From positions 1-64,000 of the forward strand of contig CALSRU010000012.1 in NCBI GenBank assembly GCA_943788835.1: a stretch of 64,000 bases of DNA, written 5' to 3'. Source of the DNA: an uncultured Pseudomonadales bacterium. Lineage in GTDB: Bacteria > Pseudomonadota > Gammaproteobacteria > Pseudomonadales > UBA7434. Below, piece after piece: positions 1 to 64,000 of the stretch. The notes below the pieces were generated by a model that was not told the DNA's origin, did not search any database, and saw only the letters and a program-made list of their open reading frames with translations. The number at the start of each line of letters is the position of its first letter. Within the stretch, counting starts at the first letter, position 1. A program made the translations under genes and the position numbers.

Positions 1-704
1 GCGATGTTACAGCCATTGGCCGAGAGGCGAGCATATTTTCGGGTATGTGAAACAGGATGGTTGAAACTCGATAGTTTATTTTCTTATGAGCCTGTCTCTA
101 GTCGTGAAGTTAATGCCAAAGCCGATTGCCCCACGATTCTTTTTGCCTCAACCTTTACACCGAGACTCTCTGCTGCCGAAGCGCTATATTCTCAAATCAA
201 GCACCTAAGTGGGCTTGGGCAATGGAAATGGCTCGTTACGCTACATCCCAAAATGGCTGCGGCCACAGTTGCTAAATATCGATCACTAGCAGGCCCTAAC
301 CTAGAGTTTTGTAGCACGGATCAAGTTGTCGACGCACTCCACCGAGCCGATGTGATGGTTTGTGATAATTCATCGATCTTGCAGGAGTTCTTGCTGCTTA
401 ATAAGCCGGTCGTCACCTTTAGAAATCGGGCGCCACACGCATGGCCTGTTAGACATTGACGATCCTGAGCGCTGCTGCAGCCTGCCATCGAGAAGCGCGC
501 TTCAGATGTCCGCTGCCGACCTGGAGCGAGCTATTGAAGCCTATGCCGCATCCGTCACGCCGTTTCTTGATGGTCATTCGGCTCGGCCGCGTTTATCAAG
601 CTGCGTTAGAGATGCTTGAGTCCGATTGGCAAGATAATAAGCCTGCCAACTTTTGGCGCAATTGGAAAATGCGCCGCCAATTAAAGTACTTCACATTTAT
701 ATAA
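1..704 (+). pseudogene. CDP-glycerol glycerophosphotransferase-like protein, frameshifted, 5' end outside window
   Basis: The first ~145 codons read openly in frame 1. They contain a segment typical of the CDP-glycerol:poly(glycerophosphate) glycerophosphotransferase fold (ADVMVCDNSS followed by EFLLLNKPVV), so the protein probably transferred a phosphoglycerol-type or sugar group onto a surface polymer. After RNRAPH (about 438) the reading continues only by changing frame. HGLLDIDDPER is in frame 2 (440-469), LLQPAIEK in frame 1 (472-495), SALQMSAADLERAIEAY onward in frame 2 (494-583), and GRVYQAALEMLESDW to the end in frame 3 (585-704). That makes four single-base indels in about 150 bp. 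The pieces join into one sensible C-terminus, so this is a recently broken gene or a cluster of sequence errors. The real start lies left of the window. The family call is moderately sure and the substrate is unknown. Confidence 0.6.
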
Positions 705-728
705 TATTGCTTATTTTTTGGATTACTT

Positions 729-1526
729 ATGTCAAATAAAATGACTCTGTCGGTAACTATCATTACCAAAAACGAAGAAGACCGAATTCGTTGTTGTCTT
801 GAATCCGTTAAGGCTTTGGCTGACGAAATTATTGTGTTGGATAGCGGCAGTACCGACCGGACTTTAGAAATAGTTGCAGAGTACACCGATCATATTTATA
901 GCACTAACTGGCCAGGCTTTGGTGTGCAAAAGCAGCGCGCGCTGGAAAAAGCGAGTTGCGATTGGGTGTTAGCTATTGATGCCGATGAGGCATTAGATGA
1001 GGATATGCAGCAGTGGCTAAAAACATTTTTAATAACAGAACAAAGCAAAGTGACAGCTGTAAAAATGCCATGGGGCGTGATGGCTTATGGTAAACGACTT
1101 GATTACGGCAGAAGTGCAAGGGCGCCATTGCGGATGGCACGGCGTGAAGGGGCTGAGTTCACCAGTGCTGAAGTGCATGAAGAACTTATTCCTGCGGTGG
1201 GTACAACAGTAATAGCTAAGGGGCGATTATTACACTACAGCAATCGCGATTATGGTCATGCATTACAAAAAAATATTGACTATGCGTGGCTGGGTTCGCA
1301 AAAGTACTTCAGGCAGGGCAAGCGCTGTAATAGCTTAACATTGGCAACATTGCGCTCGCTCTGGACTTTTGTACACATCTATATTTTTAGAGGTGGTATT
1401 CTTGATGGGCCGGTCGGCTATTTGGTTGCTATTAATTATGCGCAAAATAACTTTAATAAGTATGCTGGTCTTTGGACTCTGACCAGAGCTGAGAAAAAAT
1501 TTTTGATTAGGCGTTCTGATATTTAA
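729..1526 (+). CDS. Family 2 glycosyltransferase, WaaE/KdtX-like LPS core transferase
   Basis: The 265-residue protein starts with the GT-A nucleotide-binding pattern VTIITKNEEDRI (residues 8-19). It continues with IIVLDSGSTDRT and the metal-binding DAD of AIDADEAL near residue 80. The FGVQKQRALEKA segment and overall length match the WaaE/KdtX group, which adds a glucose-type residue to the inner core of lipopolysaccharide on the cytoplasmic face of the inner membrane. No transmembrane segment is evident. It begins 24 bp after the broken glycerophosphotransferase-like gene and reads the same way, so the two may share a transcript. Family assignment is confident; the exact sugar and acceptor are not readable from sequence. 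Confidence 0.85.
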   Translation: MSNKMTLSVTIITKNEEDRIRCCLESVKALADEIIVLDSGSTDRTLEIVAEYTDHIYSTNWPGFGVQKQRALEKASCDWVLAIDADEALDEDMQQWLKTFLITEQSKVTAVKMPWGVMAYGKRLDYGRSARAPLRMARREGAEFTSAEVHEELIPAVGTTVIAKGRLLHYSNRDYGHALQKNIDYAWLGSQKYFRQGKRCNSLTLATLRSLWTFVHIYIFRGGILDGPVGYLVAINYAQNNFNKYAGLWTLTRAEKKFLIRRSDI

Positions 1527-1682
1527 TTAGCTTTTCTTCCCTGATCTTTGATGAGCTATATTTTTCGTCAAGTCGTAAAGCTATTTTTCTAGTATCACAT
1601 GCAGCTCAAGTCCCTTCCGGCGCTACCTTAATTTCATCGCGTTATAGTATTCTTACTTACGCGGCAATATTAGGAGAGAAGT

Positions 1683-2429
1683 TTGCTTCCATTGAAAATT
1701 TTTATTATTAATCTCTCAAACTCGACGACCCGCCGAGAGGCTATGGTATCGCGGATGCGTGAGCTTGGTTGCGACTTTGAAATTTTTGAAGCTATAGACG
1801 GAAGAACTAGTCCGCATCCACTGTTCCAGCGTTATGATGGACGCCGTTGTTTAAGCGCGAGGCGCAAAGCATTATCTGGAGGCGAGCTAGGCTGCTGGGC
1901 ATCGCATTATTTATTGTGGCAGCTTTGCGTAGATAGAGATTGCCCTATTGTCGTGATGGAGGACGATGTAACGATTGACGATAGCTTTACTGACGCACTC
2001 AGTATTGCGTCTAAACAGTTGCGGCATTTTAAATACCTAAGATTTGCGGGCCTTAGCCTCGATAGGCGACCTTACAGGATGGTCGGCTCCATTGGCCCTT
2101 TCGGCGTGGCCGATCATGTGCGCGGACCCTCCGGGACTCAGTGTTATATCATACATCCCGAGGCGGCAAAGAAACTTCTTAAACATAGTAGCACTTGGTT
2201 CTTAGCGGTAGACGATTACATCGACAGGTATTGGATCCACGGTGTTGATTGTTATAGTTTGATGCCTTTCCCTGTGACGATCCCTCCACTTCCGAGTGAT
2301 ATGGCGCGGTTAGAGAAAAAGAGAATTAGCCCGTATTGGAAGTTGCGTCAGGAGCTTTTTCGCCGCACTGAGCGTTTACGGCGTTTTTTTTATAGATTAC
2401 TTTTTAGGGAAAAAATTTTTATTAAATAG
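1683..2429 (+). CDS. Family 25 glycosyltransferase (LPS oligosaccharide transferase)
   Basis: The 248-residue protein begins KIFIINLSNSTTRREAM, the N-terminal pattern of family 25 transferases, which add galactose or glucose to lipooligosaccharide. It continues with GELGCWASHYLLW (about 63-75) and the acidic VVMEDDV motif near residue 90, which is expected to bind metal and nucleotide sugar. The C-terminal 40 residues are very basic (RRTERLRRFF), consistent with peripheral membrane attachment. The start chosen is a TTG at 1683 preceded by TAGGAGAG, a good ribosome-binding site; no ATG fits the conserved N-terminus. The gene meets the minus-strand ATP-grasp gene tail to tail with 34 bp between them. 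Confidence 0.8.
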   Translation: MLPLKIFIINLSNSTTRREAMVSRMRELGCDFEIFEAIDGRTSPHPLFQRYDGRRCLSARRKALSGGELGCWASHYLLWQLCVDRDCPIVVMEDDVTIDDSFTDALSIASKQLRHFKYLRFAGLSLDRRPYRMVGSIGPFGVADHVRGPSGTQCYIIHPEAAKKLLKHSSTWFLAVDDYIDRYWIHGVDCYSLMPFPVTIPPLPSDMARLEKKRISPYWKLRQELFRRTERLRRFFYRLLFREKIFIK

Positions 2430-2463
2430 AGGACCTCAAATTATCAGGCACTAACTTTTACCT

Positions 2464-3342
2464 TCAATTTTTTATTATTCCAGTGTCTAGTATCTTTTTT
2501 CCAAAAATGAAGTCCCAATCGTCAGGTTGGAAACGTGTTACTCCCGACGTCGGTGTGAAAGTAAGCTCTCCAAAATATATTTTATTACCGATTGTGTATA
2601 GGTCCACTCGGACATATTGAAAATGTTTAGAGAGCTGCCTCGCTACCGCGCATAGTTCTGGAAAGTTCGCCGGTTTTTCTGGCGCGACTTCGCTTTTCGG
2701 ATAGGAAAGCTCGAAAGGTAATCGATCCCATGACTCGGTGTAAAAATCACCTCTGGTATTTGAAAGCCTGCCAGAGATTAGTTCCAAGACGAGCTCTATC
2801 GCGCCATTATTATTAAAGCAGTGAAACTTATAGTCGTCTGGTATGAGACCGTTTTCAGCTTGAAGTAATTTTTCCACCAAAATTTTTGGTTTTATGTTTT
2901 TATATTGCCACTCTCTAAGGCCATAGTAATAATTTTCTTTAAGCTGCGATTCAAAATCTTTGCGAATATCTGTCTCGCTTTCTTGTCTTTTGTCGTAAAT
3001 GATTCGGACTTGCCCGCTCCCATGATTGGTTTTTATGATGAAAGGTTCTTTCAGGCTGCAATAATTTAAGTCAACCCAGCGCGATCCATGGGCCAAAAGC
3101 GGGATTAAGATGTCGGCATTGGCCGCTTTTTTTACGAAGTCACGAACAGCTAGTTTATCGCTGCAGGTCGAGTGTATATTATTTCGGTTATTTATTTTTA
3201 TCCAATTAATAACCTCGCTGAAACGAGTCGGATTATCTAGGTTTGGTTCGAAGCCAAATATTTTTTTGTATCGCTTTCTTATATAGCGCCGATCACTTCC
3301 AAGCTTGACTTTAAATGGGCGAAAGAAGTTCTTAATGCGCAT
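2464..3342 (-). CDS. TupA-like ATP-grasp protein
   Basis: This 292-residue protein resembles the ATP-grasp family named after TupA, a teichuronopeptide synthesis protein. Visible family features are FIIKTNHGSGQVRIIYDK (about 100-117, glycine-rich ATP-binding strand-loop), KPKILVEKLL, DYKFHCFNNNG, and FQYVRVDLYTIGNKIYFGELTFTP near the end, where Glu and Asp would coordinate Mg-ATP. ATP-grasp enzymes join a carboxylate to an amine or similar nucleophile. In polysaccharide clusters such proteins are thought to attach amino acids or peptides to glycans, but the substrate here is unknown. It lies 60 bp downstream of the DXD transferase gene on the same strand and probably shares its transcript. 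The two are inverted relative to the other LPS genes and look more A+T rich, suggesting acquired DNA. Confidence 0.8.
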   Translation of the reverse strand: MRIKNFFRPFKVKLGSDRRYIRKRYKKIFGFEPNLDNPTRFSEVINWIKINNRNNIHSTCSDKLAVRDFVKKAANADILIPLLAHGSRWVDLNYCSLKEPFIIKTNHGSGQVRIIYDKRQESETDIRKDFESQLKENYYYGLREWQYKNIKPKILVEKLLQAENGLIPDDYKFHCFNNNGAIELVLELISGRLSNTRGDFYTESWDRLPFELSYPKSEVAPEKPANFPELCAVARQLSKHFQYVRVDLYTIGNKIYFGELTFTPTSGVTRFQPDDWDFIFGKKILDTGIIKN

Positions 3343-3402
3343 TGTGGCTCGCTTAAATTGGATTATAGTGACTTTGCTCTGTTCGTCAGAAATCGAGAGA
3401 AA

Positions 3403-4200
3403 CTAATTGAGGTACTGCCGCTTCAGTCCCTCAATGAGTGAATTGTAAGCATAGGTTTTTCCTTTATTGAACCCCGGCTTTCTGCGCATCATTTCGTTCC
3501 AAAGATGAATCGCATAGCTATCAGGGAAGTAGCGAGATGGATCCGAGTAGGTCTCATCAAATATGGTTGTCCAGCAGCTCGAATGTATCGGATAAAAAGC
3601 GGTTATAGGTAAAACATTTTCCATGAGGTTGTAGTGATTTATGGCGCGGGTCAAGCCGATGGGGCCTGTTTCGCCCCATTTTAAATCACCTCTTTTATTG
3701 CCTCTTAGAAATTTTCGTACAAGTTTGCGGCGCTTGTCTCGGATGGTGTCAAAGGGAAGGAATTGATTTGGATTTGCAGCCTGATTCGCTAGAAAATCGA
3801 ATATCTCCATATTTGGAAGAGCGCCAATCACAGCATTATTAATTTTGTCATGTTGCTCATTGCCAAAAAATATCGCCTGTTGGAAATTAAATGGCTGTAA
3901 ACAGACGACATCGGTGTCTATCCAAACGCCGCCTTCTTTATACAGCATTACATAGCGAAACCAGTTGGCAAAGGCGGCGTAGCTCGGTCGCTTGTTGTAC
4001 ATAAATATCTTTTTTTTGGCGAGTATTTCTTCGCCGTTTCGGAGGGTCACACCGGAAGGTATATTACGGACCTTGCCGTATGTAAATAATTCAACGCTGT
4101 GTCCATGATGGATGAAGGAACTCAGTGCAAGCTGCTCGATAGGGCTGAGCGAATCGCCAATCCATAATGATTTGATGGTCCAGGCGGGTTTCGGCATCAT
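3403..4200 (-). CDS. DXD-motif sugar transferase (GT32/capsular polysaccharide type)
   Basis: The 265-residue protein has the hallmark of sugar-binding-region transferases related to OCH1 and alpha-1,4-glycosyltransferases. IKSLWIGDSLSPIEQLAL is at the N-terminus, FANWFRYVMLYKEGGVWIDTDVVCLQPF lies in two adjoining pieces near residues 76-103, and the DTD is the metal-binding DXD. The C-terminal AIHLWNEMM is also typical. It should transfer a sugar from a nucleotide sugar to a surface glycan in the cytoplasm. Two consecutive ATG codons (4200 and 4197) follow AAGGATAA, a plausible ribosome-binding site. It is the first gene of a two-gene minus-strand unit with the TupA-like gene. Donor and acceptor are unknown. 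Confidence 0.78.
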   Translation of the reverse strand: MMPKPAWTIKSLWIGDSLSPIEQLALSSFIHHGHSVELFTYGKVRNIPSGVTLRNGEEILAKKKIFMYNKRPSYAAFANWFRYVMLYKEGGVWIDTDVVCLQPFNFQQAIFFGNEQHDKINNAVIGALPNMEIFDFLANQAANPNQFLPFDTIRDKRRKLVRKFLRGNKRGDLKWGETGPIGLTRAINHYNLMENVLPITAFYPIHSSCWTTIFDETYSDPSRYFPDSYAIHLWNEMMRRKPGFNKGKTYAYNSLIEGLKRQYLN

Positions 4201-4626
4201 TTTATCCTTAAATATCTCAAATTGAAAAATACGAACGTAGATGGGTATGCTCAGTCAGTCATTTTCGGAGACAGCTTCTAAACGATTGAGCGCGAGTTTC
4301 TCAAAGAAGCCTCACGCCTGACGTGTCCAGCCTAAATAAAAGTATAAAGGATGGGGTAAACTTTTTGTGGGAGTACTCGTAAGAATTACGTTTAAACTCA
4401 GAGTGGCAAATTAACTGCACTATTGAGTATATGAATTGTGCTGCGCAAAGATTTAGAATGTTACCAGTGTCAAAGTTTCATTAGATGAACATGTTCCAAG
4501 GTGAATGCGCGACTGTCGGCCAAAGAGGCTAATCTTTGGCGCGCTCTTAGGTGGAGCGGGCCACCTGTTGGCTCAGGCACTCAAATTGGTCAATTAATTA
4601 GTCTCGTACGGGCGGAGAATAAAACG
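4201..4626. other. Intergenic region between the divergent DXD transferase gene and msbA
   Basis: This 426-bp stretch separates two divergent genes and must hold promoters for both. I do not see a -35/-10 pair with proper spacing that I would defend. An open frame extends upstream from msbA to a GTG at 4501, but the first 42 codons of it do not resemble MsbA. I treat that extension as noncoding. Confidence 0.5.
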
Positions 4627-6357
4627 ATGGCATCTGATATCGATTTTACGATGACTTATCGGCGCATATTGGTCTATTTAAGGCCATTTGTCCGTTTTTT
4701 TGTGTTCGCTATTTTTGGCTTTGCTCTTTTTGCTCTCTCCCAGCCAGCCTTTGCCATCTTAATGGAGGCCTTCGTCAACGCATTGGATGGCAAAATCGTC
4801 GATGGGCTCTATCTCATTCCGGCTGCTTGTATCGCCATCGCATTCATGCGCGGGTTGGGGAGTTATTTGGGTAGCTACTATATGGCTAAAGTGAGTGAGA
4901 ATGTCATTCATGCTATTCGCTGCGATCTCTTCAAAAATATACTCGCGTTGCCCATTGCTTATTTTGATGCCAGCAAGTCCGGCCGTTTGATATCTTTGTT
5001 TACCTATAATATTGGTCTAATGGCGGCCACAACCTCAAAAGCAGTGACCACGATAATTCGGGAAGGACTTACGGTTATTGCACTGTTTGCTTATTTGTTA
5101 TATCAAAATTTCCAGCTAACACTAATCTTTCTTTTACTAGGGCCGCCATTGGCTTTGGTGATTAGTTGGGTTGGTAAGAAAGTAAAGCGATTGGGTCATG
5201 GTATTCAAGCAACAGTTGGCGAGCTTAATCACGTTGCTGCCGAGGTCTTTAGTGGTATTCGCTTAGTGAAATCAGTAGTGGCAGAAGACGACTCCAGCCA
5301 GCGTTTTTTCGATGTGAGTGAAAAGACTAAAAAACTTGGTTTAAAAATGGCAAAGGTTAATTCGATTTATACACCATTAATGCAGGTGTTGGTGATAGTT
5401 GGCATGGCTCTTGTGATGTATATAGTTTTACTCTCTCGTGACTCTATGGATTCTGCCGCTTTAATTGCGTATGTGACAGCGGCGGCATTGTTACCTAAGC
5501 CTATTCGTAGTTTAAGCGGCGTTCATCCGCAACTGTTGCAAGGCGTGGTTGCAGCGAGTGAGGTTTTTAAGCATATTGATTATGAAAAAGAGATTGATAA
5601 AGGAAGTTATGTGCCAGATTCTGTTAGCGGTGCGATCGATTTTGCGGATGTGAGTTTCAGTTACGCAGAGTGCGAAGAGAAAATTTTGAAGGATCTAAAT
5701 TTTTCCGTAGCACCAGGTCAAACAGTCGCTTTGGTCGGCCGCAGTGGCGGCGGAAAGTCAACCCTAGTGAATTTAATACCACGTTTTTATGCCATGAGTA
5801 GCGGCACGATTAAAATCGATGGTCATCTGTTGGAAGAATATAAACTTGATTTTTTGCGAAAAAATATTGCTATCGTTTCACAAAATGTAAATCTGTTTAA
5901 TAGCAGTGTGGCCGATAATATCGCCTTCGGACTTAAAGATATTTCAACGCATGAAATTAAAGCAGCAGCAAAAGCTGCCAACGCGCATGAATTTATTGAG
6001 GCAATGCCCGAGGGTTATAATACCCTCGTAGGAGAGAATGGCGTGTTACTTTCTGGTGGCCAGCGGCAGCGGCTAGCTATTGCGCGCGCCGTGTTGCGCA
6101 ATTCGCCCATACTTATTCTTGATGAGGCGACATCGGCACTAGATAACGAGTCGGAAGTAAAGGTGCAGGCCGCACTTGATCGAGTGATGAAAAACCGGAC
6201 GACTATTGTTATTGCGCATAGGCTGTCTACCATCGAGCATGCGGATAATATTCTGGTGTTAGAGGAAGGTGAAATCGTTGAGCGTGGAGACCATGCGCAG
6301 TTACTGCAGGCAAATGGTAGATACGCAAAAATGATTCAGCGGAATTTTTCAGAATGA
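4627..6357 (+). CDS. msbA: Lipid A/LPS exporter ATP-binding permease MsbA
   Basis: The 576-residue half-transporter flips lipid A-core from the inner to the outer leaflet of the inner membrane. The N-terminal half has six hydrophobic segments. The C-terminal half has Walker A GRSGGGKST, the Q-loop IVSQNVNLF, the ABC signature LSGGQRQRLAIARA, Walker B ILILDEATSALD and the switch His in IAHRLST. The open frame reaches back to 4501, but I chose the ATG at 4627 because it has GGAG eight bases upstream and MASDIDFTMTYRRILVYLRPF fits the family N-terminus and the usual ~580-residue length. Its place beside LPS glycosyltransferases fits the role. The frequently linked lpxK is not next to it here. 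Confidence 0.93.
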   Translation: MASDIDFTMTYRRILVYLRPFVRFFVFAIFGFALFALSQPAFAILMEAFVNALDGKIVDGLYLIPAACIAIAFMRGLGSYLGSYYMAKVSENVIHAIRCDLFKNILALPIAYFDASKSGRLISLFTYNIGLMAATTSKAVTTIIREGLTVIALFAYLLYQNFQLTLIFLLLGPPLALVISWVGKKVKRLGHGIQATVGELNHVAAEVFSGIRLVKSVVAEDDSSQRFFDVSEKTKKLGLKMAKVNSIYTPLMQVLVIVGMALVMYIVLLSRDSMDSAALIAYVTAAALLPKPIRSLSGVHPQLLQGVVAASEVFKHIDYEKEIDKGSYVPDSVSGAIDFADVSFSYAECEEKILKDLNFSVAPGQTVALVGRSGGGKSTLVNLIPRFYAMSSGTIKIDGHLLEEYKLDFLRKNIAIVSQNVNLFNSSVADNIAFGLKDISTHEIKAAAKAANAHEFIEAMPEGYNTLVGENGVLLSGGQRQRLAIARAVLRNSPILILDEATSALDNESEVKVQAALDRVMKNRTTIVIAHRLSTIEHADNILVLEEGEIVERGDHAQLLQANGRYAKMIQRNFSE

Positions 6358-6587
6358 TTAAATGAACGTCCGTTCGAACCATAGTTTATAGTCGACGCCA
6401 GGGGGTGTCCTATCGGGCTTTGCCGTGGTGCTAGGCTCTATTATTTATCGAGGGCTAGACTTTTAAAATCCAATTATCCACGCCGATGCCCAGAAATAAC
6501 TAAGAAGTGTGATAGATACTGGCTTTTCACAAATACCGATTAGCATCCTGAGATCGCTTAAGATAACGGGTATAAGGTTGCATCTCG

Positions 6588-7649
6588 ATGAAAAAATTTA
6601 TCGTCACTGGCGGGGCAGGCTTTATTGGGTCGGCTGTTATTCGGTATTTGATCGCGAACACCGGAGCAAGCGTATTGAATATCGATAAGTTGACGTACGC
6701 TGGAAATCTAAGCAGTCTCGCTGAGGCAAGCCAAAGTGAGCGCTACACGTTTATGCATGCAGATATTTGTGATACCGCTGCTTTAGACCAAGCCTTCGCT
6801 GCATTTCAGCCAGATGCAGTGATGAACCTGGCGGCAGAGTCACATGTTGATCGTTCGATTGATGCGCCGGCCGACTTTATTGAAACGAATATTGTGGGCA
6901 CCTACTCATTGCTACAGGCAGCGCGTAAGTATTGGAAAACGCTGATTAGCGAACGCCAAAGCACTTTTCGCTTTCATCATATCTCTACCGATGAGGTATA
7001 CGGTAGCCTCGGAAAGTCAGGCCTATTTACCGAAACAACAGCGTATGATCCTCGCTCTCCCTATTCAAGTTCTAAAGCAGCTAGCGATCATTTGGTGAAA
7101 GCTTGGTTTTATACTTATGGCCTGCCAGTAGTTGTTACCCATTGCTCCAATAATTATGGGCCATATCAATTTCCAGAGAAATTGATTCCACTGGTTATAC
7201 TCAAGGCGCTCGATGAAAAGCCGTTGCCTATTTTTGGCAAGGGAGACAATGTGCGGGACTGGCTGTATGTTGATGATCACGCCGAAGCTTTAGTGCTTGC
7301 CGTTGAAAAAGGCATTATTGGTCAGACTTATAATATAGGCGGCAATAACGAGTATACAAATTTACAGGTGGTTGAGGCCATTTGTACCGTACTCGATGAG
7401 GTGCGTCCGCGAGGTAACGGTGCTACTTACAAGCAACTGATTGAATTTGTGGGAGATCGCGCCGGGCATGATAAGCGCTATGCGATTGATGCGACAAAAA
7501 TAAAGCAGCGGCTGGGGTGGCAGCCGAGCGAGAACTTTGCGGCAGGTATTCGAAAAACAGTACAGTGGTATTTGCAAAACCCAGATTGGTGGCAGCCCAT
7601 ACAGGCATCTAAATATCATGGCCAGAGGTTGGGAGTAAAAGAACAATGA
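6588..7649 (+). CDS. rmlB: dTDP-glucose 4,6-dehydratase RmlB
   Basis: The 353-residue NAD-dependent enzyme converts dTDP-glucose to dTDP-4-keto-6-deoxyglucose, the second step toward dTDP-rhamnose and other deoxysugars for surface polysaccharides. It shows the Rossmann glycine motif GGAGFIGS (7-14), [13 protein letters not shown], the Thr-Asp-Glu catalytic set in [11 protein letters not shown], the [12 protein letters not shown] segment with catalytic Tyr and Lys, and [15 protein letters not shown]. Length is normal for the family. It stands alone: rmlA, rmlC and rmlD, usually adjacent, are absent from the window. Its stop overlaps a 39-codon membrane ORF. Confidence 0.95.
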
Positions 7650-7765
7650 ATTTGACTAACAAGGGGTTGGTTTTTATCAGCTATCTATTATTTTTCTTAT
7701 ATCTCTCTGCGTTTATTTTGAGGCTACAAGGAAGTATTTATGGCATACATTTAATGAAAGGCTAA
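7646..7765 (+). CDS. Small membrane ORF of 39 residues overlapping the rmlB stop
   Basis: An ATG overlaps the rmlB TGA (ATGA at 7646-7649), the classic arrangement for translational coupling. It opens a 39-codon frame ending in TAA at 7763-7765. The product has one hydrophobic stretch ([18 protein letters not shown]) after a short polar start with a Lys, and a basic tail. It could be a real single-pass micropeptide or the 5' remnant of a lost polysaccharide gene. I recognise no family. The start context is the only direct support. Confidence 0.3.
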
Positions 7766-7860
7766 ACTGCTTTGATTCGAGTCTTAAAATCTGCCTTTGC
7801 TCTAACCTCACTGCGCTACCTTTTCTTGTCATGCTCGCCTACATACACAGTATTCATACG

Positions 7861-9555
7861 ATGAAAAATATTTTATTACTGCTTTTAATTATCTTAGGCA
7901 TCGCGCCCCAGGCAATGAGTGGGCCTATTGAGCCGCACGTTCAAAGTCTATTTTTCAATATTAACGGGGTTGTTCATCACGCTGAGTTAGAAAGTAATAA
8001 TCGGTTATTAGAAAAGCTAGCACAGCCGGTAGATGCGGGGCGCGCTCTGTTTTACAAAGGTCGTTTCCCTGGTTACCCCGATAGCCAAATACGCTTGTCG
8101 AGAGTTAACGATAAATGGCAGGGCGTTGCAGTGCTTCACGACGTTATATACCGGGTAATAGGCCAGCCTGCTGAATCTGAAAACCAATTTAATCAGTTGT
8201 CTACAATAGTGCTCAGTACGGAGCGAGCAGATGACGATAGTGAGGACAGTCATCTTTGTGGCACGTTAGATTCTGATAGCACTCTGGACGCCACGTCGCC
8301 ACTTTTGCTAGGTGAAATGGATAAAACTGCCGAGCGCGTCGGCAGTTTTATCTCGCTACCTGCGACCCTTAATAATTTATGCGTCAACCCCATCGATGGT
8401 ATCTGCTTGCTACCCGAAATTGAGTTTGCCTACGATCTAAGTTATCAAAGTCTTGCATCAGGTGCAGGCACCCCAATGCAGCGAGCACTCAGTGAAATTA
8501 ACGAGCTGGAAATGTTTCTAGAGCGCAGCTTCAATTATCGGTTAAGTCAGATATCATTAACCATGTTAAGCAGTGAACAAGATGCGTTGGTTGGTGAGGT
8601 TAATAGCGCTAATGGATTACTGAAACGCTTAGCGACGCTGCGGGTTGGTGGGCAATTAAATTTTTTAAAAAAGCCTGCCTCTATCTTCCATTTTGTAACA
8701 GGTCGTAATTTTCCTCCGACGCCCGACGGCGATTATATTGTTGGCTTAGCCTATGTTGGAACGGTGTGCAGCGACAATGGCCAGAACAGTGGATTGACTG
8801 ACGCCGGCGGCACTGGGGCTGTTAGTTTAGTTATGGCGCATGAGATAGGCCATAACCTGGGGGCAAAACATGATGATCCGGCAACGAACGGTTGTGAGGA
8901 TTATCGATATGTTATGCAAAGTAGTGTCGGTGGTAACAGTGGCAGGGTCACTCAATATTCGGCTTGCTCGGTGAGCGATATTGAGGCGGAAGTGGCTGCT
9001 AATTTATCTAATCGTTGTTTTGATTTTCCCGTAGATGTGAAGCTTTCTGAGGCTTTGGATAACCCCGATCAGCCGCCCATTGCTACGCCTTTTAACACTA
9101 CAGTGAATGTTGTTCGTGACGATGGTTATTTACCTGTCGACTATTTGCGTGTTGAGGGAGAGCTTCCCGATTCTACGCAAGGTTATTTCTCGTCAGCGAG
9201 CGTGCGAAATGGAAACTGTTGGGTAAATGATGAGGTTTTCAGCTGCGAAATAGCCAACCCAAATATAAGCACTGCTATTCAAATCGGTACTACTGTCTAT
9301 GAGAACAGCAGCGAGTTTACTATGACCATTGCTGCAAGTAGTGAGACTGATGGAGCGATAGAAATGCTTCCTGCAGACAATAGCCTCAGTATTAGTTACA
9401 CATCGTTTTCAGCACCGGTTGAAGATCCAGCTGGCGGTGACCCGCAGCCGATCAAGGCCTCTTCAGGCGGCGGTGGTAGCGCGGGCATCTTCGGGTTAGG
9501 CTTAATGATAATGTTCTTTCTGTGGCGCAACTTGCAAATTTTCGTGCGCCCTTAG
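7861..9555 (+). CDS. Secreted reprolysin-like zinc metalloprotease with GlyGly-CTERM tail
   Basis: The 564-residue protein has a signal peptide (MKNILLLLLIILGIAPQAMS) and a zinc-protease motif HEIGHNLGAKHD at about residues 327-338, the HExxHNxGxxHD form of M12B/reprolysin (ADAM-like) peptidases. It ends with a glycine run (SSGGGGSAG), a hydrophobic helix (IFGLGLMIMFFLW) and a basic end. That tail fits the GlyGly-CTERM sorting signal, which in known systems is cleaved by the intramembrane protease rhombosortase before surface export by type II secretion. The open frame begins at 7831, but the ATG at 7861 gives the proper signal peptide. It lies between rmlB and tatC and converges on tatC with 10 bp between them. 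The substrate is unknown. Confidence 0.85.
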   Translation: MKNILLLLLIILGIAPQAMSGPIEPHVQSLFFNINGVVHHAELESNNRLLEKLAQPVDAGRALFYKGRFPGYPDSQIRLSRVNDKWQGVAVLHDVIYRVIGQPAESENQFNQLSTIVLSTERADDDSEDSHLCGTLDSDSTLDATSPLLLGEMDKTAERVGSFISLPATLNNLCVNPIDGICLLPEIEFAYDLSYQSLASGAGTPMQRALSEINELEMFLERSFNYRLSQISLTMLSSEQDALVGEVNSANGLLKRLATLRVGGQLNFLKKPASIFHFVTGRNFPPTPDGDYIVGLAYVGTVCSDNGQNSGLTDAGGTGAVSLVMAHEIGHNLGAKHDDPATNGCEDYRYVMQSSVGGNSGRVTQYSACSVSDIEAEVAANLSNRCFDFPVDVKLSEALDNPDQPPIATPFNTTVNVVRDDGYLPVDYLRVEGELPDSTQGYFSSASVRNGNCWVNDEVFSCEIANPNISTAIQIGTTVYENSSEFTMTIAASSETDGAIEMLPADNSLSISYTSFSAPVEDPAGGDPQPIKASSGGGGSAGIFGLGLMIMFFLWRNLQIFVRP

Positions 9556-9565
9556 TCCGTGGTGT

Positions 9566-10309
9566 CTAGCTGGCTGTCTCTTCAGATTTTATAAAACCAC
9601 TCATAAATAATCCCATTTCAAAGAGCAGCCAGGTGGGAATGGCTAGAAGCGATTGAGAAATCATATCCGGCGGCGTCAGTAGCATGCCAAAGATAAAACA
9701 CATCACTATAATATAAGGCCTTTTTTTTGCGAGAGACTCGCGTGTGGTCATGCCCGCCTTAATCACTAAAACCGTAGCAATAGGGATTTCGAAAGCGATA
9801 CCAAATGCAAAAAATAGTTTTAATATAAAGCTTAAATAGCTGTTGATATCAGGAGTTACGGCAATGCCCTCGGGGGCTATGCTCGTAAAAAATCCAAATA
9901 CCAACGGAAAAACTACATAGTAGGCAAACGCAATGCCTAGATAAAATAAAGCAATACTTGAAGCAAATAATGGCACAGCTAAGCGTTTTTCATTGCTATA
10001 TAAGGCCGGTGCTACAAACGACCACAGCTGATACAAAAGGTAAGGAGCCGCAGCAAAAGCCGATAAAATGAGCGTCAGCTTAAAAGGCGCAAAAAACGGT
10101 GAGGTAACCTCAGTGGCAATCATTGTGGAGCCGTCGGGTAATAGGCTTTGAATGGGGAGAGCGAAAAAAGTGTAGAGGTCATTGGCGAAAAAAACCAATA
10201 CCATAAAAATGAGAAGTACGACTAAGAGGCTTTTTAAAAGCCGGCTGCGTAATTCTAGTAGGTGCTCAACAAGTGTTTGTTCGTTATCGGCGGGATTTTT
10301 TTCAGTCAC
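9566..10309 (-). CDS. tatC: Sec-independent protein translocase TatC
   Basis: This 247-residue polytopic inner-membrane protein recognises twin-arginine signal peptides and forms the core of the Tat pore with TatA and TatB. Family marks are HLLELRSRLLKSLL near the N-terminus, FFAPFKLTLILSAFAAAPYLLYQLWSF split across the second helix region, and FAFGIAFEIPIATVLVIKAG. Six hydrophobic segments are visible and the length is usual. It is third in tatA-tatB-tatC, but a 98-bp gap separates it from tatB, larger than the overlaps or short spacings usual for this operon. Confidence 0.95.
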   Translation of the reverse strand: MTEKNPADNEQTLVEHLLELRSRLLKSLLVVLLIFMVLVFFANDLYTFFALPIQSLLPDGSTMIATEVTSPFFAPFKLTLILSAFAAAPYLLYQLWSFVAPALYSNEKRLAVPLFASSIALFYLGIAFAYYVVFPLVFGFFTSIAPEGIAVTPDINSYLSFILKLFFAFGIAFEIPIATVLVIKAGMTTRESLAKKRPYIIVMCFIFGMLLTPPDMISQSLLAIPTWLLFEMGLFMSGFIKSEETAS

Positions 10310-10407
10310 TTTCTTTGGCTACCATAAATCTATTTGGTGATGGCGCTACCTATTGATGCGGTTAGAGCGCCGCATTAATCACCTGTGCGCGTTGCTTGAT
10401 AGAGCGC

Positions 10408-10752
10408 CTAGCTGCTTTTGTTTGTATTTTCAGACGTATCCTTTGGCGCTTTTTCCAATGTTTGTTCATTGAATTTTTCTTTATCGAGAGTGGCTGACAT
10501 ATCTTGATCAAATTGGCTGATCATGTCGCGTGTTTCACCTAGCTCATGCATGACGTTATCGTTATGAATTTGCGCTCGAATATCATCGGCACCAATTTCC
10601 CGCTCTACCGCTGATTTCATTTCATTAAAGCTGCGGCGAAAACGGTTGATCCAAAGAGCTAGCGTTCGTATTGCTGTGGGGAGGCGTTCGGGGCCTAGCA
10701 CGACCAGAGCAATTACGCTGAGTAAGAAGATTTCCTGCATGCCTATGTTCAT
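10408..10752 (-). CDS. tatB: Twin-arginine translocase subunit TatB
   Basis: The 114-residue protein has one N-terminal membrane helix (EIFLLSVIALVVLGPERLP), with the conserved Gly-Pro-Glu-Arg-Leu-Pro hinge that marks TatB. An amphipathic helix (IRTLALWINRFRRSFNEMKSAVEREI) and an acidic, polar C-terminal tail follow. TatB pairs with TatC to bind Tat signal peptides. It lies 27 bp downstream of tatA on the same strand. Confidence 0.93.
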   Translation of the reverse strand: MNIGMQEIFLLSVIALVVLGPERLPTAIRTLALWINRFRRSFNEMKSAVEREIGADDIRAQIHNDNVMHELGETRDMISQFDQDMSATLDKEKFNEQTLEKAPKDTSENTNKSS

Positions 10753-10779
10753 GGCAGTATCAATATCAATGGTTGGCTG

Positions 10780-11028
10780 TTAGTTATCGCTCTTTTCTTT
10801 TTCTGCGCTCTTAGCCGCCGTTGGCGTGCCATCTGATTCGCTCTTTATTTCTTTTTTTTGCGTACCGTCTGCATTGTCTGAAGAGTCCTCATCCATGGAC
10901 TTTTTGAAGCCTTTAATTGCTCCGCCTAAGTCGGAGCCGATGTTTTTTAATCGCTTTGTGCCGAAAATCATCACCACAATTAAGAGGATGATCAGTAGTT
11001 GCCACATGCTAATTCCGCCAAGACCCAT
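10780..11028 (-). CDS. tatA: Twin-arginine translocase subunit TatA
   Basis: The 82-residue protein has a short membrane helix ([15 protein letters not shown]), the FGTKRL hinge of TatA, and an amphipathic helix with [14 protein letters not shown] highly charged tail of Asp, Glu, Lys and Ser follows. TatA oligomerises to form the Tat pore. It is the first tat gene and follows hisE on the same strand after 70 bp, the order also known in pseudomonads. Confidence 0.93.
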
Positions 11029-11098
11029 AATTGTTCTCCCAAAAATTGGTTGGTTTTAGTTCGTCGGGCTGTAAATGCACTCGATAATTACAGTCATC

Positions 11099-11434
11099 TC
11101 ATTTACGTGCGGCTTTCTCATCGAGCCCAGAAGTGCCGAAGCGCCGCTCAAGTTCGTCAAAAATATTTTGGTGATCGATATCAAGCTTACCTAGCATGAC
11201 CATTAAATGAAAAATCAGGTCGGCTAGTTCGCTGACGACAGCCTGCTTGTTTTCGTCACTGTCATGTGCCTCGTAATCACGCGCGGCAAGAATCGTCTCA
11301 ATACTCTCTTCGCCTACTTTTTCTAAAATTTTGTTGAGCCCGTTGGCATAAAGCTTGGCCGCGTAAGAACTGTCGGGGTCAGCATGTTTCCGCTCTGCCA
11401 GCAGGTTAGATAGATTATCGAGAATATCGGTCAT
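11099..11434 (-). CDS. hisE: Phosphoribosyl-ATP pyrophosphatase HisE
   Basis: This 111-residue all-alpha MazG-fold enzyme carries out the second step of histidine synthesis, hydrolysing PR-ATP to PR-AMP and pyrophosphate. The metal-binding acidic pattern is visible as KVGEESIETILAA, followed by ELADLIFHLMVML. It is encoded separately from hisI, as in pseudomonads, and lies 85 bp downstream of it on the same strand. Confidence 0.95.
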   Translation of the reverse strand: MTDILDNLSNLLAERKHADPDSSYAAKLYANGLNKILEKVGEESIETILAARDYEAHDSDENKQAVVSELADLIFHLMVMLGKLDIDHQNIFDELERRFGTSGLDEKAARK

Positions 11435-11519
11435 TGTTAAATTCTATTGCTGAGACATTTGGTTAGTCAATGAAATTAGCGAGATGCTTAGGTGTGTGTT
11501 GACGCTGTCTTGTAGATTA

Positions 11520-11936
11520 TCACTTCTTGCTATAGATATCATTGGGGTCTAGTAATGGTGCGTCGGTAATCTTCCAATTACATTCTTCGCCTTCTGAATG
11601 CCGAGTATAGCGCCGAAACATACAGCTCGCGCGGCCAGTATGGCATGCAATGCCGCCAGCTTGCTCTACTTTTAATAAAATCGTGTCGCCGTCACAGTCT
11701 AGGCGAATTTCATGCACCTTTTGGATGTGCCCAGACGATTCACCCTTATGCCACAGGCGCTGCCGGGAGCGAGACCAGTACACGGCCTCATTGCTCTCAA
11801 TAGTCGCTTGCAGTGCATCGCTATTCATCCAGGCCATCATAAGGACGGTGCCAGAGGAAAAATCTTGAGCAATGGCAGGTACTAGCCCTTGCTCATTCCA
11901 GCTTACGGCTTGCAATATCTGCGTGTAATCAGGCAT
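11520..11936 (-). CDS. hisI: Phosphoribosyl-AMP cyclohydrolase HisI
   Basis: The 138-residue enzyme opens the adenine ring of PR-AMP in the third step of histidine synthesis. Family motifs are [37 protein letters not shown], the metal-binding [13 protein letters not shown], and the zinc ligand Cys/His set in [14 protein letters not shown]. It sits between ubiB and hisE on the minus strand. It is monofunctional; the pyrophosphatase activity is in the next gene. Confidence 0.95.
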
Positions 11937-11983
11937 AGATACGTTTCACTCAACTCATTAAACGGGTTAGTGTAAGTAACGGC

Positions 11984-13555
11984 CTAGCTAGACAAGAAAG
12001 TGCCCAGGGCCATAACGGCAACCACCAATAAAATTATATTGTACCGTTTTTGTTGATGTAGCGACTGTTCAAGCTGAGTTAAGCGCTGCTGTCTTTCACT
12101 ATCGGCAGATTTCCCTTGGCCTATTTGGTGGAGCTTTCTCATTAGGCTGTCTTGCAGTGAAGGCAATGTCTCTAGAAGGGTGGGTAGACGCTCTTGCATG
12201 CCTTCAAAAACTCGAGTCGGTGAATAGCGCTGTGCAGTCCAGCGATCGAGAAAAGGCTTGGCTGTTTGCCACAAATCCAGCTCTGGATAGAGTTGTTGGC
12301 CTAAGCCTTCTATATTCACTAGAGTTTTTTGGAGTAACACTTGCTCCGGCTGTATTTCCATACCAAACCGGCGTGCTGCTTGAAATAAATAAATCAATAA
12401 GGTGCCGAATGATAGTTCCGCTAAGGGCTTGGAAAAAATGGGTTCACATACACCGCGTATTAAACTCTCAAAAGCAGCTGGTTTTACATCGGCATTTAGC
12501 CAGCCTGATTCTCTATAGAGTTGGGTTACTAGCCGGTAGTCACGATCGAGTGCGCCCAATAAAATCCGCGCAACGTAGTACCGGTCTAGGTCAGACATTG
12601 ACCCCATAATCGCGCAATCGAGAGCGATATATTTGGGTTGTTCGGGGTCGCTCACATCAACCAAAATATTACCTGGGTGCATGTCAGCATGAAAAAAGTT
12701 ATGTTCAAACACTTGAGTAAAAAATATCTCTACGCCGCGTTCGGCTAATACTTGAAAGTTAGTGTTATGCGATTTGAGCTGCTCAATCTCTGATACGGGA
12801 ATACCGTACATCCGCTCCATGACGAGTATTGTTTCGGTGATGTGGTCCCAATAGACTTTGGGCACACGTAACAATTTATTGAGATCGGCATCAGACTCAA
12901 AGTTGTGCCTGAGTTGAGAGGCGTTGGCGGCTTCTTGCTTGAGATCTAGCTCGCCGAGTATGACTGTTTGATAGTCGTTAATAATATCAACTAAATGTAA
13001 GCGTCTAGCTTCACTACTATAGCGTTCGAGCGTGCGCGCGAGAAAAAACAACAGTGTGATATCGCGTTCAATGATGGGCAGGATGTCGGGCCGGATCACT
13101 TTAATGACGACATCGCTACCATCAATGATTAATTGTGCCGTATGTACCTGAGCTACGGAAGCTGAGGCAAGTGGCTCAACGTCAAAGTTGCTAAAAATTG
13201 CATCAACGGGTTGGCCTAGTTGCTCTTCAATTATTTTTTGAGCGAGGGGACCGTCGAAAGGTTTTACCCGGTCTTGTAGTAAGGCTAGTTCATCAGCAAT
13301 ATCTTCAGGTAACATATCGCGACGAGTTGAAAGCAGTTGGCCAAACTTTATATAGATTGGGCCAAGGTCTTGCAATGCTAAACGCAGGCGCGTGGCGGCA
13401 GGCAAGGCCTGCAGCTCCTTTTGGCGCGAACCAAGGCCGCATAGCCATAAGCCTAGTCGTGCAGGTTTGCTGAGTAAGTGTGACGGCAATAAATCAGTTA
13501 GCCGATACCGCGCAACAGTGCGTAAGATAGTCAGCAGACGTAATAATCCAGCCAT
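11984..13555 (-). CDS. ubiB: Ubiquinone biosynthesis regulatory kinase-like protein UbiB
   Basis: The 523-residue protein belongs to the ABC1/ADCK/UbiB atypical kinase family needed for ubiquinone synthesis. It shows the signature KFGQLLSTRRDMLPEDIADEL split after the KxGQ motif (about 71-74), an Ala-rich nucleotide loop (ASASVAQVH), the NFFHADMHPGNILVD catalytic region and the ALDCAIMG metal-binding segment. A C-terminal hydrophobic segment (YNIILLVVAVMALGTFL) anchors it in the inner membrane. Its ATG overlaps the ubiJ TAA by one base, so the two are translationally coupled. The order ubiE-ubiJ-ubiB is standard in gammaproteobacteria. Confidence 0.95.
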   Translation of the reverse strand: MAGLLRLLTILRTVARYRLTDLLPSHLLSKPARLGLWLCGLGSRQKELQALPAATRLRLALQDLGPIYIKFGQLLSTRRDMLPEDIADELALLQDRVKPFDGPLAQKIIEEQLGQPVDAIFSNFDVEPLASASVAQVHTAQLIIDGSDVVIKVIRPDILPIIERDITLLFFLARTLERYSSEARRLHLVDIINDYQTVILGELDLKQEAANASQLRHNFESDADLNKLLRVPKVYWDHITETILVMERMYGIPVSEIEQLKSHNTNFQVLAERGVEIFFTQVFEHNFFHADMHPGNILVDVSDPEQPKYIALDCAIMGSMSDLDRYYVARILLGALDRDYRLVTQLYRESGWLNADVKPAAFESLIRGVCEPIFSKPLAELSFGTLLIYLFQAARRFGMEIQPEQVLLQKTLVNIEGLGQQLYPELDLWQTAKPFLDRWTAQRYSPTRVFEGMQERLPTLLETLPSLQDSLMRKLHQIGQGKSADSERQQRLTQLEQSLHQQKRYNIILLVVAVMALGTFLSS

Positions 13556-14199
13556 TACGGTTGATCCTTGTGCGTATGCGATGAAGGTGCTGTTTTAGCG
13601 AGTGACGCGCTATTGGCTTGAAGCCGCTCAATGCGCATTTCGAGTTGACGTAGTCGTTTATAAAATGCGTCTGTCTCTGATTTTTTTGGCACCAATTGGG
13701 CGTCGTCGAAAATAAAACTATGCAGCTGTTGTTGTAAATTGATCGAAAACTCTTTGCCTAGCTGCATCGATTTTTTGGCAACTCTATTGGCTAGGTGGGC
13801 TGGCACATCCCCTACAAATTCAGCTAGCCTTGCTTCCCAGTCAATATCTAACTGTCCGCTTATGTCGCCCAGTTCCATGAGAATGCGGCTGTCACCGGTG
13901 ATGACCATCGAACTATTAATCAGTGCCGCGGCTTTATCTTCCACCGTGGCAAGCTCTATCCAACTTTGTAAGTCACCTGCGAGAGCTACATCAGCAGCAT
14001 CGTCATAAGTGTGTAGTACGCTACACTCTTGTCCTATGCATACATAGGACACTATGCTCGGTGCTGTGCATTCAAGGCGAATAACTTTGCCTTCAAAAGG
14101 CATAAGCTTTTTAGGAATTGTTGCGTCGAATTTGAGTGCGGCATTGAGCGCTCGCTCAAGGCCCGCGTACGCAGCTAGGGTAAGTGTTGGGTCGCGCAT
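13555..14199 (-). CDS. ubiJ: Ubiquinone biosynthesis accessory factor UbiJ (SCP2 domain)
   Basis: The 214-residue protein has an SCP2-type lipid-binding domain (about 25-110, with VIRLECTAPSIVSYV and AALINSSMVITGDSRIL). It ends in a heptad-rich coiled coil (FYKRLRQLEMRIERLQANSAS). UbiJ is a scaffold of the soluble Ubi complex that presents the hydrophobic ubiquinone intermediates. It lies between ubiE (78 bp upstream) and ubiB (1-base overlap), the position of this gene (formerly yigP) across gammaproteobacteria. Confidence 0.9.
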   Translation of the reverse strand: MRDPTLTLAAYAGLERALNAALKFDATIPKKLMPFEGKVIRLECTAPSIVSYVCIGQECSVLHTYDDAADVALAGDLQSWIELATVEDKAAALINSSMVITGDSRILMELGDISGQLDIDWEARLAEFVGDVPAHLANRVAKKSMQLGKEFSINLQQQLHSFIFDDAQLVPKKSETDAFYKRLRQLEMRIERLQANSASLAKTAPSSHTHKDQP

Positions 14200-14277
14200 A
14201 TTTTTCGCTTTAATGAGTAAGTGCGCTCGCCGTAATAGCGCAGTTGATTAATATTTCTGTCGTCTTTCTAATTGATT

Positions 14278-15060
14278 TTAGCCTTTATTTGCGCAATGCA
14301 GCGCCACAATGCCACCGGTAATGTTGTGGTATTCGCAAGTTGCAAAGCCTGCATCGATAATCATTTTTTTGAGTGTCTGCTGGTCGGGATGCATACGAAT
14401 TGATTCGGCTAGATATCGATAGCTTTCGCCGTCGTTGGCGACTACTTTTCCTATGGCAGGAAGTAGTTTGAACGAATAAAGGTCGTAGGCACTACTAAGC
14501 AATGGATTGCTAGGTTTGGAGAACTCGAGCACAAGCAATTTGCCACCAGGCTTAAGTACACGAAACATTGCGCGCAAAGCTAGGTCTTTATCGGTGACGT
14601 TGCGCAGACCAAAGCCGATAGTGATGCAGTCAAAATAATCATCTGCGAAAGGTAAATGCTGAGCATCGGTTATGGCATAGGCGGTATTATCTGTGCAGCC
14701 TAGATCGGTTAGGCGATCACGCCCTAGCGCTAACATAGACTCGTTGATATCGGCTAACACGACTTCGCCGTTATTACCTACTAGCCGGCTAAATTTGGCA
14801 GCTAAGTCGCCTGTGCCGCCGGCCAAATCAAGCACGCGCTGACCCGGCCGCACTGCCGACATCTCTATGGTGTAGCGTTTCCACAAACGGTGAATGCCCA
14901 GTGACATTAGGTCGTTCATGACATCGTAACTATTGGCTACTGAGTGAAATACGTCAGCCACGCGCGCAGATTTTTCAGCCACGGGTACTTGCTGGTAGCC
15001 AAAATGCGTACTTTCTTCGCTGGATGGGGCGTTGGCGGGTTTGTTCTGTGTCTCAGGCAT
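14278..15060 (-). CDS. ubiE: Ubiquinone/menaquinone C-methyltransferase UbiE
   Basis: This 260-residue SAM-dependent enzyme methylates demethylmenaquinol and the benzoquinol intermediate of ubiquinone synthesis. It shows [22 protein letters not shown], the SAM motif [40 protein letters not shown] in two adjoining pieces, and EFSKP. The N-terminal 20 residues are an unconserved polar leader, common in this family. It heads the ubiE-ubiJ-ubiB group. Confidence 0.96.
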
Positions 15061-15313
15061 GGCGGGCTTGTAAATAATGGTTAGCGATGGGGTTGAGGCG
15101 GCTGTATTGTGAGCCGCCCATAGTTGCTCAGCACTCTTTCACCGGTAGGCTACGAACTGGAAGCGTTGCATATTATTGTACTTGTCGAGGAGGGCGCGTA
15201 ACAGCAGATTTTAATCGAATATTGTTACCTGAATACTAGTCAGGGGCTTATTTTGTGCTGCTGTCCGCGTTGGTGCTCTTGATGGTCCTCTTAATGGCCT
15301 TCGTAATTATGGG

Positions 15314-15688
15314 CTAGTCTAGGCGAATAACCTGCGTGAGCGGATCGCGCGTTTTGCCCGCAGCATGTATGCGGTCGAGGTAGTCTTGCCAAAAGACGGT
15401 GTGTTCGTCACCCAGCTTCTCTAAGTATTCCCACGAGTAAATGCCGCTATTGTGGCCATCATCAAAGTTGATCTGCAGGGCATAGTTGCCAACCATACTA
15501 ATAGACTGGATCGCTGTATTTCTTTTGCCAGATTGAAGTACGGCTTGTGACGGGTGGTGGCCACGCACCTCAGCTGAGGGCGAGTAGACACGCAGATATT
15601 CGGCATCAAGCCAAATCTGTTTGCCGTTAGCGTAGCGCAGTTCGAGTTGGCGCGACGTCTTATGCAGTTCAATCGCAGTGGGCGTCAT
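15314..15688 (-). CDS. DUF971 family protein (GBBH-like N-terminal domain)
   Basis: This 124-residue stand-alone version of the domain is otherwise found at the N-terminus of gamma-butyrobetaine hydroxylase. Family features are TAIELHKTSRQLELRYANG, WLDAEYLRVYSPSAEVRGH, VGNYALQINFDDGHNSGIY, and SWEYLEKLG. It sits between hslU and ubiE, the usual place of this gene in gammaproteobacteria. The function is unproven; related proteins have been linked to iron-sulfur or metal handling. Confidence 0.85.
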   Translation of the reverse strand: MTPTAIELHKTSRQLELRYANGKQIWLDAEYLRVYSPSAEVRGHHPSQAVLQSGKRNTAIQSISMVGNYALQINFDDGHNSGIYSWEYLEKLGDEHTVFWQDYLDRIHAAGKTRDPLTQVIRLD

Positions 15689-15810
15689 ATTATTGGGTGG
15701 CTCATAGGCTAAATATTTCGCGCGCTAAGCCGCGCATTGTCGTTGAGTGGTTTTTCGATTTTTAATTCCTATTTCCGCTGTCGTCGCGCAAACAATAAGC
15801 GACAGAATTA

Positions 15811-17127
15811 TCATAGAATAAAGCGACTTAAGTCTTCGTTAGCGGCAAGTTCGTTAAGATACTTGTCGACGTACTCTTCATCTACTTCAATGGCTTGTCC
15901 ACTTTTATCGCAAGCTTCAAACGAAGCCGTTTCTAGCAGTCGCTCAAGTAAAGTGTGTAGCCGGCGCGCACCAATATTTTCGGTACGCTCATTAACCTGC
16001 CAGGCTAGTTCAGCTAGCTTTCTAATACCGTTGTTCGTAAACGATAAGCCAAGCCCTTCGGTTGCCAGCAGTGCCTGGTACTGTTCGGTCAGTGATGCGT
16101 TGGGTTCGGTAAGAATGCGCTCAAAATCGTCTGGCGACAAAGCTTGTAACTCAACGCGAATAGGTAGGCGCCCCTGCAGCTCAGGAATTAAATCTGAGGG
16201 CTTGGCTAAATGAAATGCGCCTGAGGCAATAAATAAAATATGATCAGTTTTAATCATGCCGTGTTTGGTGCTCACCGTGCTGCCTTCAATCAAGGGTAGT
16301 AAATCGCGTTGCACGCCCTCACGTGACACATCACCGCCGCCGGTTTGTTGACGTTTGGCGACCTTGTCAATTTCATCAATAAAAACAATACCTGTTTCTT
16401 CTACGTCGCGTAAGGCATTGGTTTTTAATTCGTCCTCATTAACTAGCTTGGCGGCTTCTTCGTCACATAACAAGCGCTGGGCTTCTTTTACCGAAAGTTT
16501 CGTACGCTTTTTCTTGTTTTTAGACAGGTTCGAAAACATGCCTTGCAACTGACTTGTCATTTCTTCCATGCCCGGCGGCGCCATGATTTCAACTCCAACC
16601 GGTTGGGCGCTGACTTCGATTTCTATCTCGCGATCAGCGAGATCACCTTCACGCAACTTCTTGCGAAATAATTGTCGCGTAGAAGTCTGTTTTTCATCAG
16701 GTTCGGCATCGCGTGCTGGTGGCAGCAGGGCGTCGAGAATTCGCTCCTCAGTTGCTTCCATAGCGCGGACTTCCACTTTTTTCATGGCGATTTCGCGAGA
16801 ATTTTTTATTGCGACGTCAACTAGGTCGCGTATTATTGATTCCACATCGCGACCCACATAGCCCACCTCAGTAAATTTGGTGGCTTCAACCTTAATAAAA
16901 GGGGCTCCAGCCAGTTTAGCTAGGCGCCGAGCGATTTCAGTTTTTCCTACTCCGGTAGGACCAATCATCAAAATGTTTTTTGGCGTGATTTCAGTGCGTA
17001 ATTCTTCGTCGAGTTGCATGCGACGCCAGCGATTACGCAGTGCGATGGCAACGGCGCGCTTAGCATCGCCCTGTCCAATAATATGCTTATCAAGCTCGTG
17101 AACAATTTCTCTTGGTGTCATGGACAT
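15811..17127 (-). CDS. hslU: ATP-dependent protease ATPase subunit HslU
   Basis: The 438-residue AAA+ unfoldase caps the HslV peptidase. It has [17 protein letters not shown], Walker [16 protein letters not shown], the pore GYVGRD motif in [17 protein letters not shown], Walker B IVFIDEID, and the C-terminal tail DEDLSRFIL-like end (NEDLSRFIL) that docks into HslV. Two in-frame ATGs lie two codons apart at the start. It follows hslV after 80 bp. Heat-shock control is expected from the family, but I could not read a sigma-32 promoter with confidence. Confidence 0.97.
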
Positions 17128-17207
17128 AGGCAGGTCAAATTTTTAGTAGTGAGTGGATGGTTTTTTCTAAGCATCTTTAGTGCAATGGCCTCGGTTACTT
17201 GCAGACG

Positions 17208-17744
17208 TTACCCCAATACTTCAATTGTATGATTGTGGTTGGTGAAAACACAGATATCGCCGGCAATTGACAAGCCTTTTTTAACTATCTCGGTGGCGCT
17301 CAAGTCGGTGTTGTCGAGCAATGCTCGCGCGGCGCTCTGGGCATAAGGGCCGCCCGAACCAATTGCAATAAGGCTATCCTCAGGCTCAATGACATCGCCA
17401 TTGCCTGTAATAACCAATGAGTTATTTTCATCGGCCACTGCCAGCAAGGCTTCGAGCCTGCGCAATGCTCGATCAGTACGCCATTCTTTGGCCAGCTCCA
17501 CCGCAGCGCGAGTTAGATTTCCTTGGTATTTTTCAAGTTGTGCTTCAAATCGTTCAAATAGTGCGAAAGCATCGGCAGTGCCACCAGCAAAGCCGGCTAT
17601 TACTTTTTCATTATAAAGGCGGCGTACTTTACGTGCATTGCCTTTCATAACGGTGTTGCCCATTGATACCTGCCCGTCTCCGCCAATCGCTACTTGGCCG
17701 TTACGGCGCACAGATAGAATAGTTGTACCTCTATATTGCTTCAT
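17208..17744 (-). CDS. hslV: ATP-dependent protease peptidase subunit HslV
   Basis: The 178-residue N-terminal nucleophile hydrolase forms the HslVU protease with HslU. The catalytic Thr is in [10 protein letters not shown] and is preceded here by six residues, MKQYRG. That is longer than the single Met in the E. coli form, so the subunit must be processed to expose Thr7. Downstream motifs [30 protein letters not shown] and [12 protein letters not shown] are all present. It is the first gene of the hslVU pair and lies 179 bp downstream of the SPOR-protein gene. Confidence 0.96.
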
Positions 17745-17923
17745 AAATGACTCCGAACGCGCTAACGTTGTTGGGTTTTTTGTTTAAACCTGCTGTTTGC
17801 CTTTGGAATTTTTGCTGTGTTGCTACTGTATACCGTGCGCCTCACGTAGCAAGTGTTACTTTGATCTTGAAGTTTTTCGCTGAGTGCTCGATCATGATGC
17901 CTAGTTAATATTTTTTCTTCAGG

Positions 17924-18598
17924 TCATTGGGTGCGACGCATTACCATCGCTTCAATATCGTTGTTGATGATGACGCTGCGAGCGCTAGACATTTGGCTGC
18001 GTGATGTAAAAGGGCCTAGCAATACACGATGCCATTTTTTTCCGTCGGAATTGGTGACTGTGCCAACACTAGGATTTAGTCCCAGTAGGGTGAGCTCAAC
18101 AAGTCGCTGTTCAGCTTGTGCGGCTGTCTTAAATGAGCCGGCTTGAATAAAGTAGTTCAAATTACTTTTGTTCGCACTTTTTTGATTGCCGGTATTGTCG
18201 TCCTCTGAGTAGTTGGGCGCCACTTCTACCTGAAAATCTTTAAGCATGGCATAAAAGCTGAATTCCGGTTCATGACTAGGTTTGGGCTGCTCGGATGGGG
18301 TCGGAGTATTGACGGTATGCTCAGGTATATTGGTGGGCATTTCGAGTTGTGCTAGTGAGTAAATAGCACCGATAAATAAAACGGCAACAAGACACGTAGC
18401 CAATATGCGGTATTTACCGATCGATTGATCTATCGTCCCTTTTGTCTTCTTTTGGCGTTGACTAGCCCCTTTTTTAACTCGAGGTTTGGTTGTTGCCGCA
18501 CGGCTGGTTTTTTTGCGCGTGTTGGTGCGCCGAGTGCCACCACTTATGATGGGGTGGGCGCGGGCAAAAAGATCAAGTCTGAATTTATATAGGCTCAT
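17924..18598 (-). CDS. SPOR-domain membrane protein (FtsN-like)
   Basis: The 224-residue protein has a very basic cytoplasmic start (KTSRAATTKPRVKKGASQRQ), one membrane helix (ILATCLVAVLFIGAIYSL, about 65-82), and a proline-rich periplasmic linker. A C-terminal SPOR domain (NYFIQAGSFKTAAQAEQRL to the end) should bind denuded septal peptidoglycan. The layout matches FtsN-type division proteins, and the argS-SPOR-hslV order is known in pseudomonads. I chose the ATG at 18598, four bases after the argS stop; an in-frame start at 18622 would overlap argS. Whether it is the essential FtsN itself cannot be said from sequence. Confidence 0.85.
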   Translation of the reverse strand: MSLYKFRLDLFARAHPIISGGTRRTNTRKKTSRAATTKPRVKKGASQRQKKTKGTIDQSIGKYRILATCLVAVLFIGAIYSLAQLEMPTNIPEHTVNTPTPSEQPKPSHEPEFSFYAMLKDFQVEVAPNYSEDDNTGNQKSANKSNLNYFIQAGSFKTAAQAEQRLVELTLLGLNPSVGTVTNSDGKKWHRVLLGPFTSRSQMSSARSVIINNDIEAMVMRRTQ

Positions 18599-18602
18599 GT
18601 TG

Positions 18603-20309
18603 TTACATTTTTTGTGGCGCACTTACACCGAGTAGCTGCAAGCCATTGGCGAGTACTTGCCGTGTTGCCTCGGCAAGACATAGGCGCGCATTGCGTAGAG
18701 TGTGATCGGCAACGATGAGCTGCAGATTTTTATCTTGATTGCCGCTGGCATACCAGCTGTGGAGTGCGGCAGCTAATTCGCGCAGATAGTTTGCAATGAC
18801 GTGCGGTGCTAGTTCTGAAGCGGCGCTAGCCAATTTTTCAGGGAAGCTAGCAAGTAATCGTGCCAGTTCAATTTCATGCTCTGCGTTTAATAGTTCAAGG
18901 TGCGCAAGCCCGGCTTTTTTATCCCATGGCTCATGTTTTTGCGTGGCGTTGGCCATAGCGCTGCAAATTCGCGCATGCGCATATTGTATGTAATACACAG
19001 GATTTTCGTTAGACTTTTGCAACGCTAAATCAATGTCAAACGTCAGTTGCGAGTCTGCTCGGCGGGCCACTAAAAAAAAGCGTGTGGCGTCGGTTCCGGT
19101 CTGATCAATAAGGTCTCGTAATGTGACATAGCTACCCGCGCGCTTGGATATTTTAACCTCTTCCCCATTTTTCATCACGGTGACCATTTGGTGCAATACG
19201 TAGTCGGGCCAATTTTTGGGGATGCCAATATCGAGCCCTTGCAAGCCGGCGCGAACACGCGTGATCGTACTGTGATGATCGGCACCTTGTTCATTGACTA
19301 CTTTTTTAAAGCCACGCTGCCACTTGTCACGATGGTAGGCTACGTCGGGTACAAAGTAGGTGTAGCTGCCGTCTGATTTGCGCATGACGCGATCTTTGTC
19401 ATCACCAAAATCGGTGGTTTTTAGCCACAAGGCATCGTCTTTTTCATAGGTGAAGCCATTGTCAGTGAGCTGCTCAACGATTTGCCCGACCTTGCCCTCA
19501 GCATAGAGTGCGGACTCTAATGAAAATACATCGAAGCTAACATCAAAAGCTCGCAGGTCACTGTCTTGTTCTTGGCGTAAGTACGCGACGGCAAAATGTC
19601 TAATGGCTTCTTCATTACTCGGATCGGCTGCGCCTTTTACATCGCCAATAGATTCGCCGTTCATATAAGCTTGTGCTAACTCGACAATGTAACCACCGCG
19701 GTAGCCATCGGTTGGCCAGCGCTCATCGTCTGGCCCTATACCTTGGCAGCGCAGGCTAACCGAAGTGGCTAAATTATTAATTTGCTGCCCGGCGTCGTTG
19801 TAATAAAACTCGCGCGTGACTGCCCAGCCTGTGGCCTCAAATAGACGACAGATGCTATCGCCAACGGCTGCCCCTCGGCCATGGCCCACATGCAGCGGGC
19901 CTGTCGGATTGGCTGAGACGAATTCAACTTGAACCGCCTGTGCGTTGCCCTTTGAATCTTGCCCAGCGCTATTGTGACCATAGGTGCTGGCTTGGCTCAG
20001 TACTGTTTCAACAATTTCCATTTGAGTGGCTTGTGCAAGGAAAAAATTGATGAAGCCTGGGCCTGCAATCTCAATGTCTTTTATGCAATTGTTTTTTGGC
20101 AGCGCGGCGATAATGTTTTCGGCGAGTTCGCGAGGCTTTACGCCAACTTGTTTGGCCAGGGCTAAGGCGATATTACTGGCGTAATCACCATGTGTGGTGT
20201 CGCGCGTTCTATCAAGTTTGATTTCTGGAATCGTTAGCTCGGCAAATTCGCCGCTATCGACAAGTGTTTGCAGCGCTGCTCTCACAAGCTGTTGGATGGC
20301 TTCTTTCAT
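18603..20309 (-). CDS. argS: Arginyl-tRNA synthetase
   Basis: This 568-residue class I synthetase charges tRNA-Arg. It has the N-terminal additional domain with THGDYASNIALALAK, the HIGH equivalent HVGH in ANPTGPLHVGHGRGA, and a KMSKS equivalent KISKR in EEVKISKRAGSYVTL. The C-terminal anticodon-binding helical bundle ends with LANGLQLLGVSAPQKM. Length is typical of the family. It is followed closely by the SPOR gene. Confidence 0.97.
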   Translation of the reverse strand: MKEAIQQLVRAALQTLVDSGEFAELTIPEIKLDRTRDTTHGDYASNIALALAKQVGVKPRELAENIIAALPKNNCIKDIEIAGPGFINFFLAQATQMEIVETVLSQASTYGHNSAGQDSKGNAQAVQVEFVSANPTGPLHVGHGRGAAVGDSICRLFEATGWAVTREFYYNDAGQQINNLATSVSLRCQGIGPDDERWPTDGYRGGYIVELAQAYMNGESIGDVKGAADPSNEEAIRHFAVAYLRQEQDSDLRAFDVSFDVFSLESALYAEGKVGQIVEQLTDNGFTYEKDDALWLKTTDFGDDKDRVMRKSDGSYTYFVPDVAYHRDKWQRGFKKVVNEQGADHHSTITRVRAGLQGLDIGIPKNWPDYVLHQMVTVMKNGEEVKISKRAGSYVTLRDLIDQTGTDATRFFLVARRADSQLTFDIDLALQKSNENPVYYIQYAHARICSAMANATQKHEPWDKKAGLAHLELLNAEHEIELARLLASFPEKLASAASELAPHVIANYLRELAAALHSWYASGNQDKNLQLIVADHTLRNARLCLAEATRQVLANGLQLLGVSAPQKM

Positions 20310-20631
20310 GTGATGGAATAATCAGGCTATCAGTGGTTTGTACTATTTTCATCGGCGCGCCCCGAAACGGGACGGCTCCGGGCTGTTGTGCTCATACTGC
20401 CAAAGTGCGCGCCTAACATGTATGCGAAGTTCTACGCTCACTCTTAAGCGGTTGCATTATCGCTGTTGTGTTGCGGCCATGACAAGCGACCTCTTTGGGC
20501 CATAGTACAAATTAATACGATCTTAGCAGGCCAGGCTGGCTAGGAGATGACAACCACAATTTTCTCAGTGCTGCCGGATCTGTTTGTGGGCAACAAGCTT
20601 AGCAAAATAATGAATGATGACCTTTAGCGGT
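20310..20631. other. Intergenic region between argS and priA
   Basis: These 322 bp lie between two minus-strand genes and should hold the argS promoter and leader and the 3' end of the priA transcript. A short inverted repeat (CCCCGAAACGGGACGG region near 20360) is visible, without a T-run. I see no coding signal, tRNA or convincing promoter. Confidence 0.4.
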
Positions 20632-22875
20632 TTAAACAGATTCTTGGGGGTCGACATCAATGCTCCAGCGCAGGCCGGAAGGCGTTTTGCCGCCCGCAAT
20701 GGATCTTAGCGTGGCTTCTAACATGCTATGCAGCGGCTTGCGATGTGTCGATTTAAAGAGTAGCTGTGCGCGATGGCGCCCAGCGCGCCGCTCCATTAGT
20801 GCTGGCATGGGGCCAATGGCCTGCACATGGGTGCCGGCTATCTGTGTGCTGAGTGAGCGTTGAATAGCATGTAAAAAGCTCGTTGCATGCTCTGGAGTGC
20901 GGCTGTCGGCGCGCAAAAGCGCCATATAAGTGTATGGAGGCAGGCCCAGTGTATGGCGTTCTTGGAGCATATCTTCACTTGCACGTTTAAAGCCATGCTC
21001 GGCCCATGTTCGCACCAAAGGATGGTCGGGCAAGTGCGTTTGAATGAATACTTTACCTGGCTGTGTGCTGCGACCTGCACGACCAGCTACTTGCTCCATT
21101 AATTGCAGGGTTTTTTCAGCGCCGCGGAAGTCAGGGTTATAAAGGCCTTGGTCTACATCAAGCATGATGACGGTATCTAACGCCGTAAAATGGTGGCCTT
21201 TGGCTAGCATCTGTGTTCCCACCATAATCAACGGACGCTGCTCATTGATGCGCTGAATACTGTTATCTAGCGAGCTTTTGCTGCGAGTTGTATCACGGTC
21301 AATACGTAAGATTTCGGTACTCGGAAAAAGTCTAGCGAGGGTTTCGGTACTGCGCTCGGTGCCATGTCCTATATTCAACAGCTGAGCGGATTGGCAGCGC
21401 GGGCAATGGCTCGGTATAGCTGTGCTGAAATCGCAATGATGGCAGCGCAAACGCCGTGCGCGCTGGTGCAAAGTTAAGCGCGCATCGCAGTGGTCGCAGT
21501 TCGCGTGCCAGCCGCAATCATGGCAGATGAGTAATGGGGCAAAGCCGCGGCGATTGATAAATACCATCGCTTGCCGTCCAGCCTGCAGTGTATCGGCAAT
21601 AGCTTGAATTGCGGTGTCACTCAAGCCGTCATGCAGTGACAGTTTGCGGATATCAATGAAGGTTACGCTGGGCATTACGGCGGCACCGGCGCGCTGCGTT
21701 AGCACGCAATATTGATACTTCTTTTGTCGTGCGTTATGTAATGTTTCAAGTGACGGCGTAGCCGAGCCTAGTATGACGGGGACTTGCTCAAAATGACCGC
21801 GCATAACGGCAACGTCACGAGCCGAGTAGTGCAGACCATCTTGCTGTTTGTAGGAGTTGTCATGTTCTTCATCAACAATAAACAAACCTAGGCGGGGGCA
21901 GGGCGTGAACACAGCCGACCGAGTGCCAATAATAATGCCCACCTCCCCATCACGCGAGGCTTGCCACGCTGCGAGCCGCTCTTTGTCGCTGAGACCCGAG
22001 TGAAATACAGCGATTTTACAATCGAATCGCTCGACGAACCGGCTAATGGTTTGCGGCGTTAGGCCGATTTCGGGAACTAGCACTACCGCTTGCTTACTTT
22101 GCACCAAGGTGTCGCTTATGGCTTGCAGGTAGACTTCGGTTTTACCACTGCCTGTAACGCCTTCGATAAGTGAGACCGCGCCTTGATCTTGCGATGCCCT
22201 GATTTGCGCGAGTACCGTAGCTTGCTCCTCGTTTAATGTCAGAGGGTCGCGGACCTTGTTGCCTTGCAAGACGCTAGGGCAGTCGTGTGGCAGGTATTCT
22301 TTGTAGGTTTGATGCAGCAGCTCCTTTTTATACAATTGTAAAGCGGCTTGCTGAGCATGACCGCTTTGAATTAACTCGCGATCACTTGTCCAGCGCTCAG
22401 GCTCGCTGCGAAGCATATTGAGTAAGGCTTGTTGCTTAGGTGCGCGAGCTAAGGCCGTGGCCGGGAGACCTAGGCCATGCGTGCTTATTTGCCAGCAGCG
22501 CTCAGTATAGGCACCGCCAATCACAGGTTTCCTTAGCGCATTGGGTAGCATATTAAACAGCACGTCGCCTAACGGGTGATGGTAATAATCAGCCAGCCAA
22601 TGAGCTAGCTGTAACTGTAGAGGCTCTAGTGCGGCTCGGCTACCCAGTGGTTTGGTCACGCACTTTAATTGCGCGATAGCCAATTCTGATTGAGGTTGGT
22701 GTCCTGCAACAATGCCAACGACCTCGCGTTTTCCAAAAGGCACTAGTACTCTGCTGCCAAGTGGGTGGCATTGGATTGAGCCACCAGCGGCAGGCAGGTA
22801 GTCGAATAACCGATATAAAGGCGATGCGATGGCTACCTGAACGATAGCTGGGTTGCTCGTGGATGGATGACTCAT
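20632..22875 (-). CDS. priA: Primosomal replication restart helicase PriA
   Basis: This superfamily 2 helicase of 747 residues from the chosen ATG reloads the replisome at stalled forks. It has the N-terminal DNA 3'-end-binding domain (VQVAIASPLYRLFDYLPA), Walker A GVTGSGKTEVYLQ, the DEEH box in FIVDEEHDNSYKQQDG, GSATPSLE, and paired zinc-binding cysteines (CHDCGWHANCDHCDARL and CHHCDF...CPRCQS). Motifs V and VI follow (GTQMLAKGHHF, QVAGRAGR). The open frame extends 32 codons further upstream, but ATG 22875 gives the conserved N-terminus. Confidence 0.96.
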   Translation of the reverse strand: MSHPSTSNPAIVQVAIASPLYRLFDYLPAAGGSIQCHPLGSRVLVPFGKREVVGIVAGHQPQSELAIAQLKCVTKPLGSRAALEPLQLQLAHWLADYYHHPLGDVLFNMLPNALRKPVIGGAYTERCWQISTHGLGLPATALARAPKQQALLNMLRSEPERWTSDRELIQSGHAQQAALQLYKKELLHQTYKEYLPHDCPSVLQGNKVRDPLTLNEEQATVLAQIRASQDQGAVSLIEGVTGSGKTEVYLQAISDTLVQSKQAVVLVPEIGLTPQTISRFVERFDCKIAVFHSGLSDKERLAAWQASRDGEVGIIIGTRSAVFTPCPRLGLFIVDEEHDNSYKQQDGLHYSARDVAVMRGHFEQVPVILGSATPSLETLHNARQKKYQYCVLTQRAGAAVMPSVTFIDIRKLSLHDGLSDTAIQAIADTLQAGRQAMVFINRRGFAPLLICHDCGWHANCDHCDARLTLHQRARRLRCHHCDFSTAIPSHCPRCQSAQLLNIGHGTERSTETLARLFPSTEILRIDRDTTRSKSSLDNSIQRINEQRPLIMVGTQMLAKGHHFTALDTVIMLDVDQGLYNPDFRGAEKTLQLMEQVAGRAGRSTQPGKVFIQTHLPDHPLVRTWAEHGFKRASEDMLQERHTLGLPPYTYMALLRADSRTPEHATSFLHAIQRSLSTQIAGTHVQAIGPMPALMERRAGRHRAQLLFKSTHRKPLHSMLEATLRSIAGGKTPSGLRWSIDVDPQESV

Positions 22876-23281
22876 TAATGCTACAGGGCTAGTTACAGTG
22901 TGCGCGGCGATAACGATGATAGCTTTTCGGCGCGACAATTTTATAGGGATTTCGTGGCTCACAATCACCACATTGGCTGTGCATAGTACACGTCGATTGA
23001 TTGTGATGCCCGATTAGGCATCTCAGCTTGGCGGTATGTGCCCAATTGGGTCGATCTTTCGTTGTTATGGCCTTGCTTGATAGCCGTTATCTGGTAGAAT
23101 CGCCGCCCCATTTGCGTCGGTGGCTTGCAAAGCTGATTGGTGCTTGTGGCACCCTAGCCCTATTTGTTGGTGTTATCGTCGGTGTTATTTGGGCCAAAAA
23201 TGAGCTGTGTGGAGGCTTGAAGCGCTCGATGGGTTTAATTGTATATAAATTTAGTTGCATGATTAGCGAGTTGGAAGAACG
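22876..23281. other. Divergent intergenic region between priA and rpmE
   Basis: These 406 bp hold promoters for priA (leftward) and rpmE (rightward). A TTGAAG at 23217 and the TATATAAA run at 23242 lie upstream of rpmE, but their 19-base spacing is poor. A marginal open frame with one hydrophobic helix occupies 23067-23285 and is listed separately. Confidence 0.4.
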
Positions 23282-23285
23282 ATGA
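23067..23285 (+). CDS. Marginal ORF with one membrane helix, stop overlapping the rpmE start
   Basis: From the ATG at 23067 a 72-codon frame encodes a polar start, a hydrophobic segment ([21 protein letters not shown]) and a basic/acidic tail. It ends in TGA at 23283-23285, sharing ATGA with the rpmE start codon at 23282. The overlap could mean coupling, or coincidence with the GGAAGA that serves rpmE. I recognise no family, and the hydrophobic segment is the only protein-like trait. More likely spurious than real. Confidence 0.2.
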
Positions 23286-23497
23286 AAGCAGACATTCACC
23301 CTAAATATGATGCCGTTACTGCTACTTGTAGCTGCGGTGCTGTGCACGTAACGCGCTCAACGTTGTGTAAAGATATCCATTTGGATGTTTGTGCACATTG
23401 CCATCCGTTTTACACGGGTAAGCAAAAGACTCTTGATGCTGGTGGTCGAGTCGATAAGTTCAATAAGCGTTTTGGCAATCGCTCTACCAAAAAATAA
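23282..23497 (+). CDS. rpmE: 50S ribosomal protein L31 (zinc-binding form)
   Basis: The 71-residue protein has the four-cysteine zinc pattern of the C+ L31 type (CSC at 16-18 and CAHC at 37-40). It also carries the [18 protein letters not shown] start and [20 protein letters not shown]. It binds the 5S rRNA/central protuberance and bridges the subunits. GGAAG lies a few bases before the ATG. It is divergent from priA, as in other gammaproteobacteria. The zinc-dependent form is the one replaced by a zinc-free paralogue under Zur control in many bacteria; no such paralogue is in this window. Confidence 0.96.
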
Positions 23498-23663
23498 CGC
23501 TTTAAGCGCGTTAACGCCCTGTTACCGCGCCTAAGTGAGCCTAACGCTCGCGTTGGTTGCCCTCTGCGGCTATGCTCAGCACGCCGCGTCGAGCCAGCTG
23601 TTATGGGGCGCTATGCCCCGAATGAGGCTGGCCAGCCGCTTTCAGTGTGCCGCCCCGGACCCC
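23498..23663. repeat. G+C-rich cluster of short palindromes between rpmE and ponA
   Basis: The 166 bp between the converging rpmE and ponA genes are richer in G+C than their surroundings and packed with perfect short inverted repeats. AACGC (23496-23500) pairs with GCGTT (23508-23512). GCGTTAACGC is at 23508-23517, AACGCTCGCGTT at 23543-23554, GGGGC/GCCCC at 23605-23619, and GGCTGGCCAGCC at 23626-23637. No T-run follows any of them. They may form bidirectional transcription-ending structure or a REP-like element. Confidence 0.4.
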
Positions 23664-26288
23664 TTAAAACAGTTCTTCATGCAGCTCGATTTGCCTCGTT
23701 GTTTTCAGTGACTCTGAGCTAGTTGATATTTCAGGCGCGTATTCCTCCCGAAATTTCTCGAATAGTGTTTGCGTCGTGGTTGTTGTCGGGGCCATACCGG
23801 TCATTCGATCAATTTTTATTGCTTTTAGGCCGGTTGGCTGTTTGCGTGTTGCCATGGGAACATCTTCCAAGGCGCTTTCCATAAAGGTCATCCATATAGG
23901 CAGTGCTGCGGAGCCGCCAAACTCACGCCTGCCCAGTAATTGATTGCCGTCAAAACCTAGCCATGCGGTGGCTACCAATTCTGGGTGATAGCCAGAAAAC
24001 CAGGCATCTGTTGGGCCGTTGGTCGTTCCGGTTTTTCCTGCAATGTCGTTGCGCTTTAGTGCTTTGGCTCGCGTGCCAGTGCCTCGTCGAACCACGTCTT
24101 GTAAAATGCTATCCAGAATGAACGCGACGCGCTCGTCCATAACTCTGTTGGCGTAGCGCGCTGTTTGAATTGGATAATCGTCACTTGGCTGCGGCTCAGA
24201 GCTTTTGGCGTGCTCAGGTGTGGCCCCGGTAGTAAGCTTTTCTAAGGTTGCTGCGTCGCCGATTAGCTGCTCAAGCGATTCAGCTTCCTCATCTATTATC
24301 TGTTCGCTTGAATGTTCCTCTGCTTTGTTAGCTGTGGTGTGACTGAGCGTATTTTGGGTGTTGTCGGCCGCCTGCAGTCCGCTGAGGCATTCGTCGCAGG
24401 CTAATGCAGGGTTGGCCCGAAACAGAACGTCGTCGTTGCGATTGCGAATTTCATGCACGATATAAGGTTCAACATAGTAACCTCCGTTGGCGATAGTGGC
24501 ATAGAGTCTGGCGACTTCAAGCGGTGTCATGCTGTAGCTCCCTAGTGCGAGTGAGAGGTCGCGCGGTAGCGCCCCTGCACTAAATTCGAACCGTTGTAGG
24601 TAGCTAATGGCGCGATCAATGCCCATCTCGCGCAGTAACCTTACTGAAACAAGGTTACGAGATAGGTACAGCGCGCGGCGTAATGTTGTGGGCCCGTAGA
24701 ATTTACCGCTGGCGTTTTCAGGGCGCCACGCAGTTTCTAGTTTGTCGTCGCTAAAAACAATGGGTGCATCATTAATGACACTGGCTGCGGTGTAGCCTGT
24801 GTCGAAAGCGGCGGCATAAATAAAGGGTTTAAAATTAGAGCCAGGTTGGCGATAGGCTTGGGTGGCCCGATTAAATTTACTCTGTTGGAAATCATAGCCG
24901 CCAACAATAGAAGTAATAGCACCGTCGTAGGGGCGCAATGCTACTAAGCTGGCCGATGCGGTAGGCAGTTGCGTGATGAACACGTCCGCGGGCTCATTGG
25001 TCGCTCTAAAATCAACGCTGCCGGGAGTCTGAATTCGAATAATGTCACCGGCTTTTAGTAGCTGGCTTAGGTCGGTGATCGCTGCGGCGCGTCGGTTTTC
25101 ATCAACATATTCTCTTATTGGGTTGGTCGTCGGGCGCCATTTCATTTCGTTTACATTACCATCGCTCGACAGGAGCTGCAGGGCCTGTTCGTCACCGTCG
25201 GGGGTGCTTACTATGGGTCCAATGTTTTGAATAATGACCGGCTCCGTACCTCTTATTTCAGATAGCTGTTGCAGTTCATTTATGCCCTGCTCGGTTGGAA
25301 CACTGCCGAGGCGCTTTTCGGGGCCGCGATAGCCATGCCTATGCGTGTATTCATTAAGGCCGCGGACTACGGCTTGCTCGGCGCCTCTTTGTTGGGCGCT
25401 GTCAATTGACGTGATAATTTTAAGGCCTTCAGAGTAGGCTGCTAGGCCAAATTTTTCTATTGTAACGGCCCGGGCCATTTCCGCAGCATAGCCGGCATCG
25501 AGCTCTAATTTCGGGCCATAATAGCTCGCACTGACAGGCTCCTGAGTTGCCTCTAGCCAGGTAGCCTCATCGATAGATTTGAGCTTGAGCATCCGACCGA
25601 GAATCCAGTTGCGTCTTATCAATGCACGCGCGGGGTTGTTGACGGGATTATAGATCGAGGGCGCTTTGGGCAAGCCGGCGATCATGGCAAGTTGTGCCAG
25701 GCTTAATTCTTCGATGCTTTTGCCGTAGTAAATAGCTGCTGCTGCTTGAACGCCATAGGCGCGTTTACCGAGATAGATTTTATTAACATAAAGTTCAAGA
25801 ATTTCATCTTTGCTCAGCAGGCGCTCTATTTTCAACGCGAGAAAAATCTCATTAAATTTCCGAATAAAGGTTTGCTCACTGCTTAAAAAGAAGTTTCGTG
25901 CCACCTGCATGGTGATTGTGCTGCCGCCGGTTCTGATTTTTCCACTTCGTAATAGCTCTGCAGCAGCGCGCAGTAATCCCGCTATGTCTACGCCGCGATG
26001 CTGCAGGAAACGATCATCTTCGGCGGCGAGAATGGCATGCACGAAATCCTTGGGTACGCTTTCCATTTTGACCGGGGTTCGAAATTTTTCGCCAAAAACA
26101 CCAATTAGTTCTCCGTTTTGTGAATAGATTCGCAATGGTATTTGGAGGTTTGCCTCACGCAGCACACTAACCGACGGTAGCTTTGGATTAAGGTAGAGAT
26201 AGACTGCGCTGCCCAGTAATATGGCGCCTGAGCCGCTCATTAAAATGAGTGCCAGCAGAAATTTAACAGCGGTAAGTTTTCGAAGCAT
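23664..26288 (-). CDS. ponA: Penicillin-binding protein 1A, bifunctional murein polymerase
   Basis: This 874-residue class A PBP polymerises and crosslinks peptidoglycan at the periplasmic face. It has an N-terminal membrane anchor (FLLALILMSGSGAILLGSAV), a GT51 domain with the catalytic Glu in AILAAEDDRFLQHRGVD, and GGSTITMQVARN. The transpeptidase carries the SxxK box in GSNFKPFIYAA, SRNLVSVRLL and KTGTTNGPTDAWF. Between the last two lies an acidic, low-complexity insertion of about 70 residues (translated from roughly 24180-24400). It makes the protein slightly longer than many PBP1A. It is divergent from pilM, the arrangement known in Pseudomonas. Confidence 0.95.
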   Translation of the reverse strand: MLRKLTAVKFLLALILMSGSGAILLGSAVYLYLNPKLPSVSVLREANLQIPLRIYSQNGELIGVFGEKFRTPVKMESVPKDFVHAILAAEDDRFLQHRGVDIAGLLRAAAELLRSGKIRTGGSTITMQVARNFFLSSEQTFIRKFNEIFLALKIERLLSKDEILELYVNKIYLGKRAYGVQAAAAIYYGKSIEELSLAQLAMIAGLPKAPSIYNPVNNPARALIRRNWILGRMLKLKSIDEATWLEATQEPVSASYYGPKLELDAGYAAEMARAVTIEKFGLAAYSEGLKIITSIDSAQQRGAEQAVVRGLNEYTHRHGYRGPEKRLGSVPTEQGINELQQLSEIRGTEPVIIQNIGPIVSTPDGDEQALQLLSSDGNVNEMKWRPTTNPIREYVDENRRAAAITDLSQLLKAGDIIRIQTPGSVDFRATNEPADVFITQLPTASASLVALRPYDGAITSIVGGYDFQQSKFNRATQAYRQPGSNFKPFIYAAAFDTGYTAASVINDAPIVFSDDKLETAWRPENASGKFYGPTTLRRALYLSRNLVSVRLLREMGIDRAISYLQRFEFSAGALPRDLSLALGSYSMTPLEVARLYATIANGGYYVEPYIVHEIRNRNDDVLFRANPALACDECLSGLQAADNTQNTLSHTTANKAEEHSSEQIIDEEAESLEQLIGDAATLEKLTTGATPEHAKSSEPQPSDDYPIQTARYANRVMDERVAFILDSILQDVVRRGTGTRAKALKRNDIAGKTGTTNGPTDAWFSGYHPELVATAWLGFDGNQLLGRREFGGSAALPIWMTFMESALEDVPMATRKQPTGLKAIKIDRMTGMAPTTTTTQTLFEKFREEYAPEISTSSESLKTTRQIELHEELF

Positions 26289-27709
<1,421 letters not shown>

Positions 27710-27710
<1 letters not shown>

Positions 27711-28276
27711 TGGCAAAAATTAATTTACTCCCATGGCGTGATGCCAGGCGCGAGCGTTCCAAGAGGGAGTTTTTTTGGAATGTAGGTCTTTCAGTACTAT
27801 GTGCAGGCCTTGGTGTAGTAGTGGTTTTTTTGATGCTCGATACGTCATTGAATAATCAAACAAGCCGCAATAGTTATTTACAAACACACATTGATCGCCT
27901 TAATACTGAAGTCAAAGAGATTGCAGATTTGAAGTCAGCGCGCGAGCAGCTGATCGATAGGATGACAATTATTCAAGGCTTGCAGGGTAATCGCCCCGTT
28001 ATTGTTCGAATTTTTGACCAGTTTGTCGAGACGCTTCCTGACGGTGTTTATTACACGCGCCTAAAACGCTCTAATGAGAGTGTGGAGATTGATGGCACCG
28101 CCGAATCGAATAATCGGGTTTCAAGTCTTATGCGACGTTTAGATGCGTCTGATTGGTTTTTCAACCCTAATTTAACCTCAGTAGTTGCCAATCCTGCATT
28201 TGGCGATCAGGCAAATAATTTTGGCTTGACGGTATCTTTAGTGACACCGGGCAATGTTAGTGAGGACGAAGAATAA
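27710..28276 (+). CDS. pilN: Type IV pilus assembly protein PilN
   Basis: This 188-residue bitopic protein begins MAKINLLPWRDARRERSKREFF; its N-terminal INLLPWR motif is what inserts into PilM. One membrane helix follows (VGLSVLCAGLGVVVVFLML), then a periplasmic coiled coil and a ferredoxin-like domain that pairs with PilO. Its ATG shares one base with the pilM TGA, and its TAA shares one base with the pilO ATG. Confidence 0.95.
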
Positions 28277-28899
28277 TGGCAATTGCCGAGAAGCTTCAGG
28301 GATGGCGTGATGCTGCCTCCGAGATTGAGCTTGATCAAATAGATTGGGAGGAGCCAGGCACTTGGCCTGCTCTAGTCAAAAGTGGCCTAATGATTTTAGC
28401 TGTTCTTCTAACGGCTTTGCTTGGCTATATTTTTGTTGTGAAGGCTCAGTTAGATGACCTCAATTCTGTTGAAGGCGAGGAGCTCGCTTTGCGCGCAGAA
28501 TTTCAGGCTAAGGCCTTCGAAGCGGCTAACCTTGCTGCGCTCAGAGATCAAATGGTTGAAATGAACCAAATGTTTGGGGCATTAGTTAGTCAGTTGCCTA
28601 GTGATACCGAAGTGCCTGGTTTGCTTGAAGATATCACTGCTATTGGCTCTTCCAACGGGCTGGAATTTAATAGCATTGAGCTGCAAGAAGAAGTCTTGCA
28701 AGAATTTTATGTAGAGCTGCCTATCGATATTCTTGTGACTGGTACCTATCATGACCTTGGTTCTTTTGTCAGTGGAATATCAGGGTTGCCGCGGATTGTG
28801 ACCCTGCATGATTTTGAGATGTTACCCGTTGAAAGTCGGCCTGGTGTTATGCAAATGAGTATTGTGGCAAAGACTTATCGCTATAAGGAAGAGGGCTGA
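28276..28899 (+). CDS. pilO: Type IV pilus assembly protein PilO
   Basis: This 207-residue bitopic protein has a cytoplasmic leader of about 40 residues, a membrane helix (SGLMILAVLLTALLGYIFVV), a coiled coil, and a ferredoxin-like periplasmic domain. It forms the heterodimer with PilN that links the inner-membrane motor to PilP and the PilQ secretin. The start overlaps the pilN stop by one base and pilP follows after two bases, so expression is tightly coupled. Confidence 0.94.
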   Translation: MAIAEKLQGWRDAASEIELDQIDWEEPGTWPALVKSGLMILAVLLTALLGYIFVVKAQLDDLNSVEGEELALRAEFQAKAFEAANLAALRDQMVEMNQMFGALVSQLPSDTEVPGLLEDITAIGSSNGLEFNSIELQEEVLQEFYVELPIDILVTGTYHDLGSFVSGISGLPRIVTLHDFEMLPVESRPGVMQMSIVAKTYRYKEEG

Positions 28900-28901
28900 T
28901 C

Positions 28902-29435
28902 GTGCGGTTAATCAATAACAAGCTGGCGGCGCTTGTGATAAGTTTAGTGCTCATTGCTGGTTGCTCTTCTAACGATACGTCAGATATTGACAATTTCATG
29001 GCCGATAATCGAGACAAGCCTAGCGGTGTAATCGAGCCGATACCTATTTTTAAACCCTACAAAGCTTTTCGTTACAACGCTGCCACAAAGCGCTCGCCTT
29101 TTGAGGTGCCGGTTAATGTTCGCGAAATAGCATATCTCTCGCTATCTAGCGATGTGAATCCGGATCCAAAGCGCGTTAAAGAGCAGCTTGAGTCCTTTAA
29201 TATTGAAGGCATCTCAATGGTTGGAACCATTGAGCGCGCGGGGACTTTATGGGCTTTGGTCGATGACGGCAGTGGTGCGGTGCATCAAGTTTTGGCGGGC
29301 AATTTTCTCGGTAAAAATCATGGCCGAATAGTTAGCATTTATCCCGATTCTATTTCTATTATCGAAATCATTGGAAACGGCAAGGATTCTTGGATTGAGC
29401 GTCCCAGAACTTTGAATCTTAAGGATGATAGCTGA
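28902..29435 (+). CDS. pilP: Type IV pilus lipoprotein PilP
   Basis: This 177-residue inner-membrane lipoprotein has a signal ending in the lipobox LIAGC (Cys21). Its periplasmic domain carries the family segment KRSPFEVP and a beta-sandwich homology region (LESFNIEGISMVGTIERAGTLWALV in two adjoining pieces). It connects PilN/PilO to the PilQ secretin. The start is a GTG at 28902. Its TGA overlaps the pilQ ATG by one base. Confidence 0.94.
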   Translation: MRLINNKLAALVISLVLIAGCSSNDTSDIDNFMADNRDKPSGVIEPIPIFKPYKAFRYNAATKRSPFEVPVNVREIAYLSLSSDVNPDPKRVKEQLESFNIEGISMVGTIERAGTLWALVDDGSGAVHQVLAGNFLGKNHGRIVSIYPDSISIIEIIGNGKDSWIERPRTLNLKDDS

Positions 29436-31681
29436 TGTTATTTAATTTATTTATTACTAAGGCACTAGCAATGAGCAATTCTTCAGGCTTCCGTCAAATG
29501 GATGCGGCTAAGGGCGTAACACAAGCGCCTTTAGTTCTCGCATATTTCATTATTGGTATGCTGCTGCTAGCCACAAGCAGCGTCTTTGCGGTTGAACTCC
29601 AAAAAGTTGATTTTCAATCGGAGTCGAATGGCAAACTGCAAATCAATCTACAGTTTGATGGCGTGCCGCCTGAGCCGAGTACTTATAATATTGAACGGCC
29701 AGCACGCATTGCACTCGATTTGCCGGGTGTGGCGAGTGGTTTAGAGAAGAAAAAATATGCACTGACTTTTGGCAATGCCAGAAGTATCGTCGTGTTGGAA
29801 GCGGCAAATAGAACACGTGTAGTGGTTAATCTTGTTGAACTGTCGCCTTATAAAACGTTTATTGAGGGCAACACTTTGCGCATTGAAATTGGTGGCAGCG
29901 ACGTTGCCGCACCATTCGTGGCGCCTGAAAATTCAATTGGACAAGCAGATGTGGTGCGCGCTGAAGGGCAAGTGGCCATATCTCACATAGACTTTCAGCG
30001 AGGTGACGCTGGCGAAGGAAATGTAGTTATTGAGCTATCTGATGATAACGTCGATGTTGATGTGCGTTTGGAATCGACTAGCATCATTGTAGATTTTGCT
30101 AATGCAGAAGTTGCTGAAAGTATGATGCGCGAGTACGACGTTACCGACTTTGCAACGCCAGTGCGTAATTTTTCAGTGCGACGGCAAGATGGCGGCACGA
30201 CCTTTGAAATTGCGCCCAAGGGCGAGTATGACTACCTTGCCTATCAAGCGGATAATATTTATGTATTGAGCGTGAGGCCATTAACTGAATTGGAGGTCGA
30301 AGAGAAAAAGCGCGCTTTTGCCTTTACGGGTGAAAAGCTGTCACTAAATTTTCAAGATATTAAAGTGCGCTCAGTGTTGCAATTGATTGCAGATTTTACA
30401 GAGCTGAACTTAGTCACTAGTGATTCAGTGAACGGTAGTATTACTTTGCGTCTTGAGGACGTGCCATGGGATCAAGCGCTAGAGCTGATCTTAAAAACTA
30501 AGGGATTAGATAAGCGGCAAATCGGCAATGTATTGATGGTTGCGCCTGCTGCCGAAATTGCTGAGCGTGAGCGCCAGCAAATCGAAACGCAAAAACAATT
30601 ACTCGAGCTTGCTCCGCTGCAAACTGAATTTATCCGCATTCGCTATGCTAATGCTAGAGAGTTGTTTAAACTTTTTGATATTGATGAAAACGAAAATTTT
30701 GAAGATGAAAGCGGTGCTGGCTCGACAGGAAGTATACTGTCGCCGCGCGGACGGGTGGTGGTTGATGAGCGTACTAATGCACTGCTAATTACTGATACCG
30801 CCGAAAAGATTGAGGAGTTTAGACGCCTCATCACTAATATTGACGTGCCTTTGCGGCAAGTTTTGGTCGAGGCGCGCATCGTCATTGCCAATGATAATTT
30901 TGATCAGCAAGTTGGTATACAGTGGGGCGGCGGAACGGCTGATCAGGGTGATGGTGATCGTTGGGGTGTGACAGGCGGGTTAAATTCGCTACTGAATGAC
31001 AGCGGTGCAGATGACGATGAGCGTACCAGCGTGTTTGACTTCGTTAACGGTGCAGGTTCACTGCAGTTCCCTGATTCTAATGTTGTTGATTTGGGTATTA
31101 CTGATTCTCTAGGTACGCCGCAAAGCTTGTCGATCGGCTTTCTAAGTGATAATGCCTTTTTAGCCGCTGAATTGAGCGCTATCGCTGCTGAGGGCCGCGG
31201 CGAGATCGTGTCGCAGCCCAAGCTGATTACAGGAGACAAGCAAGAGGCTGAAATTAAAACCGGTGAGGAGATTCCTTATGTTGAGTCCTCAGCAAGCGGC
31301 CGATCTACGGTTAAGTTTCGCGAAGCGGTGTTGAGTTTGAAAGTTACGCCGAGTATTACTCCTGATAATCGCTTAATTCTTGATTTGATCATTACGCAAG
31401 ATAGTCGTAGTGACGATTTTGTTTTCGGTGAGAATAATTCTCAGGTTCCGATTATTTTGAAAAATGAAATTCGCACGCAGGCCTTAGTCGATAATGGCAA
31501 AACTATTGTACTGGGTGGGGTTTTTCGCGAATCAGAGCTTGAGCAGGAAACTAAAGTGCCGTTGTTGGGCGACATTCCTTTCGTTGGACGTCTTTTCAAG
31601 CGTACTCAGGTAGGCCGGTCTAAGAATGAGTTGCTTATTTTTATTACTCCTCGCATCCTCACGGATCGTGTCCTTGACTGA
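29435..31681 (+). CDS. pilQ: Type IV pilus secretin PilQ
   Basis: This 748-residue outer-membrane channel extrudes and retracts the pilus. After an unusually long leader (signal helix about residues 34-50, LAYFIIGMLLLATSSVFA) come two AMIN peptidoglycan-binding domains and an STN/N0 domain (KLSLNFQDIKVRSVLQLIAD). The N1 region has ERTNALLITDTAEKIEEFRRLI, and the C-terminal secretin core has VPLLGDIPFVGRLFKR and LLIFITPRIL. A second ATG at 29471 would shorten the leader to a more ordinary length. The gene is last in pilMNOPQ and is followed by aroK after 66 bp. Confidence 0.95.
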   Translation: MLFNLFITKALAMSNSSGFRQMDAAKGVTQAPLVLAYFIIGMLLLATSSVFAVELQKVDFQSESNGKLQINLQFDGVPPEPSTYNIERPARIALDLPGVASGLEKKKYALTFGNARSIVVLEAANRTRVVVNLVELSPYKTFIEGNTLRIEIGGSDVAAPFVAPENSIGQADVVRAEGQVAISHIDFQRGDAGEGNVVIELSDDNVDVDVRLESTSIIVDFANAEVAESMMREYDVTDFATPVRNFSVRRQDGGTTFEIAPKGEYDYLAYQADNIYVLSVRPLTELEVEEKKRAFAFTGEKLSLNFQDIKVRSVLQLIADFTELNLVTSDSVNGSITLRLEDVPWDQALELILKTKGLDKRQIGNVLMVAPAAEIAERERQQIETQKQLLELAPLQTEFIRIRYANARELFKLFDIDENENFEDESGAGSTGSILSPRGRVVVDERTNALLITDTAEKIEEFRRLITNIDVPLRQVLVEARIVIANDNFDQQVGIQWGGGTADQGDGDRWGVTGGLNSLLNDSGADDDERTSVFDFVNGAGSLQFPDSNVVDLGITDSLGTPQSLSIGFLSDNAFLAAELSAIAAEGRGEIVSQPKLITGDKQEAEIKTGEEIPYVESSASGRSTVKFREAVLSLKVTPSITPDNRLILDLIITQDSRSDDFVFGENNSQVPIILKNEIRTQALVDNGKTIVLGGVFRESELEQETKVPLLGDIPFVGRLFKRTQVGRSKNELLIFITPRILTDRVLD

Positions 31682-31747
31682 TTTTCCTGCCTTCTGTGGC
31701 CGGTGTGGTCCGATCATGCTTAACAATCACTAGGCGTGTTCTGAACC

Positions 31748-32269
31748 ATGAGACCAGACTTTATTTTCTTAGTGGGCCCTATGGGCGCAGGTAAATCCAC
31801 CATCGGTCGTCATTTGGCTGGGCTGCTTGGCCAGCCGTTTATTGATACTGACGAAGAGATTGTGCAGCGCACCGGTGCCGATATTCCCTGGATATTCGAT
31901 GTTGAAGGTGAGGAAGGTTTCCGTCAGCGTGAATCGAAGGTGCTTCAAGATATTTGTGCAGGAGCGCCTGCGGTCGTTGCAACTGGCGGAGGTATAATCG
32001 GTCGTGAGCAGAATAGAGTATTGTTGGCTCAACATGGAACTGTTGTATACCTGCATGCAACGCTGTCACAGCAGCTGGCTAGAACAGGCAAGGATAAAAA
32101 TAGACCCCTACTAAACAAGGGTGATCCTGCAACCATACTGACAGCTCTTATTAAGCAGCGTGAGCCACTTTACCGAGAGATTGCTGACAAAGTTTATCTG
32201 ACTGATAATCGCAACCCAAGAGTAGCGGCCCAAGAGATAATCGCGTCTTTAGATAAAAGTGCCGGTTAG
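31748..32269 (+). CDS. aroK: Shikimate kinase
   Basis: This 173-residue kinase phosphorylates shikimate in the fifth step of the aromatic pathway. It has the P-loop GPMGAGKSTIGRHLA, the substrate-binding DTDEEI motif, GFRQRESKVL, the glycine motif VVATGGGII, and RPLL in the lid region. Position between pilQ and aroB is standard for gammaproteobacteria. Confidence 0.96.
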   Translation: MRPDFIFLVGPMGAGKSTIGRHLAGLLGQPFIDTDEEIVQRTGADIPWIFDVEGEEGFRQRESKVLQDICAGAPAVVATGGGIIGREQNRVLLAQHGTVVYLHATLSQQLARTGKDKNRPLLNKGDPATILTALIKQREPLYREIADKVYLTDNRNPRVAAQEIIASLDKSAG

Positions 32270-32500
32270 CTTAGGGCTTGTAAATCGGGCGTTTAATTTT
32301 CGTATTAATGTGATAACCCTTTAAAATAATGCCGGTTCAGCTGGTATTGCGAGATTTAATTAGTTTGCTCTGTGTATAAAATAAAAATAATGATAAATAG
32401 TCCCCCGATCTTCAATGGGAATCCATTCGTTGGTCTGTAAGCAGTTATCATTGTGGTACAGTATTCGGCTGTGTGATGTTGCTTGTGGAGCAGTTCCGAC

Positions 32501-33604
32501 ATGAATATAAATACTCACAAAGATAGGCTCAGCTTGTCGGTTGATCTAGGCGATCGCAGCTATCCGATTATTATTGGTGCGGGCCTTCTAGATGATGCTC
32601 AGCTGGTCCAGAGCTATTTAGGTGGCGAGCAAAAATTTGTGGTGACAAACGACACGGTTGCCCCGCTTTATTTAAAGCCGCTGCAGCAGTCAATTGGTGA
32701 TGTCAGTAAGCTTGCCCATATTTTACCTGATGGTGAACAATTTAAAAATTTGGCATCAATGGAGCAGATTTATAGTGAGTTGCTAGCAAAAAAGTGCAGC
32801 AGGGATGTCACGTTAGTGGCTCTTGGTGGTGGGGTCGTTGGCGATATGACCGGCTTTGCTGCAGCTACTTATCAACGTGGCGTAAGTTTTATTCAAGTGC
32901 CAACGACTCTCCTGGCGCAGGTGGACTCGTCAGTGGGTGGAAAAACTGGGGTTAATCATCCCAGCGGTAAAAATATGATTGGTGCTTTTTACCAGCCTCG
33001 TGCGGTGTTGATTGATACAGATACATTGGCGACCTTGCCAGAGCGTGAATTTCGTGCGGGTCTTGCGGAGGTCATCAAGTATGGGTTGATTTGCGATCAG
33101 GAATTTTTGGCCTGGCTGGCTACCAATATGCCGAAGCTTGTGCAGCGTGATGCCGCTGCGTTGCAGTTTGCCATTCATCGCTCCTGTGGCTGTAAGGCTG
33201 GCGTGGTTGCGGCTGATGAAACCGAGTCGGGTGTTCGTGCTATTTTAAATTTTGGTCATACTTTCGGGCACGCTGTCGAAACAGCGACACATTACCAGCA
33301 GTGGTTGCATGGGGAGGCTGTTGGTTTTGGCATGTTGGTGGCCTTAGATTTCTCCCATAGATCGGGTTTTTTAAGTGCTCAAGATTTTCAGATGGGTGCT
33401 GACGTAATCCATGCTGCTGGACTACCTAGTAAGGCTCCGGATAGTATTCAGGGTGCGCAGCAAATTTTAGATTTGATGGCGGTCGATAAAAAAGTGAAGC
33501 AAGGGAAATTGCGGCTAGTGTTGTTGCGCGAACTTGGGGGTGCCTTTGTTACGGCAGACTTTGATGCGGAATTGCTCGAAAAAACTATTCAAGATTATCT
33601 GTGA
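32501..33604 (+). CDS. aroB: 3-Dehydroquinate synthase
   Basis: This 367-residue NAD- and metal-dependent enzyme closes the carbocycle from DAHP in the second step of the aromatic pathway. Motifs are DGEQFKNLASMEQIY, ALGGGVVGDMTGFAAATYQRG in two parts, QVPTTLLAQVDSSVGGKTGVNH in two parts, LAEVIKYGLI and the metal ligands in LNFGHTFGHAVE and HGEAVGFGM. The frame extends back to 32483, but ATG 32501 has GGAG ten bases upstream and the better N-terminus. The stop codon lies in a 21-bp tandem duplication, so the coding end is unaffected but the downstream spacer is lengthened. Confidence 0.96.
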   Translation: MNINTHKDRLSLSVDLGDRSYPIIIGAGLLDDAQLVQSYLGGEQKFVVTNDTVAPLYLKPLQQSIGDVSKLAHILPDGEQFKNLASMEQIYSELLAKKCSRDVTLVALGGGVVGDMTGFAAATYQRGVSFIQVPTTLLAQVDSSVGGKTGVNHPSGKNMIGAFYQPRAVLIDTDTLATLPEREFRAGLAEVIKYGLICDQEFLAWLATNMPKLVQRDAAALQFAIHRSCGCKAGVVAADETESGVRAILNFGHTFGHAVETATHYQQWLHGEAVGFGMLVALDFSHRSGFLSAQDFQMGADVIHAAGLPSKAPDSIQGAQQILDLMAVDKKVKQGKLRLVLLRELGGAFVTADFDAELLEKTIQDYL

Positions 33605-33634
33605 TGACACTAGGATTATCTGTGATGACACTAG
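33593..33634. repeat. Perfect 21-bp tandem duplication over the aroB stop codon
   Basis: A 21-base unit beginning GATTATCTGTGATG and ending ACACTAG occurs twice in direct succession (33593-33613 and 33614-33634). The first copy supplies the last aroB codons and its TGA. The second copy adds a silent repeat in the spacer. It is exact, so it is probably a recent slippage duplication. Confidence 0.95.
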
Positions 33635-33707
33635 TATGCGCATGGACTTTTAAATTGATAGGGGGCATGGCTATTGCTGTATTTGCTCGGTGGATGCGTT
33701 ACTAATT

Positions 33708-35366
33708 ATGCCGACCCCATCTACTTTAGATCCACAGCGCTCGCATGCGTTGCTGAGTTATTACCAGCTTGAGCGGGATCCATTTTCTGATCAAGGTATG
33801 AGTGGCTTGTTTTTTGCGGGCGGTGATCGAAAAAATACGGTTGAGGCATTGCTGCATTTTTCGCGTTATGGCAGTGCGCCGATGTTTTTGTCTGCTCCGT
33901 CTGGATTTGGCAAAACAACATTGCTTCATGAATTTGCTCAGAGAGTTGAGCAGGATATCGACGTATCGGTAGTTGGCATTGAAATGTTGCTAACTTCTGC
34001 CCACCTTACTGAAAAGATCGTGCAAGGTTTTGGTCTGAATCCTTCCGCGGACCGTAATAACCTCGAAATATTGAAAGAATGGCTGTTTGAGCAGTGTCGG
34101 CGTAATCGCCAAGCCGTCCTTTGTCTTGATGACGCCCAGCACTTGGGTAGTGACCTCATATTGCAGCTGCTTGCTCTAGCCGGCGACTCATCACTGGCTC
34201 TTAAGCTGGTTTTTTCTGGCGAGCCTGGCTCACGAATGATGCTCGAAGACGCGGTTGAGCGCCACGGTATGCTGTTTAATACTTTAGAGCTCATCGAGTT
34301 TAATCAGTCACAGGTCAAGGACTACGTGCAATACCGCATGGGTGCGGTTGGCTATCGCGGGGAGTGTCCTTTGACCCCGATGCAGCTGCAAGCAGCGGCT
34401 TTGCGGAGTCGGGGCAGCATTGCGCAACTGCATGACATGGTTCGCGATTTCCTTATAGCGGGTATTGACGGTGACCCAACCCGCAGGAGGAGCGGTTTTC
34501 CCGTTTCTAACCTGATCATCGCAGGTCTTGTGGCCGCCGTGACTACTTACTTTGGCTGGCGCAGCTTGGATGTTACATCGCCGACGGCAAGCAGGCCCAT
34601 AGCTCTTGAAAAAGCACCAGCGGTTGACGGCATTACTACTGGGCAACTTGCTGGCGGCAATGATTTGGCGGTGGCCAGTGAGCAGGGCGCAAAACTAGTT
34701 GTCAAAACGCCACTGTTAACCGGCACAGATGCAGGCTCCGCCAGCAGCACTCTCGATAATTCTGTGACAACAGTATCGATCAGCGCCGCCCAGGTTGTCG
34801 ACTCTGTAGAGAGGGTCCCTGCAAGTATTGCTATAGCTCGAGAGGCTTTAGGGGCCGACGCTGAGGTTAATTTGCGTGATGATGGTGATACTGATAGCGA
34901 AGGTGAAGGTATTGTGTCGCCGTCCACCGTTGTTGGCGGTGCGATGCTGGATCTTGACGTGCAAGAAGCTCCTATCGAAGCCCTACCGCCTGACAACGAT
35001 AGATCGGCTTTTGGTGGTAAAAGAAGTAAGAGGAGTGAGATGGCCCGACAGGTTAACCTTCGGTTGCAAGCTTGGTCCAACGAAGGTTATGCGCTTCAGA
35101 TCTTCGGAACTCACAACGAGCAGCGCGCTAAAAAGCTCGTTGAAGAGTACTTTGGTGAGGCCGATCTTTTATTTTACGAAACGCGCCACAACGGTAAGCC
35201 ATGGTTCGTGGTCATAAACGGCCCTTACAGCGGTAGGCAGACGGCGCAAGAGAGCATTCCTACGCTGCCTGAAAGCCTGCGCCGGTTGCGGCCTTGGCCG
35301 CGTAATATCGCCAGTATTAAAGGCGATATATCGCGTTATGATGAGTTGCTGAACACTGGAAGATAG
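33708..35366 (+). CDS. DamX-like AAA ATPase with C-terminal SPOR domain
   Basis: The 552-residue protein starts with an ExeA/GspA-like ATPase (Walker A APSGFGKTTLLHEFA about residues 64-78, Walker B AVLCLDDAQHL). Then come a single membrane helix (NLIIAGLVAAVTTYFGW, about 265-281), a long acidic low-complexity periplasmic linker, and a SPOR domain (YALQIFGTHNEQRAKKLVEE to IASIKGDI) that should localise to the division septum. Position between aroB and the following core gene matches DamX, but enterobacterial DamX lacks an intact cytoplasmic ATPase, so the pseudomonad-type form is the better comparison. A GTG at 33690 is an alternative start. Confidence 0.85.
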   Translation: MPTPSTLDPQRSHALLSYYQLERDPFSDQGMSGLFFAGGDRKNTVEALLHFSRYGSAPMFLSAPSGFGKTTLLHEFAQRVEQDIDVSVVGIEMLLTSAHLTEKIVQGFGLNPSADRNNLEILKEWLFEQCRRNRQAVLCLDDAQHLGSDLILQLLALAGDSSLALKLVFSGEPGSRMMLEDAVERHGMLFNTLELIEFNQSQVKDYVQYRMGAVGYRGECPLTPMQLQAAALRSRGSIAQLHDMVRDFLIAGIDGDPTRRRSGFPVSNLIIAGLVAAVTTYFGWRSLDVTSPTASRPIALEKAPAVDGITTGQLAGGNDLAVASEQGAKLVVKTPLLTGTDAGSASSTLDNSVTTVSISAAQVVDSVERVPASIAIAREALGADAEVNLRDDGDTDSEGEGIVSPSTVVGGAMLDLDVQEAPIEALPPDNDRSAFGGKRSKRSEMARQVNLRLQAWSNEGYALQIFGTHNEQRAKKLVEEYFGEADLLFYETRHNGKPWFVVINGPYSGRQTAQESIPTLPESLRRLRPWPRNIASIKGDISRYDELLNTGR

Positions 35367-35492
35367 GGCCCTTTTAGTTTTTGGGTGGTAGCCTGTGTTG
35401 CGGGGGCTTGATCGACTGAGCGCAAACCTTACGATGTGGAGCGGTCGGTCGAGGTCTTGCCGGCTAATTATTAACCAATTCGCATTGTGTAT

Positions 35493-35521
35493 TTGTTCAC
35501 AATTCATGTTACGTGTAGAAT
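35493..35521 (+). promoter_or_regulatory. Putative sigma-70 promoter of gltB
   Basis: TTGTTC (35493-35498) and TAGAAT (35516-35521) are separated by 17 bases, the optimal spacing, and lie about 95 bp before the gltB ATG. The region upstream between damX and gltB is otherwise without coding signal. This is a sequence match only. Confidence 0.45.
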
Positions 35522-35616
35522 GCGCTTCCGCTTTTTCAGCTGCCCTCCAGAATTGATGGGTTTGTGCTGGTTAAGTGTCTGTAAATTAACGAATTTTTCT
35601 CGTCTGGAAATCATCT

Positions 35617-38600
35617 ATGGGAATGGGTTTGTATCGACCCGAAGAATTTCGGGATAACTGTGGTTTTGGTCTTATCGCTCACCTTACAGGGGAGGCAAGT
35701 CAACGATTGTTGGCAACGGCCATCGAATCGCTGACTTGTATGACCCATCGAGGCGGCATTGCTGCTGATGGCAAAACAGGTGATGGTTGTGGCTTGCTTT
35801 TGAGCATGCCCGATGTGTTTTTTCGTGCCGAAATTAGTGCGCAGTTCTCTATTGAATTGCCCGCTCGCTATGCGGTGGGAATGTTCTTTATGGCAGTGGA
35901 TGATAGCGTTCGCGAAGAACAGCAGTTGCAGATCGCCAAAATTGTAGAAAGTCAGCACTTCAATGTTTTGGCTTGGCGCGAAGTCCCCAACGATCAATCG
36001 GTACTAGGTGAAATCGCTGCCGATAATATGCCTGCGATCTATCAATTGTTTATTGCCCCTGCAGGCGAGCAGCCTAATTCTGATGATGCGGAGCTGCAGC
36101 AGGAGCAAGACTTGTTTATTGCGCGGCGGATGATCGAAAAAACATTGATTGATGCCAATCAGTTTTATGTATGCAGTTTGTCGAGCAAAGTTATCGCTTA
36201 CAAAGGGCTTATGATGCCGGTTGATTTGGCTGGTTTTTTCCCTGATCTTGCTCATCCTAAGATGGCAGCTTCAATCTGCGTTTTTCACCAGCGCTTTTCA
36301 ACTAACACACTTCCTCAGTGGCACTTGGCGCAGCCATTCCGCATGCTTGCGCACAACGGTGAAATTAATACCATTCATGGCAATCGAAACTGGGCGGAAG
36401 CGCGTCGCAGAAAGTTCCAAACCGGCTTGTTTGGTGAGCGTTTGGCCGATGTATGGCCGGTAGTTAATCGCAGTGGCTCGGACTCCTCTAGTCTCGATAA
36501 TATGTTAGAGCTATTAATGCTAGGTGGTGTTGACTTATATCGCGCGGCTCGTATGTTGGTGCCGCCTGCATGGCAAAATATGGAGACGATGGACGCTGAT
36601 TTACGTGCATTTTATGAATATAACTCGATGCACATGGAGCCTTGGGATGGGCCTGCTGGTTTGGTAATGACAGATGGCCGCCACGCGGTATGTATGTTAG
36701 ATCGAAATGGTCTTCGACCTGCCCGCTATGTTATTACCAAGGATAATTTTATTACCGTTGCCTCTGAAGTAGGCACTTATAATTATGCATCAGCAGATGT
36801 TGTGGAGAAAGGGCGCATTGGCCCTGGCCAGATTCTAGCTATCGATACGGTGCGAGGTAAGTTGTTGCATACGGCTGATATTGACTCACAGCTTAAGGAA
36901 AGCAAACCTTACAAGCAGTGGTTGCAAGAGCAGACAGTACGCATAGAAGGTGGCTTAAGACCCGATAAAAAACGCAAGGCCATGCCTGCGATTACTCGTG
37001 AAGATTTAACCACGATGATGAAGCTCTTTCAGATTTCATTTGAAGAGCGCGATCAAATTCTGCGACCATTGGCTGAAACAGGTCAAGAGGCCACAGGTTC
37101 AATGGGGGACGACACGCCAATGGCGGTGTTGTCGACTAAAGTCAGATCTGTTTATGACTATTTTCGCCAACAATTTGCGCAGGTAACTAACCCACCAATA
37201 GATCCTTTGCGCGAAAGCATCGTGATGTCTCTCGAGACCTGTATTGGTGCTGAGCGCAGCGTGTTTACAGAAACCGCCGAGCATGCACGCCGCATTATAT
37301 TGGCCTCGCCGGTGCTTTCGCAGGCAAAATTTTTAACAATAAGTGATTTAAGTTCGCTCGATGCTTACCAAGCCGTGGCGAGTGATTTTAAGACACATGT
37401 TATTGATCTTAACTATATGCCTGAGCAGGAAAGCCTATCGACAGCAATTACTCGGGTGTGTGATGAGGCCGAGCATGCGGTAAGCAATGGTGGTGTTATC
37501 TTAATTCTGGATGATTCGCAGGTTGGGCCAAACAAATTTCCGATCCACGCGTTGATGGCCACGGGTGCAGTGCATCACAGATTGGTTGCCACTGGCATGC
37601 GTTGTGACGCCAACATTATTGTGCAAACGGGCACCGCGAGAGATCCGCATCACTTCGCAGCACTTATCGGTTTTGGTGCCACTGCAGTATTTCCTTACTT
37701 AGCATACCGAACCCTCGATGATTTAGTTGAGACCGGCGAGCTTCTTGGTGATCCTGAGCAGGCTTACATCAATTATCGCAAAGGCATTAATAAAGGTCTT
37801 TTGAAAATTCTTTCGAAGATGGGTATATCGACAATTGCCTCTTATCGAGGGGCTCAGTTGTTTGAGGCGGTGGGCGTAGCGACCGAAGTGATAGAGAAAT
37901 GTTTTCTTGGCGTGGCCTGTCGTATCACGGGCGCTGAATTCACTGATTTTGAAGATGATATGCAGCGGCTTGCCGCAGATGCGTGGAAGAAGCGCAAACC
38001 AATTGAGCAAGGTGGGTTGCTGAAGTTTATTCATGGCGGCGAGTACCATGCTTTCAATCCTGACGTTGTGCAGGTGTTACAGCAAGCAGTTCAAAGCGGC
38101 GATTATGCAACATATCAGCGCTATGCCGACGGCGTTAATAAGCGCCCAGTGGCGACTTTGCGTGATTTACTGGCTGTTAAAACCGGGCAGGAACCTATAG
38201 CTATTGAAAGAGTTGAGTCTGTCACAAGCATTCTCAAATGTTTTGATTCGGCAGGTATGTCATTGGGTGCGTTGTCGCCTGAGGCGCACGAGTCGCTCGC
38301 TACGGCGATGAACCGAATGGGCGGTCGATCTAACTCTGGTGAAGGGGGTGAAGATCCCGCTCGCTATGGCACGGAGCGTAGCTCCAAAATAAAGCAGGTC
38401 GCATCGGGCCGCTTTGGGGTAACTCCCGCTTATCTGGTGAATGCGGAGGTTCTGCAAATCAAGGTTGCGCAAGGCGCCAAGCCTGGCGAGGGCGGCCAAT
38501 TACCCGGCGGCAAGGTTAATAAGCTGATTGCGCGTTTGAGATATTCAGTGCCTGGCGTGACACTTATATCGCCCCCGCCACATCACGACATTTATTCAAT

Positions 38601-40119
38601 TGAAGATTTAGCGCAGCTCATTTTTGACCTTAAGCAGGTGAATCCGAGCGCCTTGGTTTCGGTAAAATTGGTATCAGAGCCCGGCGTTGGCACAGTGGCA
38701 GCCGGCGTTGCCAAAGCCTATGCCGATTTGATTACGATTTCGGGTTACGACGGAGGCACAGCAGCTAGTCCGTTAACTTCGATTCGCCATGCAGGCTCGC
38801 CGTGGGAGCTCGGTTTGGCTGAAACACAGCAAGCACTTTGTATAAATGGTTTACGTGACAAGGTCCGCGTTCAAACTGATGGCGGACTGAAGACGGGGCT
38901 TGACGTCATTAAAGCAGCTATTTTGGGTGCCGAAAGCTTTGGTTTTGGTACTGCGCCTATGGTGGCGTTAGGCTGTAAGTATTTGCGCATTTGCCATCTT
39001 AATAATTGCGCTACAGGTGTCGCAACTCAAAATGAGCGTCTGCGCGATGAGCATTACGTTGGCACAGTTGAGATGGCGATGAATTTCTTTCATTTCGTGG
39101 CGCGGGAAACGCGTGAATGGATGGCGTTGATCGGGGTGGAGCATTTAAAAGACTTAGTCGGGCGCACCGAGTTGCTTGAAGTTTTGCCGGGCACAACCTT
39201 GAAACACGGCAAGCTAGATTTTTCTGGGATGCTTTATAACGACGCAATTCTTGAGAGCACTCCTCGTACCTGCCAGTTACCTAGCAATACTCCTTTTGAT
39301 AAAGGTAAGTTGGCGGAGCGGATGGTGGTTGCAACTGCAAGTGCTATTGCTAATCGCAGCGGGGGTAGTTTTGATTTCGATGTGACTAATTGTGACCGAT
39401 CTATTGGCGCTAGATTGTCGGGTGAGATTGCCAAGCAATATGGTAACGCCGGTATGGTTGATACACCCATTCAGCTTAAGTTGACCGGTAGCATAGGGCA
39501 AAGTTTTGGTGTGTGGAACGCTGGTGGTTTAAACATGACGCTGCATGGCGATGCCAATGACTATGTCGGTAAGGGTATGGCGGGCGGTGAGTTGATCTTA
39601 ATGCCGCCGCAAGACAGCCAGTTTGAAGCGCGCTTCGCGCCTATTATGGGTAATACCTGTCTCTATGGCGCCACTGGGGGCAAATTGTTTGCTGCCGGTC
39701 GTGCGGGCGAGCGCTTTGCGGTTCGTAACTCTGGCGCGCAAGCAGTCGTTGAAGGTGCGGGTGACCATTGCTGTGAATACATGACCGGCGGCATGGTTGT
39801 TGTACTTGGAAAAACTGGCAATAACTTTGGTGCCGGAATGACTGGCGGTTTGGCTTACGTGTTAGACGAGGAAAACAAGTTTGTTGATCGCTATAATCAC
39901 GAGTTGGTAGAGATTTGCCGCATTAACGCAGAGAGCGTTGAGGCATATCGTGGTCACTTGCGCAGTACCATTCAGCATTTTGTTGAGGCAACGGGAAGTA
40001 AGTGGGGCCATCACATCCTTAGCAACTTTGAAGACTATGTGCGCATGTTTTGGTTGGTCAAGCCCAAGGCGGCTGATCTAGAAGGCTTGCTTGAAAGCGT
40101 GCGCTCACGCGCCGCTTAA
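35617..40119 (+). CDS. gltB: Glutamate synthase (NADPH) large subunit
   Basis: The 1500-residue alpha subunit makes glutamate from glutamine and 2-oxoglutarate. It begins [19 protein letters not shown]. Cys15 is the expected N-terminal nucleophile of the glutaminase domain after removal of a short propeptide. The central FMN-binding synthase domain is marked by [14 protein letters not shown], and the 3Fe-4S cysteines are in [19 protein letters not shown]. The C-terminal right-handed beta-helix (GXXGXG repeats) is intact. It is complete, of normal length, and followed by gltD after 49 bp. Confidence 0.97.
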
Positions 40120-40135
40120 ATATGAGTTGATTTAA

Positions 40136-41638
<1,503 letters not shown>

Positions 41639-41841
41639 ATTTCGCTTGGGATAGTGTGATTGCTGATCTCAAATGCGTTCTCAATGCAATGTTCTTGTGG
41701 CTAACTCTTTGTTGTGTCCACGGAGTTTATTCGAAGCGCCTGTCTTTGGAAGTTAGTCGTCAATAGATCAGTCAATTGGAACCACGCTTTCTTAGAGCAC
41801 ATGGTTTTTGTGCTCGGTGATGCATCGAATTAGAGACCCTT

Positions 41842-42918
41842 ATGTTTCCTGTGTTAAAAAATGATCGCCTAATAAAGTCATTATGGCGCGAGCCGGTAGA
41901 CCGAACCCCGGTCTGGATGATGCGGCAAGCAGGGCGATACTTACCTGAGTATCGAGCCACCCGTGCTAAAGCCGGTGATTTTATGACGCTCTGTCAAACG
42001 CCTGAGCTGGCATGCGAGGTCACGATGCAGCCATTAGCGCGTTACGATTTCGATGCGGCGATTTTATTTTCCGACATTCTAACCATACCTGATGCAATGG
42101 GTCTTGAGTTATATTTTGTTGAAGGTGAGGGCCCTAAATTTAAACACCCGCTGACAACGGCTGCCTCAATTCATAATCTATCCTCGAACGTTATAGATGA
42201 GTTGGCTTATGTTCCAAATGCGGTAACGCTTATTCGACGTGAGCTAAACGGTAAAGTGCCTCTTATAGGTTTTTCAGGCAGTCCCTGGACCTTGGCAACT
42301 TATATGGTGGAAGGGCAGTCAACGCGAGAGTTTAAAAAAATTAAAGCTCTGCTTTATGAAGACCCAGCCTTGCTACATGTGCTTTTACAGACTCTTGCCG
42401 ATGCGGTGACCCATTATCTGTTGGCGCAAATCAAAGCAGGTGCTCAAGTGCTGCAAATTTTTGACACATGGGGAGGGATTTTGAGCGATTCGGCTTATCG
42501 AGAGTTTTCGTTGCGTTATATGCGTTCGATCGTTACTGGCATTAACTCAAATTTGACTGAAGCGGAAAGAGTCCCCATTATTTTATTCACTAAAGGTGGT
42601 GGCGGTTGGTTGGAAGATATACAAGATACAGGCTGCGATGCAATTGGTCTGGATTGGCCCATTGATATAGGCCGCGCGCGCACACGAGTGACTGACGGGG
42701 TTTCTTTGCAGGGCAATATGGATCCAGCTGTCTTGCGATCAACGCCTGATGCTATAGAAGCCGAAGTTCAAAAGGTATTGGCGAGCTTTGGGAGGCACTC
42801 TGCGGCCAGTGGCCATGTGTTTAATCTTGGTCACGGCATTACACCGGATATTGACCCAGAAAATGTTGCCGTATTTGTCGAGGCGGTAAAGAATCATTCG
42901 CCTGCATATCACAGCTAA
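41842..42918 (+). CDS. hemE: Uroporphyrinogen decarboxylase
   Basis: This 358-residue enzyme of heme synthesis removes four acetate carboxyls from uroporphyrinogen III. Family motifs are [16 protein letters not shown] (the first signature), [13 protein letters not shown] with the catalytic Asp, [25 protein letters not shown] and [16 protein letters not shown]. Length is standard. It follows gltD after about 200 bp, as in pseudomonads, and converges on cysE with 13 bp between them. Confidence 0.97.
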
Positions 42919-42931
42919 AGCATTCTTATCG

Positions 42932-43756
42932 CTAGAGACGATGATCCATTGAAAATGAAGGCATGCTTTCATCAGGTCTGCCAACAACTTGAGCCGGAAC
43001 CCCTGCTACTGTTGTGTGCTCCGGTACATCTTTCAAAACAACGCTGCCGGCGCTAATCTGTGATCCTTCCCCAATACTGATATTGCCTAACACTTTACTC
43101 CCAGCACCAATCAACACGCCGGAAGCTACTTTAGGGTGGCGGTCTCCAGACATTTTTCCGGTGCCGCCTAATGTTACTGATTGCATGATCGAAACGTTAT
43201 CGCCTATCTCGCAAGTCTCACCAATTACAATTCCATTTGCATGGTCGAGCATCAGGCCTCTGCCAATTTTTGCTGCTGGATGAATATCCACAGAAAAGCA
43301 TGATGACATTCTACTTTGCAAAAATAATGCAAGCTCTTGTCGGCCGCTCACCCAAAGATAATGGCCGATGCGATGAGTTTGTAGCGCATGGAACCCTTTG
43401 TAATATAAAAAAGGTGTGCCGCATTCAGAGCAGGCTGAATCTCGATCCCGAATCGCTGCTACATCGACCGCAGCGTCAAGTACGAGGCCAGGTTGCGCGG
43501 CGTAAGCATCGCTAATCACATCCATTAGCGAAAGCGCTGAAGCTGTTGCCGAGCCTAAGAGATTTGAAAGGTGGTAGGCAAGCGCGTCAGCTAGGTTGAC
43601 GTGGCTAAGCACGGTGGCATGCAAATGGCTCGCTAATATCGGCTCACTCGCGGCCTCGCGCTGTGCTTCACGCTGGATGCAGGTCCATATTTCAGCAACG
43701 ATGGTCTCGCTCGCTTGGTTTACTTTATTACTATTAAGGGGCTTTGAATTGGTCAT
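42932..43756 (-). CDS. cysE: Serine O-acetyltransferase CysE
   Basis: This 274-residue enzyme acetylates serine with acetyl-CoA in the first committed step to cysteine. It has the N-terminal helical domain of the SATase family (IWTCIQREAQREAASEPIL) and a left-handed beta-helix with hexapeptide repeats (DIHPAAKIGRGLMLDHANG, VTLGGTGKMSGDRHPKV, IGEGSQISAGSVVL). The catalytic His/Asp set is in those segments. This is the long, E. coli-like form, usually feedback-inhibited by cysteine. Its partner reaction, cysteine synthase, is encoded separately at the right edge of the window. Confidence 0.94.
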   Translation of the reverse strand: MTNSKPLNSNKVNQASETIVAEIWTCIQREAQREAASEPILASHLHATVLSHVNLADALAYHLSNLLGSATASALSLMDVISDAYAAQPGLVLDAAVDVAAIRDRDSACSECGTPFLYYKGFHALQTHRIGHYLWVSGRQELALFLQSRMSSCFSVDIHPAAKIGRGLMLDHANGIVIGETCEIGDNVSIMQSVTLGGTGKMSGDRHPKVASGVLIGAGSKVLGNISIGEGSQISAGSVVLKDVPEHTTVAGVPAQVVGRPDESMPSFSMDHRL

Positions 43757-43909
43757 GTACCAGAGTTTCTCGGCTGAGTTAACCTTAAGGGTTCGACGTC
43801 GCAGGTCTTTACCTGTGCCGGTAAGCTATTTATCTGCGGTCTGCTGAAGTTATGCTCCTCGCTTGGTGCGCGATTTACTTGCGCGCCTTTCGATTTTTAA
43901 AATAAAGCG

Positions 43910-44596
43910 TTAGGTAGACAGTAGCTGCCATAATGACTGCCCGCTGCGATGATACTTAGCCTCAAAGTCTGAGATATAGTGATGATTATCATGGTTCATC
44001 ATACTAACTTTACTTGTAATGCCGGCGATTCCCAATGACATCTTGAATTCTTCGGCATATATTTTCCAGTTTGATCTTACCTCAAAAACACCGCCGAGTT
44101 GAATAATATCTTTAAAGATCGGCGATCCGTGCCAACGTCGCTGTAGGTGCTGGCTTTTTGGCCAAGGATTAGGGTAAAGGAAATAATGTTTGTGTAATTT
44201 GATTCCGTCCTTACTCGCAAGTCTCAGGAAGTCAATTAAATCGGCTCGAACAAGGCAGTAGTTGTCAATTTCGGGGCGTTCCTGTTCGCCCTTGCTGTTC
44301 ATACTTTTGTTAAGCCTAGCTGCAGATTTATCGATACCAATTACAAAAGCGTCCTGATGCTTTTTCGCCAATTGGAAAGTGCTTTTTCCATTGCCGCAGC
44401 CTGAATCAAAGATAATTTTGTCTCGGTTGATCTGCTGCATCGCACTGTCATAGTTGTCTGTATTAAATTTCGAAATTGGCTTTCCGAAATTAGTTACGAG
44501 ATGCTTGATGACAGTAGACTCTAGCCGCTCGTGCACGCCTTCCTGAGCGCTAACTATTATCCGAGAAGGTGTCTGGTGGTAGGCATTACTATTCAT
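43910..44596 (-). CDS. TrmB-like tRNA (guanine-N7) methyltransferase family protein
   Basis: The 228-residue SAM-dependent methyltransferase shows FDSGCGNGKSTFQLA (motif I, about 63-77) and the TrmB-type substrate-binding signature YPNPWPKSQHLQRRW, corresponding to the PDPWPKxxHxKRR pattern of tRNA m7G46 enzymes. The match is partial: the segment after motif I (FVIGIDKSAARLNKS) differs from the GIEVHxPG of canonical TrmB. I therefore treat it as a paralogue whose target may not be G46 of tRNA. I chose ATG 44596; a TTG two codons upstream is also open. It stands alone between cysE and the GGDEF-EAL gene. Confidence 0.75.
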   Translation of the reverse strand: MNSNAYHQTPSRIIVSAQEGVHERLESTVIKHLVTNFGKPISKFNTDNYDSAMQQINRDKIIFDSGCGNGKSTFQLAKKHQDAFVIGIDKSAARLNKSMNSKGEQERPEIDNYCLVRADLIDFLRLASKDGIKLHKHYFLYPNPWPKSQHLQRRWHGSPIFKDIIQLGGVFEVRSNWKIYAEEFKMSLGIAGITSKVSMMNHDNHHYISDFEAKYHRSGQSLWQLLST

Positions 44597-44716
44597 CCGC
44601 AAAGTGTCTTAAGCATTTTGAGTGTCTTTTTAGTGAGTCAGCTTACTGGCTGCAATAAAACTGCTCTGCCGATATAACGATCTACCAGCGGCATTTATAA
44701 TTGACTGACTACAGTG

Positions 44717-47233
44717 CTATTCTTTACTAGCTGAGCCGTTATTGGCACCTATCTCAAGTTGGCCAAGGGGCGCCGGTCTCGCAATCCCATAACCCTGAAA
44801 AGCGTCCACACCGAGGCTTTTTAGAGCAGCCAGAATTTCATCATTCTCCACATATTCCGCTACTGTTTTTAGACCCATCGCATGGCCTACATCGTTAATT
44901 GATTTGACCATTTCAAAATCGATCGGGTCACTTAAAATGTCGCGAATGAACAAGCCATCAATTTTTAATATATCAATGGGTAATTTCTTTAGGTAGGCAA
45001 ACGACGACATGCCAGCCCCAAAGTCATCAAGGGCAAACCTACAACCTAAGTCGCGAATTGCTGTGATGAAGTCACTAGCTCTCAGGAAGTTAGTTACAGC
45101 GGCTGTCTCCGTTATTTCAAAGCAAACCTTCTTCGGTGGAATGTTAGAATTTTTGAAGCTTTGTTCAATAAAGTCAGTAAATGTGTCATCGCAAATAGAC
45201 AGCCCAGAAATATTAATCGACATGTACTCAATCTTTTCCATAGAGGCTGGGTTTTCTTCTAACCAGCTTAATGTCTTTTGAATTATCCACTTATCGAGTC
45301 TTGGCGTTAAGGCATAACGCTCTGCGGCATTGAGGAAGAGTGTTGGCAAAGCGATCTCGCCATCCTCTTTTATGATGCGCGATAGTATTTCATAGGAGTC
45401 GCTTTGGTCGGCATTCCCGCTAGCTATTTTTTGTTGATAAAGCATAATCCGATCAGCTTCTATTGCTTCCATTAATTGGTTCGCATATAAAATTGCCGAA
45501 TGTTTCTCTACGATTTCTGTATCGTCGCCTCTAAAAACAGCGGTTTTGTTTTTCCCTCGCTCTTTAGCTGTGTTGCAGGCCGCTATGGCTGCTGAAAGAA
45601 GACTGCTGATTTCAACTATTTCGCCGTTAACTGCAACAATGCCGATGCCGGCGCTAATTTCAAACGACTTATCATCGTACTTAAATTCCGTGCTAGTGAA
45701 GTTGTCTGTTATGAGCCCGCAGATTCGTTCTGCTGCCTCAACTGTACAATGACGCAGCAGGATTCCGAACTCATAGCCTTCTATTCTGGCGATAACATCG
45801 CTGGGGGCACGTACTTTTTTCTGCAATATCGTAGCGACTTGTCGTAAAAGTTGGTCGCCAATTTTATGGCCATAGCTCTCTGCGACTATATCGAATTGTG
45901 ATAATGATATGTGGCATAGGCAGTGCTCTGTTCCTTGGCTTGTTGAATCATCTATTGCAAGACGAACTTCATGCTCAAAAGTATCGCGATTACTCAAGCC
46001 TGTTTGTAAGTCATGGCTCGCATTAAACGAAAGACGCTTTTCAATGGTCTCTACTTCGGTGCAGTCACGGAAAACCAATACCGCTCCAATGTTTTCGCCA
46101 TGTTCTCCAATTATGGGCGCTGCCTGTTGCTCTATGGAATGCGAAATTTTTCCGCGACTCTTCAAGCTCGTTACGGACGCTGAACGTTGTATTTCATTCG
46201 TTGTGATTGCTTGCTTGGTAAGATCACCGGTGGGAATGTAAGAAGTCGAATGATACGTCCGGTAGTATTGGTTAAGCGGCTTGCCAAGAATCTCTTCTTG
46301 CGTGCACTCTAAAATTTTTAGTGCTACAGGGTTGACATAATCGACGATGCAATTTCTATCAGTTGTTATTACGCCGTCAGTAATTGAATTGAGTGTAATT
46401 AAAGCACGATTTTTTTCTGCAGTGAGCGCGATTTCTTTTTCTTGAAATTGCTCCTGGCTGATAAAAAAGTACTCTCTACGCAGCGCAACATTACAGCGGT
46501 GTATAAGCAGTTCAGGCTGGATGGGTGCCTTAAGATAGTCGACAGCGCCAGCAAGGATTACCTCTCTGGCGTTTGCCACGCTGTTGTTCGCGCCCATTAT
46601 TAAAATCGATTGCTGCGGTTTTTTGGCCAGTAGTTGCGTAAGCAGCAGCTGCGGTTGCGCGTCGACCAATCTCTCATCAAGCAAAACAAGATCAAAGTTT
46701 CGTTGAAAGAATATGCCTAGAGCAGAATTTTCGTCCCTCACATGGGCTAGTGTAAACTGAGATTCTAAAACTCCCGTGATTATCTCGGCTTGGATAGTGT
46801 CTGGCGTTATGAGGAGTATGCTCGGTTTTGATATGGTGTCTTCTTGGCTTGATACTAAGTTAGCTGTGATCTCGCCCAGTAGTTCCAGTTGATCTGTGTG
46901 CGCGCTGCCGTCTGCGCCTAGCGCCTTGGCCGTTGCATCTGTAATATTTTGCGTATAAGTAGAAGATAGAACTAGAATTTTTGTGTGCGAGTTGGCGTTC
47001 AAAGTGTTTGAACGAACGAGTTGTATCAGTTGCCATGCATCTAGCTGCGTTAAATGGATGTCAGTGATGATTAAATCATATGACGCTTGACCAAGTTTAC
47101 GGATGGCGCTGAGCGCATCAGCGGATTCGTCTATGTGGTTAAAGCCTTCCATTTCTAAATTTTCATGGATCTGAGCGCGAACGTCAGCCGCCGAATTGAT
47201 AACGAGTATTTTTTTGTCGCTGACTGACGCCAT
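44717..47233 (-). CDS. Dual-receiver PAS-GGDEF-EAL cyclic-di-GMP signalling protein
   Basis: The 838 residues contain two receiver-like domains: 7-127 with Asp58 as the likely phospho-acceptor, and 137-255 with Asp186 and a Lys in YLKAPI. A PAS domain follows (about 275-395), then GGDEF (about 403-570) and EAL (about 585-830). The cyclase motif is degenerate: EGYEF at 485-489 instead of GGDEF. The EAL domain keeps the phosphodiesterase residues (EILSR at 615-619, Asn674, Glu706, DDFG at 736-739, Lys757, Glu793), so it should hydrolyse c-di-GMP. The first receiver lacks the usual conserved Lys. No histidine kinase gene is adjacent. Confidence 0.9.
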   Translation of the reverse strand: MASVSDKKILVINSAADVRAQIHENLEMEGFNHIDESADALSAIRKLGQASYDLIITDIHLTQLDAWQLIQLVRSNTLNANSHTKILVLSSTYTQNITDATAKALGADGSAHTDQLELLGEITANLVSSQEDTISKPSILLITPDTIQAEIITGVLESQFTLAHVRDENSALGIFFQRNFDLVLLDERLVDAQPQLLLTQLLAKKPQQSILIMGANNSVANAREVILAGAVDYLKAPIQPELLIHRCNVALRREYFFISQEQFQEKEIALTAEKNRALITLNSITDGVITTDRNCIVDYVNPVALKILECTQEEILGKPLNQYYRTYHSTSYIPTGDLTKQAITTNEIQRSASVTSLKSRGKISHSIEQQAAPIIGEHGENIGAVLVFRDCTEVETIEKRLSFNASHDLQTGLSNRDTFEHEVRLAIDDSTSQGTEHCLCHISLSQFDIVAESYGHKIGDQLLRQVATILQKKVRAPSDVIARIEGYEFGILLRHCTVEAAERICGLITDNFTSTEFKYDDKSFEISAGIGIVAVNGEIVEISSLLSAAIAACNTAKERGKNKTAVFRGDDTEIVEKHSAILYANQLMEAIEADRIMLYQQKIASGNADQSDSYEILSRIIKEDGEIALPTLFLNAAERYALTPRLDKWIIQKTLSWLEENPASMEKIEYMSINISGLSICDDTFTDFIEQSFKNSNIPPKKVCFEITETAAVTNFLRASDFITAIRDLGCRFALDDFGAGMSSFAYLKKLPIDILKIDGLFIRDILSDPIDFEMVKSINDVGHAMGLKTVAEYVENDEILAALKSLGVDAFQGYGIARPAPLGQLEIGANNGSASKE

Positions 47234-47389
47234 TCAATTTCTGCCGTTCAATTTTTATTGAGTTTCTTTATGTGTATTTAAGAAGTGCGGTATACGGTTT
47301 AGGGCTTTACAGACCGTATTTCATTTAGAAGCCTAGACACTCTTCGTTCCAATGGAAGCATAGCGCTTTTTATAACGAAAAAAAACAAC

Positions 47390-48766
47390 CTACATCTGTT
47401 TTTGTAATGCGCCATGCTGCTCCATATACAGCTCTATCATCAGCTCAAGCTCGACGAGGTCTTCTGCGTTAAAGCGGTCTTCGGAATATGTAAACTCTTG
47501 ACCTAGATCGGGTAGCAAGTGGTGGTCTCTGCGAGCTTTACTAAACCACCGTTGTATTTTTTGTGCAGACTTTACCGATGCGGTCGCATTCTCGGCCAGT
47601 CGTACACCTGCTTTATCGGCCATCAAGTCCCATGCACTAATGGCTCGCCCTCCCATTAGGTCGCTGAGTTCTTTATCAATACCGATTAATTCAGCAAGGT
47701 TTTGATTGGCCACCAGAGAAAGGCCTGCCGAAAGTACTAGGTGCTGTGCTAAATCTTGCCGGGCAAAAATAGTATATGGCTTTGGAGCCGTAGTGAGTGC
47801 GTTGCCTGATCGTGATTGTAATATGTTGATAAGCTGATCGCCACCATATTTTTTGGATAAAGCCAATAGCGCGCCGCGATTTTCAGCAATTGGATCAAGC
47901 GTTTCATTACTGCGTCGCTTGGCGAGTTTGAAAAGTTCGGCCATGATACTGACTAGCGGCCCGCGTGAAGGCAGCGTTTGAATCTTCTGATGGTAAATTT
48001 CGATGAGTTGTTGTTCGTTAGCTGAAAGCATTAGCGACTGATAGCTATTAAGTACCGACGCGCCCTGAGTGGGCAGGACGAATTCAACCATAAGTTGGTG
48101 ATTTGATATTTCCAGATTGCGAAGGTTTTTCCAGCTCTCTCTTGCCATTGCAGTATCAGGTCGCTGTATAGCTTTTTGATAAATTGCATCAGCTAGTTTT
48201 CGGCTAAGGGTACTACTGAGGTCAATGTCCCCGATCGCCAAGGTGTTTGTTTGAATCCATTTTTCCGGATCCTTGCCAGGCTCTATAATTAAATCCCAGC
48301 GCAAATTGATCCATTTTTTTTCTGCATGGCTCCTGAGCCACCGCACCACTGGTGACAGTAATGCCGGAATGCCTTTCTGATACTGTCGGTGAACCTCTTC
48401 CCATAGGGTTGATGCTGGTAGTGTTGCAAAAATGATGGCCTGGCGGCTTTCTGCGAGCTCAACTTTTAGAAAGCTATTTGGCGGCATATCTACTTGAAGA
48501 GGGGCGAAGTGGCCGATACCCAGATTGATATCGCGCTCGCTCAAAAGTAACGTTTGGTTTTTAGATAAGTCCGATTGTCGGCTAAAATCTAGAGCTAAGC
48601 TTTTTATTCTTTTTATATCGTTTAAGCTCGTTGCCTCGAAATCTGTGATTGCTGGCGCCTCAGCTAGCAGTAAGCTCATTACAAACCAGGCAAGAGCCAG
48701 TGCAGTTAGTGTAAGTGCTGCTAGAGTGCAGATGAAATAAATAAGCGCTTGTAGAATAATTTTCAT
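47390..48766 (-). CDS. Unrecognised membrane-anchored protein of 458 residues
   Basis: I do not recognise this family. The protein has one N-terminal hydrophobic segment (LIYFICTLAALTLTALALAWFVM, with a Lys before it) that could be a signal anchor. A large soluble, presumably periplasmic part follows, with no repeats, Cys pairs or known catalytic motif that I can name. The C-terminal third is helical and charged (DLMGGRAISAWDLMADKAGVRLAENA, then an acidic helix FNAEDLVELELMIELYMEQH). Codon use and the long undisturbed frame say it is a real gene. It is downstream of the modABC genes (91 bp after modC) and upstream of the GGDEF-EAL gene (156 bp), all on the minus strand. Confidence 0.8.
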   Translation of the reverse strand: MKIILQALIYFICTLAALTLTALALAWFVMSLLLAEAPAITDFEATSLNDIKRIKSLALDFSRQSDLSKNQTLLLSERDINLGIGHFAPLQVDMPPNSFLKVELAESRQAIIFATLPASTLWEEVHRQYQKGIPALLSPVVRWLRSHAEKKWINLRWDLIIEPGKDPEKWIQTNTLAIGDIDLSSTLSRKLADAIYQKAIQRPDTAMARESWKNLRNLEISNHQLMVEFVLPTQGASVLNSYQSLMLSANEQQLIEIYHQKIQTLPSRGPLVSIMAELFKLAKRRSNETLDPIAENRGALLALSKKYGGDQLINILQSRSGNALTTAPKPYTIFARQDLAQHLVLSAGLSLVANQNLAELIGIDKELSDLMGGRAISAWDLMADKAGVRLAENATASVKSAQKIQRWFSKARRDHHLLPDLGQEFTYSEDRFNAEDLVELELMIELYMEQHGALQKQM

Positions 48767-48857
48767 GGGCAGACAGGTTAAGATTGATAATGCATTTGCT
48801 TAAAAGCCACTAGCAGATCTCCATTGGCCGTGGCAGAGAGGAACGAACATACTACGG

Positions 48858-50033
48858 TCATTCCTTTGCACTTAGCACGGCGATACCTTTTATTTGTGCA
48901 AAAACGTGCTGACCTTCCTGTAGAGATAAATCCTGCAATGATTTACGTGTGATTGCAGCAAGAAGCGTTTGTTCAAAACATTGCATTGTTATTAATGTTT
49001 TATTTTTCTCATCGCATGCGATTTTTGTAATAGTTGCAGGAATGATGTTAAGTATACTGGAATCGCTGGCTTTACTCAGTGCAATGCTCACGTCTTTCGC
49101 ATAAATTCTTAATCGGATAGGCTGTTTTCGGCTTATCTTGGATGATCCTGCCGAGCAATAAATGTCGGGCTGTGTGCCCACGGCGGCGCGTATGAGTCCG
49201 TGAACATCGTCAATAGAGGCTACATGGCCTTCTAAAATGACTCCGCTAGTGTTGGCGCCAAGCGAGGATGCTGAAGTGCTCAGCGCGTTTGCAACTGCTA
49301 TACATTGGCCCGCCTGTCCATTGGTAATAGGAATAACGTCATCGGCTACGCGCATGAGTTCATCAATATTATGGGTGACATATAAGCAGGGTACTTGCGT
49401 AAGCTTGTGAAGTTTTTCCAATGCGGTTAGCGTGCTTTCTCGGCTCTCTTCATCTAATGCGCTAACTGGCTCGTCAAATAGTATCAGATCAGGCTTGGAA
49501 AGAAGCGCCCGGCCAATAGCCACGCGTTGCTGCTCTCCGCCAGATAGTTGCTCCGGAAATAATGAGTATAAGTGCGAAACATTAAACTGTTCTCCAATCG
49601 ATTCGAGCGTGTTCTGGGGCGTTAGGAGCCTACTATTTTTTGTGGCAATCTCTGTGTTTTTATGCGCGCGCTTGATCGCATAAAGAAAATTATCTTTTAC
49701 CGTCAGGTGGGGAAGTAGGGTTGAAGATTGAGTCACATAGGCTATTTTTCGTTTGTGTACTGCCACGGCTGCCCCGCTTTTTTTTAGCCATTGGTTGCCA
49801 TTGAAGGTGATTTGGCTTGGGCAGTTGGGTTTTCTAAAGCCGGCAATCATATTTAATAGAGTACTCTTTCCGCTGCCGGTTGGTCCGTAAATGGCAGTGA
49901 TGCGACGTGCGTCAAATTGAGCGCTGACATTAAGTTTGAATTGGTCTTGTGCGCTGTGTATCTCAACTGTAAGGCCGCAATGCCGGTCTGCTTTTGGCAA
50001 TTTACTAGATGCATGGGATGCTAGCCGACTCAT
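48858..50033 (-). CDS. modC: Molybdate ABC transporter ATP-binding protein ModC
   Basis: The 391-residue protein has Walker A GPTGSGKSTLLNMIAGF, signature LSGGEQQRVAIGRALL, Walker B LILFDEPVSALD and the switch His in YVTHNIDEL. Its C-terminal part (about 280-385) looks like the TOBE/MOP oxyanion-binding domain, which lets molybdate regulate the transporter. It powers molybdate uptake with ModB in the inner membrane. It is downstream of modB with a 35-bp gap. N-terminal residues before VEIHSAQDQFKLNV form a short unconserved leader. Confidence 0.93.
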   Translation of the reverse strand: MSRLASHASSKLPKADRHCGLTVEIHSAQDQFKLNVSAQFDARRITAIYGPTGSGKSTLLNMIAGFRKPNCPSQITFNGNQWLKKSGAAVAVHKRKIAYVTQSSTLLPHLTVKDNFLYAIKRAHKNTEIATKNSRLLTPQNTLESIGEQFNVSHLYSLFPEQLSGGEQQRVAIGRALLSKPDLILFDEPVSALDEESRESTLTALEKLHKLTQVPCLYVTHNIDELMRVADDVIPITNGQAGQCIAVANALSTSASSLGANTSGVILEGHVASIDDVHGLIRAAVGTQPDIYCSAGSSKISRKQPIRLRIYAKDVSIALSKASDSSILNIIPATITKIACDEKNKTLITMQCFEQTLLAAITRKSLQDLSLQEGQHVFAQIKGIAVLSAKE

Positions 50034-50068
50034 GATTTTTCACCTGACGCTATTAAGTAGGAATGTCG

Positions 50069-50785
50069 CTAATATATGGATTTGTTATGTTCAGTTTTTG
50101 CTGTGCCCCGATAATTGCGAAAGCCGGTGCTGTATATAACGATTAAACTAAGGAATGAGAATAATAGCAGTAGGGCGGCAATCGTATGCGCACTACTGTA
50201 ATTAAGCGATTCAACATGATCAAAAAGAACAATGCTCAATACCTGTGTTTCACCAGGAATGCTCCCACCAATCATTAAGACAATGCCAAACTCACCTGCT
50301 GTGTGACAAAAAGCCAATGCTGCGGCTGCTAATGTGGCGCGGCGACTGAGCGGCCAGACGACGCTAAAGAAGCGATCAAGCGGGCTGGCGCCTAGCGACG
50401 CCGCACTAAGCAAAATTATTCTCGGGATTTTTTCATAGCTACTTTGTAGCGGCTGCACGACAAAAGGTAGGGAGTAAATGATAGAGCCGACTACCAATCC
50501 TGAAAATGAGAAGGCTAAGTTGCTACCAAATAATGAACGCCATGTTTGCGCCGCCCAAGTGTTTGGCGCAAAGGCGACAAGCAAATAAAAGCCAATAACC
50601 GTGGGCGGCAGTATCAGTGGTAGGGCAATTAATGCTTCAAAGAAAGGCTTAAGAGCATGGTGGCTGCGGGCCAGCCACCATGCGAGTGGAACACCTAGTA
50701 GCATCAAAAATCCCGTGCTCACCATTGCTAATTTAAAGGTGAGCCAGACGGCTGCAATGTCATTAATAGAGAGGGCTTCAAACAT
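50069..50785 (-). CDS. modB: Molybdate ABC transporter permease ModB
   Basis: This 238-residue polytopic membrane subunit starts with AVWLTFKLAMVSTGFLMLLGVPLAWWLAR in two adjoining pieces. It carries the permease EAA-type loop AASLGASPLDRFFSVVWPLSRR, followed by HTAGEFGIVLMIGGSIPGETQ, which is characteristic of ModB. Five to six hydrophobic segments are visible. It sits between modA (44 bp) and modC (35 bp). Confidence 0.93.
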   Translation of the reverse strand: MFEALSINDIAAVWLTFKLAMVSTGFLMLLGVPLAWWLARSHHALKPFFEALIALPLILPPTVIGFYLLVAFAPNTWAAQTWRSLFGSNLAFSFSGLVVGSIIYSLPFVVQPLQSSYEKIPRIILLSAASLGASPLDRFFSVVWPLSRRATLAAAALAFCHTAGEFGIVLMIGGSIPGETQVLSIVLFDHVESLNYSSAHTIAALLLLFSFLSLIVIYSTGFRNYRGTAKTEHNKSIY

Positions 50786-50829
50786 AAAGGAAAAAAATCA
50801 TTGCTAAAAACTATTTATCAATATTGGTT

Positions 50830-51906
50830 TTATAGTGCTGCATCGCTTGTTTCGTAGCCATTGCGCTCGATAATGGCAGTGCCGATATCTGATTGTATAA
50901 ATTGTAAAAGTTCAAGTGCGTGCTGGTAGGTTTTTTTGCTGGTAGCGTGCATAGGGTGATCTGCGGGTTGAATTCTCTTAAGTTGTATTACCGATTGAGC
51001 GAGTAAACCATGGTATTCGGCAGGGATAAAGCAATATTGATAGGCCATTGCTGATGTTTTTATTCGCAATGCCTGTGACATGCTGAGTATGACACTATCT
51101 GCATCAGTCTTCTCAAACAGCTGTTGAGCGTGCGCAATATTCCTGGCATAGACGATTTTAGTGGGCTCGGCTTCAGTCAGCGAGGGCTGTAATTTATTTA
51201 GAAATACTTGGCTGGCTAGGCCATATGGCGCAGTGCGAGGGTTCGCTATGACAAGGCGCTGTGTATTTGCAAGCAGTTGATTGAGTGCGGCGCGGTGCAG
51301 ATCGGTCGGCATCTTCTCTTGACAAGCTGCAGCTAACTCTGGAGAGAGTTTGTTTTTTGTGACCCATGTGATCTTACCTGTGGCGTAGGTCTGTAAGCTA
51401 GTGGGTATGCCCAAGTTTTCTTGTAATAATAATGTTGGTCTTAGTTGGTCGGCTGCAAAAAATAGGTCATACGGTGCGCCATTGTTTATTTGGCTAAATA
51501 GCAGACCGGTTGCGCCACTCGAAATTTTTATTGCTGGCTGCGACTGGGCTTGCGATGTGTGTGCAAATGCTGTGAGTAATTCCTCAAGGGTATGTTTAAA
51601 GTTTGCGGCCACCGCTATACGCAGGACTACCGGATCTGAGTTAGTTAAATTGCTAAGCGCATTGTCACGGTCGGCATCAACCGTATTGCCAGATACTGAA
51701 TATCTATCGTCGATGCTAGAGGCGTGCGTCAGTAACACACTAGTGGTGATGAAAAAAATCAAAGTGGCGTGAAGCAGTATTGTGTAGATAATCTCGCGAC
51801 CTAGTTGTTGCGGCTGGATAAATGGCTTCGCACAGAGACTGTCTGGATCGGCTCCGGCAGGCAATGTTAACGTATAAAGTGGTTGGAGTCGTACAGCCCG
51901 CACCAC
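50830..51906 (-). CDS. modA: Molybdate-binding periplasmic protein ModA, with odd N-terminal extension
   Basis: The mature part (from about residue 92, VLRIAVAANFKHTLEELL) is a standard ModA: KISSGATGLLFSQINNGAPYDLFF in two pieces holds the oxyanion-binding Ser and Thr, and FAADQLRPTLL and YGLASQVFL follow. The N-terminus is unusual. The open frame starts with GTG codons at 51906, and no ATG occurs before the mature domain. A hydrophobic signal-like segment (TILLHATLIFFITTSVLLTHA) comes only after about 40 residues. Either the signal has a very long n-region or translation starts at a rarer codon within that stretch. About 28 polar residues (SSIDDRYSVSGNTVDADRDN and onward) then separate the signal from the domain. 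It is 20 bp after comF. Confidence 0.88.
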   Translation of the reverse strand: MVRAVRLQPLYTLTLPAGADPDSLCAKPFIQPQQLGREIIYTILLHATLIFFITTSVLLTHASSIDDRYSVSGNTVDADRDNALSNLTNSDPVVLRIAVAANFKHTLEELLTAFAHTSQAQSQPAIKISSGATGLLFSQINNGAPYDLFFAADQLRPTLLLQENLGIPTSLQTYATGKITWVTKNKLSPELAAACQEKMPTDLHRAALNQLLANTQRLVIANPRTAPYGLASQVFLNKLQPSLTEAEPTKIVYARNIAHAQQLFEKTDADSVILSMSQALRIKTSAMAYQYCFIPAEYHGLLAQSVIQLKRIQPADHPMHATSKKTYQHALELLQFIQSDIGTAIIERNGYETSDAAL

Positions 51907-51925
51907 TTGTTTTAGCTAACAGGGT

Positions 51926-52735
51926 TTAATCGGGCGCTGGAGTTCTGGCAAAGCACCAAACTTCACATGAAATAGCACCGGCATCCAGAAGGCTTTGGGC
52001 CGCTGCATTGGCTGTACTGGTTGTTGTGACCACATCATCGAGTAAGGCGACGTGCTTCCCGGTCACCTCGCATGTGGCGGTGAACGCTCCCCGTAAGTTG
52101 CGGGCTCGTTGTCGTCGAGAAAGGCCTTGTTGGGAGTGGGCGTCGCGGAGTCTTTGGCAGGCGTTGACAGCGAGTGGCAGTGACAATTGCCGGCACAGTG
52201 GTTTGCCAATTTCAATTGCCTGATTGAATCCGCGCTGACGTAACCGTCGCCGGTGCAGTGGAACCGGCACGACTAGGTCAACGTGACTGATGGGGATAGC
52301 CGCCCCAGATGGCTTCGAAGGATCGGCGCCATAGAATGTTTTAATGGTTCGCGCCATCTCATCGGCAATAATGCGTGCCGCGGGCAGTTGCATGGAGTGT
52401 TTGAGGCTATTTACTAATCTCGCGCTATGCGATGCGTATACATTGGCTGCTATGCAGCGCTCAAATATAGGTCGTTGGCTAATACACCACGCGCAAAAAA
52501 CCCTACTTGTAGCTCCTGCGGTTAGCGGTAGGGCGCATCGGGCGCAGCTTGAATGCACTGTAAGTCTTTGATTATTCAGTGCTAAGCGGCACTCTTTGCA
52601 CAGTGCTTGGGTCGTTTCGCTGAGGGCATCACAAATGTGACATCGTTCAGGAAGCAGCCACTCAATGCTGTGGCGCGTAAATGTCGCTCCGTAAGCGCGA
52701 ACAAGATGTTTGAACTTCCTGTTAACCATTTTCAT
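51926..52735 (-). CDS. comF: ComF/GntX family phosphoribosyltransferase-like protein
   Basis: The 269-residue protein has an N-terminal pair of zinc-finger-like cysteine clusters (CHICDALSETTQALCKEC and CARCALPL...FCAWC). A type I phosphoribosyltransferase domain ends in the PRPP loop VALLDDVVTTTSTANAAA. ComF-type proteins take part in DNA uptake for transformation, and the E. coli relative GntX in use of DNA as carbon source; the enzyme activity is not established. It is divergent from bioB, the order also known in Pseudomonas. Downstream modA follows after 20 bp and may be co-transcribed. Confidence 0.9.
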   Translation of the reverse strand: MKMVNRKFKHLVRAYGATFTRHSIEWLLPERCHICDALSETTQALCKECRLALNNQRLTVHSSCARCALPLTAGATSRVFCAWCISQRPIFERCIAANVYASHSARLVNSLKHSMQLPAARIIADEMARTIKTFYGADPSKPSGAAIPISHVDLVVPVPLHRRRLRQRGFNQAIEIGKPLCRQLSLPLAVNACQRLRDAHSQQGLSRRQRARNLRGAFTATCEVTGKHVALLDDVVTTTSTANAAAQSLLDAGAISCEVWCFARTPAPD

Positions 52736-52744
52736 CCTTGAAAG

Positions 52745-52772
52745 TTGACAGCAATCTTTAGCGCACTATTAT
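52745..52772 (+). promoter_or_regulatory. Putative sigma-70 promoter of the biotin operon
   Basis: A perfect -35 TTGACA (52745-52750) and TATTAT (52767-52772) are 16 bases apart, 76 bp before the bioB ATG chosen here. The hexamers place the transcription start near 52780, which argues against starting BioB at 52785. I did not find the TTGTAAAC-type BirA operator around it, so repression by biotin is not shown. Confidence 0.55.
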
Positions 52773-52847
52773 ATCTGGCTGGCGATGCCGCGTGAATCCA
52801 TATTCATGGAGTTGAGTGGCTGCAATCATTTTAGAGTAGGTTTTTTT

Positions 52848-54002
52848 ATGAATAAGACCAGTACAGCTGCTACATCAGCAATGACTGAGCACTCGCTTTC
52901 TGCTCCTCAGAAGGCTTCCGCTTCGCGCGGATTATTGCGGCATGATTGGGCAAAGGATGAGATACAGGCACTTTTTGACCTGCCATTCAACGACCTCATA
53001 TTCAAAGCGCATACTGTGCATCGACAAAACTTCGATCCTAATGCGGTGCAGGTGAGCACGCTGCTCTCGATTAAAACCGGTGCTTGCCCGGAAGACTGCG
53101 CTTATTGCCCGCAAAGTACGAGGTACGATACTGGTCTTAGCGTTGAGCAGTTGATGGAGGTAGAAAAAGTTATTAGTCAGGCTGAGGCGGCTAAGCGGGC
53201 GGGCTCAACTCGATTTTGCATGGGGGCCGCATGGCGTTCCCCCAAAGATCGCGACATGCCTGCGGTGCTGGCGATGGTTAAAGGTGTTAAGGATCTAGGT
53301 CTAGAAACCTGTATGACCTTAGGCATGCTCAAGCAAGATCAAGCCAAGGCTTTGGGGGAGGCAGGTCTCGATTATTACAACCATAACCTGGATACATCGC
53401 CCGAATATTATCGCGATATTATTACCACTCGAACTTATCAAGATAGGTTAGATACTTTGCAGCAAGTCCGCGACGCAGGTATTAATGTTTGTGCTGGGGG
53501 TATCGTTGGGATGGGTGAGTCTTCTGCCGATCGTGTCGGTTTTTTACAGCAGCTGGCGAATTTGCCTGAGCACCCGCAAAGTGTTCCCATTAATCAGCTC
53601 GTTAGAGTTGAGGGTACACCGCTGGCTAATTCTGATGACTTTGATAGTTTTGATTTTATAAGAACTTTGGCGGTTGCTCGTATAATGATGCCCGAGTCAC
53701 ATGTTCGACTATCGGCAGGCCGTGAGGAGATGAACCAAGAGATGCAGGCTTTAGCCTTTTTTGTAGGCGCTAATTCAATTTTTTATGGTGAGAAATTACT
53801 TACCACTCCTAACCCTCAGGCCAATGAGGATATGCGCTTGTTTGACAAATTGGGTATTCACCCTGAAGTGCCGAGTGTCGCTGCTGATCGTCACAGCTCA
53901 AATCTTGAAAAATCTGCTGATGCAATGGGAGCGATGTCTAAAAGTGGCCATGCAGTACAGCCACTTTTTTATGATGCGGCAGCTGCGCAAGCGCAGCAAT
54001 AG
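52848..54002 (+). CDS. bioB: Biotin synthase BioB
   Basis: This 384-residue radical SAM enzyme inserts sulfur into dethiobiotin. It has the cluster-binding motif [15 protein letters not shown], the 2Fe-2S region with SAGREEM, and GIVGMGES. The open frame begins at 52785, but the ATG at 52848 has AGTAGG seven bases upstream and lies clear of the promoter. The first ~30 residues form a Ser/Ala/Thr-rich leader before the family core [19 protein letters not shown]. It heads bioB-bioF-bioHC-bioD. Confidence 0.96.
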
Positions 54003-54078
54003 TACGAGAAACGATTTCATATGATGCGTACGTCGCGCTTCCCTTTCAATTGTGGTTGCTCTTCGCGGTTAATTCTCT

Positions 54079-55269
54079 GTGGGTAACTGGCTAGGTCAGC
54101 TTGCGCCGCAGTTGCAGCAAGCACAAAGTACAGATGCTTATCGGCGCCGTCGAGAGATAAATTCAGCGCAAGGTCCTTCGGTCTCAGTGGACGGTCGACG
54201 CATGCTGAATTTTTCTAGCAATGATTATTTGGCCTTGGCCAATCACCCTCAAGTGGTTGAAGCCTTTACTGATGCCGCTGGTCGCTATGGCGTTGGGTCA
54301 GGCGCTTCTCACTTGGTTGTTGGTCATCATGCCCTCCACCATCAGTTAGAGTGCGCGTTAGCAGATTACACCGGGCGTCAGCGAGCGTTAGTTTTTTCTA
54401 GTGGCTACATGGCTAATCTAGGCTTGCTGCAGGCATTGCTTGGTAAGGGCGATAGCCTGTTTCAGGACAAGCTTAATCATGCATCATTGATCGATGGGGG
54501 TTTGGCATGTGGTGCCAAACAGTTGCGCTATCGCCATAAAGACATTGAGCATTTAGAGTCATTGTTGCAAAAGCATGGGCAAGGTCGCGCTATGCTAGTG
54601 ACTGACGGCGTCTTTAGCATGGATGGTGATCTTGCTCCATTGGCGCAACTCGCAACATTGGCCGACCGTTATAAAGCAGTATTGATGGTCGATGATGCGC
54701 ATGGATTCGGCGTGCTTGGTGAGACCGGTGCGGGCAGCGCTCAATACGCCCATCTCAATCAGCATCAGGTTCCCATATTGATGGGCACGCTGGGTAAGGC
54801 TTTGGGTGTTGCTGGCGCATTTATTGCGGGCAGTAATGACCTTATTGAAACGTTGGTTCAGTCGGCACGTAATTATACATACACTACTGCGCTCCCCGCT
54901 GCATGCGCTGCCGCGACGTTGGCAGCATTGCGTATTAGTCGCAGTGAGCCTCAGCGACGTGAGCATTTGCAAAGTTTGCTTAAGCAATTCAAAAGTGGTT
55001 GTCAAAGCCGAGGCATTCCGCTGCCAGTTGGTGAGGCACCCCTGACGCCTATTGTGCCAATCATCGTGGGCAGTAACCAGCGTGCTCTGGCGTTATCAAA
55101 TTATCTTGGTCGGCACGATATGTTAGCGATAGCCATTCGTCCACCAACTGTACCGGTAGGGAGTGCGCGCTTACGGATCAGTTTCTCGGCTGGCCATTCT
55201 GCCGATGATGTTACCGCTTTAATTAATGTGCTCGAGAGTGGTTGTAAAGAAATAGGTGCGTTGCTTTGA
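54079..55269 (+). CDS. bioF: 8-Amino-7-oxononanoate synthase BioF
   Basis: This 396-residue PLP enzyme condenses pimeloyl-ACP with alanine. Motifs include FSSNDYLALANHPQV, GSGASHLVVGHHALH, DGVFSMDGDLAPL, VDDAHGFGVLG and GTLGKALGVAGAF, in which the Lys binds PLP. The start is a GTG at 54079, giving GNWLGQLAPQLQQAQ, the usual family start. It is 76 bp after bioB. The Ala transaminase BioA is not in the window. Confidence 0.96.
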   Translation: MGNWLGQLAPQLQQAQSTDAYRRRREINSAQGPSVSVDGRRMLNFSSNDYLALANHPQVVEAFTDAAGRYGVGSGASHLVVGHHALHHQLECALADYTGRQRALVFSSGYMANLGLLQALLGKGDSLFQDKLNHASLIDGGLACGAKQLRYRHKDIEHLESLLQKHGQGRAMLVTDGVFSMDGDLAPLAQLATLADRYKAVLMVDDAHGFGVLGETGAGSAQYAHLNQHQVPILMGTLGKALGVAGAFIAGSNDLIETLVQSARNYTYTTALPAACAAATLAALRISRSEPQRREHLQSLLKQFKSGCQSRGIPLPVGEAPLTPIVPIIVGSNQRALALSNYLGRHDMLAIAIRPPTVPVGSARLRISFSAGHSADDVTALINVLESGCKEIGALL

Positions 55270-55325
55270 TGCCGAAGCAACGTATTTATAAAAGCAATTT
55301 ATGCGTTGCGAAGCAGTAGGCCCCG

Positions 55326-57008
55326 ATGATGCGCTTGAACTATAACGATTCCAATAATAACAGCAAGCCTGCTTTGCTGTTATTACATGGCTGGGCTTCA
55401 AGCAGTCAAATTTGGTCGGGGATTACTGGAAGCCTTGCCGAACATTTTAGTATTTACATGCTTGATTTACCCGGCCATGGTGTCAATGCTGATATGCAAT
55501 GCGCGACAGTTGATAAGTTTTGTGAATGCTTTCACCTTGATGTAGAGCCGCTTTTACCCTCTGAATATTTTCTTCTTGGTTGGTCTCTTGGCGGATCTTT
55601 GGCAAGCTTATTGGCGCTGCAGACTAGTCGAGTTAAAGCATTAATTACGGTAGCTAGTAACCCCGTTTTTGTAGCAAAAGAAGCGGGCGGTCAGGGGATG
55701 TCTCCTGCTGTATTTGGCCAGTTTCAACAAGATTTTCATGTCAATGCGCAGTCTGCGTTACAGCGATTTGTTATGTTGCAAACTCGCGGTTCTGCGACTT
55801 CCCGAGCTGACATGCGTTGGATTAAAAGTCAGTCCGGCGTCTCGCTATCTGATCCATCTGGAGTGAGTAGTGCTTTGCAGTGGTTGGCCGATCTTGATGT
55901 TTTGAGCTGTTACCGTGATCTAAATATTCCTGTTATGCATTACCTAGGTATGCATGATGCACTGGTGCCGGCAGCGCTTGCTGGCCAGTTGGCAAAGTCT
56001 TTTTCAACACATAAAGTTCGGTGTTTTTCACACTCGGGGCATGTACCGTTTATTAGTGAGCGTTCTTTGTGGCTCAAGTATATTGTTAGTGACCTTCACG
56101 CTTTGGTTAAAGAGGTGTCTGATGGTGGTGGTCTATCGAGATTCCCCGCCGTGACGGTAGATTCTCATGCGACTAACGATGCAGAAATTATCGATAAGCG
56201 CTCAGTAGCGCGAGCCTTTTCACGAGCAGCTACTGCTTACGATTCAATAGCCTGCTTGCAAAAAGATGTGGGTGAGGGCTTGTTGAAACTTATTGATAAT
56301 GGTCAGCACGGGTCTAGTGCGGGGAATATCTCCATACTAGATCTTGGATCGGGCACTGGTTATTTTTCTCGGAAAATAAAGTCTGAGCGAGATGAGAGCT
56401 CTATAATAGAGCTCGATTTGTCGGCTGGAATGCTCCACGAAAGTCGGCGTGTTTCATCCCAGCTTAAATTAATTGAGCCTGCACTCGTGCAAGCTGATTT
56501 TGAGCGGCTGCCTTTTAAGTCAAAGTCATTCGATCGGATTTTTGCTAATTTGTCATTGCAGTGGTGCTCAGATTTTGCGAGTGCAATCCGAGCATTGTAT
56601 ACGCTTGTTTGTGTTGATGGCGTGTTAGCGTTCACAACCTTGCTAGATGGATCGCTGTATGCATTTCGCAGAGCTGGTGTTGCGCTTGATGATGCGCCGC
56701 ATGTCAATAATTTTTATAGCGAAGAGCAGTTGCTTCATTGTGTCCGGCAATCGCTATTCGGACTAGTCGAATGGGAAGTGGTAGATCATATTGAAACGTT
56801 CGATACGGTTAAAGACATGTTAGTCAGTGTCAAGGGTATTGGAGCCGGCAATCATAGGCGTGATAGAGCGCCTGGTTTGATGGGTAGAGATCGCTATAAA
56901 AAATTCTGCGAGGCTTTAGAATTAACAAGGAATGCATCAGGTCAACTTGAGTTAAATTATCGAATTTTGAGTGCGGTTTTGCACAGAGAAGCTAGGATGG
57001 GTCGTTAG
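55326..57008 (+). CDS. BioH-BioC fusion: pimeloyl-ACP methyl ester esterase plus malonyl-ACP methyltransferase
   Basis: Two biotin enzymes are joined in one 560-residue frame. Residues 1-260 are a BioH-type alpha/beta hydrolase with nucleophile Ser87 in GWSLGG, Asp211 in MHDALVP and His239 in GHVPFIS. Residues 290-560 are a BioC-type methyltransferase (KRSVARAFSRAATAYDS, SAM motif ILDLGSGTGYFS at 337-348, then NLSLQWC). BioC methylates malonyl-ACP so that fatty-acid synthesis can build the pimelate chain, and BioH removes the ester at the end. The 30-residue Ser/Gly/Asp-rich linker holds no stop or start signal. In most relatives bioH and bioC are separate neighbouring genes in this order. 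Such fusions are known in some bacteria. Confidence 0.93.
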   Translation: MMRLNYNDSNNNSKPALLLLHGWASSSQIWSGITGSLAEHFSIYMLDLPGHGVNADMQCATVDKFCECFHLDVEPLLPSEYFLLGWSLGGSLASLLALQTSRVKALITVASNPVFVAKEAGGQGMSPAVFGQFQQDFHVNAQSALQRFVMLQTRGSATSRADMRWIKSQSGVSLSDPSGVSSALQWLADLDVLSCYRDLNIPVMHYLGMHDALVPAALAGQLAKSFSTHKVRCFSHSGHVPFISERSLWLKYIVSDLHALVKEVSDGGGLSRFPAVTVDSHATNDAEIIDKRSVARAFSRAATAYDSIACLQKDVGEGLLKLIDNGQHGSSAGNISILDLGSGTGYFSRKIKSERDESSIIELDLSAGMLHESRRVSSQLKLIEPALVQADFERLPFKSKSFDRIFANLSLQWCSDFASAIRALYTLVCVDGVLAFTTLLDGSLYAFRRAGVALDDAPHVNNFYSEEQLLHCVRQSLFGLVEWEVVDHIETFDTVKDMLVSVKGIGAGNHRRDRAPGLMGRDRYKKFCEALELTRNASGQLELNYRILSAVLHREARMGR

Positions 57009-57009
57009 A

Positions 57010-57702
57010 ATGTGTGCCGCGAAGGTGTTATTTATTACAGGAACTGATACTGATGTTGGGAAAACCGTCGTTGCCTGCGGCTTGCTTAGTGCCTTCAATC
57101 AGGCGGGATACACAACCGCCGCGCTTAAGCCAGTTGCGGCTGGAGCTGAGCAGATAGGAGCGACATTAATAAACGCTGACGCTGAGAATTTGCAGCATTT
57201 TGCAAGTGTTAGTTTACCCTATGGAGCGGTCAATCCTTACGTATTTCCTGATGCTGTGGCTCCGCACATCGCGGCTGATAATCGGGGTCAAGTACTCACT
57301 GTAGCGAAGCTCAAAGAGGCCTCGCAGGCTGCCCTGCGGGCGCATGCGGATTATCTGGTGGTCGAAGGGGCTGGTGGCTGGCTAGTGCCATTGAATGAGC
57401 AGGAAACACTTGCTGATTTTGCCATGACGATCACCGCTGAGGTTATTTTGGTGGTGGGCTTGAAGTTGGGCTGCATCAATCATGCACTGCTAAGTGAGCA
57501 GGCAGTCAGAGCCTCTGGTCTGAAGGTGGTTGGTTGGGTAGCGAATCATATAAGCCCCGCTATGCCAGAGAGTGCTGCTAATGTAGAGGCATTACGCACT
57601 CACCTTGCGGCACCATTATTGGGTGAGGTGGCTTATATGCCTGAGGCCGATAGTACGGCCATAGGGGCTAGCCTTGACCTCTCCAGTTTGATAAGTGCCT
57701 AA
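57010..57702 (+). CDS. bioD: Dethiobiotin synthetase BioD
   Basis: This 230-residue ATP-dependent enzyme closes the ureido ring from 7,8-diaminopelargonate and CO2. It has FITGTDTDVGKTVVACGLL with the P-loop, the LKPVAAG substrate segment, and VVEGAGGWLVPL. The ATG at 57010, one base after the stop of the BioH-BioC gene, gives the correct N-terminus; the frame is open further upstream only by overlap with that gene. It is the last gene of the biotin operon. Confidence 0.96.
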   Translation: MCAAKVLFITGTDTDVGKTVVACGLLSAFNQAGYTTAALKPVAAGAEQIGATLINADAENLQHFASVSLPYGAVNPYVFPDAVAPHIAADNRGQVLTVAKLKEASQAALRAHADYLVVEGAGGWLVPLNEQETLADFAMTITAEVILVVGLKLGCINHALLSEQAVRASGLKVVGWVANHISPAMPESAANVEALRTHLAAPLLGEVAYMPEADSTAIGASLDLSSLISA

Positions 57703-57952
57703 AAGGAGGCTTATGTGCCTGTAAAATATGGGTTTTATGCGCGATAAGGCTCATTTTTTAGTTGACGGGCTTTAGCGGTATTTTGCCGGAATCACTAGCC
57801 TAAATGCACAATGTCTGCTTAAATTATAAGCATAGGTGATTTTTTAGCTCGCATTCATTGCAGCCCAGTTAACCCCTAGGAAGCCAACAAATATTTAGAG
57901 GGTTACCTATACTGCCAACGAGCATCGCAATAGGCGGGAGCACAGTCAGATT

Positions 57953-58195
57953 ATGGCCGGAATATCCTTAACTCAAGTAGGTTCGTCAGGTATCCAAAGC
58001 GGCCTCGAGCAGGCTCAGCGAGCTGCGCAGGACATAGCTCGCGTGGGTACTGCCAGCGATCAAACCTCGTCTTTGGCCTCATTAGTCGAATCGAGCGTCG
58101 ATTTGTTGGAGGCTAAAAATCAAGTGCAGGCTTCTGCCAAATTGATCAGTGCAGGCGATGAAGTACTCGGCACAATCATTGACACAATTGCCTAA
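57953..58195 (+). CDS. Small protein resembling the C-terminal helix of flagellar rod/hook proteins
   Basis: The 80-residue protein ends in SLASLVESSVDLLEAKNQVQASAKLISAGDEVLGTIIDTIA-like sequence (residues 41-80). It resembles the C-terminal helix of FlgG/FlgE-type rod proteins (the NLxxxxxxYxANxKVxxxxDEML pattern). No flagellar genes lie nearby. Small proteins of this sort next to bioD are found in related gammaproteobacteria; function is unknown. A 250-bp gap separates it from bioD. The next gene begins 39 bp downstream, so the two may form a unit. Confidence 0.65.
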   Translation: MAGISLTQVGSSGIQSGLEQAQRAAQDIARVGTASDQTSSLASLVESSVDLLEAKNQVQASAKLISAGDEVLGTIIDTIA

Positions 58196-58234
58196 TCAGG
58201 CTGTCCCGCATTATCCGTCGACTCGTTCGATCAT

Positions 58235-58861
58235 ATGAACGCCATTGTCATTCCCGCCAGTCCAATCCTCCAATCGCAAGCTGCTCTCCGTCAGCCCACT
58301 AACTTGAGTGCGCCGATCGAAAAAAATGCCACGGACAATGAATCTAGTGCGGAGCCCCGCGAGCTGGGTGCTGCTGAGGAGGCTCGTTCTAGCAACCCCG
58401 CCGCTAAGTCCTACACGGCCGAAGAGCAACAAAAGATTAGTGAGCTTGCTGCGCGAGACCGTGAAGTTCGCGCTCATGAGGCGGCACATGCGAGTGTGGG
58501 TGGTATTTATGCAGGTGCGCCCTCCTATAATTTTGCGAGAGGTCCGGACGGCAAAAACTATGCGGTTAGTGGTGAAGTCAGTATCGATGTGAGCCCCGTG
58601 GCTGGCAACCCCCAGGCGACAATAGATAAAGCTCAAATTGTGCGACGTGCGGCATTGGCACCGGCTCAGCCGTCGTTACAGGATCGTGCTGTGGCGAGTG
58701 CCGCAATCGCGCTAGAGCAATCGGCAAGACAAGAATTACAAATGCAAAATAACTCGCGGGAAGCGTCGCCGACAAATAGCGAGTCTAAATTAGCGACCTT
58801 CACTTATATTGCACAAGCGCCTTCCTCTGAGCCCGGCAGTATGGTGAACGAATTGGTATGA
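58235..58861 (+). CDS. SprA-related family putative metalloprotease (CJM1_0395-like)
   Basis: The 208-residue protein has the family core ELAARDREVRAHEAAHASVG, whose HEAAH looks like a zinc-binding HExxH. GPDGKNYAVSGEVSIDVSPVAG and ATIDKAQIVRRAALAPAQPS then lead into a C-terminal Ala-rich helix. The first ~55 residues are low-complexity and polar. No signal peptide is evident. The family is described mainly from sequence; function is untested and protease activity is an inference from the motif. Confidence 0.8.
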   Translation: MNAIVIPASPILQSQAALRQPTNLSAPIEKNATDNESSAEPRELGAAEEARSSNPAAKSYTAEEQQKISELAARDREVRAHEAAHASVGGIYAGAPSYNFARGPDGKNYAVSGEVSIDVSPVAGNPQATIDKAQIVRRAALAPAQPSLQDRAVASAAIALEQSARQELQMQNNSREASPTNSESKLATFTYIAQAPSSEPGSMVNELV

Positions 58862-59055
58862 TATTGCCTCAACAGGTTTGATGGCTTTAGGCTTGTTTTT
58901 TTTTCGCACCGTCTCCAATGAGCCACATAAGCCTTATCTGCTTTAAATGCGTATACAAGCTGATTAATGGCCGTGCATTGCTGGCGAAGTATTTTTAAAG
59001 TGCTTATTAGTAACGGGCACAATGCGTGCCGATAATATGTTTAGGAATTAGCCCT

Positions 59056-59304
59056 ATGTCGAGTAATAAATTTTTAGCACCGCAAGATGACGTGCGCGAC
59101 AATTCATCGGTACTTAATAATAAAGAAGCCGCAGCGCAGCTATCGGAAGATGATCTCGAGCGCGTGGCTCAATATCTTGACTCGCCGATACATCGCATAG
59201 ATCGAAAGCCATTTCGACCGTGGATGATGATGGCTAGTCTGGTTGGTGTAGTGACGCTGCTGAGTTTTTTAAGTTTAGCCATTTCTCGCTGGGTACTGCC
59301 ATAA
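59056..59304 (+). CDS. DUF3094 family small membrane protein
   Basis: The 82-residue protein has an acidic N-terminal part, LSEDDLERVAQYLDSPIHRIDRKPFRPW (in two adjoining pieces, about 33-60), and a single C-terminal membrane helix (MMASLVGVVTLLSFLSLAIS). This layout, with the conserved ERKPFRPW-like motif, matches the DUF3094 family found in pseudomonad-related gammaproteobacteria. The frame is open from 59026, but ATG 59056 fits better. It converges on the PilZ gene. Confidence 0.75.
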   Translation: MSSNKFLAPQDDVRDNSSVLNNKEAAAQLSEDDLERVAQYLDSPIHRIDRKPFRPWMMMASLVGVVTLLSFLSLAISRWVLP

Positions 59305-59328
59305 GCAGCAAGTTTTTTCAGCTAGCGA

Positions 59329-59637
59329 CTAATGCTCAAAAGCAAGGCCAATGGAGGAGGGCGTAGCGTAGACTACTTTCATTGTATAGATATCAAAGCT
59401 CTTATCCGAGCAATTGCTCACTACGCCGTCAAGTTGTAACTTAACTCGCGCCCCGCTTTTGGGTAGCTCAACGCTATCTTTGGCTTGCGTGGTAATAGAT
59501 ACCCCTCCCTCAGAAATATTAAACGTGCGCGCCAGCGCAATGGGTTGTCCGGGCATGCATAGTGCTGCGCGCAAACCCACGTTCACGCGGGGGTAGACGC
59601 GTGCATTACTGTTCGATTTATGTTCTGCATTATTCAT
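59329..59637 (-). CDS. PilZ-domain protein
   Basis: The 102-residue single-domain protein has the c-di-GMP-binding pattern RVYPR (RxxxR) near residue 13 and NISEGGVSI (the [DN]xSxxG motif) near residue 40. Both are intact, so it should bind c-di-GMP. The ATG at 59637 follows an AGGG in the right place; a TTG three codons upstream is also open. The partner is unknown. It might sense the same second messenger as the GGDEF-EAL protein at 45-47 kb. Confidence 0.85.
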   Translation of the reverse strand: MNNAEHKSNSNARVYPRVNVGLRAALCMPGQPIALARTFNISEGGVSITTQAKDSVELPKSGARVKLQLDGVVSNCSDKSFDIYTMKVVYATPSSIGLAFEH

Positions 59638-60191
59638 AAGTATCAACCCTGTATAATTGAGCTGCGAGAGATAGACGATTTCTCCAGGCTATTTTTTTCA
59701 AGCTATAAAAATCTAAATTTACAATAACGTGCTCTTCAGGAGGTGTTTCAGCAAAAACTATGCCTAACGTCTTTTTTGTAGTGCGCTGCAACGCATTTGC
59801 CTATCTATCGATCATTTCTGTTATTCAACGTACAAAAAATTTCGCTTTTCTTAAATGATGGAGAGTGTTGCGCCTTGAAAGGGTCGGGCGTTAGGCTTGT
59901 AATGGATTTGGTATTGGTGAGCTGCCAAGCATATGGTTGCTTATTGATCATAAGGCGACGAGTTCTTGACGCAAATTTGCATAAAGCAAATACTCGTCGT
60001 TGGCGTTATTCGCTAACGAATTAATTGCTACAAATATTCACCACCTCGACTGCTGCGTTTTAAACAATTTTCTGAGTAAATCATGCAAAATGACACTGCA
60101 AGGTTCGTTATTATGGCGAGGCTCAATTCAGTGTTGTATAGATCGAGCGCGTCTCTAGTTCTTTACTAATCAGGATTATTTTGGAGCGACT
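59638..60191. other. Long intergenic region with hairpins, leader of the OmpA-like gene
   Basis: This 554-bp stretch lies between the PilZ gene (leftward) and the OmpA-like gene (rightward). It contains a perfect 8-bp inverted repeat GCCTAACG (59762-59769)/CGTTAGGC (59889-59896). A second pair is CGACGAGT (59956-59963)/ACTCGTCG (59992-59999), which encloses the palindrome GCAAATTTGC (59971-59980). A compact hairpin CGTTGGCG-TTATT-CGCTAACG (59998-60018) with one G-U pair follows. An open frame at 59797-60024 looks spurious. No convincing promoter was found. Confidence 0.55.
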
Positions 60192-61325
60192 ATGAGCAAA
60201 ATATATTTCACAGCGGCTGTTACAGTCTTAGCTTTAGCGCAGTCATCAATTAGTGTCGCTGAAAACAGCGGTTTTATGGTCACACCCAGTATTGGCTTTT
60301 TTAATTATGAAGACGATCGCGTCGAGGCCCCTGCAATTACCGGCGAGTTAGATGATGAGCTTTTTGGATCACTCGGGCTTGGGTACCGCTTTGCTAGCCC
60401 TTGGGCAGTCGAGTTAGTTTATAAGTACGGGGAGACAGAAACGAAAGCCACCTTGGTCGACGTGAAGTACCAAGGCGCCCATTTAGATGGGCTTTATCAT
60501 TTTGATAATGACAGCAATCTGACACCTTATTTGGCTTTCGGTGCGGGCTATGCCGAGCTAGAAAGCGATGCGAATTCAAAAAATGTTGACGAAACCAACT
60601 TGAATGCAGGTGGAGGCGTTAAGTTCGCACTGAACGATTTGCTGTCATTGCGGGCAGACTTACGTGCTTTTAGGGATTTTGACGAGAAAAATATCGACGT
60701 TGCTGCATCACTGGGTTTGCAATTTTTGTTTGGTGGTGAGAAGCCGGCAGTGGTGCCAGTTGACGGCGACGCTGACGGCGACGGTATCAAAGATAGCATG
60801 GATCAATGCCCTAATACTGCGAGTGGTATTCAGGTGGACACTTATGGTTGCGCGCTTGATTCAGATGGTGATGGCGTGGCCAATCATCAAGACAACTGCC
60901 CCGATTCAGAAGCAGGAGCTCTTGTGAAAGCCGATGGCTGCTATCAAATGTTAACGGCAACTGAAGAAATTGAATTAGAAATTAACTTTGCCAATAATTC
61001 TGCTGAAGTTACACCGGCTTATCATGCGGCAATTCAGCAAGCAGCTGATTTCATCAAGCAATATCCGGAAAGCCAAATTGTTATTGAAGGCCATACCGAT
61101 GATCGTGGTGCGGCCAGTTACAATCAGTCACTTTCAGAGCGGCGGGCTAATAACGTTGCGCAGGTGCTGATTACACAGTTCAATATCTCAGCCGACCGAA
61201 TGTCTTCAGTAGGGTATGGCGAAGAGAAACCAATCGCCGATAATACAGCAGAGTCCGGGCGTGCAGCCAACCGACGAGTAATGGCTGTTATTTCAGCTGC
61301 TGTTGAAACCCGGGCGCAAAAATAG
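60192..61325 (+). CDS. OmpA/OprF-family outer-membrane porin
   Basis: The 377-residue protein has a signal peptide (TAAVTVLALAQSSISVA), an eight-strand OmpA-like beta-barrel (about 28-185), and a calcium-binding thrombospondin-type-3-like linker (DGDADGDGIKDSMDQCPNT and DSDGDGVANHQDNCPDS). The C-terminal OmpA domain (about 260-370; IVIEGHTDDRGAASYNQSLS and RRANNVAQVL) binds peptidoglycan. Such proteins link the outer membrane to the wall and act as slow porins. GGAG precedes the ATG by five bases. A strong hairpin terminator lies 54 bp after the stop. Confidence 0.92.
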   Translation: MSKIYFTAAVTVLALAQSSISVAENSGFMVTPSIGFFNYEDDRVEAPAITGELDDELFGSLGLGYRFASPWAVELVYKYGETETKATLVDVKYQGAHLDGLYHFDNDSNLTPYLAFGAGYAELESDANSKNVDETNLNAGGGVKFALNDLLSLRADLRAFRDFDEKNIDVAASLGLQFLFGGEKPAVVPVDGDADGDGIKDSMDQCPNTASGIQVDTYGCALDSDGDGVANHQDNCPDSEAGALVKADGCYQMLTATEEIELEINFANNSAEVTPAYHAAIQQAADFIKQYPESQIVIEGHTDDRGAASYNQSLSERRANNVAQVLITQFNISADRMSSVGYGEEKPIADNTAESGRAANRRVMAVISAAVETRAQK

Positions 61326-61378
61326 TAAGCAGATGTTTTTGCTAGATGAGTATCGGTGGGAGTGTTAGCAGCGAAATA

Positions 61379-61418
61379 TTAACGGCCGCGTGAGCTCGGC
61401 CGTTAATTTTTTCTTTTT
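61379..61418 (+). terminator. Rho-independent terminator after the OmpA-like gene
   Basis: A perfect 10-bp stem, TTAACGGCCG (61379-61388) with CGGCCGTTAA (61397-61406) and an 8-base loop, is followed by a T-rich run (TTTTTTCTTTTT). The mscS ATG begins at 61436, so read-through could still supply that gene. Confidence 0.88.
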
Positions 61419-61435
61419 AAAGAAGGTGTTAAGTA

Positions 61436-62257
61436 ATGACTGTAAATGACTTGGATTTTCAAAAATATGTCGATCTGGCCATTCCGTATGGTATTAAAAT
61501 CGTAATGGCCTTGCTTATCTTTGTCGTTGGCTTATCTGTTATCAAGATGCTGACGACAATGCTTAAACGCACTATGTGTGCACGCAATGTTGATCCAACT
61601 ATTGAAAAGTTTGTGGGGAGTATTGTTTATTACTTGATGTTTGCTTTTGTAGTTATTGCCTCGTTAGGCCAGCTTGGTGTGCAAACGGCTTCGGTCATTG
61701 CCATTTTGGGTGCGGCGGGTTTGGCCGTGGGTTTGGCACTGCAAGGCACTTTATCTAATTTTGCCGCGGGCGTTATGATGATATTACTGCGGCCTATTAA
61801 AGTGGGTGATTATATTGAGGTTGCAGGAGTTGGCGGATCGGTGGCTGAAGTAGCTATTTTTGCCACCACATTGCATACGCCCGACAATAAAACCATTGTG
61901 ATTGCCAATTCGCAGGTTATGGGCGATACCATCGTAAATTACTCTACTCAGCCGCAGCGACGTATTGATCTAGTGGTTGGCGTTGGTTATGGAGCAAGCC
62001 TAGAGCAAGTTAAAAGTGAGCTGCAGCTAATAGCCGATGCCGATCAGCGAATTTTGCATGATAAAGGCGTGACGATTGGCGTTGTAGAGCTTGCCGACTC
62101 GTCAGTGAATTTAGTGTTTCGCACTTGGGTTAATACGGCTGATTACTGGGGTGTAAGGTTCGATTTAACTGAGCGTGTAAAAAATCGATTTGATGAAGTG
62201 GGTATTGAAATACCATTTCCGCAAATGGCTGTTCATACTCATACTTCGACGGCATAA
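61436..62257 (+). CDS. mscS: Small-conductance mechanosensitive channel, MscS family
   Basis: The 273-residue protein has three N-terminal membrane helices. The pore helix has the Gly/Ala packing pattern GAAGLAVGLALQGTLSNFAAG. The cytoplasmic vestibule has RPIKVGDYIEVAGVGG, TPDNKTIVIANSQVMG and the end FDEVGIEIPFPQM. It opens when membrane tension rises in hypo-osmotic shock. Size matches the compact E. coli MscS. AGAAGG precedes the ATG. It lies downstream of the OmpA-like gene and its terminator. Confidence 0.94.
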   Translation: MTVNDLDFQKYVDLAIPYGIKIVMALLIFVVGLSVIKMLTTMLKRTMCARNVDPTIEKFVGSIVYYLMFAFVVIASLGQLGVQTASVIAILGAAGLAVGLALQGTLSNFAAGVMMILLRPIKVGDYIEVAGVGGSVAEVAIFATTLHTPDNKTIVIANSQVMGDTIVNYSTQPQRRIDLVVGVGYGASLEQVKSELQLIADADQRILHDKGVTIGVVELADSSVNLVFRTWVNTADYWGVRFDLTERVKNRFDEVGIEIPFPQMAVHTHTSTA

Positions 62258-62385
62258 GTGATCTCGATAGCTTGAGCTATGGCTGTGCTTATGCGTGACG
62301 TTTATTGTCATCGCCTAGCTTTTATATATAGCCATGTTTCATTTGAAGATTTATTGAAAATCAACGTAAACTGGAGAAAAACTGA

Positions 62386-63099
62386 ATGTATAAGAAATTA
62401 TTAATTGCAAGTTGTGTAGTCGCGGCTTTGCAGGTGAGTGCCGAACCGATCAAAGGCGAAGCTGAATTAGGGTTAGTTGTGACTACCGGTAACTCAGCAA
62501 CCGAAAATCTCAATACTAAACTCAAGCTGACCAAGGTCTCTGGTGAATGGTTGCACGAGGCCAATTTAGGTGCGTTGAGTAGCTCTAATGAAGATCAAGC
62601 AACTGGCGAAGATGAAACTACAGCAGAAAAATATTTTATCAATTACAAAGCCGATCGCACTCTCGATGAGCACAGTTATCTATATGGTGTTACGACTTAC
62701 GAAGATGATCGCTTTAGTGGCTTTGAATATCAGGCTACAGCCGGTGTGGGTTATGGTTATAAAGTGATTGCAGAAGAGGATAAAACACTGTCTGTTGAAT
62801 TGGGCCCTGGCTATCGCATCAATAGCATTGAAGGCGCTTCCAACGAGAATGAAGTAACCCTGCGCGTTGGTGAAAAGTTCAGTTGGCAATTCAGTGACAA
62901 TGCAGAGCTTAACCAGTACCTCACAGTTGAAGGGGGCGAAGACAACACAATTAGCAATTTGGGAGTGGGCATTAAATCGATGCTCAATGGAACCTTGTCG
63001 TTAAGAGTGGGTATTGATCTTAAGCATACGGAAAACCCAGTCGGTGATAAAGATGACATTGACACAGAAACTTACGCAACGATTGGCTATAGCTTCTAA
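62386..63099 (+). CDS. DUF481 family outer-membrane protein (YdiY-like)
   Basis: The 237-residue protein has a signal peptide (MYKKLLIASCVVAALQVSA) and alternating beta-strand pattern (KGEAELGLVVTTGNSATENL, YKADRTLDEHSYLYGVTTYE). It ends in a terminal Phe (ATIGYSF), the usual outer-membrane insertion signal. The DUF481 family is described as salt-induced outer-membrane proteins with unknown substrate. It stands alone with a strong bidirectional terminator after it. Confidence 0.85.
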   Translation: MYKKLLIASCVVAALQVSAEPIKGEAELGLVVTTGNSATENLNTKLKLTKVSGEWLHEANLGALSSSNEDQATGEDETTAEKYFINYKADRTLDEHSYLYGVTTYEDDRFSGFEYQATAGVGYGYKVIAEEDKTLSVELGPGYRINSIEGASNENEVTLRVGEKFSWQFSDNAELNQYLTVEGGEDNTISNLGVGIKSMLNGTLSLRVGIDLKHTENPVGDKDDIDTETYATIGYSF

Positions 63100-63115
63100 A
63101 TAGTTATGCTGCACT

Positions 63116-63148
63116 AAAAAAACGCCGCTTAATTGCGGCGTTTTTTTT
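63116..63148. terminator. Bidirectional Rho-independent terminator between the DUF481 and cysteine synthase genes
   Basis: A 6-bp G+C stem, CGCCGC (63123-63128)/GCGGCG (63135-63140), with loop TTAATT is flanked on the left by an A-run and on the right by eight Ts. It can therefore end transcription from either side. Both flanking genes converge on it. Confidence 0.92.
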
Positions 63149-63194
63149 GAGAGGTATGTTGCATGCAGTAGTTAAAATATGGAGGGCGACTGCT

Positions 63195-64000
63195 TTATAT
63201 TTGTAGCCACTTAGGCACGGGCAAGCCTTTATTCTCGAGAAAAACAGGGTTGAATAATTTGCTTTGGTAGCGCGTGCCATAATCACACAGGATGGTCACA
63301 ATGGTGTGCCCCGGCCCTAGTTCTTTGGCAAGCGCTACGGCCCCAGCCATATTGATACCTGCTGAGCCGCCAACACAAATACCTTCGTGCGCTAACAAAT
63401 TGAATATAAGCGGTAATGCATCACGGTCGTCAATTTGGCAGGAAAAATCTACTACAGCATCGGCTAAATTAGGCGTGATATGGCTAATACCAATGCCTTC
63501 TGCGATTGAATTGCCTTCAGATTTTAACTGTCCGTGTTGATAGTGATTGTATAGCGCCGAACCCATAGGGTCGGCTAAACCAATCTGGATATTAGAATTA
63601 TATTCTTTAAGTCGCTGTGAAACGCCACCTAAGGTGCCGCCGGTGCCAACGGCGCAAATAAAACCATCTACCTTGCCATCCGTTTGCTGCCAGATCTCAG
63701 CGCCTGTGGTTTCGTAATGAATTTGGCGGTTAGCGGTGTTGCCAAACTGATTGGCCCACATCGCGCCGTTGGGCAGTTTTTTATTGAGCTCAGTGGCCAG
63801 GCGTTCGGCTGTATGCGTGTAGTGCTTGGCATCGTCATAAGAGGTGGCCTGTACCAAATGTAAATCGGCGCCAAACAGCTCAAGTGAATCTATTTTCTCT
63901 TTACTTTGTGTCACAGGCATAACTACAACGCTTTTATAGCCTAAGGCGTTAGCCAGTAGTGTTAGGCCTATACCCGTATTGCCGGCAGTGCCTTCAACAA
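63195..64000 (-). CDS. Cysteine synthase (O-acetylserine sulfhydrylase), 5' end outside window
   Basis: About 268 codons of a fold II PLP enzyme are visible. The right-hand edge reads VEGTAGNTGIGLTLLANALGY, which includes the PLP phosphate-binding TxGNTG loop. Next come MPVTQSKEKIDSLELFGADL, GAMWANQFGNTANRQIHYETTG, the glycine loop CAVGTGGTLGGVSQRLKE, GGSAGINMAGAV and CDYGTRYQSKLF. The catalytic Lys lies in the part beyond the window. It uses O-acetylserine (made by CysE, also in the window) and sulfide to make cysteine. The VEGTAGNTGIG form resembles the pseudomonad CysK-like type; I do not assign a symbol. Confidence 0.92.
   Translation of the reverse strand, partial: VEGTAGNTGIGLTLLANALGYKSVVVMPVTQSKEKIDSLELFGADLHLVQATSYDDAKHYTHTAERLATELNKKLPNGAMWANQFGNTANRQIHYETTGAEIWQQTDGKVDGFICAVGTGGTLGGVSQRLKEYNSNIQIGLADPMGSALYNHYQHGQLKSEGNSIAEGIGISHITPNLADAVVDFSCQIDDRDALPLIFNLLAHEGICVGGSAGINMAGAVALAKELGPGHTIVTILCDYGTRYQSKLFNPVFLENKGLPVPKWLQI

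Follow-up and report, generated by a model that had tools for sequence, protein, structure and literature searches.

A BioH-BioC fusion gene in the biotin operon of an uncultured Pseudomonadales bacterium and its relatives

In the synthesis of biotin (vitamin B7), malonyl-ACP is first capped as a methyl ester by BioC and then lengthened through two rounds of fatty acid synthesis, after which BioH takes the cap off. Operons of the Pseudomonas type (bioBFHCD) share the gene order of the locus described here and, by homology, the reactions; in them BioH and BioC are separate proteins, as in the 89 unfused pairs of our tree set, each of which occupies two open frames. UniProt entries called 'Biotin biosynthesis bifunctional protein BioHC' presumably represent the fused form, with the same name and domain order.

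BioHC fusions have been named in Cellvibrio japonicus (CJA_0428, 502 aa) and Saccharophagus degradans (Sde_3137, 558 aa), where bioHC is presented as a fourth form of the BioC-BioH arrangement (PMC9894557). Judged by this description, they combine the same two enzymes in one gene within a Pseudomonas-like operon (bioBFHCD), albeit in organisms other than ours. Since that paper already names bioHC in two other organisms, the BioHC fusion is not new; the same kind is described in other bacteria, and finding one is by itself an ordinary annotation of a known fusion. The available portion of the paper describes no functional test of the two fusions, and our search of open-licence literature, with subscription journals mostly outside it, yielded no functional study of any BioHC fusion. 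The bioHCA of PMC6505512 was considered as a further fusion and rejected, as it denotes a gene set in the available text.

The experimental counterpart is the BioG-BioC fusion of Bacteroides fragilis, which could stand in for bioH as well as bioC in E. coli (PMC3494674). In it, likewise, an esterase and BioC share a single chain, separated by a short linker of 10 residues, but its esterase is BioG, regarded by its authors as evolutionarily distinct from BioH. The same source raises a small puzzle, namely that an esterase-BioC fusion joins non-consecutive steps of the pathway unless one presupposes fatty acid synthesis.

The bioHC gene and its operon

The window, a stretch of 64,000 nucleotides from contig CALSRU010000012.1, contains a single uninterrupted open reading frame of 560 codons (560 aa), while the minus strand opposite it is broken by stops throughout. 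We read this gene as coding for a bifunctional BioHC protein, which would have arisen by loss of the bioH stop codon within a bioB-F-H-C-D operon, and assign this reading a probability of about 0.93. The features of the gene are as follows.

55326 to 57008, plus strand: bioHC, BioH-BioC fusion of 560 aa, from the open reading frame and NCBIfam and PDB matches
55362 to 56069, plus strand: BioH esterase half, residues 13-248, with the triad S87, D211 and H239, from an HMM of fetched relatives
56070 to 56189, plus strand: 40-residue linker (249-288) that separates one domain match from the other
56190 to 56981, plus strand: BioC malonyl-ACP O-methyltransferase half, residues 289-552, from an HMM of fetched relatives

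The first-pass annotation had proposed BioH and BioC in one protein in the order esterase-methyltransferase, and the open frame and domain matches bear this out: both domains lie in one frame, with BioH first. The C-terminal half matches the NCBIfam model of BioC (TIGR02072) at 188.5 bits, over the cut-off of 184.95. The N-terminal half has BioH chains as its best PDB matches, i.e., 4nmw (E 1.8e-37), 6k5e and 1m33 (1.9e-34), and bioH (TIGR01738) as its best NCBIfam model. As that match scores 161 bits, under the cut-off of 206.95, we describe this half as a probable functional equivalent of BioH with BioH as its closest relative, and do not claim that it belongs to the family as the curated model delimits it. 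Assignment of the protein to the BioG-BioC type was rejected, given that its esterase half is matched best by BioH in both NCBIfam and PDB. The two halves are presumably separately folded enzymes joined by a short variable linker; their independent folding is argued from homology, because the structure model, predicted from two sequences, is poor (mean pLDDT 30.1) and was set aside.

The gene lies in the order bioB-bioF-bioHC-bioD, in which the names bioB, bioF and bioD come from inspection of the translated sequences.

52745 to 52772, plus strand: sigma-70-like promoter match (11/12) before bioB, a consensus match only
52785 to 54002, plus strand: bioB, biotin synthase, read from the translation; the true start is possibly further in
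54079 to 55269, plus strand: gene between bioB and bioHC, in the bioF place of the operon, read from the translation
57010 to 57702, plus strand: bioD, dethiobiotin synthetase, read from the translation; its ATG comes right after the bioHC stop

Sigma-70-like sites number 10 in the region, against a mean of 7.1 in shuffled sequences. A strict pattern detected no BirA box, which says little because of that strictness. Divergent from bioB lies a comF-like gene (51926-52735), and three molybdate ABC transporter-like genes (ATPase, permease and binding protein) occupy the minus strand at 48858-51906, all named by translation.

Active sites, predicted function and alternative readings

The residues of both active sites are present, so that the earlier suggestion of two apparently intact sites is upheld. 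The window protein has the Ser-Asp-His triad at the BioH positions, and these positions (S87, D211, H239) are Ser, Asp and His in all 64 fused proteins, while the tryptophan W23 is kept in 62 of them. In the BioC half, D339, G341, G345, D364, Y305, Q412, W413, L444, F463 and G506 are conserved in 64/64 fused proteins, D391 in 63 and K503 in 62, a tally that leaves out the second glycine of motif I. We also inspected four positions that we take to hold the arginines through which E. coli BioH contacts ACP, placed by the alignment from the PDB match. The window protein has Arg at three (R147, R160, R164) and Ser at the remaining one (S143); Arg is found at the four positions in 9, 57, 42 and 29 of the 64 fused proteins, and among the 89 unfused proteins it is the commonest residue at the last three.

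With its signature residues intact, the BioC half is predicted to carry out SAM-dependent methylation of malonyl-ACP. Acting on the free carboxyl, it would make the product acceptable as a primer for fatty acid synthesis; once the chain had been elongated twice, pimeloyl-ACP methyl ester would be demethylated by the BioH half, leaving BioF, BioA, BioD and BioB to complete biotin. Both activities are ascribed to the protein from its families and by analogy with the tested BioG-BioC fusion, and on this footing the fusion very probably works.

The fusion is probably also the sole source of both activities in the genome, because neither a second BioC nor a convincing second BioH was detected, and bioA is present elsewhere in the genome (587 bits, over cut-off, on a different contig). 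The fusion alone exceeds the cut-off of the BioC model, the next match in the genome reaching 51 bits; it is again the best match to the BioH model, at 163.5 bits and under cut-off, followed by an alpha/beta hydrolase (C15:78054-78785) at 77.7 bits. A search of the genome with the whole protein gives a next match of E 5.6e-9 and 26% identity.

As for what the fusion might contribute, a 1:1 ratio of BioH to BioC has been proposed to avoid waste (PMC9894557). That the tether does more than fix this dose, by keeping the first and last enzymes of pimelate synthesis together close to the acyl carrier protein and so setting the timing of cap removal, and that such an advantage fixed the fusion in many families of the order, perhaps in more than one event, seems unlikely to us. 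The first-pass annotation had pointed out that premature demethylation must be avoided; nothing in the sequence shows that the joining of the enzymes achieves this, and the guard is likely the chain-length preference of the esterase rather than the fusion.

Two other readings of the protein are less probable still. One half could be a relic, a working BioC being attached to a dead or repurposed esterase domain while another hydrolase demethylates. The below-threshold NCBIfam score of the BioH half is in keeping with this, as is the BioH-like hydrolase of 77.7 bits, which could in principle be the source of the esterase activity. Yet the triad is intact in all 64 fused proteins, and between the window protein and L005, a relative from a Pseudomonadales MAG contig (84–85% identical over residues 1-558), the BioH half differs at 40 silent and 33 amino-acid-changing codons of 250, as under selection, which leaves the relic highly improbable. 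Equally improbable is that free BioC is also made from a start inside the fused gene, the fusion then being partial. In-frame TTG and GTG codons do occur in the linker region, but none of the window's three candidate codons is accompanied by a Shine-Dalgarno match, and such matched junction starts are found in 10/64 fused genes versus 91/384 control regions; with no enrichment over control regions inside the same genes, we rejected an internal start. We thus retain a bifunctional BioHC as the preferred reading.

Distribution, authenticity and origin of the fusion

Compared codon by codon with L005, the window gene shows no gaps over its 560 codons. Substitutions at first, second and third codon positions number 22, 11 and 51 in BioH (residues 1-250), 6, 8 and 12 in the linker (251-290) and 25, 18 and 46 in BioC (291-560); third positions thus vary most, a pattern plain in the two enzyme halves but less distinct in the linker, which changes faster (13/40 residues differ) and keeps the frame. 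L007 (G003) gave the same match on a contig of equal length and was hence counted with L005 as one observation. The fusion occurs in 10 of 12 same-genus genomes, our own included, the other two being 70% and 73% complete.

At the level of the order, the search covered 245 genomes and gave a match in 190, of which 67 carry the fusion, distributed over 12 family codes (f1, f8, f11, f13, f15, f20, f26, f27, f28, f37, f38 and f43). Fetched loci were read for 128 of the 190 and gave 60 fused cases, i.e., the 63 fused loci of the order minus G005, G008 and G010, which came from the same-genus search only. The other 62 gave seven, six by sequence and one (G086) by table rows that place both halves in one frame of 561 residues; ten of these 62 are represented by table rows with no fetched locus, where any fusion beyond G086 would be visible only in the rows. 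A search of the class (276 genomes, 227 with a match) revealed, among 30 loci, one fusion outside the order, L067. From one domain match to the next, linkers measure 13–40 residues (median 21), with the maximum of 40 in the window protein and its close relative. In L089 (G057), L189 (G132), L057 and L094 the fused frames extend far 5' of BioH, with up to 910 codons open, so that these proteins may have an additional N-terminal part or a true start close to BioH.

We conclude that the fusion is real and a sequencing error very unlikely, since a relative 84–85% identical keeps the frame and 10/12 same-genus genomes are fused; the first-pass annotation had asked for confirmation that the linker contains no stop, which is borne out, and its caveat of an error hiding a stop near codons 262-290 finds no support. 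An assembly or sequencing artefact masking a stop that would divide the frame into distinct bioH and bioC genes, conceivable in a draft genome of 17 contigs, was dismissed as having a next to negligible chance, for independent assemblies with the same frame, gap-free against L005 and recurring in the genus and in 67 of the 190 matched genomes of the order, practically refute it.

One apparent exception concerns G008, a same-genus draft genome 78% complete which, besides the fusion, has a separate bioH-bioC pair (L024/L029) on another contig (C67, 3,261 bases). The pair groups with L069 (G362), from a genome that belongs to the class yet is absent from the order list. Given the small contig, the incomplete genome, the fusion elsewhere in it and this grouping outside the order, we did not accept the pair as genuine and read it as probable contamination.

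In the tree set, every one of the 89 unfused pairs has bioH immediately upstream of bioC and in the same orientation, and the median distance separating the bioH stop from the beginning of the BioC domain is 20 nt. With this arrangement, a fusion needs only one lost stop and matched frames, and the initial explanation of the fusion by the proximity of bioH and bioC in gammaproteobacterial operons fits. A quick tree of the joined domains (153 rows) requires five changes between the fused and unfused states, of which starred branches force two, and a tree of 66 rows again requires five, with one forced. For the latter, eight partial, very divergent or suspect rows were dropped, and then those beyond 2–6 per family code and state. 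In an AU test on 35 rows, obtained by dropping eight more long or odd rows and then those beyond 1–3 per group, a single clade of all fused rows was not rejected (p-AU 0.391). We claim neither a single nor a multiple origin, since the trees require five changes but the test is compatible with one clade. The wide spread of BioHC in the order in any case provides many natural fused and unfused pairs on which an effect of the tether on biotin yield or esterase specificity could be tested.

Most members of the unfused family f34 (L101, L106, L109 and others) nest among fused families in the trees of the joined domains, with weak to moderate support, and they possibly represent fission of a fused gene.
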